Assembly (NCBI GenBank): GCA_016841605.1
Contig: JAENYV010000022.1
Span: 1 to 36,296, forward strand
Direction of reading: 5' to 3'
DNA length: 36,296 nucleotides
Source: Dethiobacter alkaliphilus
Lineage (GTDB): Bacteria; Bacillota; Dethiobacteria; DTU022; UBA8154
Shown: in pieces, positions 1 to 36,296 of the stretch
How the letters are laid out: every line of letters begins with the position of its first letter
Numbering within the stretch: the first letter of the stretch is position 1
Translations under genes and position numbers: made by a program
The notes under the pieces: model-generated
What the model was told of the DNA's origin: nothing
What the model saw: the letters and a program-made list of their open reading frames with translations, nothing else
Database searches by the model: none

Positions 1-240
1 AGGAGGTACTCTTTTTTTCAAACATCATTTTGTTTCATTACAGGAATGCTCCTATCTTTTTTCTTGAAAAATATCTTTTAATATCTCCGTTCTTCTTAGA
101 ATTACGAAGAATTTAAATCATCAGTTTCCACCAGCTTAGCTTTGCCCAACAGCTTGTCCCCTGCGAACAGGATTTAGCTTAAAATGGCCTGCTTTAGTCC
201 ATAATTCTAGTTCTGCATTTAAATCCAACATTCCCCCATT
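1..240. other. Intergenic, no intact gene
   Basis: No start codon with a ribosome binding site and no conserved reading frame is seen. The minus strand carries short open stretches, one ending at about position 130 and another at about 104, that may continue the decayed M56 region, but they cannot be assigned. The window begins abruptly, so an upstream gene end could lie just outside. Confidence 0.4.
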
Positions 241-328
241 TTCTGAGAACCGCAACGAGCGACCGCAACGGCGATAATCATCGCGAAGGCTTTTTAAAAT
301 TCAACACGTTATTGCTCCTCTCTTTCAT
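241..328 (-). pseudogene. Decayed fragment of an M56/BlaR1-type membrane protease
   Basis: Read on the minus strand from 328, the frame gives KERSNNVLNFKKPSR and then a stop. Dropping one base restores IIAVAVA, and a further small indel leads to VAVL. This matches the join between the protease domain and the last membrane helix of M56/BlaR1 proteins, where a KER-x-NVLNFKKPSRW-like segment precedes a hydrophobic helix. The intact M56 protein at 27107-29323 has the equivalent GIKERL segment followed by a helix. At least two frame lesions and no HExxH-coding sequence make this a relic. Short open stretches continue on the same strand to about 110, in two frames, and I cannot assign them. Identification is from remembered family consensus. 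Confidence 0.5.
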
Positions 329-480
329 GCCATCGTAACCGTCTCAGTTATATCATAATTATTATAAATATTATTGTATTTACGTATTTTCTAATATATT
401 CAGATCTAATATAATAATAATGAGCTTTTTTCTTTAAGTCAAATCGATAAATAAATAATATTTGGCAAAGGTGTTTTATT

Positions 481-1926
481 ATGGAGCGAACTGCCCGGAT
501 ACAGAACAAAAAATGGCTGATATTAACTTGCGTAGGTATCGGCGCATTTTTATCCTCGTTAAATTCCAGTCTCACAAATACGATCCTGCCCACAATTGAA
601 CATGAGCTGAATATTTCGCTCAGTCAGTCCGAATGGATAGTTCTGATTTACCTTCTGATATTAACCATTTCTCTGGTCCCGATTGGCAGAATATCCGACC
701 TGTGGGGGCACCGTTCGATCTTTACCTTCGGTTTTATTATCTTCACTTGCTCAGCAATAGTTTGCGGATTATCCGGAAGCTTTTTAATTTTGTTTTTAGG
801 AAGGGCATTTCTTGCTTTTGGCGGGGCGATGATTCTTTCCGTCGGACCGGCAATCATTACAACCACGTTCCCTCCGGAACAACGGGGAAAAGTTCTGGGT
901 TTGCAGGCTCTGATGACTTATATCGGTCTTTCTTTGGGGCCTGTTGTGGGAGGAAGCTTAACGCAGCTTTGGGGATGGCAATCTACCTTTTTCGTTACGG
1001 TACCGTTTGGTATCGGCGGCTTGCTGCTGAGTTTATGGGTTGTTCCAATAATTATAATTAACGATAAAAAAACGATCGATATAAAGGGAATATTTTTCTT
1101 TGTTCTCTCCATGGCGTCGCTTACACTGCTGCTGAATTCAAATTCTCTTACCTATTATCGTCACATAGTGCTGCCGTTGCTTCTGATTGTTCTTGCATTT
1201 TCTCTTTGGCAATTCCTCCGTACTGAATGCAAAGCTTCATTTCCTATGATCGACCTACAATTATTCCGCATCCGAAACTTTAGTTTCGGATCCCTCGGTG
1301 CCACGCTGAATTATCTCTGTTTTTTCCTGACGCTGTTTGTTATTCCGTTTTATTTTGACCGGATTTTACATAGCTCTGCTTTGATAACGGGAATCTATTT
1401 AACGATTACACCGCTCATTATGACAGTCTGTTCCCCGATTGCAGGCACTCTGTCCGACCGTTTCGGTTCGCGTCTGTTTTCCATGTTAGGAATGGTTTTC
1501 AGTACAATAAGTCTTATCTTATTCGGGATTATGATCCATAGTTCATCTTTCCCTGCATATTGCCTGCTGATTTCCGGGCTGGTTTTCTCGGGTTTAGGTA
1601 CCGGAACTTTTGCGGCGCCGAACAACTCGGCTATCTTAGGTGCCGCTCCGCACTCGCAACAGGGTGTTGCCTCCGGTATTCTGGCAACATTCCGTTATTT
1701 CGGCATGATAGCAGGGACCACAATCGGCGGCTCTTTGCTCAGCCTGATCATCAACCATTTTACCCGTCAGGGTTTTGACGCAAAAACAGCATTTTTAGAT
1801 GCGTTTGCAATGATCATGTGGTTCGGGGCGGCCTTTGGTACTGTGGGATTTGCTTGTGCTTTTTCCATGTCGAAAAAAAAGCGGCTTATTGAGCATCCGG
1901 CGCCGGATTATTCGGATATAATTTGA
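481..1926 (+). CDS. MFS drug-efflux transporter, DHA2 (14-TM) family
   Basis: A 481-residue integral membrane protein predicted to export drugs or other small toxic compounds by proton antiport. The length and about 14 hydrophobic segments fit the EmrB/QacA (DHA2) branch of the major facilitator superfamily. Motif A appears as GRISDLWGHRS near residues 69-79 and motif C as GPVVGG near 153-158. The ATG at 481 is preceded by AAAGGTG with about 7 bases spacing. The promoter region is very AT-rich, with a TATAAT-like box at 410-415 but no convincing -35. It converges tail to tail with the hydrolase gene, only 9 bases apart. It is about the same size and family as the pump at 7107-8528, so the region carries two DHA2 pumps. 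The substrate cannot be read from sequence. Confidence 0.93.
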   Translation: MERTARIQNKKWLILTCVGIGAFLSSLNSSLTNTILPTIEHELNISLSQSEWIVLIYLLILTISLVPIGRISDLWGHRSIFTFGFIIFTCSAIVCGLSGSFLILFLGRAFLAFGGAMILSVGPAIITTTFPPEQRGKVLGLQALMTYIGLSLGPVVGGSLTQLWGWQSTFFVTVPFGIGGLLLSLWVVPIIIINDKKTIDIKGIFFFVLSMASLTLLLNSNSLTYYRHIVLPLLLIVLAFSLWQFLRTECKASFPMIDLQLFRIRNFSFGSLGATLNYLCFFLTLFVIPFYFDRILHSSALITGIYLTITPLIMTVCSPIAGTLSDRFGSRLFSMLGMVFSTISLILFGIMIHSSSFPAYCLLISGLVFSGLGTGTFAAPNNSAILGAAPHSQQGVASGILATFRYFGMIAGTTIGGSLLSLIINHFTRQGFDAKTAFLDAFAMIMWFGAAFGTVGFACAFSMSKKKRLIEHPAPDYSDII

Positions 1927-1935
1927 AATCTCCTT

Positions 1936-3096
1936 TTACTGTTTTATATCGGCAAGGCTATTTGCTCCTAACAGTACGTCCTCCTGTATAATATGCTGCA
2001 TTTTTTCAGGCTCCTCAAACATTGGGCTATGAGCTGAACACTCAAAGGTATAAAATCCTTTCACAGGAGCATGTAGCTTTCCAAAATAATCCCTTGTCAA
2101 AGAGTAGGTAACCGTATAGTCGAATATGCCATGAAAGAAATAAACAGGAATATCAAGTTTTTGAACCTTAGCAGTTAAGTCGGTTGCAATCATCTCATTC
2201 CACAAGTTGTCGGAGTAGACAGACCATTTACCACGCCATAAACCTATCTTTTCATTCAATGTATACTCGCGATTTTGCCAAGTTGGCCAAAAGATACCGG
2301 TAATAACAGACTTCATATTATGCATCGTACCAATGCCGAGACTGTGCATTGCAACGTCACGCAATGAACGGTATTTATTCGGCACGGTTTCCATCTCAGT
2401 GATAGGAAACTTCTCGAGTTTTTGCAACATTTTTTTATCCCCGATTTTTGCATACTGTTCAATCATGTAGCTGTATGCCAACTTTTCTGATTCGAGCTGT
2501 CGTGCCATCTGAGACACACCGATGTATGCTTTGTAGAGTTCAGGCGCCCGTGCCGCTGCCTGGATGCCGTAAAATGATCCCCCTGAATGTCCCATAAGAT
2601 AAATTTTTTCCTGTCCAAAACGCTTGCGAAGATAATTTGTTACCTGCAGTGTATCGGATATTATTTGCTCCGCTGTTACGCTTTCGGACGGAGCATCAGG
2701 ATTAAAGGAAAGTCCTGCACCGCGCTGATCCCAGTAACAGACAATAAAATAGTCTTCAAGCCCTGTTGGATATAGCTGGGCAAATGTGTACTCGGGCATA
2801 CTCGGCCCCCCGTGCAAGAAAAGAAGAACCGGCTTTGTTCTGTCCTTACTTTTAATAAACATACCCTGATCAACTCCATTGATATTTACACGGATTTTTT
2901 CTGAAATGCTTCCGACTAATGGTCTTCCGTTTTCATCTAAGAAAGGTTTTTGTTTTCCAGGACTCCAGGCCAACAAAATACATATAAGCATAAAGACACA
3001 AAGTAGTAAAACAACTGGTATGATCATCGTTAGACGTGCCACCACCCTCCACACATTTGATTTAATTGAAAATAGATTAATTTTAATGTCTCTCAT
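1936..3096 (-). CDS. Membrane-anchored alpha/beta hydrolase (proline-iminopeptidase-like)
   Basis: A 386-residue alpha/beta-fold hydrolase. A hydrophobic segment at about 21-43 suggests an N-terminal membrane anchor with the enzyme outside the cell. Family signatures visible are HGGPS (about 95-99, oxyanion hole), DQRGAG (about 123-128) and the nucleophile elbow GHSGG with Ser171. A late Asp in FHGIFD and the His in SAHSP would complete the triad. The HGGP and DQRGAG motifs are typical of the proline iminopeptidase (S33) group, but the substrate is unknown. The start at 3096 has GAGGAG five bases upstream. It is the last gene of a five-gene minus-strand operon and lies 20 bases after the DUF6544 gene, so it is probably co-expressed with the efflux genes under the TetR regulator. 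Confidence 0.9.
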   Translation of the reverse strand: MRDIKINLFSIKSNVWRVVARLTMIIPVVLLLCVFMLICILLAWSPGKQKPFLDENGRPLVGSISEKIRVNINGVDQGMFIKSKDRTKPVLLFLHGGPSMPEYTFAQLYPTGLEDYFIVCYWDQRGAGLSFNPDAPSESVTAEQIISDTLQVTNYLRKRFGQEKIYLMGHSGGSFYGIQAAARAPELYKAYIGVSQMARQLESEKLAYSYMIEQYAKIGDKKMLQKLEKFPITEMETVPNKYRSLRDVAMHSLGIGTMHNMKSVITGIFWPTWQNREYTLNEKIGLWRGKWSVYSDNLWNEMIATDLTAKVQKLDIPVYFFHGIFDYTVTYSLTRDYFGKLHAPVKGFYTFECSAHSPMFEEPEKMQHIIQEDVLLGANSLADIKQ

Positions 3097-3116
3097 CTTA
3101 ACTCCTCAATAGATAT

Positions 3117-3968
3117 TTAGTCATTAATAGTGCCTTTTCCGTCAAAATAAACCAGGTCGCCATCATCATAATGCCAAATTGCCTGAAAAGCAGTCGGCTT
3201 TTTAATACTGTCTGTTTCCTCATATTCCCCGAAAACTGCCGACCATTTTACATTTTCACTTCTACCGTCCGCTGAAACGGCCGCTCTGTCATAGGTTGTA
3301 AAGGATAACATTTCACCTTGCTCATTAAATGTAAAGATACCGCTCGCGGAAATATCGTAATAGGATATAGTAGCTTTAGCATGTACATTATCGATTTCTT
3401 GCCAAATAACATAATCCTGTAAGGCTACATTGGGAATAAGAAGGCATTCTGATAAACAAGTCACTAGGCTTGCTTTATCCATAACTTCACCGCTCTGATT
3501 AAACAAGGTGAAAAGCTTTGCTATTACGCCTTTCATTGAGGCATTACCCTCAATATATGTATCTAGTCCTTCAAAGGGTATCCCATACATTGAGCTGTCA
3601 ATATACGCAATTCTGATTGGTTTCTCCACATAATTGTATTGTGTATAATCAATCTTCATTGTGGATTTATCCTTTCCGAATAAAAAATCAACATCTCGGT
3701 ACTCAACTTTAATAGAGGACATCTTAGAAGAGCCGATGTAGCCGCAATATCGGAAATATTTCTGAACAGGTAATGGCAAATCGGCAATATCTTCTTCGCT
3801 AAATTCCCCGCTCTCGCCAGCCGTTTTGGTTAATAAGCCGCCTGTTATTCCCGTAAATTCCGCTTTTACTTTCGAATACGGCACATTGAAAAATACTGTA
3901 ACAAATCCTAAGATACTAAACAGAACCCCGATAAATACATATATTTTCTTTTTACTTCTTTTTTTCAT
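3117..3968 (-). CDS. DUF6544-like membrane-anchored protein
   Basis: About 283 residues, with a lysine-rich start (MKKRSKKKI) and one hydrophobic segment at about 8-27, so probably a membrane-anchored extracytoplasmic protein. The body resembles DUF6544-type proteins as I remember them: a YFRYCGYIG segment, then beta-rich sequence with SMYGIPFEG. Function is unknown. I chose the ATG at 3968 over the one 18 bases upstream because GGGGGA sits at proper spacing and the ATG overlaps the stop of the preceding MFS gene as ATGA (3965-3968). That is a classic sign of translational coupling. The protein may act with the pump or the hydrolase in the same operon; this is inference from position only. 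Confidence 0.8.
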   Translation of the reverse strand: MKKRSKKKIYVFIGVLFSILGFVTVFFNVPYSKVKAEFTGITGGLLTKTAGESGEFSEEDIADLPLPVQKYFRYCGYIGSSKMSSIKVEYRDVDFLFGKDKSTMKIDYTQYNYVEKPIRIAYIDSSMYGIPFEGLDTYIEGNASMKGVIAKLFTLFNQSGEVMDKASLVTCLSECLLIPNVALQDYVIWQEIDNVHAKATISYYDISASGIFTFNEQGEMLSFTTYDRAAVSADGRSENVKWSAVFGEYEETDSIKKPTAFQAIWHYDDGDLVYFDGKGTIND

Positions 3969-5257
3969 ATCGATCCCCCATTCCATATTTCCAGATCCAA
4001 TACCTTGATTTTTTTAGCTCTCCCTATTACCAGTGCAAGTATTACAACACATAAGCCGGAAAGAATGAAAATAAAACCGATGCCCCTTCCCTGACCTGTT
4101 CCAATCAGCAAGCCAATACTATGGCTTAATGCTCCATTCGGATTAAAAAGAGGGTTAAATAAATGATCGGCTAAGAAACCGGCTGATCCAAAAGCCATGA
4201 TGTAACCCACTTGAGATATAATGGCAACCATGGACCACAATCGTCCCTGCCGTTCATTATCGGCATTCCTGCGAATAAGGACCTCCAGGCTTGTGTTCAC
4301 AAAAGGAAGTGTGCTAAAGAAAAGGAACCCAAAAACAATGATAAATATGATGTTGGAGAATACACCCATCAGAGCATAGAATAGCCCGGAAAGCGCCAGA
4401 AATATGGAGAGTATGGATACCATACTTTTTTTTAGACCCAATACCCCGATAAAAAGACTGCTTACCAGCATTCCGGATGCCGCAATGGAAAGAGCGATAC
4501 CCAGCATTTTAGAGTTGGTCAGTGTCAGTATCATAGGCCCAAACAGTGCCTGAAGCAACCCTATACAAAAGCAAACTAACGAAGTTAATAGAACTAAATA
4601 AAATATGCCTTTTTGAGAGATGATGTAGCGAAAAGACTCGGCCATATCCTGGAAGAAGTCTTCTTTCTCCTGCTTCCGGTAAGCGGTATCCGGCTTCTTA
4701 ATCATCAACACTGCAGTAATAGCCATCAGGAACGTAATGATATCAATGACTAAAACCATTCCCATATGAAAAACACTGATAAGCAACCCCGCTATAATTG
4801 GTGATATCAGGTATTGGGCCGACCCTGCCAATTGAATAAGCCCGCTTGCCTGTGAATATAACTCTTCTGGAACAAGATCAGAAACGGCAGCCTTATATGC
4901 GGGACTTTGAATGGCTGTGAATACTGAACTTATAGCTACCCCACCATATATATATTCCAATTGAAAACTTCCCCGTAACATGATAAGCAGGATGAACAAG
5001 ACACCGGCTATTGCCCCGGCATCACCGATAATCATCATTTTCTTCCGATCGAATCTGTCTGCCAGCACCCCGCCAAAAGGGAGCAAAACAAAAGAGGGAA
5101 GAAAGGCGAAAAGAATGACGAGAGAATAGCTTATCGCAGAATGGGTGTTTTGAAAAGTGTAAACGCCTAAGGAGAAAGCTGTCAGACCGCTTCCTATCGC
5201 TGAAATTAACTGCCCCGACCAGATAATCAGAAATTCACCAAGCTTTTTATCTTGCAT
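3965..5257 (-). CDS. MFS transporter, MFS_3 / macrolide-efflux-like
   Basis: A 430-residue, 12-TM major facilitator. The opening FLIIWSGQLISAIGSGLTAF and the loop GGVLADRFDRKKMM are typical of the MFS_3 branch, which includes MefA-like macrolide efflux and some siderophore exporters such as EntS. The ATG at 5257 follows AAGGTG. It lies 25 bases after the CPBP gene and overlaps the DUF6544 start by four bases, so it is mid-operon. This is the third MFS pump within the first 8.5 kb, and its branch differs from the two DHA2 pumps. The exported compound is unknown. Control by the operon's TetR repressor is likely. Confidence 0.92.
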   Translation of the reverse strand: MQDKKLGEFLIIWSGQLISAIGSGLTAFSLGVYTFQNTHSAISYSLVILFAFLPSFVLLPFGGVLADRFDRKKMMIIGDAGAIAGVLFILLIMLRGSFQLEYIYGGVAISSVFTAIQSPAYKAAVSDLVPEELYSQASGLIQLAGSAQYLISPIIAGLLISVFHMGMVLVIDIITFLMAITAVLMIKKPDTAYRKQEKEDFFQDMAESFRYIISQKGIFYLVLLTSLVCFCIGLLQALFGPMILTLTNSKMLGIALSIAASGMLVSSLFIGVLGLKKSMVSILSIFLALSGLFYALMGVFSNIIFIIVFGFLFFSTLPFVNTSLEVLIRRNADNERQGRLWSMVAIISQVGYIMAFGSAGFLADHLFNPLFNPNGALSHSIGLLIGTGQGRGIGFIFILSGLCVVILALVIGRAKKIKVLDLEIWNGGSI

Positions 5258-5282
5258 TATCTTTCACCTTCGCATTCCTAAA

Positions 5283-6131
5283 TCATTTTAATATTAAACC
5301 GGTCTTCCCTGATACAGTTTCTCCTCTTTGCAAAAAGCATTCTTTGTCCATTGCCACTATAACAGCGGCGACAACTGTCAGGACAAAAGTTTCAATACAC
5401 TTAGTCATTTGGGATACAGCAAACACCTCCTGTGACATATTAATAATAAAATGGAAGAGGATTGCCGAGATAATGCTCTTTTTGTTTTTTATACAGGCCC
5501 AACTGATAATCACACCCAGAGGAACAATGCTTACAAAAAAATTGACGGCAAACCAAATGTTTTCATGATAAATTTCATATTGATAAGAGTTCTGAACAAA
5601 AATGAGAGGAAGATGCCAGAGTGACCAGAGTGTGCCGAATATGATAGATGCTTTAAACAACGAATAGCGGCTCTGCAAACTATCAAAGGCATATCCCCTC
5701 CAACCGAGCTCTTCAAAGCATGCTGTCAGTATAAGCAGGAGCAATACCGGGATAAAACCCGATGAAAATGAGAACCCTTCTGCCAGTTGAAACTGTGAAA
5801 TCGATCCGCCCAAAGGTAAAGAAATAACAATTGACGCAAGGATAGACAGCGGCATGACGAAAAGGATAAACAGTATTATCTTGGGCTGAATAAGCCTCGG
5901 GTTGAGAAGTCGGTTGAGAAAATCCTTTTTCATATCAATGTTCTTCGATGTCATAACCATTAGAGAGGAAAAAAGAAAGGGGGCCATGAGTCCAAGCAGC
6001 ATAAATAGCATGTAATTCCCGCTGTTATTATCCTGATAACTAAGATATGCGCCAATAAACCAAAGAATATAGGTCACCAAAAAAGTTGTTGTAAAATACA
6101 GCTTGGGTTTGTATTCATAGGTTGTAATCAT
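5283..6131 (-). CDS. CPBP (CAAX/Abi) family intramembrane metalloprotease
   Basis: A 282-residue membrane protein with about eight hydrophobic segments. The CPBP/CAAX protease motifs are all present: EELGWRG at about 140-146 (Glu140, Glu141, Arg145), a histidine in LWSLWHLP (His173), and FHFIIN (His227, Asn231). Family members cleave prenylated or other membrane proteins. In bacteria many serve in bacteriocin self-immunity or in processing membrane proteins, but the substrate here is unknown. The start at 6131 has AAGGAG about eight bases upstream. It sits between the TetR gene (26 bases away) and an MFS pump, so it belongs to the TetR-controlled operon. Confidence 0.9.
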   Translation of the reverse strand: MITTYEYKPKLYFTTTFLVTYILWFIGAYLSYQDNNSGNYMLFMLLGLMAPFLFSSLMVMTSKNIDMKKDFLNRLLNPRLIQPKIILFILFVMPLSILASIVISLPLGGSISQFQLAEGFSFSSGFIPVLLLLILTACFEELGWRGYAFDSLQSRYSLFKASIIFGTLWSLWHLPLIFVQNSYQYEIYHENIWFAVNFFVSIVPLGVIISWACIKNKKSIISAILFHFIINMSQEVFAVSQMTKCIETFVLTVVAAVIVAMDKECFLQRGETVSGKTGLILK

Positions 6132-6157
6132 TTTTTTCTCTCCTTAACTATAAAGTT

Positions 6158-6769
6158 TTATAAAAATGAGAAGGATCCGGGAGCAGCTCCTAAAGACCTT
6201 TCAATAATGGTCTGCATAGATTGCATCCGTTTTGCCTGCTCTTCTTTGTTCCATTTAAAGAGGCCGGATTCCAGAAGAAATTGAGAACCAGCTAAAAGGA
6301 ATTGTAAAGTTTCCAGAGGATATTCAACATTAAACACAGATTCCTTTTTACCTTGCTCGATAACTTCAGCAAATACAGGTGCAATCTTTAACACGATTTC
6401 AATGTTAATCCGCTCGTGGAGCTCTCTGTTTTCAGGCCGATGAAGATTTTCCATCAAATTGTTTTCTTTTTCCGAAAACTGATTATCTCCCCTAAGCATC
6501 AGCCGCATTTTATCTATTGCCCTGATCTTTGAGTCATCGGCAATTTTTTTGTACTCTTCGTAACGCTGATCAACTATTTCGTGAACAAGTGCATCTAAGA
6601 TATTTTCCTTGGATTTAAAATAATAATAAAATGTCCCTTTCGCTACTCCTACCCGCTGAATGATCGCTTCCACAGTCGTATTGACATACCCATGATTTTT
6701 AAAAAGTTCTTCTGCAGCCGTTAATATCTCTTTTCGCCGTACTTCCGGATCTTTGACAGTTCTTTTCAT
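6158..6769 (-). CDS. TetR/AcrR-family transcriptional regulator
   Basis: 203 residues. The N-terminal helix-turn-helix spans about residues 12-58 (ILTAAEELF, then VGVAKGTFYYYFKSKENIL), the hallmark of TetR/AcrR repressors. The ligand-binding C-terminal part is not assignable to a known inducer. The ATG at 6769 follows AGGAGGGTGCC. It is the first gene of a minus-strand operon (TetR, CPBP, MFS, DUF6544, hydrolase). The palindromic control region immediately upstream is almost certainly its own operator, so autorepression and induction by a pump substrate are expected. Confidence 0.95.
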   Translation of the reverse strand: MKRTVKDPEVRRKEILTAAEELFKNHGYVNTTVEAIIQRVGVAKGTFYYYFKSKENILDALVHEIVDQRYEEYKKIADDSKIRAIDKMRLMLRGDNQFSEKENNLMENLHRPENRELHERINIEIVLKIAPVFAEVIEQGKKESVFNVEYPLETLQFLLAGSQFLLESGLFKWNKEEQAKRMQSMQTIIERSLGAAPGSFSFL

Positions 6770-6781
6770 GGCACCCTCCTA

Positions 6782-6810
6782 TTGACTGACGGTCAGTTTA
6801 TGTGTATATA
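6782..6810 (+). promoter_or_regulatory. Divergent rightward promoter
   Basis: On the plus strand TTGACT (6782-6787) and TATATA (6805-6810) have a 17-base spacer, a mirror image of the leftward promoter. It would transcribe towards the MFS gene at 7107, leaving a leader of about 290 bases. Activity is not proven, because that gene also has its own closer promoter candidate. Confidence 0.55.
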
Positions 6811-6836
6811 TTACCACATGACTGACCATCAGTCAA
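6808..6836 (-). promoter_or_regulatory. Promoter of the TetR operon
   Basis: On the minus strand TTGACT (6831-6836) is separated by 17 bases from TAATAT (6808-6813), a good vegetative promoter. The -35 lies inside the right operator and the left operator covers the region just after the start point, so bound TetR would block it. Confidence 0.75.
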
Positions 6837-6847
6837 TAGGAGGGTGC

Positions 6848-7106
6848 TATTATTTTAAAAATTTTTCATTAAACTTTATAAAAAAGTCCCCATATTCTAT
6901 GGAGTACTCACTTAAATTGATGTGGATTATTCAAAAAGAGGATAAACGGAGACATTGAAGAGGATGATATGGGTCTTATTGACTCATCAAAAAAGCAATT
7001 TCCTACACCAAATTGATCATTTTATTCATAATTGCCTGATCTTTTTAAATATGAAAGTGGTATACTGTTACTTAGATAGGAATATGAACAGAAAGGATAA
7101 CAATTT
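6848..7106 (+). promoter_or_regulatory. AT-rich leader with extended -10 promoter before the second DHA2 pump
   Basis: No gene is seen here. An extended -10 element, TGG followed by TATACT, lies at 7058-7066, about 40 bases before the MFS start, without a good -35. The next gene's ribosome binding site is AGAAAGG at about 7090. An orphan ribosome-binding-like sequence at the left edge belongs to the palindrome. Confidence 0.45.
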
Positions 7107-8528
7107 ATGTCTGATAATACAAATAAAACCATTACCTTAATAGTAGCAACGATGGGTACTTTTTTGACGCCCTTTATGGCTTCGTCAGTAAATATTGCCC
7201 TGCCCTCCATTGGTGAAGAGTTCTCCGTAGAAGCGGTCTTGTTGGGTTGGGTAACTACCATCTATCTATTAAGTTCCGCGATGTTCCTTGTTCCTTTAGG
7301 GAAAATTGCCGATATTTATGGAAGAAAGAAAATTTTTAGCTATGGAATCATAATTTTTACTATTTCATCAGCCCTTTGCACATTCTCCACATCCATCCTC
7401 TATCTCCTTGCCTACCGGGCCTTGCAGGGTATCGGAGTCGCAATGATTTTTGGAACCTGCATAGCCATACTGACATCGGTATTCCCTCCGGAAGAAAGAG
7501 GTAAAGTCTTGGGGATCACTGTTGGCGCTACATACCTGGGTCAATCTCTCGGCCCGATAGTTGGAGGGATATTAACTCAGTACCTCGGGTGGAGAAGCAT
7601 TTTCCTGGCTATTATACCCATCGGCTTGCTGATAATATTTCTTGTTTTCTGGAAATTAGAGGGAGAGTGGGCTGAGGCAAAGGGAGAAAAGCACGACCTG
7701 CCCGGTTCACTAATTTTCAGTGTGGCAATTGTATTACTGATTTACGGCCTTTCTCTCATCCCGGCGATAAAGGGTTTATGGTTGTTAATAACGGGAATTG
7801 CCGGCATCATATTATTCATCTGGTGGGAAAAACGGATTAAAAATCCTGTTTTAAATATTAATCTTTTTACCAAAAACAGAATTTTTGCTTTTTCTAATCT
7901 GGCAGCGTTAATCAACTATAGCGCAACCTTTGCCGTAGGGTTCCTCCTCAGTCTTTACCTGCAATATATTAAAGGACTCGATCCGAAAAGGGCAGGTTTG
8001 ATTCTGATAGCGCAACCCATTGTCATGGCTTTTTTTTCACCTATCGCAGGCAGGCTTTCAGACAAAATCGATCCTAAAATCCTCGCTTCAGTCGGGATGG
8101 GCATTATATCTGTCGGACTTGTGCCGCTCGTTTTCCTGAACACACAAACACATCTTATTTCTATTTTCTTTTGTTTAATGATTCTTGGTTTAGGCTTTGC
8201 ATTTTTTACATCTCCCAATACAAATGCCATAATGGGTTCCGTTCAAAAAGATTTCTATGGCATTGCGTCAGCGACACTGGCAACCATGCGGCTTATTGGT
8301 CAGCTGCTCAGCATGGGGATCGTTATGTTAATACTTTCTATTAACTTAGGAAAAGCACAAATTACACCTGAAAATCATCATCTCTTTCTGCTCAGTCTGA
8401 AAATCCTCTTCATCATTTTTCTTTTTCTCTGTTTCCTCGGCATTTTTGCCTCGCTGGCAAGGGGCAAAACGGACAACAGGGAGACGGAGGGAGGCCAGGA
8501 AGCGGAAGATCCCTTGTCCCTCTGTTAA
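7107..8528 (+). CDS. MFS drug-efflux transporter, DHA2 (14-TM) family
   Basis: A 473-residue integral membrane protein of the EmrB/QacA (DHA2) type, predicted to export drugs by proton antiport. Motif A is GKIADIYGRKK (about 65-75), motif C is GPIVGG (about 149-154), and PPEERGKVLG lies between them, as in the pump at 481-1926, which has PPEQRGKVLG. The two proteins therefore look like diverged paralogues. The last 25 residues are a charged, probably cytoplasmic tail. The ATG has AAAGG about nine bases upstream. It is transcribed divergently from the TetR operon and shares its control region, so it is probably part of the same regulon. It converges on the large secreted-protein gene with an 11-base gap. 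Confidence 0.94.
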   Translation: MSDNTNKTITLIVATMGTFLTPFMASSVNIALPSIGEEFSVEAVLLGWVTTIYLLSSAMFLVPLGKIADIYGRKKIFSYGIIIFTISSALCTFSTSILYLLAYRALQGIGVAMIFGTCIAILTSVFPPEERGKVLGITVGATYLGQSLGPIVGGILTQYLGWRSIFLAIIPIGLLIIFLVFWKLEGEWAEAKGEKHDLPGSLIFSVAIVLLIYGLSLIPAIKGLWLLITGIAGIILFIWWEKRIKNPVLNINLFTKNRIFAFSNLAALINYSATFAVGFLLSLYLQYIKGLDPKRAGLILIAQPIVMAFFSPIAGRLSDKIDPKILASVGMGIISVGLVPLVFLNTQTHLISIFFCLMILGLGFAFFTSPNTNAIMGSVQKDFYGIASATLATMRLIGQLLSMGIVMLILSINLGKAQITPENHHLFLLSLKILFIIFLFLCFLGIFASLARGKTDNRETEGGQEAEDPLSLC

Positions 8529-8539
8529 GAGGAATCGGG

Positions 8540-11500
8540 CTATTCCACTTTTATAACATTTTTTCTTCTATAAACAAAATATATTGCTATTACAAAAAGA
8601 ATAAGAGCCATTCCCAATAAAGGATTCATAATCATATAGACTGTGGCAATAACAGGAATTAATGCCATTCTTACGACGCCTTTTAATGTTTCACTTCCGG
8701 CGATAAACTGTGCCATTGGCGGTGAATTCTTGTAATAAATGTTTACAAAAACTTTACCTAATCCATTTGTAAGAAGATAATTGTCTCTAAACTGTCTTAA
8801 TAAAACTACTGCCGGAGTAAATTTAGTGCCGAAGGCTGCAGTGGCAATAAAGCATTCATCAGGCTCGCCTGAATTAATCGTCCACTTCGCATACAGAGTA
8901 ATATCGCCGATTATTGCGGTGTCAAAATTAAAGGCAGTGACAAGACCTGCATCCGCATACCAGCCGGCAAAGGTATAACCATCCTTAACGGGGATCGGTG
9001 GTTCAGTTGCCTTAGTGTTGTAATTCACCACTTGGCTATCAACCGGGCTGCCTCCGTCTACGGCAAAGCTTACGGTATACTGGTTGTCCGCGGAAAGACT
9101 GCCGTATACTTTCAGTTCTCCAACATATGCTCTCTGCTGGGTTTGGCTAAGGTTCTCATCATCTATTACCAGTCTTACATAATGCACCTTTTCGGCGGCA
9201 AAAGAATGGGACACTTTCCCTGTCTTTTCCATTGGCAACATACTGGCTACCGTGTTCCATGCCTCACCGTCAGTTGAAACATCTATTCTATGACCATAAC
9301 CATTCTCATTATAAAGGTGAATCAGATCAACACCCGTAAGATCATAAAAGCCATCCAGATCTATCTCCACCCATACCTCAGCTGTATAGTAACCACTTAC
9401 CCAGGGATTGTTAACATCACCATCTACCAGGTTGCTCGGGAAATTACCAAAATTAGTCTCATTAGTTGTAACTGCTTTACCGACAGCAATACTGGGTGCA
9501 TCTGCGGTAGTTACGGTCAAGAGATTAGACAATTCCGAATAATTTTGGGCATTATCAATTACCCTCAGGGCAAAATAATAAGTTGTGCTGCGATTAAGCC
9601 CTTCTATCATCACGGTCTGTGTACTTCCTGCCGGCAAGGGATGCGGTAATTCCACGGTTTTGGTATGAGTCTCCCATTCATTTACGGTAAAAGGCTGAGT
9701 AGAATAGGCCAGCTCATAAGCTGAAGCGATTCCCTCACTCCCATCATCACCAGTAGCTGTCCATCTTAATTCCGCAAATATGTCCGTAACGTTTGTCGCA
9801 GTCAAGTCAGTCACCTTTCCGGGTATTATTCTATCAATTTCTCCAGTCATAACACCTGTAATATTGGAAAGCAAAGACCAATTATCAGCTTCATCACCGG
9901 TTTTCATGGCAAAATAATATTGGGTATGGGAAAGAAGGGTTTTTACCGTATACTTTTGTGTTGCACCCGGAAAGGCAGGAAGAGGCCCTCCCTCTACCTT
10001 CTCAGCATCATCCCAACTGCCGTCATCAATGGGAGAAAGCGAATACCTTATATCATAAGCAGTTGCCTGTCCCGTCATGCCATTATCTCCCGGCACTGTC
10101 CAACTGAGAGTAACCCCTTTGATATCATTGCCATCCACCGATAGATCAGTAATGGCAGCAGGAGCTGTTGTGTCGGCATCTTCCAATATGAAGTACAGCA
10201 CATTGGAGATAGCAGATTCGTTACCCGCATCATCATAGGCATTCATGGCCAGATAATAGGGCTGGTATTTCTCCAGTCCCGTGACAGTATACTGTTGCTT
10301 GTTTTTAGGTTCCCGGCGCGTTTTCCTGGCAGGCAGCGGTATTTCTGTGAGCGACTGCGCCGCCTCAAAAACTGTTGGTGTCATCGGTTCTGCTGAGATT
10401 TTCATATTATAACCCAGCGCCGTACCTGTGTCTGTGTCATCACCCGGTATGCTCCATTCAAGCGTAACGGTAGTATCTGTTTTTTCAACTACGGCAAGAT
10501 CCGTAATCACAGAGGGTGATACAATGTCCCCCGTCCCCATATTCAATTGCTTAACGTTGGAAATAGGGCCGATATTATCATTACTGTCAACGCTTTTGAC
10601 CGCAAAGTAAAGGGTAGTGTTATCCGCCAGCCCCTCTATTATCAATTCCTTGCTCCCCGCACCGGTCAGGTCATTGGCGACCGATTCCCCAGCCCACCAA
10701 TTGCAATAACCATCGGCCGCCGTATGCTCGGCAACGATAGGCCTGTCTGACCATCTTACCCAATACCAGGCTGCCTCTTCATCTCCGCTCCAGGATAATT
10801 TCACCCGGCCCTCGCCCAGGCTCTGGGCATGCAAATCATTTACTGCTGCCGGCAATGTTTTATCCTGTTTTTCCATGCCGGTAACATAACAACTCCATCT
10901 CCCGCCATAATCACCCCGCCAATTCTTCATATCGAGCGGTAAAGCAAAGTTCTCTTCTTCAACTTCAAGTTTGCCGTCCATATAATCCAGCATGTGCTCC
11001 AGCACTTTCTGGTCTCCGCTGTGCCAGTAATACCAGCTGACCGGATCAACCAGCAAAAATCCTGTGGGGTCGGAATCCACTATCCCCCCATATCGATCGG
11101 TCATGGTATCGGTATCAAGAAAATACTCGTAAGTACCGTAGTAGTAATTCCATTCAATAAAGCCCTGTAAAACACTAAAACCATCCAGATAGGCCTGTTG
11201 GTCATAATCCTTGACCAGGTCTAAATAACCAATTACCCCCCGGGCGAGATAAGCGGTCTGGAACGGGGAATCCAAGAAAAAGCTGGTCCCCTGATTTCCG
11301 TATTTGGTCTGGTTTTTTTTAAGGTCGTTAACAAATATTTTTGCTGCTTCCAAGTAACTGGGATCACCGACCACCCGATAGGCCTGCAAAAGGGTATTCA
11401 GGACATGTCCCTCTGCCCGGGTGGCATGGGTTGTTCCTTCATCGGAAATATCGTATGGACAATTATTACTCCCCATCACATGGGCTTTCATAAATTCTCC

Positions 11501-13486
11501 TATGAATTTATACCAATCATAGATACGTCTATCTCCGGAAAGATTATAAAACTCCTCTGTCTCGTACATCCATAGGTGTTCGAAATCCCGGGCGGTGTAC
11601 CCGGACCAGTTAGTACCCTCCAGGTACGGAGCAAATTCTTTGGGATAACCAAAGTTATGCTTCCAATATCTCCAACTCATAGCCCCATACCAATCATTAT
11701 CTAAAGGCGTATTGCCTGCTATTTTATCCTGTTCGTAGTTATAGCCTGCCAGATGCTGTGGCCGGGCATTCAAATCTCCAAATACCCTGGCCTCACTCTG
11801 ATAATAGTCAGCCGGGTTTTCCGAAGCGATAAACCAGGCACTGCTATGGGGCCAGCCACCAGTAGTATTACTCGCTCTTCTGCCTACATCAGCCATATAA
11901 TTGTCATAACCGAAATGATAAAAATGACTGTTAATATTTGCTGCTTCAGAATAGTATTCAATATCGGAAGCTGAAGAAGTCACCTTCTCCGCAAGGGGAA
12001 TCATCCCGCTCATATCAAGCGTAACCGCAGTTTGCTTATACCATTCCATCGGCACCACTGCCAGCGGTTTCTTTTGAAAAAGTTTATTCAGCCGTTCTAA
12101 ATCCTCAGATGGACTGTCACCGTGAGCATAAAGCCAATAGGTCTTGGTGACATGCTGCATGTCATCAAGCCAGTAAAGTTCAGTATTTGTTTCTATATAT
12201 CGCCCGTTCGAGGAATCAAAATACATATCCTTGCCCCACCGGGGAAACATATGCATAACCAGCCTATGCTCCGAATCTGCTTGCAGGGCATTAGGCCAGG
12301 TTTGCCAAAAATCCTTGACAGATACCATCAAACCCCCTGCATTATCCGACATATCGAGCCATCCTGAACCTCTTGTCCCTTCTTTCTCATAGGTGCCGTC
12401 TTCCTCCTCCAAGTGGTAAAGGTTATGACTCTTTTGGCTTATGTAAACTCCGGTTCCGACCTCGCCATCATATATGTCATATACATCATCTGCTTTGTCA
12501 AACAAATTGCCCTCTCTATCCTCACATGTACCTATCCGCACTCTGTCCATGCTTTCAGGTAATTTCAAACCCATGGTAAATTCCTTTAAATATAGGGGCC
12601 ACGACTGGAGGACCGTTTTATCAGAATTTTCAAGGGTAAAATCTATTCTTAAAAGGCTTTTTCCTTCATAAGCATAAAGCCTGACACAATAACCGTGTTC
12701 ATGTGTATAATCACCTTCCTCAAGCGGTTCACCGACATTATCCAATCCAGGCACAAGATCCTCATATCTTCCGGCCGGTCGGAAACGGGCGGGTAGTTCA
12801 ACCCTGATGACTGTTCTGACCGGGCCCCGCTCTTCTATCGTTACTTCCGGTGGTGACATCTGGGCTTCTATCTGCAGATCGGAGAACCTGTCCTTCAACA
12901 CCCCTCCATTGAGGGGATCATCTAAAACGATTTCCTTACCCTCATAGCGCAATGACTCTATCAAAGAGAATGATTTTTTATTAACCACAAACTCTATTGC
13001 TCCCGTATTAACTTCAATGCGCTCACTATCTTCAGATACGCTCATGACTCCTGGAAGATTACCTGTCCCGTCATCTTTTAAAAAAAACTGCTCTTCGTCA
13101 TTGGCCTGTGCATAGGTAAAAAAATTTACCGTCATATGTCTAATACTATTATCTTTTGAATAATGCCTGTTTAAAACATCAAATTGTGCTCTGACATTAT
13201 TGCCGTTGGAATCAGTAAGGCGAAAACTATCAAGATTTTGATAGTTTCCATATGGCAGCGGGACGACTGCTGTAACAGGAAAACCTCTGGCATCAACTCC
13301 AGCATTTTCTTTTACCGTTATTGGTACATTTAGTCCTCCGACTTGATTAGCATATGCCTTTTCGTAAGTGAACCCGGCAGTTAAGAAAAGCATCATAGAA
13401 ATTACACACAACAACTTTTTAAACATAAACAAGAACTCTTTCATATTCCAGGGCTGTTTTTGAAATGCAGTCTTATAACTCAACAC
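8540..13486 (-). CDS. Large secreted multidomain protein: PcRGLX/YetA-like lyase front, FN3, F5/8C, InlB-repeat, CFI-box C-terminus
   Basis: 1648 residues, a cell-surface protein. A hydrophobic signal sequence ends near AYA (about residue 46). Residues about 50-870 resemble exo-rhamnogalacturonan lyase/YetA-like proteins (PL26 type): a beta-barrel front (GFPVTAVVPLPYG) and a helical toroid with many Trp, Tyr and His residues. Four FN3-like domains follow at about 877-980, 985-1100, 1105-1212 and 1218-1325, three of them containing a PGDD/PGDN/TGDD loop. Then come a discoidin (F5/8 type C) domain at about 1328-1462 and an InlB-type repeat at about 1467-1534 (GYTFAGWYAD, LYAKW). Last is a CFI-box C-terminus starting CFIATAAFG near 1543, with two hydrophobic stretches. 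The GTG at 13486 is favoured because AAGGAG lies five bases upstream. The ATGs at 13444 and 13426 would give a shorter signal peptide but have weak ribosome sites. The lyase assignment is from remembered family features, so the substrate is uncertain. Confidence 0.85.
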   Translation of the reverse strand: MLSYKTAFQKQPWNMKEFLFMFKKLLCVISMMLFLTAGFTYEKAYANQVGGLNVPITVKENAGVDARGFPVTAVVPLPYGNYQNLDSFRLTDSNGNNVRAQFDVLNRHYSKDNSIRHMTVNFFTYAQANDEEQFFLKDDGTGNLPGVMSVSEDSERIEVNTGAIEFVVNKKSFSLIESLRYEGKEIVLDDPLNGGVLKDRFSDLQIEAQMSPPEVTIEERGPVRTVIRVELPARFRPAGRYEDLVPGLDNVGEPLEEGDYTHEHGYCVRLYAYEGKSLLRIDFTLENSDKTVLQSWPLYLKEFTMGLKLPESMDRVRIGTCEDREGNLFDKADDVYDIYDGEVGTGVYISQKSHNLYHLEEEDGTYEKEGTRGSGWLDMSDNAGGLMVSVKDFWQTWPNALQADSEHRLVMHMFPRWGKDMYFDSSNGRYIETNTELYWLDDMQHVTKTYWLYAHGDSPSEDLERLNKLFQKKPLAVVPMEWYKQTAVTLDMSGMIPLAEKVTSSASDIEYYSEAANINSHFYHFGYDNYMADVGRRASNTTGGWPHSSAWFIASENPADYYQSEARVFGDLNARPQHLAGYNYEQDKIAGNTPLDNDWYGAMSWRYWKHNFGYPKEFAPYLEGTNWSGYTARDFEHLWMYETEEFYNLSGDRRIYDWYKFIGEFMKAHVMGSNNCPYDISDEGTTHATRAEGHVLNTLLQAYRVVGDPSYLEAAKIFVNDLKKNQTKYGNQGTSFFLDSPFQTAYLARGVIGYLDLVKDYDQQAYLDGFSVLQGFIEWNYYYGTYEYFLDTDTMTDRYGGIVDSDPTGFLLVDPVSWYYWHSGDQKVLEHMLDYMDGKLEVEEENFALPLDMKNWRGDYGGRWSCYVTGMEKQDKTLPAAVNDLHAQSLGEGRVKLSWSGDEEAAWYWVRWSDRPIVAEHTAADGYCNWWAGESVANDLTGAGSKELIIEGLADNTTLYFAVKSVDSNDNIGPISNVKQLNMGTGDIVSPSVITDLAVVEKTDTTVTLEWSIPGDDTDTGTALGYNMKISAEPMTPTVFEAAQSLTEIPLPARKTRREPKNKQQYTVTGLEKYQPYYLAMNAYDDAGNESAISNVLYFILEDADTTAPAAITDLSVDGNDIKGVTLSWTVPGDNGMTGQATAYDIRYSLSPIDDGSWDDAEKVEGGPLPAFPGATQKYTVKTLLSHTQYYFAMKTGDEADNWSLLSNITGVMTGEIDRIIPGKVTDLTATNVTDIFAELRWTATGDDGSEGIASAYELAYSTQPFTVNEWETHTKTVELPHPLPAGSTQTVMIEGLNRSTTYYFALRVIDNAQNYSELSNLLTVTTADAPSIAVGKAVTTNETNFGNFPSNLVDGDVNNPWVSGYYTAEVWVEIDLDGFYDLTGVDLIHLYNENGYGHRIDVSTDGEAWNTVASMLPMEKTGKVSHSFAAEKVHYVRLVIDDENLSQTQQRAYVGELKVYGSLSADNQYTVSFAVDGGSPVDSQVVNYNTKATEPPIPVKDGYTFAGWYADAGLVTAFNFDTAIIGDITLYAKWTINSGEPDECFIATAAFGTKFTPAVVLLRQFRDNYLLTNGLGKVFVNIYYKNSPPMAQFIAGSETLKGVVRMALIPVIATVYMIMNPLLGMALILFVIAIYFVYRRKNVIKVE

Positions 13487-13521
13487 ATCCGCTCCTTACT
13501 GCAGGGAGTTAATTTTCCGTT

Positions 13522-13551
13522 CTCAGATCGGGATCGCTCAGATTGGGATCG
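13522..13551. repeat. Two-copy 15-bp tandem repeat
   Basis: CTCAGATCGGGATCG (13522-13536) is followed directly by CTCAGATTGGGATCG (13537-13551), one mismatch. It lies in the 68-base gap between the DUF445 stop and the start of the large secreted protein. No function is evident. Confidence 0.7.
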
Positions 13552-13554
13552 TAA

Positions 13555-14451
13555 TTATACGAATATATTTAACAATCCAATTATAAAGCCGATCAATGCT
13601 CCTAAATTAACAATTGCATTCAATTCTTTTTTCATTACGGATAGTACAAGTTTTTCCATTTCCAAGACATTCATATCGTTAACTTTTTGCTCTACAACGC
13701 CTGCAATATCAAACTGCTTAATAATTCCTCCTATTTTTTTCTGTATGATTTCGGTATAAATTTTTTCTATCAGTCCTATGATGTATTCTTCCTCTATACT
13801 TATTTTACTTACTAAATTTCCTATTGGCTGGTTTTCAAGCGTTACAATTTCTTCCTTTACAATTGACCTTATAGTATCTGTGCTATTCTTGTTTACATAA
13901 GCTTCTACCTTTTCCCCAATTGGCACAACTAATGCGGCAATCAGTTTATCATTTGCCACCATCGCCAGCAAAGTTCCCTGTGTTTTTTCCCTAATTACAC
14001 GACTGCTTTCCTTAGCAATGATTGTACCCATATCTAGCTTAGAAAAGCCCAACATGATTTTTTCGCAAATCATCTTCTCCAATTGTTCTTTCATACATTG
14101 GTAATTGTCCTGTTGAAAAAAGCCGGATAACAAATTTTTAATTGTATGATTATCATCCCGGGTATAAAGTAAATTACATATTTCCTTAACGATTTTTTTC
14201 TTAATATTTTCCGTTAGAAACATACTTTCCACATCTTCACTTGTTAGAAGATTATTTCCGACAGCATTACCTAATGCTTTTGCAAGTTGCTCTTTTCTCT
14301 TTGGAACAATACCGGGAGTAAACGGCAGCGTCCATTTCCCTATTTTTCTGGGGTGTAATGGACGAAACAACATTTTTACTGCCAGATAGTTCGTTAAATA
14401 ACCAATAATTGAACCAATGACCGGCCCCGCTGCAATAGTTAATATATTCAT
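13555..14451 (-). CDS. DUF445 family membrane protein (YheB-like)
   Basis: 298 residues from the ATG at 14451. The N-terminus carries the DUF445 signature: a glycine-rich hydrophobic segment, then GYLTNYLAVKMLFRP (about 19-33) and LPFTPGIVPKRKEQLA (about 42-57). The middle is long, charged and helical, and the last 20 residues form a second membrane helix. Family members are membrane proteins of unknown function; B. subtilis YheB is one. I moved the start from a possible upstream codon at 14490 because AAGGAG lies seven bases before the ATG at 14451. The gene follows the EFR1-like gene after about 100 bases on the same strand and precedes the large secreted protein. No functional link is clear. 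Confidence 0.9.
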   Translation of the reverse strand: MNILTIAAGPVIGSIIGYLTNYLAVKMLFRPLHPRKIGKWTLPFTPGIVPKRKEQLAKALGNAVGNNLLTSEDVESMFLTENIKKKIVKEICNLLYTRDDNHTIKNLLSGFFQQDNYQCMKEQLEKMICEKIMLGFSKLDMGTIIAKESSRVIREKTQGTLLAMVANDKLIAALVVPIGEKVEAYVNKNSTDTIRSIVKEEIVTLENQPIGNLVSKISIEEEYIIGLIEKIYTEIIQKKIGGIIKQFDIAGVVEQKVNDMNVLEMEKLVLSVMKKELNAIVNLGALIGFIIGLLNIFV

Positions 14452-14552
14452 TGTTAATCTCCTTGGCGGGAAATCTTGTCTCATATTCACAACACACTAA
14501 CATGCTCTTAGCACAGAAACACTTCATCCCCATTGCTTATTGCTTTTTCACA

Positions 14553-15341
14553 CTAAATTCCTTGTGTGCGCCCTTTTATTATGTCTTCAGCATCAATATC
14601 CGGATTGCGGTATCTTCTGCGTCCTATTGTTTTTTTGCCATACTCTATCGCTTCACATGGGCACCACTGAATACAGGCGAGGCATCGCTCACAATGATGC
14701 TGCCAGACAGGACGCCGTTTTTCCATTTTTATATTGCTTACAGGGCATACTTTGGCGCACAGACCGCAGCCGGTACACTCTCCGGCAACCTCAAATTTTT
14801 CGTCCCATTCGGAGATGCCTTTGTATAAACCGCGATTGGCCATCTTACTAAGAAGCGTGGCATTTCTTTTAACTGGCTGCAGCTTGCCGTTGGCAATCGC
14901 CCCGGCAGCCTCATTCGCCTTGTCCATTGAGTTCTTTATCAGCTTTTGTACGACGTGGGAAGCGGAGGCCTGATACCTCACAATAGAATTCCCCGGCATC
15001 CTTACCCCGGCTGCATAGGACAGATAAACACCCTTTTCTTTCAGAATATCGTCCAGCATCCCTAAAGTATCTCCTCCGTATCCACCAAAGTTTATAAATG
15101 CAAAACAATAAGTTCCTTTTCGGATATTAAGTTTTTGGGCAAAGCGTTTGACAAGCCTCGGCAACCCGATATAAAAAACGGGAAAGACGAAACCGATCGG
15201 ATTATCGGGACCACCGACAGGCTCATGCGGCGTCTCTGCAGCCATCGATTGAATTTTGCAGTTTTCAAGTCCTTTGGCGATTTGCCGGGCTATTGTCAGC
15301 GAATTGCCCGTAGCGGAAAAATAATAAATTGTCGAACCCAT
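14553..15341 (-). CDS. EFR1-type flavodoxin / 4Fe-4S ferredoxin protein
   Basis: 262 residues, a soluble electron-transfer protein. The N-terminus has the flavodoxin phosphate-binding loop YFSATGNSLTIAR (about 7-19), expected to hold FMN. The C-terminus has two 4Fe-4S motifs: CTGCGLCAKVCP (Cys189, 192, 195, 199) and CERCLACIQWCP (Cys217, 220, 223, 227). This order matches the EFR1 family of anaerobes, whose redox partners are mostly unknown. The ATG at 15341 is preceded by AAGGAGG with about 10 bases spacing. It lies downstream of a radical SAM gene on the same strand with an 80-base gap. A reductant role for that enzyme is possible but unproven. Confidence 0.93.
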   Translation of the reverse strand: MGSTIYYFSATGNSLTIARQIAKGLENCKIQSMAAETPHEPVGGPDNPIGFVFPVFYIGLPRLVKRFAQKLNIRKGTYCFAFINFGGYGGDTLGMLDDILKEKGVYLSYAAGVRMPGNSIVRYQASASHVVQKLIKNSMDKANEAAGAIANGKLQPVKRNATLLSKMANRGLYKGISEWDEKFEVAGECTGCGLCAKVCPVSNIKMEKRRPVWQHHCERCLACIQWCPCEAIEYGKKTIGRRRYRNPDIDAEDIIKGRTQGI

Positions 15342-15421
15342 AATACATACGCCTCCTTATGGCTTTAAAAGCGGCGGAATAGATACTAACTGCCTCGGAT
15401 ACTTTATCGTTAAGCAGGAGT

Positions 15422-16555
15422 TCAGATGACCTGGTTTCTTAGGAAAGATAGCGTTTCCTGATATTTTCCTTCTTGCTCTAATTTTTCCAGTGCAGCTGCC
15501 ACCTTGGCGTGCTGTGTGGCATCAAGCATATCATCCAAGACGCGATAAACTCCCCACCGCTTCCCCAGGGCAAAATTTTGTTTTTCCTTGGGTGGAAGGG
15601 CGAGAAAACGATCAATCACCGCCAGTATGACTTCCTTATCCTCCGGCAGTTTGCCGTTGACTTCTTCCAACAAATTCATAGCATGATCGCTGACTATGCT
15701 GCTTTGGATCTGCTCAAGATGTTCTATGAGCAGCCTTTCACCGCGAACTATTTCTTCCTCGCTTTCTATTTCAAATTCACCATTGCGCACTTTTTCGCTC
15801 AGTGGCGTTCCTTCTACCACTGTCAGACTGCGTAGACGGATAAAGTCCGGGTTAATTTGGTTTAAAACTCCTGCCGTCTCCAGTGCATGTTCCCGAGAGT
15901 ATTGTTTTCCCCCCATACCTAAGATGACATATTCCGAAAGGGATATCCCCGATTTTTTAGCCCTCTGCCCGGCTTCAATGTGTTGCTGTGCAGTGGTTCC
16001 CTTGTTAATCAGCTTGAGCACCTCGTCAGAGCCGGATTCCAAACCTACATGGATACGAGATAACCCGGCTTCTTTTAGAGCGTAAAGTTCTTCTACGCTT
16101 TTGCGAGCCAGCGTACTTGAACGGGCATAACTGGTAATACGTTCGACGGTGGGGAGGCGTTCTTTAAGGTATTGAAGTATATCCACCAAATCGACAGTTT
16201 TCATGATCAATGAATTGGCATCTTGCAAGAAAACAGTCTTCCCGCCATTGTAAAGCCAGTAAGCAACATGGAATAATTGATAATCCTCGGAATTGTGTAT
16301 CTGTACCAGTAGCTCCATGTTCAACAAACCACCAAATCCGCGTTTCATGGAAATTTCCTTTACCAGACGGCACATTTCAGCAATTGTATCTATATCATCC
16401 TTGATTTCCTGCACACTGCGCCGGGAAAACTTTTTGTTCCTGTATGAGTTGCAGAAGGCGCACTTGTTCCACGGACAGTTACGGGTCAGCCTGAATAAAA
16501 GACTGAATGCTTCACTCGGAGGCCTGATCGGGCCTTGTTCAAAAGCTAAAACCAT
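15422..16555 (-). CDS. Radical SAM protein
   Basis: 377 residues. The N-terminal cluster motif is NCPWNKCAFC, with Cys27, Cys32 and Cys35. The spacing is C-x4-C-x2-C rather than the usual C-x3-C-x2-C. Downstream elements of the radical SAM barrel follow: RITSYARSSTL, then RIHVGLESGSDEVLKLINKG (a GLESG SAM-contact strand), and YVILGMGGK. The C-terminal 100 residues are helical, with LPPKEKQNFALGKRWG. Such proteins bind a 4Fe-4S cluster and cleave S-adenosylmethionine to a radical; the reaction here is unknown. The ATG at 16555 has only a weak AGGA upstream. The neighbouring EFR1-like protein could supply electrons (inference). Confidence 0.9.
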   Translation of the reverse strand: MVLAFEQGPIRPPSEAFSLLFRLTRNCPWNKCAFCNSYRNKKFSRRSVQEIKDDIDTIAEMCRLVKEISMKRGFGGLLNMELLVQIHNSEDYQLFHVAYWLYNGGKTVFLQDANSLIMKTVDLVDILQYLKERLPTVERITSYARSSTLARKSVEELYALKEAGLSRIHVGLESGSDEVLKLINKGTTAQQHIEAGQRAKKSGISLSEYVILGMGGKQYSREHALETAGVLNQINPDFIRLRSLTVVEGTPLSEKVRNGEFEIESEEEIVRGERLLIEHLEQIQSSIVSDHAMNLLEEVNGKLPEDKEVILAVIDRFLALPPKEKQNFALGKRWGVYRVLDDMLDATQHAKVAAALEKLEQEGKYQETLSFLRNQVI

Positions 16556-16870
16556 TTGTGAATTCCTACCTTTATTTTTGTATTTTCCATCTATTATAAC
16601 ATTTTTTAATGAAATATTTTATACAACCTTGCGGTGGGCACCCTTGCCATTATAGCCTGACTTTTACAGTTTAAAAAGGCGAGAAGCCCGTAGTCGTTGA
16701 AGCTATGGGCTTTTTCGCGTTTGGATCGTATATGAATTTTGTTATGCTATTATCCGACAACAGGGCCGACCGTTTAAGTCCTCTATTAGCTCAAAGAGAA
16801 GCTGGTAGTAGCTTCCCTTACTGTTTGTATAGCTTTATACTTTTCCTGGAATTACAATTCAATTGAAGCT
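16556..16870. other. Intergenic, no gene; hairpins only
   Basis: No convincing reading frame. Apart from the terminator-like hairpin at 16684-16715 there is a six-base stem GAAGCT/AGCTTC at about 16799-16816, which could slow minus-strand transcripts leaving the toxin gene but lacks a T-run. Confidence 0.5.
16684..16715 (+). terminator. Rho-independent-like hairpin
   Basis: AAGCCC plus a GTAG/CTAT extension pairs with GGGCTT around a nine-base loop, and TTT follows on the plus strand. Both flanking genes are on the minus strand, so no obvious gene uses it. It may be left over from a lost rightward gene. Confidence 0.45.
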
Positions 16871-17188
16871 TCATGAATCACGTAAACGCTTGGCTGTATC
16901 GCTGGCACTGTATAAAACGTTTGTAATAATTACCCGTTCTCCTCTGATATGGAAAAATAAAGAAAAGTTATCAACAAGCATCTGCCTGAGTTCCAGCGTA
17001 CTTTCTTCTTCTGTCTCCATTAACTTCACACGTTCCGAGAACGTATCAAGAGTTTCAATTGCATCAGCTATTCTATTATACTGTCCCATGGCCGCTTCCG
17101 GTGCCTGTAGCTGCTCTGCGATATAATTATAAATCTCTTCCATATTGGAAAGTGCACTGTCTGTTATCTGAATCTTATAATGCTTCAT
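16871..17188 (-). CDS. Type II toxin, RelE/ParE superfamily
   Basis: 105 residues. The sequence MKHYKIQITDSALSNMEEIYNYIAEQL and the C-terminal VLYSASD segment are typical of RelE/ParE toxins. These either cut mRNA at the ribosome (RelE-like) or poison gyrase (ParE-like); the sequence does not settle which. The ATG overlaps the stop of the upstream antitoxin gene by four bases (ATGA at 17185-17188), the usual arrangement for a toxin-antitoxin operon with the antitoxin first. Length is normal for the family and no lesion is visible, so the pair is probably intact. Confidence 0.92.
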   Translation of the reverse strand: MKHYKIQITDSALSNMEEIYNYIAEQLQAPEAAMGQYNRIADAIETLDTFSERVKLMETEEESTLELRQMLVDNFSLFFHIRGERVIITNVLYSASDTAKRLRDS

Positions 17189-17490
17189 GCGTGTGTCTTT
17201 CGAAATTCCTGAAAAGCAGCAGATGCATCCTTCACATTACCTTTTTCGATATCATTGTATCCTTCCTTTAATTTCGCATGAATTTCGTCCGTTGTCATCA
17301 AATCAGCATTTACGGAAACCGGTGCTTTCGGCAGCGTTACAGCAAAAGGTATTCCGCCGGTCATGGAAATTTGCTTCAGATAAATATCTATCGCTGTGGA
17401 CATAGGTATGCCGAGTTGTGAAAGGACTTCCTCAGCTCTTCTTTTCACGTCAGGATTAACTCTTAAATTTAAAGTCGTAGTTTTTTCCAT
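17185..17490 (-). CDS. Type II antitoxin, RelB/DinJ family
   Basis: 101 residues from the ATG at 17490. The N-terminal ribbon-helix-helix (TTLNLRVNPDVKRRAEEVL, then LGIPMSTAIDIYL) and the GGIPF segment are the signature of RelB/DinJ antitoxins, which bind and silence the RelE-type toxin and repress their own promoter. The more distal C-terminus, with acidic and helical sequence, would wrap the toxin. The ATG at 17490 is preferred over the one at 17499 because AGGAG abuts the latter but sits nine bases from the former. The promoter-operator lies directly upstream at 17511-17539. Confidence 0.93.
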   Translation of the reverse strand: MEKTTTLNLRVNPDVKRRAEEVLSQLGIPMSTAIDIYLKQISMTGGIPFAVTLPKAPVSVNADLMTTDEIHAKLKEGYNDIEKGNVKDASAAFQEFRKTHA

Positions 17491-17510
17491 GTTAATCATC
17501 TCCTGATAAT

Positions 17511-17539
17511 ATTGTAACGCTTTTGTCGTTACCTTTCAA
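17511..17539 (-). promoter_or_regulatory. Toxin-antitoxin promoter with embedded operator
   Basis: On the minus strand TTGAAA (17534-17539), a 17-base spacer and TACAAT (17511-17516) form a strong promoter. The spacer holds a palindrome, GTAACG/CGTTAC, at 17514-17519 and 17527-17532 with seven bases between. This is a likely binding site for the RelB-type antitoxin. Confidence 0.75.
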
Positions 17540-17667
17540 TAGAGATTTTGACTATTGTAAACTTTATTTGTATCATTTTAAGCCTTACTTCGATTGGTCT
17601 TTGTTAATTTTTCTATATGATAAATCCCTGTCTGGCTTCTCTCCCCGGCTGCTCTTGGAATTGTTGT

Positions 17668-17752
17668 GATCACCTATTATTTAATATAACACTCTTTGCT
17701 ATTTTGGTAAACCACCAGAACCGTCCCCCTGGATCACCACTGGATCACCTAT
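17668..17752. repeat. Short repeats with a GAACCGTCCCC motif, possible REP-type remnant
   Basis: CTGGATCACC occurs twice, at 17729-17738 and 17740-17749, and GATCACCTAT occurs at 17668-17677 and again at 17743-17752. Just before them is CCAGAACCGTCCCCCTGG (17714-17731). From memory, AACCGTCCCC-type sequences recur in REP-like elements and next to REP-associated transposases in many genomes. The last copy reaches into the stop codon of the ABC gene. No transposase is nearby. Confidence 0.4.
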
Positions 17753-19494
17753 ATAGTCCATCCCAGACTTTCTTGTTGAAGACGCCACATTTTTGCATAC
17801 GGCCCATTTTGGGAAAGGAGCTCGTCATGGGTCCCCTCTTCGGCAAGGGCTCCCTCTTCAAGTACAACAATTTTATCGGCCTTTGCCACGGTACGCATAC
17901 GGTGGGCAATGATCAACACGGTTTTGTTACGAACCAGTTCGGAGATAGCCGTCTGGATTTTTGTTTCGTTTTCCACATCCAATGCAGCGGTAGCTTCATC
18001 TAGCAGGACGATGGGTGCATCCTTCAGCAAGGCCCGGGCAATGGAAATACGCTGGCGTTCACCGCCGGATAGTGTTTCTCCGTTTTCACCAATAATAGTT
18101 TTATATCCTTCGGGCATTTTTCGTACGAATTCGTCGCATTGTGCCAGTTTTGCCGCACGCATCACTTCCTCGTCGGAAGCATCGCGTTTTCCAATACGGA
18201 TATTGTCCATTATTGAAGCGTTGAACAAAACTACATCTTGAAATACTACTGCATAATTCTTCAAAAGGGTTTCAGGTTCTATTTCTCTAATATCATAGCC
18301 CCCTAAGAGAATTCTCCCTTTGTCGATATCCCAAAAGCGGGCCGCCAGTTTGGCCGAGGTGCTCTTTCCTCCGCCCGAAGGGCCTACCAAAGCGGTTATT
18401 TCACCTTGTTTAGCTGTAAATGAAACATTTTGTATAACCTGTTTCCCTTCTTGATAAGAGAAGCCGACATTATCGAAAACAATATCGAAGTTTTCAGGAT
18501 TGAACTCAGTATTCCCCTGTTGAATAGGCAGCGCTTCCATTTCATTCATGCGGTTAATGCGTACATCGAGATAGAACAGAGCAGCCAGGTTGTTGAATAC
18601 CTCACTCACCGGAGCATAAATACGAGAGGCAACTATTAGAAAAATAAGATAAGTGAATATGTCAATACTTCCTGATGAAATTAAATTTGCCCCTACGATA
18701 ATAACACTGACCAGTCCCAACTTCAGAAAACTTTGAGACGTGTTTACAAACCCTCCGACGAACAATTCGCCTCGAATTAGTTGTTTTTCATAATCATCAA
18801 TTGTCTTATTTAATTCATGCAGGTACGTTGCTTCCTGGTTATACGACTTTATTTCCTGTATTGTTTCCAGCCCTTCTTGTATTTGTTCGCTAACTTTGCG
18901 TTTTATACGATAACCTGAAAGGAATTCTTTCAGTTGGATTCTTTTCGATAAAACAATAATTGCCGCTGCTACCGGAACGACCCAGAATAAAGCCAGGGAT
19001 AGTTGCCAGTTATAAAAAAACAGCCCGATAGCAATGAGAAAAATACTGATAACAGAAGCAAAAAGTTGCGGAACAGCATGAGAGAATGTGTGCTCCAGGT
19101 CGGTGCTGTCTTCCATGATGGTTGACGTAAGGTCAGAAAGATTTTTCTCGCCAAAAAAAGCCAACGGAAGTTTTCGAAGTTTCTCAGCTAATGATATCCT
19201 GCGGTTGGCGCTTTCTTCATATACAGTGGTAAAAGTGCTTCTATACTGAAATATGGCAATAGCAAACATCAGCAACATAAATACTATTCCCAGTAAAATG
19301 TAATACCATAGCCCGTTGGTTATTGTAGCTGATTTGTCAAATACCCTATGCAGATAGTCGTCAAGAAACAAGAACATGAATACTGCACTCAGCATTAGTG
19401 CCATATTGAGCAAGGTTGTAAACAATGTACCCTTAATAAAATCCTTCGCTCCTTTACGTGACAGAGCAAACCGTTTTTGTATTGTTTTAAGCAT
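17749..19494 (-). CDS. ABC exporter half-transporter B (permease fused to ATPase)
   Basis: 581 residues from the ATG at 19494. Residues about 1-320 form a six-helix exporter membrane domain, and about 340-581 an ATPase. The ATPase has Walker A GPSGGGKST (about 368), signature LSGGERQR (about 473), Walker B IVLLDEATAALD (about 495) and the H-loop IAHRM (about 527), all intact. It pairs with the upstream half-transporter, overlapping it by eight bases. The start at 19494 has GGAAGGAGG six bases upstream; an upstream frame extension lies entirely inside the neighbour and is not used. Organisation and sequence recall YbtP/YbtQ or IrtA/IrtB pairs. A Fur-box-like site before the operon suggests iron-linked traffic. 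Confidence 0.93.
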   Translation of the reverse strand: MLKTIQKRFALSRKGAKDFIKGTLFTTLLNMALMLSAVFMFLFLDDYLHRVFDKSATITNGLWYYILLGIVFMLLMFAIAIFQYRSTFTTVYEESANRRISLAEKLRKLPLAFFGEKNLSDLTSTIMEDSTDLEHTFSHAVPQLFASVISIFLIAIGLFFYNWQLSLALFWVVPVAAAIIVLSKRIQLKEFLSGYRIKRKVSEQIQEGLETIQEIKSYNQEATYLHELNKTIDDYEKQLIRGELFVGGFVNTSQSFLKLGLVSVIIVGANLISSGSIDIFTYLIFLIVASRIYAPVSEVFNNLAALFYLDVRINRMNEMEALPIQQGNTEFNPENFDIVFDNVGFSYQEGKQVIQNVSFTAKQGEITALVGPSGGGKSTSAKLAARFWDIDKGRILLGGYDIREIEPETLLKNYAVVFQDVVLFNASIMDNIRIGKRDASDEEVMRAAKLAQCDEFVRKMPEGYKTIIGENGETLSGGERQRISIARALLKDAPIVLLDEATAALDVENETKIQTAISELVRNKTVLIIAHRMRTVAKADKIVVLEEGALAEEGTHDELLSQNGPYAKMWRLQQESLGWTI

Positions 19495-21259
19495 AATGCC
19501 CCTCCTTCCAAATTTTCCAATTGACAGATTTTTGGTATTCGCTCCACATACTTGCATAAGCTCCTTGCTTTTGTAATAATTTCTTATGAGTGCCCTGTTC
19601 GATAATTCTCCCGTCATTAATTACCAAAATGTTGTCAGAGGAAGTCACACTTGTTAAACGATGAGCAATCATGAGTACCGTTTTGCCTTTAGTCAGTTTT
19701 TTGAAAGCTTGTTGAATCAAATGCTCGTTTTCCGGGTCGGTAAAAGCTGTTGCCTCATCAAGGACCACTATCGGGGCATTTTTGAGGATCGCCCGCGCTA
19801 GAATGATTCTTTGCTGCTCACCACCTGAGAGATAGGTTCCTTCTGATCCGATTTTGGTGTGCAAACCATCCGGTAGTTTGTTGATAATTTCACGGCATTG
19901 TGCCATGTCAATAGCATGTTCAACCTCATCAATGGTCGCTGAAGGTTTGCCATACCTGATATTATCCAGTAAAGTACTTTTAAAAAGGCGGGTGTTCTGA
20001 AAGACAAAGGAAATTTGACTCATAAGTTCTTTTGGATTAATGTCTTTAACGTTTGTTTCTCCAATAAAGACATCACCCTCATCGGAATCCCAGAATCGGG
20101 GCACCAGTCTGGCAATGGTTGTTTTTCCGCCTCCGGATGCTCCGACCAATGCGGCAGTTTTTCCTGCGGGTATTTCGAAGCTTACGTTATCGACGGCTTT
20201 GTTGTTAGCCCCGGGATAGCTGAACGACACATTTGCAAACCGGATACTGTATCCTTTAATCGGTTTGGGATTAGCAGGGACTGCCGGCGGCGCAACAGCA
20301 GTAAGATTCTCAATGCGGTTAACGGCTTCGCTTGCTTGCCCGAAGGCCTGATTTATATACATGCTTCTCATAATGCTCTGAGATAAAATAGGCGTAATCA
20401 GGACATATAAAAACAGGTTAAGAATAGTTAAGGCATAATCTCCCGTATGGTTAATAATCAAGATAGCCACCGGTACCAGAAAAAACACAAAGCCATTAAT
20501 GATTACGGTGTATGTTGACATTGGCTTTTCCCACATTTTCGTATAATCAAACACCATGTTTTTATACCTTAAGATGCTGTTGTGGAAGTTTTTAAAAGAA
20601 AAAACTGTTTGCTGGAATACTTTTACAACAGGTATACCTCTTACATATTCAACAGCCTCTGTATTCATCTCCTCAAGAGATGTCATATAGCTTTTCATAA
20701 ATTGCTTGCCTTTTTCACTCATCATAAAACCCATTGTTAATATGGAAACAATGACAGGAACTAAACAAGCTAACCCTAGCCGCCAGTCAAAAATGAAAAT
20801 TAAAACTAAGACCGTTAAAGGCATCAGTATTGTCGCTGCAAGGTCTGGCATTTGGTGTGCCAGAAAACCGTGAGTAATGCCGGCATTGTCATCAATAATT
20901 TTACGAATGCGTCCGGTAGTATTACTGCTAAAAAAACCCAGGGGCATCCTAACAATTTTTTGCATAGCGAATCTACGCATATTGGTTTCAACTCTGAACG
21001 CCGCCAGGTGGGAAAACGACAAGGCTGCAAAATAGAGGAGAATACTAGCAATAGCCGTTCCTACTGCCCACCACGCATAGAAAGCGATCAGTCCGGAAGA
21101 AAAGTTGGCCCCAGCAGTAAACAATTCTCGAATGATAAACCAAATAAGAATATATGGTATCATTCCGGCAATTGTGCTAATTGCTGATAAAATCAATGCT
21201 GCCGGGAGGAGAGCTTTCCTTCCCACCATATAAGTTTGAAGTTTTTGTAATGTGTTCAT
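19487..21259 (-). CDS. ABC exporter half-transporter A (permease fused to ATPase)
   Basis: 590 residues. An exporter-type membrane domain (six helices, about residues 20-310) precedes an ATPase with Walker A GASGGGKTT (about 370), signature LSGGEQQR (about 475), Walker B IVVLDEATAFTD (about 498) and H-loop IAHRL (about 532). Both ATP sites of the pair therefore look catalytically competent, unlike many asymmetric heterodimers. The ATG at 21259 is preferred over that at 21265, because AAGGAGGT directly abuts the latter. It is first gene of a two-gene operon, behind a 280-base spacer with a Fur-box-like site and an inverted repeat, downstream of a TetR gene on the same strand. Confidence 0.93.
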   Translation of the reverse strand: MNTLQKLQTYMVGRKALLPAALILSAISTIAGMIPYILIWFIIRELFTAGANFSSGLIAFYAWWAVGTAIASILLYFAALSFSHLAAFRVETNMRRFAMQKIVRMPLGFFSSNTTGRIRKIIDDNAGITHGFLAHQMPDLAATILMPLTVLVLIFIFDWRLGLACLVPVIVSILTMGFMMSEKGKQFMKSYMTSLEEMNTEAVEYVRGIPVVKVFQQTVFSFKNFHNSILRYKNMVFDYTKMWEKPMSTYTVIINGFVFFLVPVAILIINHTGDYALTILNLFLYVLITPILSQSIMRSMYINQAFGQASEAVNRIENLTAVAPPAVPANPKPIKGYSIRFANVSFSYPGANNKAVDNVSFEIPAGKTAALVGASGGGKTTIARLVPRFWDSDEGDVFIGETNVKDINPKELMSQISFVFQNTRLFKSTLLDNIRYGKPSATIDEVEHAIDMAQCREIINKLPDGLHTKIGSEGTYLSGGEQQRIILARAILKNAPIVVLDEATAFTDPENEHLIQQAFKKLTKGKTVLMIAHRLTSVTSSDNILVINDGRIIEQGTHKKLLQKQGAYASMWSEYQKSVNWKIWKEGHYA

Positions 21260-21398
21260 AAACATACCTCCTTATATACTCAAATACTTTAAGAATATCC
21301 ATAAAAGCATATAACCAACAATTGTTACCACCAGCAATTTTTTAAATTTGCTGCAGAATATAACCTTTTGCAAAGAACCTCAAGCAAGATAATAATAT

Positions 21399-21413
21399 TG
21401 ATTTTCATTCTCA
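21399..21413 (-). promoter_or_regulatory. Fur-box-like site before the ABC exporter operon
   Basis: On the minus strand TGAGAATGAAAATCA matches the 7-1-7 Fur consensus TGATAAT-N-ATTATCA at 11 of 14 positions, in an AT-rich context about 140 bases before the first exporter gene. A weak TATTAT box lies right beside it. Iron-dependent repression is therefore plausible. This fits the resemblance to siderophore-type exporters, but it is inference from one site. Confidence 0.55.
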
Positions 21414-21502
21414 TTAAATGTTTAAAAAAAAACGTTGTTCTTATAAGTTGGAACTATTTAGTTTTTTATATTACGTCCAGACGCAAACCTCCCCCACCAA
21501 AC

Positions 21503-21520
21503 AGTTAGCTTAAACTAACT
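21503..21520. promoter_or_regulatory. Inverted repeat AGTTAG-N6-CTAACT
   Basis: A six-base-arm inverted repeat lies between the TetR stop and the Fur-like site. It may be a second operator for the exporter operon or a weak end-of-transcript hairpin for the TetR gene. There is no T-run, so I lean to an operator. Confidence 0.4.
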
Positions 21521-21540
21521 TCATGCGAAAAAAATATACG

Positions 21541-22179
21541 CTATTTGTCATATTTTTTTTCGCTGAAAAACTCATTTAAAACACTCTGCCATCCGCCGGT
21601 ATAGAATGTAACTAAAAAATCCAGGTTTTTGAGAGCTTCATCATGGCTCATGTTGTGACGAACAGGCTCAAACAGTGCGTTAATATAGCTCTCCGAGATA
21701 ATGTGTATGATTGTACGGTTTATTTTGGGGTTGACATTTTTGTTTCTTTTCATTCTTTCCAAATAAGCAAAAGTATGTTTCACCTCATGATTAACAAGAG
21801 TGTGAATATAATCAGATCTTGATGAACCGTCCGCACCAATAACTAAAAGTCTAAAAACATCAAAATATTTATAAATAAATTCATAAATTAAATAAAGATC
21901 ATCAAGTGTTTTTTGAAAGGTAATATCACTGACGACAGCTTCGGAATTATAGTAAGACTTACTTAACTCGGAGAACATTTCTTCTACTTTAATACAGACA
22001 GGGTCTACAATCGCCTCAAACAGAGCATTTTTATTTTTAAAATAGGTATAGATTGCGCCTGTTGTCATACCGGCGGCTGCGGCTATATTCCGGAGCGATG
22101 CGTCTTTAAAACCGTAATGCAGAAATTCCTGTTTGGCAAAATGTATAATTTTTTCCTGTACGCTCAACTCATCACTCAA
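21541..22179 (-). CDS. TetR/AcrR-family transcriptional regulator
   Basis: About 212 residues. The N-terminal HTH has IIHFAKQEFLHYGFKDASLRN followed by AAAGMTTGAIYTYFKNKNALF, characteristic of TetR repressors. The ligand domain is not assignable. The longest frame begins with GTG at 22203 but has no ribosome binding site there. AAGGAG occurs inside that frame, nine bases before a TTG at 22179, so I chose TTG as the start. This also leaves the 30-bp palindrome fully upstream. The gene probably controls itself and perhaps the ABC exporter operon downstream on the same strand. Confidence 0.88.
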   Translation of the reverse strand: MSDELSVQEKIIHFAKQEFLHYGFKDASLRNIAAAAGMTTGAIYTYFKNKNALFEAIVDPVCIKVEEMFSELSKSYYNSEAVVSDITFQKTLDDLYLIYEFIYKYFDVFRLLVIGADGSSRSDYIHTLVNHEVKHTFAYLERMKRNKNVNPKINRTIIHIISESYINALFEPVRHNMSHDEALKNLDFLVTFYTGGWQSVLNEFFSEKKYDK

Positions 22180-22201
22180 ATAGACTGTCTCCTTTTTTAA
22201 C

Positions 22202-22256
22202 ACATAACACTGTTATATAACAATGTTATGTTACAACTTCTTTTTTGATTTGTCAA
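22202..22256 (-). promoter_or_regulatory. TetR gene promoter with 30-bp palindromic operator
   Basis: On the minus strand TTGACA (22251-22256), 17 bases and TAACAT (22228-22233) form the promoter. A 30-base palindrome, imperfect at a single symmetric pair of positions, spans 22202-22231 and is built from TAACA/TGTTA half sites. It overlaps the -10 and the start point. The position is ideal for autorepression by the adjacent TetR protein. Confidence 0.8.
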
Positions 22257-22358
22257 TAGGGTAAATGGGATAATTTAAAATGGATAAATGGGATAATGTT
22301 GGCTAAGTCCCATATCTACTTTTCTTTAAATGCATTGTTTTTTATTCACACTATTCTG

Positions 22359-22400
22359 TTGACAAACGATACTATTTAAACTATTATTGTAAATATAGTA
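22359..22400 (+). promoter_or_regulatory. Promoter of the plus-strand TetR-amidohydrolase unit, with inverted repeat
   Basis: TTGACA (22359-22364), a 17-base spacer and TATTAT (22382-22387) form a near-consensus vegetative promoter, about 60 bases before the TetR start. TACTAT near 22370 and ATAGTA near 22395 form six-base inverted arms flanking the -10 and are a possible operator. Confidence 0.72.
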
Positions 22401-22446
22401 CATTTTTAAGTGGCATTTTTGCTCCTTAAGTGGTTGGAGGATAAGC

Positions 22447-23049
22447 ATGAACAAAAAAGCGGAAAAGATACTGAATACAACAATCAAACTATTCGTTCAT
22501 GAAGGTATCAAAAAAATTACAATGGACGATATTGCCAAATATACCAATGTATCTAAAGTTACAATATATAAGTATTTTAAGGATAAGGATACCTTATACC
22601 TGGAAGTCGGCAGACATATTTTTTCTCACTATACCGTCAAGCTTAATAATATCATGGCATCCGATGAAGTTCTTATTAAAAAGTTTTATGATTTTTTGGA
22701 TGTTGTCAGTGATTTTATCAATAGCGGCCACTTTGATTTATGTATGGAACTCACCAGGTACAACCAGGATGTTGAAACCGAATATAGGCTCTATTTGCAA
22801 ACATATAGAGGTTCCATGTTCAATTTAATCGATTCCGGGATGAAAGACGGCCTATTTAAAAGCAACCTGGATAAGAATGTAATTTTCCATTATATCGATA
22901 TGGGTATCGTATATTATCAGCAAAGCTCTGAGTATCGATACAAAATGCTCAACGATAGCGATTTCAAACAGCGATTTTTACTGTTCCATATCAGCAATAT
23001 TTTCATTGATGGAGAAAAAATATTATCAGTTCCTTACAAGACGATCTGA
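22447..23049 (+). CDS. TetR/AcrR-family transcriptional regulator
   Basis: 200 residues. HTH region: ILNTTIKLFVHEGIKKITMD, then YTNVSKVTIYKYFKDKDTLY, the TetR recognition helix pattern. The rest is helical with no known ligand signature. The ATG at 22447 follows GGAGG with six bases spacing and lies behind a strong promoter. The amidohydrolase starts 51 bases after its stop on the same strand, suggesting co-transcription and perhaps control of that enzyme by this regulator. The DNA is AT-rich compared with the M56 and AlkD genes further right. Confidence 0.94.
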   Translation: MNKKAEKILNTTIKLFVHEGIKKITMDDIAKYTNVSKVTIYKYFKDKDTLYLEVGRHIFSHYTVKLNNIMASDEVLIKKFYDFLDVVSDFINSGHFDLCMELTRYNQDVETEYRLYLQTYRGSMFNLIDSGMKDGLFKSNLDKNVIFHYIDMGIVYYQQSSEYRYKMLNDSDFKQRFLLFHISNIFIDGEKILSVPYKTI

Positions 23050-23100
23050 TGGGAGAATCTGTGTTACAATACTATTTATTGCTCAAGGAGAACGATTTCC

Positions 23101-24399
23101 ATGTTAATAATTAAAAACGTAAATATTGTTTCCATGAATAGTAGAAAAGTAGATCATAATCAATCCTTACTAATTCGCAATGGCATCATTGTAGCCATAG
23201 GCAATCAACTTCCATCGCCGGAAACAGCTTGTCCTGTCATCAATGCACGCGGTCAATATTTGATGCCGGGCCTGATCAATATGCATACCCATCTGGGTGA
23301 CAACCGGGACGATTTGCTGCTGTATCTTGTGAACGGTATTACCACCATACGGAATATGTGGGGATTTGAAAGCTTTCACCTTGGCCAGTATTTTTTAGGT
23401 ACACGGGTGTTCCACCATCTGGAGCTGAAAAAGCAGATCAGCAAAGGGCGTATTACAGGTCCCGATATCAATACACCGGGAGCTTTGTTGGACGGGGACC
23501 CGCCTTTTTTCCCAAAGTTCATGTATATACATGCCATTAAAGACATTGGACAAATTAGAAAAATTATAAAAACACAGGCCGGCAAAGGATATGATTTCAT
23601 TAAAATCTATTCCAAGCTATCCCTGAAAAATTTTAACGATATTATACGTATAGCCAAGGAATTCAATATGCCTGTAGCAGGGCATGTACCAGATGCAGTA
23701 GGGTTAAAACATGCACTTGAATCTCAAATGAAGTCCATTGAGCATTTATATGGGTTTGTTAACCCTTATCACCCGGAGAAAAATCTGAATGATGAAGAAA
23801 TTAAGCTGATGGCAGGTCTGGCGGCCTCTAACAATGTTTGGAATTGTCCTACTCTTATTGCAAATGAACGACTGGCCAACGTTCAAAAACAAGCGGAGTA
23901 TGAAAGGGAGAAACCGCTTGCGTATATTTCACAAAAAAACATAAAGGCTATGCGCTTTTTGATAAAGGAATCAAGAAAAGTATTTGAAAAAGCAGGATTT
24001 ACTGATCAACAAGCATATATGGAAAAATTGTTTCTTATAGTCCGTCATCTAAAATCGGAAGGCGCGGGTATATTGCTCGGTACAGATAAGGCTGTTCCTT
24101 ACGTGGTCGCCGGTTTTGCTGAACATCAGGAGATGCAGCTGTTGGCGCAAGCCGGCCTCACAAACTATGAGATCATCAGCGCCGGGACTGTTAATGCAGC
24201 AAGATGCCTGGGTAAAGAAGCAGAAATTGGAACGATCGGGATCGGTAAAAAAGCCGATATGATTTTAACTGAAAAAAACCCGCTTGATGATCTGCATACC
24301 ATATCCTGTCATCTTGGAGTAATCAAGCATGGAGTCTATTATTCGAGAGAAGCATGCAATAATATACTCGCAGAAATAAAAAGACGCGTATCGAGATGA
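23101..24399 (+). CDS. Amidohydrolase-family metal-dependent hydrolase
   Basis: 432 residues, a TIM-barrel amidohydrolase. Metal ligands expected of a binuclear site are all visible: HTH (His62, His64) after a PGLINM strand, a lysine suited to carboxylation (Lys168 in YDFIKIYS), His195 (AGHVPD), His215 (SIEHLYGF) and Asp329 (LLGTDKAVP). The C-terminus has AEIGTIGIGKKADMILTEKNPL, the usual closing beta-sandwich of this family. It is closest in style to the imidazolonepropionase/prolidase-like branch, and the substrate is not readable. The start has AAGGAG about ten bases upstream. There is no signal peptide, so it is cytoplasmic. It follows a TetR gene. Confidence 0.92.
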   Translation: MLIIKNVNIVSMNSRKVDHNQSLLIRNGIIVAIGNQLPSPETACPVINARGQYLMPGLINMHTHLGDNRDDLLLYLVNGITTIRNMWGFESFHLGQYFLGTRVFHHLELKKQISKGRITGPDINTPGALLDGDPPFFPKFMYIHAIKDIGQIRKIIKTQAGKGYDFIKIYSKLSLKNFNDIIRIAKEFNMPVAGHVPDAVGLKHALESQMKSIEHLYGFVNPYHPEKNLNDEEIKLMAGLAASNNVWNCPTLIANERLANVQKQAEYEREKPLAYISQKNIKAMRFLIKESRKVFEKAGFTDQQAYMEKLFLIVRHLKSEGAGILLGTDKAVPYVVAGFAEHQEMQLLAQAGLTNYEIISAGTVNAARCLGKEAEIGTIGIGKKADMILTEKNPLDDLHTISCHLGVIKHGVYYSREACNNILAEIKRRVSR

Positions 24400-24409
24400 T
24401 TTATTTCTC

Positions 24410-24586
24410 CTAGTCTTGGCGATACATGCTTCTCACGTTTTCGACAAAAGGACGCAAGTCTCCACATCCCTTACAGTCGGTTCGTCGAGTATATAAATCA
24501 GGGGATCCATCTTTGAATCCAAATGGAAATTCAGGTATGCATAATTGGTTCGAATATTCCCTAATATGGTTATTCAGCGTGTCCAT
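24410..24586 (-). CDS. Small cysteine-containing protein, 58 residues, unknown
   Basis: The ATG at 24586 has GAGGAG seven bases upstream and lies four bases after the stop of the DUF3795 gene, so the two are almost certainly translationally coupled. The protein contains one Cys near the N-terminus (NQLCIPEF) and a late TDCKGCGDLRPFVENV segment, whose CKGC looks like half of a metal or thiol site. The longer frame starting at 24637 would overlap the DUF3795 gene and lacks a ribosome site. I do not recognise the family. The pairing suggests a small partner of the cysteine-rich DUF3795 protein. Confidence 0.7.
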   Translation of the reverse strand: MDTLNNHIREYSNQLCIPEFPFGFKDGSPDLYTRRTDCKGCGDLRPFVENVRSMYRQD

Positions 24587-24590
24587 AAAT

Positions 24591-25037
24591 CTACTCCTCG
24601 TTCCAGCGATATTTTTTATTCCGGAGTAACGTATCAATATTACAATTCAAGCACAGTCCGTTATGACAGCATATCACTCCGCCGCACTCTGTGCAGCGCC
24701 ACTTTTTCTCTTCTTTTTTCAGGAATCCTTCCATGCCGTATTCTTTAATAAATTTGAGATTTTCTATCATACTCATGTGATATTTAGTGCGGTAGCGCTT
24801 ATCCAATGATTTCAACCTTTTGCAGGGAAAAGCTTCGCACTCAATGCAAAATCGGACTTTCCCTTTTCCAAGCAATTCACATCGATCACGCATGTGGATA
24901 CAGTTTTCTCCTCTCGGAATACAGCCGGGACAATATTTCTTGCGGAATCCCTGTTTGTTCAAGTCCTTTTTCATAAAGTGGTAAGCAATGCATAAGCTGC
25001 AATTCATTCCGCAGGGAGCAATAAGCTTTTCCTCCAT
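24591..25037 (-). CDS. DUF3795 cysteine-rich protein
   Basis: 148 residues with 16 cysteines. The start EKLIAPCGMNCSLCIAYH and the middle YCPGC, then CIECEAFPCKRLK, match DUF3795 proteins of anaerobic bacteria and archaea. The C-terminal CTECGGVICCHNGLCLNC is a second Cys cluster of zinc-ribbon type. The protein probably binds zinc or iron-sulfur; no activity is known for the family. The ATG at 25037 follows GAGGTG, with a promoter at 25079-25107. It is followed directly by the 58-residue gene. Confidence 0.92.
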   Translation of the reverse strand: MEEKLIAPCGMNCSLCIAYHFMKKDLNKQGFRKKYCPGCIPRGENCIHMRDRCELLGKGKVRFCIECEAFPCKRLKSLDKRYRTKYHMSMIENLKFIKEYGMEGFLKKEEKKWRCTECGGVICCHNGLCLNCNIDTLLRNKKYRWNEE

Positions 25038-25078
25038 TTTTGCACCTCATCCCCTACAATATATAAGTAAGTAACTTA

Positions 25079-25107
25079 ATTTAATAACTCACGGTTCAAG
25101 AAGTCAA
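25079..25107 (-). promoter_or_regulatory. Promoter of the DUF3795 gene
   Basis: On the minus strand TTGACT (25102-25107), 17 bases, then TTAAAT (25079-25084), about 40 bases before the start codon. A TTACTTACTTA stretch follows the -10 and could be a binding site. Confidence 0.6.
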
Positions 25108-25264
25108 CAAATTTTTGTATCTCATTGTATATACCCATTTCCATTCATCCTTTAGTTTTATATAAAAGTAAATTTTTTACAAATGCAGACACCAAATAAA
25201 CCTTGCCGGCAATTGCAGCTTCCGTCTTGGGTACAAAACAGCTATTTAATTGGACGGAAATCTA

Positions 25265-25295
25265 TTGACTATCACCTTAGGGTTTGATGTATGAT
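25265..25295 (+). promoter_or_regulatory. MerR-type promoter with 19-base spacer
   Basis: TTGACT (25265-25270) and TATGAT (25290-25295) are separated by 19 bases. This is the overlong spacer that MerR-family activators correct by twisting DNA. ACCTTAGGGT sits in the spacer like a MerR operator core. The start point would fall only about ten bases before the ATG, so the leader is very short. Confidence 0.7.
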
Positions 25296-25312
25296 AGCAT
25301 TGAGGTGATAAA

Positions 25313-26188
25313 ATGTTAATCAAAGATGTTTGTAGAAAATGCATGCTTACCAAAAAAGCAATCGAATATTATGAAAAACAGGGTCTCATTCAACCGGAAA
25401 TTGACGAAAACGGTTACAGAAACTTTACAAACAAGGATATTGAGATTTTAAAAGAGGTATCTGTTTTAAGAAAGCTTGGTATCAGCATCGCGGACATTAA
25501 ATTTATTCTCCATGCCGGCGACAACAAAGCTGCTGCTTTAACTAAATGTAAACATCTGATGGAACTGCGGCTGGAAAAGGCTAGCGCACAGTATGAATTC
25601 ATGGAGAAATTGATAAGCAATTATGATATTGAACAAGGGATCGATTATGTACAAACTTTTGATGATTTTTTTACGATTAAAGAAAAGCTTATACAAGCAT
25701 TCCCTGGAAGCTACGGTATGTATTTAAATATTCATTTTGGCCGGTTTCTCAATGAAAAAATAGATACTATCGCAAAAGAAGAAGCGTATAATGGCATTAT
25801 TAATTATCTCGATGGTATAGAAAATTTTTTCACAGCCGAACTGGAAGAATATCTTGATAACTATTTTTCAATTATAGAAAAAGCTGATATGGAAAAAATT
25901 AACAGCATGGTTTTGAACGCAATTGATAATGTTGAAGAATTTATCGAAAGCAATAAGAAAACAGTGGAGGAATATTTGGAGGTACGGGCTTCCGAAGAAT
26001 TTAAAAAATCACCTGCTTATAAACTGCAACAGTTGCTTATACAATTTCAACAACAAAGCGGCTACTGTGATGTTTTTCTTTCAAATTTAAAAATCCTGAG
26101 CACTTCTTATCGTGATTATACAAACAAACTTGAAGCAGCTAACAAAAAATTTATGAAATTATTTCCACAATATAAGAATTCGTGTTGA
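25313..26188 (+). CDS. MerR-family transcriptional regulator
   Basis: 291 residues. The N-terminal winged HTH is clear: CMLTKKAIEYYEKQGLIQPE, then NGYRNFTNKDIEILKEVSVLRKLG, and a FILHAGD end to the DNA-binding part. The remaining 200 residues are helical and highly charged (FHFGRFLNEKID, EFIESNKKTVEEYLE), unlike metal-sensing MerR proteins, which are short and end in cysteines. A small-molecule ligand is more likely. GAGGTG lies five bases before the ATG. The promoter is of the 19-base-spacer type, so autoregulation is expected. It converges on the AlkD-like gene and no target gene is adjacent. Confidence 0.92.
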   Translation: MLIKDVCRKCMLTKKAIEYYEKQGLIQPEIDENGYRNFTNKDIEILKEVSVLRKLGISIADIKFILHAGDNKAAALTKCKHLMELRLEKASAQYEFMEKLISNYDIEQGIDYVQTFDDFFTIKEKLIQAFPGSYGMYLNIHFGRFLNEKIDTIAKEEAYNGIINYLDGIENFFTAELEEYLDNYFSIIEKADMEKINSMVLNAIDNVEEFIESNKKTVEEYLEVRASEEFKKSPAYKLQQLLIQFQQQSGYCDVFLSNLKILSTSYRDYTNKLEAANKKFMKLFPQYKNSC

Positions 26189-26239
26189 TGATGATTCGCT
26201 TTGCATTTTTGCATTATCGCTGCTGCCCGGATAAATGTG

Positions 26240-26944
26240 TCATCCTGCAGATTTCCCGACCTTCAGTGTCCTCAGATATTGCTTCTGCGCATCCGTGATC
26301 CGATAACTTTCTATGGCCTTTTGAATCGTTTTATTATGCGTCCAGGGGCGAAGGCGGCGTTTTTCGATAAACGGAATCGCCGCATCGTACTGCTTGTGCA
26401 TCGCCGTTGCAAAAAACCACGCCACCATCATTTTGACGTAGTACTCGTCCGAATCGACGGCGGCAACCATCTCCAAGCATTCCGGCTGAAATGCTTCGTC
26501 AAGGAAATAGCTCATCAGCATTCCCATGCCGAAACGGCAGGTATAGGTATGCGGGGATGCCATCCATTCCTTTATCTTTTTAAAAAGCTCCGGCAAGTGT
26601 TTCTTGAATACCTTCGGACTCATCAGGTCGCAGGTCGCCCAATTGTCGACAAACGGCAAAAACACGTCGATTGCCGCCACTGTCTGCTCAAAATCGCCGA
26701 TCCGCTCAATCAAAAAACCGTGCAGATTGTTTTCCTCATAATACTGATGCGGCAAAATCCGCAAAAACTCCGCCGCTTCGGCGGTCTTGGCAAACTCCTT
26801 CGCCAGCTTTCGCAACGCCGGTGTCCGCACGCCGATAATCGTCGCAGGGTCTACCGTTGGCATCAGCTTGGCGTGAAAATCGCGATACTCCACATCCTGA
26901 AGCGAAAACAGTCTCTCTCTTACCGTCTGCTCAATCCCACTCAT
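26240..26944 (-). CDS. AlkD-like DNA alkylation repair protein (HEAT-repeat glycosylase)
   Basis: 234 residues of helical HEAT-like repeats. Residues matching the B. cereus AlkD active groove (Trp109, Asp113, Arg148, Trp187) can be placed: Trp102 and Asp106 in NWATCDL, Arg137 in YTCRFGMG, and Trp176 in MVAWFFAT. Such enzymes remove 3-methyladenine or 7-methylguanine bulky adducts without base flipping. The ATG at 26944 follows GGAGGTG with seven bases spacing. The gene is notably richer in GC than the MerR gene next to it, suggesting a different origin. It stands alone, facing the MerR gene. Confidence 0.93.
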   Translation of the reverse strand: MSGIEQTVRERLFSLQDVEYRDFHAKLMPTVDPATIIGVRTPALRKLAKEFAKTAEAAEFLRILPHQYYEENNLHGFLIERIGDFEQTVAAIDVFLPFVDNWATCDLMSPKVFKKHLPELFKKIKEWMASPHTYTCRFGMGMLMSYFLDEAFQPECLEMVAAVDSDEYYVKMMVAWFFATAMHKQYDAAIPFIEKRRLRPWTHNKTIQKAIESYRITDAQKQYLRTLKVGKSAG

Positions 26945-27106
26945 CGCTAGGCACCTCCGTGAAAAGAATTATACCAAAAAATGCGGAGGAATAGAGGCTT
27001 TAAGTAATAGATTCCAAAAGATAAGCAATACACTCTCCGGGAATATGACAGATACGCTTGAGTCTGATGGGGCCTTGGCGACAAGATTTGTCATTCGTTT
27101 ATACTT

Positions 27107-29323
27107 CTAGCGGATACCTTGGTAATATTCGTCAAGCATTTGCAGAAGCAGCCAAGAGCCGGGCATGTTTTTCTTCATATATTCGTCGCCGTTTTTCCGG
27201 CGCAGGTCCTCAGCGAACGCCTTGAAAGCGTCGTACCAGTCCTGACCAGTGTTGGCCGGAAGATCTATATTCTCCGTCTCGCCGAGAATATCTCTACAGG
27301 CCGAAGCCATGATGTGGCCGTCAAGGCCGGTCCGACCGCCCTGTTCAAACAAAGTAAAGCAATAACGAAGTGTGTAGTTTCCATAATAAATCATTTCTCT
27401 GTATTCAATCGGGTGCGCGTCGATATAGGCCCCGGGATTTGATTCCTCGTAGGGGGAGGAGCAGATGGTTTCAACAAGCTTGGCAAGGTAGCCGGCTACG
27501 GGCACACTCCCGTGCTCGATCGCCTGTGCGTAACAGGCTTGAATGTGTGTCATGACATATTTCTGTGTGTCAAGCGCATCCTCATAGATATCAGAGGGAA
27601 ACTTCTCCTTGATGGAGGAAGCGTAACGGCTTCCGTCCTGCGGTGTCCAATACTCTTTCAGCTCGTATTCTCCGGCCGCGTTCTTCTCAAAAGTGATGGC
27701 TACCGGCATATGACTGCCGCGGGTTTCAAAAAAACCGCTTCCCCCGTAACCAAACTCCATATAGAGCGCCACTGCATAGACTGTGGTCGTGCTGCCGCTT
27801 TCCAAGGTTTTGAGAACTGTATGGGCTTCGGCGGCAAAATCGCCGCTATGGTATTGATCCGTGTTGGCGGTAAGAACCGCGTCGGCAACGCAGGCGTCAA
27901 GGTTGGTGCAGTCAACTTCTGTGGTGACATTTATCGTTCCGTCACCGCCGCCGACCAGAGGAATCAGTCCGTAGGATGCCGTAAAGGCAGGGGTGTTGAG
28001 CAGATCTACGGTCTTTTCCTGTATACCGCCGCTTCCATTCGGAAGAGAGGCGGTCAGTGTCAACTCGGTATAGCTATCGTTCAGCGCGATACTGTAACGC
28101 TCTCCCGGCTTCCATGCCCTGGCGTCGTTGATATTATCCATATGATGAATGCTTTGGGAAAAACCATCCTCAAACTCAAGCCTGCCCGCTAGATGGATAT
28201 TCCATTCCTCCAGCTTTTCATAGCCCTCCGGAATCTTGAAGCTGACTTCGTTTTTTGTGTGGTATGCACTTGCCGCAAGCTGCTCCAGCGCCTCCTCTGC
28301 GGAAAGGGGGACGGCCTTTGCTCCCGTAAAAGTGCAGCCCGCGCTGACGGCAACAATCAGCAAGACAGCTACCATCGCCGGGACAACAGCTTTGGGATTC
28401 TCAATGATCATCTTCAATCTTTCCTTAATACCTCGTTTTCCTGAAAGCATTGTGGTCGCGGCGCAAATGAAACCGGCGGGAGATTTTCTGACCGCGATCA
28501 TATCGATAAGCGTGTGTCCGTAAGCGAGGCGGTTTTCCTCACCGATCCTCTTGATGACTGTTTCGTCGCAGGCAAGCTCCGAATCCTCCCGCGACAGGAT
28601 GGCCGCGGCCCAAACGAGAGGATTCCACCAGTAAGCCGCTATGCACAGACCTCGCAGAATCGACCAGATGTGGTCGCCGTGTCGGTAATGACAAAGCTCG
28701 TGGGCGAGTACATAATGGATATCGTCTTCCCTTTCCAAGGCTTGCGGCGTCAGATAAATCGACGGGTGAAGAAGGCCGAACAGACAGGGTGATGCAAGGC
28801 CGTCAGCGATATAGACGGGAAGCCTGCAGCAGGCATCGGGACGCGCTTTTCGTCTTTTCCGGAGCTTCCTGTAAAATACAAGATTAATGCCAAGAAACCA
28901 TAGTCCCACCGCGATGCCGCCGATCAGCCAGACGATTCCTAATATGCGCCCCGGCACAACACCCGGCGAATCAATGAAGATATAGCTTCTTAAATCCTTA
29001 TTTCTGCTTTCCAGGGAGTATCCCCGTATTTCATGAAGGGTACCGCTTCCGGCCGCCCGGGCTTCATCCGGCGACATTTCCGTATTCCTGATCATATCGG
29101 AATACCCCTGTATATCCGATAAAGAACCGGTTATCTGTAAGTTAGCCACAGCGTTCATCACGCTAAGCGGGCTTTCGATCAGCGGGAAAGGCATCAAGAG
29201 GCGCAGCAGAACCATCCCCCACAGGGCATATTGCAGGCGGCAGCTGATTTTTTTCCGAAACAGAGATCGCAAAATGATCAGAACTACGATCAGCACGGAT
29301 GAGGTGATCATACACTCGATCAT
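27107..29323 (-). CDS. M56-family membrane metalloprotease (BlaR1-like sensor)
   Basis: 738 residues. Hydrophobic segments lie at about 5-22, 35-50, 125-150 and 315-335. The cytoplasmic protease motif is HELCHYRHGDH (His208, Glu209, His212), followed by ELACDE near 250, a likely third ligand. BlaR1-type proteins cut the paired BlaI repressor when their outer domain senses a signal. Here the 400-residue outer domain is not penicillin-binding-like (no SxxK, SxN or KTG motif seen), so the signal is probably not a beta-lactam. The start overlaps the BlaI stop as ATGA (29320-29323). The DNA is GC-rich compared with the rest of the window. Confidence 0.92.
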   Translation of the reverse strand: MIECMITSSVLIVVLIILRSLFRKKISCRLQYALWGMVLLRLLMPFPLIESPLSVMNAVANLQITGSLSDIQGYSDMIRNTEMSPDEARAAGSGTLHEIRGYSLESRNKDLRSYIFIDSPGVVPGRILGIVWLIGGIAVGLWFLGINLVFYRKLRKRRKARPDACCRLPVYIADGLASPCLFGLLHPSIYLTPQALEREDDIHYVLAHELCHYRHGDHIWSILRGLCIAAYWWNPLVWAAAILSREDSELACDETVIKRIGEENRLAYGHTLIDMIAVRKSPAGFICAATTMLSGKRGIKERLKMIIENPKAVVPAMVAVLLIVAVSAGCTFTGAKAVPLSAEEALEQLAASAYHTKNEVSFKIPEGYEKLEEWNIHLAGRLEFEDGFSQSIHHMDNINDARAWKPGERYSIALNDSYTELTLTASLPNGSGGIQEKTVDLLNTPAFTASYGLIPLVGGGDGTINVTTEVDCTNLDACVADAVLTANTDQYHSGDFAAEAHTVLKTLESGSTTTVYAVALYMEFGYGGSGFFETRGSHMPVAITFEKNAAGEYELKEYWTPQDGSRYASSIKEKFPSDIYEDALDTQKYVMTHIQACYAQAIEHGSVPVAGYLAKLVETICSSPYEESNPGAYIDAHPIEYREMIYYGNYTLRYCFTLFEQGGRTGLDGHIMASACRDILGETENIDLPANTGQDWYDAFKAFAEDLRRKNGDEYMKKNMPGSWLLLQMLDEYYQGIR

Positions 29324-29706
29324 TTGCCCGACTCCTTTTCCGCCTCGCGCAAAATAGCGTAAAGCTCGTCGATATCCTCTTTGGTCAGTACCTTTTGCCC
29401 TGCCATAGACGACACCATCAGCCCAATGCTGCCACCGTATACCTTAGAAAGAAAGCTCTCGGTTTCACAGGCAGCGGCATCCTCCTTTTTTAGAACGGGA
29501 TAAAAGAGCTTGGAGCGCCCGCCTGCTTCAAAGCGAACCGCGCCCTTGGTGGCCATTCGCGAAAGCATCATAAAGATGGTTCCTTTCGTCCATCCGGTAT
29601 CGTCCTTAAGAGCGGAAACAAGCTGCGCAATCGTGCGCGGCGCTTCCTCCCACAGCAGATTCATTAGCTTCCATTCGCCATCCGACAGACTGATGCTTCG
29701 ATTCAC
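29320..29706 (-). CDS. BlaI/MecI/CopY-family repressor
   Basis: 128 residues. The winged helix carries LSDGEWKLMNLLWEEAPRT and WTKGTIFMMLSRMATKGAVRF, the BlaI/MecI pattern. The C-terminal half is the dimerisation and cleavage region. GTG at 29706 is the start, with GGGAGG seven bases upstream. It is the first gene of a two-gene operon with the M56 protease, which would cleave it on signal. No beta-lactamase or other effector gene is next to the pair, so the regulon lies elsewhere or was lost. Its operator is at 29726-29777. Confidence 0.94.
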   Translation of the reverse strand: MNRSISLSDGEWKLMNLLWEEAPRTIAQLVSALKDDTGWTKGTIFMMLSRMATKGAVRFEAGGRSKLFYPVLKKEDAAACETESFLSKVYGGSIGLMVSSMAGQKVLTKEDIDELYAILREAEKESGK

Positions 29707-29725
29707 GGTAAATCCTCCCTACTTT

Positions 29726-29777
29726 GGTTGACATTTGTTGCCTTTATTGTAGAACAAAAGGATAACAATTGTCAACC
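29726..29777 (-). promoter_or_regulatory. BlaI-type promoter and inverted-repeat operators
   Basis: GGTTGACATTTGTT (29726-29739) and AACAATTGTCAACC (29764-29777) are inverted copies matching at 13 of 14 positions. On the minus strand the right copy contains the -35 TTGACA (29770-29775). The -10 TACAAT is at 29746-29751 with an 18-base spacer, and the left copy lies between the start point and the ribosome site. Two bound repressor dimers would bracket the promoter. Confidence 0.75.
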
Positions 29778-30093
29778 ATGTTTTTTAGGAATAAATGAAA
29801 AACATACCCCAAAAAACCGGGGCCGGCGATGGACATGAATGATTGCAGTAATTATTCATAGCTTGTAAAAGTGCTGAAGTCACCGGAAACAGGCGGTAAA
29901 TACTACGCTTATCTCTTCAGATTAAGAATAGAAAGCGGTTAACTATTGTTTCAAAAATAAAGCCTATAGAAAAGGAGAGGAATAAGGCGTAATATTTCAT
30001 TACGTCCAATTTACGGCAATAGTTTAGAATATCATCAACTGATAACACCGTATTTACTTTATATTCTATATTTTATTTTAACTTGTTTGGCGG
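29778..30093. other. Intergenic, no gene seen
   Basis: AT-rich spacer between the BlaI operator and the zinc-ribbon gene. A CCCC-A6-CCGGGG stem (about 29806-29822) is the only structure noticed; it lacks a clear T-run. Confidence 0.4.
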
Positions 30094-30124
30094 TATAATA
30101 TAAATGCAACTGAACGAGTGTTCA
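30094..30124 (+). promoter_or_regulatory. Promoter -10 and palindrome before the zinc-ribbon gene
   Basis: TATAAT (30094-30099) is a perfect -10 without a good -35. TGAACGAGTGTTCA (30111-30124) is a five-base-arm palindrome at the expected start point, of the kind bound by TetR-family repressors. The gene starts 31 bases later. Confidence 0.5.
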
Positions 30125-30154
30125 TTATAAAGAACTACAATGGAGGTGGATTCT

Positions 30155-30544
30155 ATGGTTAATAATAATAATGATGATGGGTATAGCTTTGATGATTCTT
30201 TGTCGCCTTGTCATAAGGTGCCTACTCTCATCAGAGCTATGCACGAAGAAGAACGCACACGCAATCGTAAACAAGGAATTGAACACTACATCGAGGAGAT
30301 TAAGAACTGGGAGTATGCTTATTGTGCGGATTGCAGACAGATAAGGTTCAGTTCAGAGCTTGAAGCAACACCTGAGGGGGTCCGTTGCTCCAAGTGCAAA
30401 GGCTATAGAGTGGAAGCTCCTGGTTGGATTGTTTGTCCCCATCACAAAGATTCTATGGTTAAATGCCCTCGGGCAGGCAAGAGAATCGTGAAGCTGGGGC
30501 AGGGAGCTGTATGCCAGGATCATTGCAATTTCCGGTTGTCCTAA
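30155..30544 (+). CDS. Zinc-ribbon protein of unknown function
   Basis: 129 residues from the ATG at 30155, chosen over 30140 because GGAGGTG lies just inside the longer version, at proper distance from the second ATG. The N-terminus is a low-complexity Asn/Asp run (VNNNNDDG), then a charged helix (MHEEERTRNRKQGIEHYIEEI). The core is CADCRQIRF followed by CSKCKGYRV, a CxxC...CxxC zinc ribbon. A second group follows: CPHH, CPRAGKR and CQDHC. No known family is recognised. It stands alone behind its own promoter and next to the pseudogene region. Confidence 0.75.
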   Translation: MVNNNNDDGYSFDDSLSPCHKVPTLIRAMHEEERTRNRKQGIEHYIEEIKNWEYAYCADCRQIRFSSELEATPEGVRCSKCKGYRVEAPGWIVCPHHKDSMVKCPRAGKRIVKLGQGAVCQDHCNFRLS

Positions 30545-30629
30545 TGATGTGATGGCGGATGGTAAAATCTGATTTGCCTTAAAATCGGAGAAGTTGAGCA
30601 GATCCGGACCCAAGGATGTGTTGTTGGAG

Positions 30630-30909
30630 ATGAGTTTTACAGAAGACCGGAATAATCCGCTTCAGGCAAGCAGATCATTATACCTGAAGTGGGTCTAGAA
30701 GGTCAGAAAAAGATCAGCTCCGGCAGGGTACGAGAGAGAAAGGCTGTCGGCATCAAATGCAATGGGAATTTCAGGATTATGACGATGTTGTTTATTGTGC
30801 CGACAACTTTAGCACCAAATTTTGCTTAACGATGCTTGCATTTTGGCTCGGGAGGCGCTTTTTTTTTGGTGCGGTCCTGAGATTTGTCGGTCAGGCTCTG
30901 ACTTGTTAA
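30630..30909 (+). pseudogene. Decayed MoeB/ThiF/HesA-type adenylyltransferase
   Basis: Two fragments of an E1-like adenylyltransferase can be read. MSFTEDR begins at 30630. After a frame lesion the sequence reads KQIIIPEVGLEGQKKI (about 30668-30708), matching the N-terminus of MoeB/ThiF proteins (SRQIxLPExGxEGQxKL). After a large internal deletion that removed the GxGGLGSP nucleotide loop, another frame reads YDDVVYCADNFSTKF (about 30770-30820), matching the family's YDVVxDxTDNFxTRF motif. It ends GAVLRFVGQALTC and a stop at 30907-30909. The catalytic core is gone, so it is dead. A 30-codon open frame just before it (about 30556-30652) may be the tail of a lost partner gene. Confidence 0.72.
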
Positions 30910-31027
30910 CATAATTCCAAACAATAAATATTACTTCTTTGCAACAACTTATAGATATCTTTTCTGCTACCTATTAGAGACAACATATACTAACCTTTTC
31001 TTTTATATTGAAATCCTTTCACCAAGA

Positions 31028-31620
31028 TTATCGACATTGTTCGTTTTTTGTTTCGCGCGGCTCCCGTGCAGGAGGGTCCGTCCCCAGCGCACGTCCCGGG
31101 CCTTCCTGCCGGAGAAACTTTGCCTTCCAGCGGTATACCAGTAAAACCGCCACCAGTGCTGTTGTCCCCTCGGCAAAGACCAGGGTTATCCAGATTCCCA
31201 ACTCTCCCCAAAAGATGGGAAATATAACCAAACCCAGCACCGTAAATACAAGCCCACGGGAAACGGCTACCACCATGGAGTTACCCGCTTTTTCCATAGA
31301 GGTAAAAAACATAGAAACAACAATGCCCACCGGCATGAAGAGCATGGACCAGCTGATGATCCGGGCAACGCGCAGCGTCAAGGCCAGGGCCCCGGCATGA
31401 CCCGGGATAAAAAGGGTCGCCATTGCTCCGGCCTGCCGGCACAACACGATAAAAAAGAGTAGTCCCACTGATAGGGAGACGGCTAATAGACGGTTCAGGG
31501 TACCCTGAACCCGGTGGAGATGACCGGCACCGTAGTTATAGCTCAAAATGGGCTGGGTTCCGTTACTCAATCCGATGAAAACCATCACGCCAACCATTAA
31601 CAACTCGCCCAGTATGATTC
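31028..31620 (-). pseudogene. C-terminal remnant of a MATE efflux transporter
   Basis: About 197 codons on the minus strand match the C-terminal half of a MATE multidrug exporter: GLSNGTQPILSYNYGAGH, then five hydrophobic segments and a charged tail. The N-terminal half, including its start, is missing. The open frame begins at a junction near 31615-31635 with a serine recombinase fragment in a different frame. A MATE protein of usual length has about 450 residues. It cannot be a working transporter as it stands. Confidence 0.78.
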
Positions 31621-32300
31621 ATACCACAGGTCCTTCAGGGTCCAGTTAGGCTTCCAGCCAAACCCGAACTTTTTCATTTTATGGACCGACGGGGTTTCGT
31701 ACCCGTGTTTATTTAGATATTGGGATTTTTTATTGCAGCCGTAGCCATCCATGTACATTTTGAAAATTAGCCTAATGGTTCCGGTCACCTCTTCATCTAT
31801 CATGAGTTTGTTTTTGTCCGCCGGGTCTTTCATATATCCGTAATGCTGGACTATAACCAGGCCTTCCTTTTGCTTCTGCCGGATATTGGCGGTAATCTTT
31901 TTGCTTAAGTCTTTCAAGTACATTTCGTTGTACCAGGCTCTGATGCCGAGCATGGTATCGTCATCGCTTTCGCTGTCATAGTTATCGCTTTTCAGCATTG
32001 GCCTTATCTTTTATCATCCAGGTAATCCAGGAAAAGGAGCACCTTGGCATTGTGCCTCCCTATCCTGGAAAGGTCTTTGGCCACAAGGGTGTCCACCATG
32101 CCGCCCTCTATCAGTTCCTTTAAATTATTTAACCTTTCCCTTTCAAAAGTATAGCCGCTGACATTATTATCTTTGAAAATATTAATTAGCTCAAGCCCGC
32201 TTTGCCTGGCGAAATCAATGATTACCTTCTTTTGTGCCTCAATGCTCTCTTTTTTGCCGTCCTCATCCCTGTAAACTCTGACATACCCATCTGCCCTCAT
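31597..32300 (-). pseudogene. Frameshifted, truncated serine recombinase (large resolvase type)
   Basis: The first part, from ATG at 32300 to a stop at 32004, is a resolvase domain: GYVRVYRDEDG, then DFARQSGLELINIFKDNNVSG and VAKDLSRIGRH. The second part, from 31998, is the recombinase domain: SDNYDSESDDDTMLG, then NEMYLKDLSKKI and EEVTGTIRLIFKMYMDGYG. Restoring one A near 32004 would join them as KRIRPMLKSDN. The motif that should read RVS, with the catalytic serine, reads RVY here. The C-terminal 250 or so residues, including the zinc and coiled-coil region, are gone at the MATE junction. It is a dead mobile-element remnant. No att sites were recognised. Confidence 0.85.
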
Positions 32301-32489
32301 GGTTTATTAAACTCCCCTCATATCAATGTGGCAACAACCTCCCGGCGTTACTTCCTGGTCTGTCACATGATAAAATGCAATGCTGACTTAATCAAGTAGA
32401 TTCGCATTTTTGAGGTAGTTTAATATAACCTTCAAGAGCAGAGCAGCACTTACATAATCTCTTTCAAAACAAATACCCTATGGAACATT
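32301..32489. other. Intergenic, nothing recognised
   Basis: AT-rich spacer upstream of the recombinase remnant. GGGGAG on the minus strand at about 32315 would be that gene's old ribosome site. No other signal is seen. Confidence 0.35.
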
Positions 32490-32714
32490 ATGGATAAGCC
32501 AATTTGGCTGTATATAAAAGGGGTAACACGTTCGTAAATGGGAACAAAAACTAACCTTCGGATTTTTGGCTTCATGGGTATACTTGGACATAAAGACATG
32601 TTAGAATTAGTAGAATAATTTGTCGGATGTGATTTAATGCCTCAAAAGAGCTATGGTGAACTTGAACAGCATATCTTTGATACATTGCAAAGGGATGGAT
32701 GTTTCAATTTTTGA
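32490..32714 (+). pseudogene. Degenerate frame with two internal stops, unknown
   Basis: From an ATG at 32490 one frame runs 75 codons with two in-frame stop codons. The longest piece at the end includes CDLMPQKSYGELEQHIFDTL, which looks protein-like. No family is recognised. It could be a chance frame in AT-rich DNA. Its place beside three other relics makes a decayed gene possible. Confidence 0.25.
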
Positions 32715-32823
32715 TGTGCGCCCGAAGCGGCGGCTGGCAAAAACATCCGGCATAAATCAAGAGACAAGTGCACCCATTTTGAGGTCTTTCTCGGAATAAG
32801 AAGTTATATAACATAAAGGAGAG

Positions 32824-35800
32824 ATGAAAAAGATGAATCATCGAAGTTACAAAAAAGGATGGGCGTTTGTGCTGAGGCTCGCAATGGTATTTGCGACACT
32901 TTTCGGGGGCTTTGGCTTCCTGGGGATCCATGGGATTGTGGGTGAAGCGTATGCAGCAACTACAAGAACTGATCTGTTAAATTTGGAATCCGAGATTACC
33001 CAAAATAATACAACCCAGGGCTGGGCTTGGGACAGTACTGCAAAGATCCTTACCCTGAGCGGGATCAATTTGAATACCGCTGGTTCATTAGGCATGCTTG
33101 TACCGGAAGGCACCTCGATTGTGCTTGTTGGTGACAATAATATAAAAGCGACGTATATAGGCAATCAGGGTCAGGGGATTTATGCCCGTGGTGACGTGAC
33201 GATTTCCGGCACCGGCTCACTGACGGTGACTTCCCCGGGCATCAATGCCAATAACGCTAGTACCTATGGCTATTATATGTCCAGCGGGACGCTCACGATC
33301 AATAGCGGCACAGTAAGTATCACCGGTGGAAATGCCTCTCCTGGAATCTACAGAAGCAGCAATGGAATTGCCGGAAATCTGATTATCAATGGCGGCACAG
33401 TTACGGCAACTGGGGGAACGGCTGAAGGATCTGATTACTCCTATAGCTCCGGATTGAGCGGAGTCACCCTGACCATGAATGGAGGGGTTCTGAATGTATC
33501 CGGCGGTCCGAGCCAAAACAGCAATGGCATCCGTATGAATACTATCAGCTTTAACGGTGGTACTACAACGGCTACGTCAGGCACATGTGCGGTGCGTGGA
33601 GGCACTATAACGAAAGCCGCAAATCTAAGAATCAATTCACCTTTGGGGGGAATGATTACCAGCGATGCCAGCGGCCAGTTTATCGCGTATTCAAATGGAA
33701 CAACGAAAGCAACAAGTGTTGTCATTGCGCCCCTTAGCCCGGCCAAGGCTATCACCGCATTTGATTTTAACGGATTAACACCGAATGTAAACGGAACAGT
33801 CAACGAGGGCGCAAAAACCATAGCTCTCACTGTTCCTTATGGAACGGATGTGACGGCTCTGATACCGACAATAACCCATACGGGAGCAAGTATATCCCCA
33901 AGCAATGGAACTGCACGGAATTTTACAAGTCCGGTGACCTATACCGTAACGGCAGAGGATGGCACAACCCAGCAGTATGTGGTCACGGTCACAGTAGCAA
34001 GCCCTACTGCAAGAACGACGACCTTGGATTTGACAAGTATGGCCACAACGAATCAAGCTGACGAAGGCTGGGATTGGGATGCTGACACAAAGATCCTTAC
34101 ACTCAGCGGGATCAATTTATCAACAAATGATTCCACCGGCATCATCGTACCGACAGACACCGCGATCGTGTTTACTGGTGATAACTACGTAGAGTCGACC
34201 CAGGGTACCGGCAGTAGTAGTTACGGGATTTACGCCGCAAGTGGCTTGATGATTTCCGGCAGCGGCACATTGGCTGTGACAAGTGCAGTTGTCGATTCAG
34301 TTTACGGCAATACCTATGGCATTTATATCAACGGTGGTGGTGCCACAATCAATAGCGGTACGGTGACAGCAACCGCAGGGACCGCTTCGGGCATCTCTGC
34401 CTATAGTTACGGTATTTATAGTCGGAATGGGTCGCTGACCATCAACGGCGGCACAGTAACGGCATCCGGCGGAACTGCTTCCGGAGATTCGGGCGGAAGT
34501 GAAGGTCTGTATGTAGATAATGATGATCTGATCATGAATGAAGGTACCCTGAATGCCTCCGGCGGCACGGCTGCGAGTAACGGCACTAGTGTTGGATTAA
34601 CTTGTTATGGTATGGTTAGATTTAACGGTGGAACCACAACGGCTACGTCAAATAATGCAACTATTCGTAGCGCAGTATATGGGACGAGTGGAATCATTCT
34701 TGATACAGATCAATGGATCTCATCACCGACAGGTGCAGTACTTAGCGCGGACAATAGGATGATCAATGAGTCAGATGGCACAACGATTGCAACAAGTGCA
34801 ATCATCAGTCCATATGCCGCACCAACTATAAGCGTGGACGATCCTTCCGTCACAGAAGGTGATTCTGGTCCGAAAAACCTTGTATTTACCGTGAGTTTGT
34901 CTTCTGCAAGCGTACAAACCGTAACGGTACATTACGCAACTGCAGATGGCACGGCAACAACCGCTGACTCTGATTATTCCAGCACCTCGGGCACCTTGAG
35001 TTTTTCTCCGGATGAAACCAGCAAGACCGTAAACGTGGCGATCAATGGGGATACTACATATGAACCAGATGAAACCGTTTATTTGAACCTTTCGAGTGCA
35101 GCCAAGGCGACGATCAGCGATGCACAGGGGACGGGAACAATAACCAATGATGATCCGGCACCGATATCTCTTGATACCGTTTCAATCAGCGGTCAGGCAA
35201 AGGTTGGGCAAACCCTTTCTGCTGTAGTATCTCCGGCCGCGGCAACAGTTGCCTACCAATGGAAAGCTGATGGAGCAGATATTGCCTCCGCCACGGGAGA
35301 TACTTATACAGTACAAGCTTCCGATTTGGGCAAAGTCATTACAGTTGCTGTGACAGGAACTGGCGGATATTCGGGAACGCTAACAAGTGTTTCCACCAGT
35401 GCCATCACCTATATTTCAATAACAGCGGCAAGTATCACAATGACAGCACCGGCAGCAGGCGCGACTCCTCAGACCGCGGCTAATGTTGAAACGGCAACAG
35501 CCAATTCAGATTATACCGTAACAGGCGTTACGTGGAATCAGGCTATGACTGCCGAAGGAAAATTCAAAGCGGGGACAACGTATACGGCAACGATTGAATT
35601 AACCTCAAAGAATGTAAAAGAATTTCAATCGGCGGCATTTACGCCAACCGTAACCGGAGCAGATTCTGTAGGGACTACCACAACAACAGGAACGGGAACG
35701 GGAAATAACGTAAGCTTTACCGTGACGTACGCAACAACGGCTGCATTAACAGTAAGCAGTATTTCCGTAACGACGCAGCCTACAAAGTTAGCGTACACAG

Positions 35801-36296
35801 AAATAGCAGACGAGATATTAGCATTGAATGATATGATCGTGACCGTAACGAACAATGACGGTACAACAACTGCCGCGGTATTCACTGATGGAACGGCAGC
35901 AGGCTTTACTGCAAGTCCGGCGAATGGAACCGCGCTTACTGTGGCATTACACAATGGTAACCCTGTAACCATCACACAGACGGCAACTGGCAAGACTGCT
36001 ACAACGACAAATTTGACGGTAGCAGCAAATCCGGCCAAGGCAATCACAGCATTTGACTTTAACGGCTTAACGCCGAATGTGACGGGAACGGTTAACGAAG
36101 GTGCCAAAACAATAGCCCTTACTGTGCCGTATGCAACGGATGTGACGGCTTTGGTGCCAACCATCACACATACCGGGGCGAGCGTATCTCCAAGCAGTGG
36201 AACGGCACAGGATTTCACAAATCCGGTGACTTATTCCGTAACAGCAGCAGACAGTTCGACCCAGGCGTATGTGGTTACGGTCACGGCAGCAGCAAA
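32824..36296 (+). CDS. Large secreted repeat protein, partial at window end
   Basis: 1157 codons run open to the window edge with no stop. A signal peptide ends near AYAA (about residue 40). Two beta-helix modules of Cthe_2159/PF14262 style lie at about 45-300 and 399-665, each starting with a GWxWD...KILTLSGINL segment and continuing with INSGTV or INGGTV repeats. Two DUF5018-like domains are at 306-390 and 1070-1154. A Calx-beta domain is at about 671-778 (DDPSVTEGDSG, YEPDETVYLNLS, ITNDDP). An Ig-like module follows at about 785-860 (GQAKVGQTLSA, YQWKADG). AAAGGAG lies two bases before this ATG and 11 before one at 32833, so either may be used. It is probably a surface protein that binds glycan. 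The anchor must lie beyond the window. Confidence 0.85.
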   Translation, partial: MKKMNHRSYKKGWAFVLRLAMVFATLFGGFGFLGIHGIVGEAYAATTRTDLLNLESEITQNNTTQGWAWDSTAKILTLSGINLNTAGSLGMLVPEGTSIVLVGDNNIKATYIGNQGQGIYARGDVTISGTGSLTVTSPGINANNASTYGYYMSSGTLTINSGTVSITGGNASPGIYRSSNGIAGNLIINGGTVTATGGTAEGSDYSYSSGLSGVTLTMNGGVLNVSGGPSQNSNGIRMNTISFNGGTTTATSGTCAVRGGTITKAANLRINSPLGGMITSDASGQFIAYSNGTTKATSVVIAPLSPAKAITAFDFNGLTPNVNGTVNEGAKTIALTVPYGTDVTALIPTITHTGASISPSNGTARNFTSPVTYTVTAEDGTTQQYVVTVTVASPTARTTTLDLTSMATTNQADEGWDWDADTKILTLSGINLSTNDSTGIIVPTDTAIVFTGDNYVESTQGTGSSSYGIYAASGLMISGSGTLAVTSAVVDSVYGNTYGIYINGGGATINSGTVTATAGTASGISAYSYGIYSRNGSLTINGGTVTASGGTASGDSGGSEGLYVDNDDLIMNEGTLNASGGTAASNGTSVGLTCYGMVRFNGGTTTATSNNATIRSAVYGTSGIILDTDQWISSPTGAVLSADNRMINESDGTTIATSAIISPYAAPTISVDDPSVTEGDSGPKNLVFTVSLSSASVQTVTVHYATADGTATTADSDYSSTSGTLSFSPDETSKTVNVAINGDTTYEPDETVYLNLSSAAKATISDAQGTGTITNDDPAPISLDTVSISGQAKVGQTLSAVVSPAAATVAYQWKADGADIASATGDTYTVQASDLGKVITVAVTGTGGYSGTLTSVSTSAITYISITAASITMTAPAAGATPQTAANVETATANSDYTVTGVTWNQAMTAEGKFKAGTTYTATIELTSKNVKEFQSAAFTPTVTGADSVGTTTTTGTGTGNNVSFTVTYATTAALTVSSISVTTQPTKLAYTEIADEILALNDMIVTVTNNDGTTTAAVFTDGTAAGFTASPANGTALTVALHNGNPVTITQTATGKTATTTNLTVAANPAKAITAFDFNGLTPNVTGTVNEGAKTIALTVPYATDVTALVPTITHTGASVSPSSGTAQDFTNPVTYSVTAADSSTQAYVVTVTAAA
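32970..34123 (+). repeat. Duplicated beta-helix module inside the surface protein
   Basis: DNA around 33018-33077 reappears at about 34062-34123, with near-identical AAAGATCCTTAC and AGCGGGATCAATTT. The protein level is similarly conserved for about 80 residues from each point. This is a long internal duplication of the first secreted module. Confidence 0.7.
33739..33993 (+). repeat. DUF5018-like domain, copy 1
   Basis: An 85-codon unit encoding PAKAITAFDFNGLTPN, then VTALIPTITHTGAS and QYVVTVT. It matches copy 2 in length and frame, with many synonymous differences, so the duplication is old or under protein-level selection. Confidence 0.8.
36031..36285 (+). repeat. DUF5018-like domain, copy 2
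   Basis: An 85-codon unit with the same opening PAKAITAFDFNGLTPN and the same VTAL...PTITHTGAS core as copy 1. It lies 2.3 kb downstream in the same frame. The next unit could begin beyond the window edge. Confidence 0.8.

Follow-up and report, generated by a model that had tools for sequence, protein, structure and literature searches.

The window, by which we mean the whole stretch of 36,296 nucleotides analyzed here, carries a tetR gene followed on the same strand by genes for a CPBP intramembrane protease and an MFS transporter (Table 1). The TetR protein matches both of its Pfam domains above the gathering cut-offs and is thus assigned to the TetR/AcrR family. Its closest solved relative is 3b81 (E 1.7e-32, over nearly the full length) and its orthologues are up to 87% identical, this highest value being found at the sister locus, L023. 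Our comparisons considered the 18 loci with the closest relatives (L023-L039 and L062), of which L025 and L026 have identical TetR rows. Nearly all of these keep tetR together with one or both of its module neighbours: the CPBP gene adjoins tetR in L023, L024, L037 and others, and the MFS transporter follows tetR in L023, L026-L030 and L032-L039. On the other side of tetR, the window has a divergent gene for a DHA2/EmrB-like MFS transporter, which is not conserved at that place in relatives. There, L023 has an asparagine-synthase-like gene (as read from its sequence), the Paenibacillus loci have an ORF with no match in Pfam, followed by a fatty acid desaturase gene, and the other loci have unrelated genes. 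The Paenibacillus ORF (L027:3329-3907, minus strand; 192 aa at that locus) is a conserved frame of 160-190 aa divergent from tetR in five genomes.

Table 1 Features of the tetR locus, ordered by position in the window. Operators, promoters and the terminator-like site are predictions.
Feature	Position	Strand	Evidence or remarks
MFS transporter (MFS_1; H+-antiporter/Mef-like, below family cut-offs)	3965..5257	-	Pfam PF07690 2e-31
CPBP intramembrane protease, MmRce1 type	5283..6131	-	NCBIfam NF041656, 461 bits (cut-off 425)
tetR, TetR/AcrR-family repressor, 203 aa (TetR_N + TetR_C_39)	6158..6769	-	Pfam PF00440 5.7e-18, PF21303 5.7e-20
tetR Shine-Dalgarno AGGAGGG	6774..6780	-	Spacing to ATG at 6769 (start codon CAT 6767-6769)
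Rightward promoter-like TTGACT-17-TATATA	6782..6810	+	TTGACT 6782-6787, TATATA 6805-6810
Proximal TetR operator	6783..6799		AAACTGACCGTCAGTCA on the - strand; at the inferred tetR transcription start
tetR promoter TTGACT-17-TAATAT	6808..6836	-	Promoter scan; similar -35/-10 in orthologues
Distal TetR operator	6819..6835		TGACTGATGGTCAGTCA on the - strand; overlaps -35/spacer of the tetR promoter
Mirrored outer segment GGAGGGTGC ("orphan RBS")	6839..6847	+	GCACCCTCC on the - strand, anti-Shine-Dalgarno
Leftward terminator-like stem + T run	6888..6904	-	Upstream of the distal arm; consensus match only

The closest relatives of the module (3965-6769) were found in a Desulfoscipio-labelled MAG, in other Clostridia and in Paenibacillaceae. 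Within the class and order of the window, the best TetR matches are only about 36% identical, and in the set of 98 genomes searched from this class, none of the others has the pattern of distal operator and promoter described below. The distribution of the module points to horizontal transfer, or to wrong binning of the contig. A phage origin was rejected, as no DNA match was found in phages and no relative in viral contigs, as was a plasmid origin, since plasmid TetR matches are distant only (at most 40.5% identity). The genome that contains the window measures 4.07 Mb, as compared with 2.1-2.4 Mb for its two genus mates. Elsewhere in the window, at 8540-13486 on the minus strand, lies a gene for a secreted protein of 1648 aa with PcRGLX-like, fn3, F5/8 type C and Listeria-Bacteroides repeat domains, the end of which, with an ECFIATAAFG motif and a membrane segment, looks like a surface-sorting tail.

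The control region of tetR is a quasi-palindrome (6768-6850), with 30-nt arms at 6768-6797 and 6821-6850 that match at 28 of 30 positions (93% complementary) around a 23-nt spacer. Direct reading of the shorter arms given in the preliminary description (6771-6797 and 6821-6847) confirmed 26 matches in 27, with the single mismatch near the operator centre. As single-stranded DNA, the quasi-palindrome forms a hairpin with a z of -12.4. Among inverted repeats with arms of at least 18 nt, the 36-kb window holds only this one and one 18-nt palindrome. The baseline for quasi-palindromes was taken from 400 kb of the same genome. When these and the window were scanned for arms of 27 nt that match at 25 or more positions across a spacer of up to 60 nt, the window gave this repeat once and the 400 kb gave two more, both of them copies of one GGGGACGGTTCT repeat family. 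The GGGGACGGTTCT inverted repeats, at L143:9030 and L145:3208, have long near-perfect arms and apparently represent a family dispersed in this genome.

Each arm contains a 17-bp palindrome of the TGACTGA type, and it is because these two predicted operators, 36 bp apart, are inverted copies that the region is quasi-palindromic. Using a motif threshold to call operators, we found two operators 35-38 bp apart in 12 of the 18 related loci (L023, L024, L027-L030, L032-L035, L037 and L062). In these 12, the tetR -35 element (TTGACT or TAGACC/TAGACT) lies within the distal operator and the -10 element between both operators. Palindromic sites that overlap the repressor's own promoter and are conserved in its orthologues are the mark of TetR autorepression, and we infer that the inner part of the repeat is an ordinary autorepression region in which TetR would bind both operators and repress its own gene. 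The preliminary description was right in its reading of a TetR control region with two operators; its other observations here, a TTGACT-N17 promoter on each strand and a left ribosome site that serves tetR, agree with the features in Table 1. The rightward promoter-like sequence, which falls below the threshold of a stricter promoter scan, probably results from the operator being palindromic. When the window's own genome was searched for a regulon, no other convincing operator came up, as the two extra sites with 2 mismatches were at control level, and the operator string had no match in the literature searched. At the Brevibacillus locus (L034:3900-3990), three operators are present, the promoter-operator unit being repeated in tandem every 36 bp (positions -101, -65 and -29).

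Autoregulated double operators are known in the TetR family from tetO1-tetO2 of Tn10 tetR/tetA. As in systems of that type, the window has a pair of palindromic operators placed around oppositely directed promoters, a repressor gene adjoining the operators and a transporter in the regulated set. It differs from them in that tetR precedes the module genes on one strand, that the divergent DHA2-type MFS gene is not conserved along with tetR, and that the symmetry runs over the ribosome-binding site.

On the tetR-sense strand, the outer segment reads CCCTCC, an anti-Shine-Dalgarno. In the rightward direction, what comes after the mirrored AGGAGGGTGC (6838-6847) is TATTATTTTAAAAATT, which offers no ATG, GTG or TTG at a usable spacing, the GTG within it opening 4 codons only; the right copy of the ribosome site does point to no start codon, as had been claimed. 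After the right arm of the window we found no start codon, small gene or ORF, and no divergent gene that is conserved between the window, its sister and the near outgroups. The window has 12 leading mirrored bases at the DNA level as compared with 0-5 in relatives, and 14 of 16 flank positions match in mirror image as compared with 3-8 of 16. At the same place, the outgroups have mostly A/T-rich sequence, and the mirrored ribosome-site string is absent at the DNA level from every relative compared. The preliminary description counted absence of the right arm from relatives among the points that would speak against its reading; in this respect the arm is divided, as its ribosome-site half is indeed absent while its operator half is present.

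In the TetR tree, the window and L023, the alignable sister locus, are joined at 100/99, and the branch of the window is the shorter of the two. L023 shares the outer flank (AATAGC...) with the window but has AATTTTAC where the window has ACCCTCC. Within the segment, 6 of 9 columns differ between the two, as compared with 14 of 71 and 6 of 31 in the neighbouring aligned columns; the 6 changed columns, taken alone, reach only a p of 0.003 under 20% divergence. Every window base in the changed block is the complement of the window's own opposite arm, which carries the ribosome site. The unmirrored state is seen in the outgroups, with L023 being intermediate, and a search of 98 genomes of the class, 398 drawn from the phylum and up to 398 around the genome of L023 brought up no closer relative that is unmirrored.

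Quasi-palindrome template switching is a known type of mutation (PMC8604942) that is established in Escherichia coli, at the thyA hotspot and in lacZ reporters (PMC7202029), and a template switch can create a stem in a single event (PMC8794818). Two signs of such an event are present here, namely a pre-existing imperfect inverted repeat, given by the inverted operators in the outgroups, and clustered changes that all match the opposite arm. We consider it probable that the locus is a double-operator, autorepressing tetR-CPBP-MFS switch whose symmetry was extended over the ribosome-binding site by a template switch primed by the inverted operators. By comparison with the relatives, only about 9-12 outer nucleotides are new, both operators being old and conserved, and the clustering is consistent with a single event. 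During replication, the nascent strand would fold on the operator pairing and briefly copy the tetR ribosome-site side onto the distal side, turning the A/T-rich flank into GCACCCTCC. As in E. coli, an imperfect inverted repeat would have become more perfect, with one arm serving as the template for the other, although here the change is known only as a footprint between species and not as an observed mutation. As in the RNA-hairpin cases of PMC8794818, one event would have yielded a long stem with several neighbouring positions changed together; those stems belong to microRNA and rRNA, whereas the present one covers a bacterial Shine-Dalgarno.

In the proposed switch, one TetR dimer on the distal operator would cover the -35 element and the spacer, while a second dimer on the proximal operator would cover the start site, and together they would shut tetR and the downstream genes until a ligand releases them. 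The anti-Shine-Dalgarno would fold over the tetR Shine-Dalgarno only in RNA transcribed leftward across both arms, and the normal tetR mRNA, with a predicted start near 6800, would stay translatable. The calculated folds follow this division. Leftward read-through RNA with both arms folds at -58.7 kcal/mol, as compared with -35.8 with shuffled flanks, and the probability that the tetR Shine-Dalgarno is unpaired is 0.00, whereas it averages 0.51 over 400 shuffled flanks. In RNA starting near 6800, this probability is 0.41, so that the site is partly free. The corresponding stem in L023 has 29 shared pairs, 7 pairs changed on one side and 2 on both, many of them G-U; relative to shuffled flanks, its MFE fraction is 0.003 and its Shine-Dalgarno pairing fraction 0.04. 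As L023 pairs the same positions and the tree joins it to the window, the copying of the ribosome-site side probably predates the split of the two, with the stem having since decayed in L023. Alternatively, L023 may represent a chance partial match rather than a decayed copy, as G-U pairs are permissive.

A hairpin of this kind might also have been selected. According to this reading, which we regard as unlikely although it is the best of the alternatives, the fold-back blocks tetR translation from RNA entering from upstream, so that TetR would come solely from transcripts of its own repressible promoter. The burial of the Shine-Dalgarno in read-through RNA and its partial exposure in the gene's own transcript fit this reading, as does the retention of pairing in L023, where 9 pairs have changed and the majority of these are G-U on the tetR-sense strand. 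Shine-Dalgarno pairing is also somewhat better than in shuffles in Paenibacillus and L035 (fractions 0.08-0.19). Against it, the outgroups L024, L025, L028 and L037 lack the stem and fold no better than shuffled flanks, and the full stem occurs in two genomes only. The terminator-like site at 6904-6888, just upstream, would moreover limit the supply of leftward read-through RNA, on which any role of the hairpin depends. As much Shine-Dalgarno pairing is kept in 16% of neutral-drift simulations from a window-like ancestor, so that the pairing in L023, though significant against shuffled flanks, is not significant against drift, and drift alone can explain the persistence of the hairpin. The preliminary description had placed a selected hairpin in the rightward leader. 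This version is not supported, since a rightward transcript starting between the arms has the right arm only, with a 7-bp operator hairpin, and the long hairpin needs read-through of both arms.

Fold-back inhibition is known from IS10, where it limits translation of transposase under outside transcription. As there, read-through RNA would hide the Shine-Dalgarno by means of an inverted repeat and promoter-proximal RNA would not; unlike there, no mobile element is present, and both read-through and selection are hypothetical. That a template switch turned the operator pair into a translational lock that discriminates between promoters, so that the operator symmetry doubles as an RNA safety lock in this clade, with the short own mRNA translated and the Shine-Dalgarno hidden in read-through RNA, we put forward as a speculation, somewhat less likely still than selection on the hairpin as such.

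The remaining explanations fare worse. A recent inverted duplication that copied operator and ribosome site together, as the preliminary description proposed, would account for arms that resemble one copied 30-nt block. We reject it because the outgroups already have both operators: the distal operator with the promoter -35 inside it is older than the lineage of the window, and the operator centres still differ. This leaves the proposal very improbable. Equally hard to credit is the suggestion that the right ribosome site once served a rightward gene that was then lost. A rightward promoter-like sequence with the right geometry and an RBS-like string at a plausible distance speak for it, but the start codon and ORF that a divergent gene with its own ribosome site should have after the right arm are missing, no homologous divergent gene is common to the window, the sister and the near outgroups, the divergent Paenibacillus ORF has no counterpart among the divergent ORFs of the window, and no relative has the RBS string at the DNA level. 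Chance symmetry beyond the operators, least probable of all, could supply the three mirrored flank bases (ATA), a common operator extension, but the nine further bases GGAGGGTGC have a probability of 3.5e-7 of arising at this exact place under the intergenic composition, and 0 of 400 shuffled flanks fold as well.

Our verdict from the sequence comparisons is that the locus is an ordinary double-operator TetR switch that carries the footprint of a local extension of symmetry, and that the "orphan RBS" is most likely a by-product rather than a translation signal or the trace of a lost gene. An RBS-like string within an inverted repeat between genes is not necessarily the trace of a lost gene, and this should be considered when such sites are interpreted. 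The locus would serve as a clear case from nature in which a pair of inverted operators gave rise to additional symmetry, and with it to an anti-Shine-Dalgarno hairpin, with no need for selection. Should the hairpin prove functional, the origin of an element of translational control would be linked to a single mutation mechanism.
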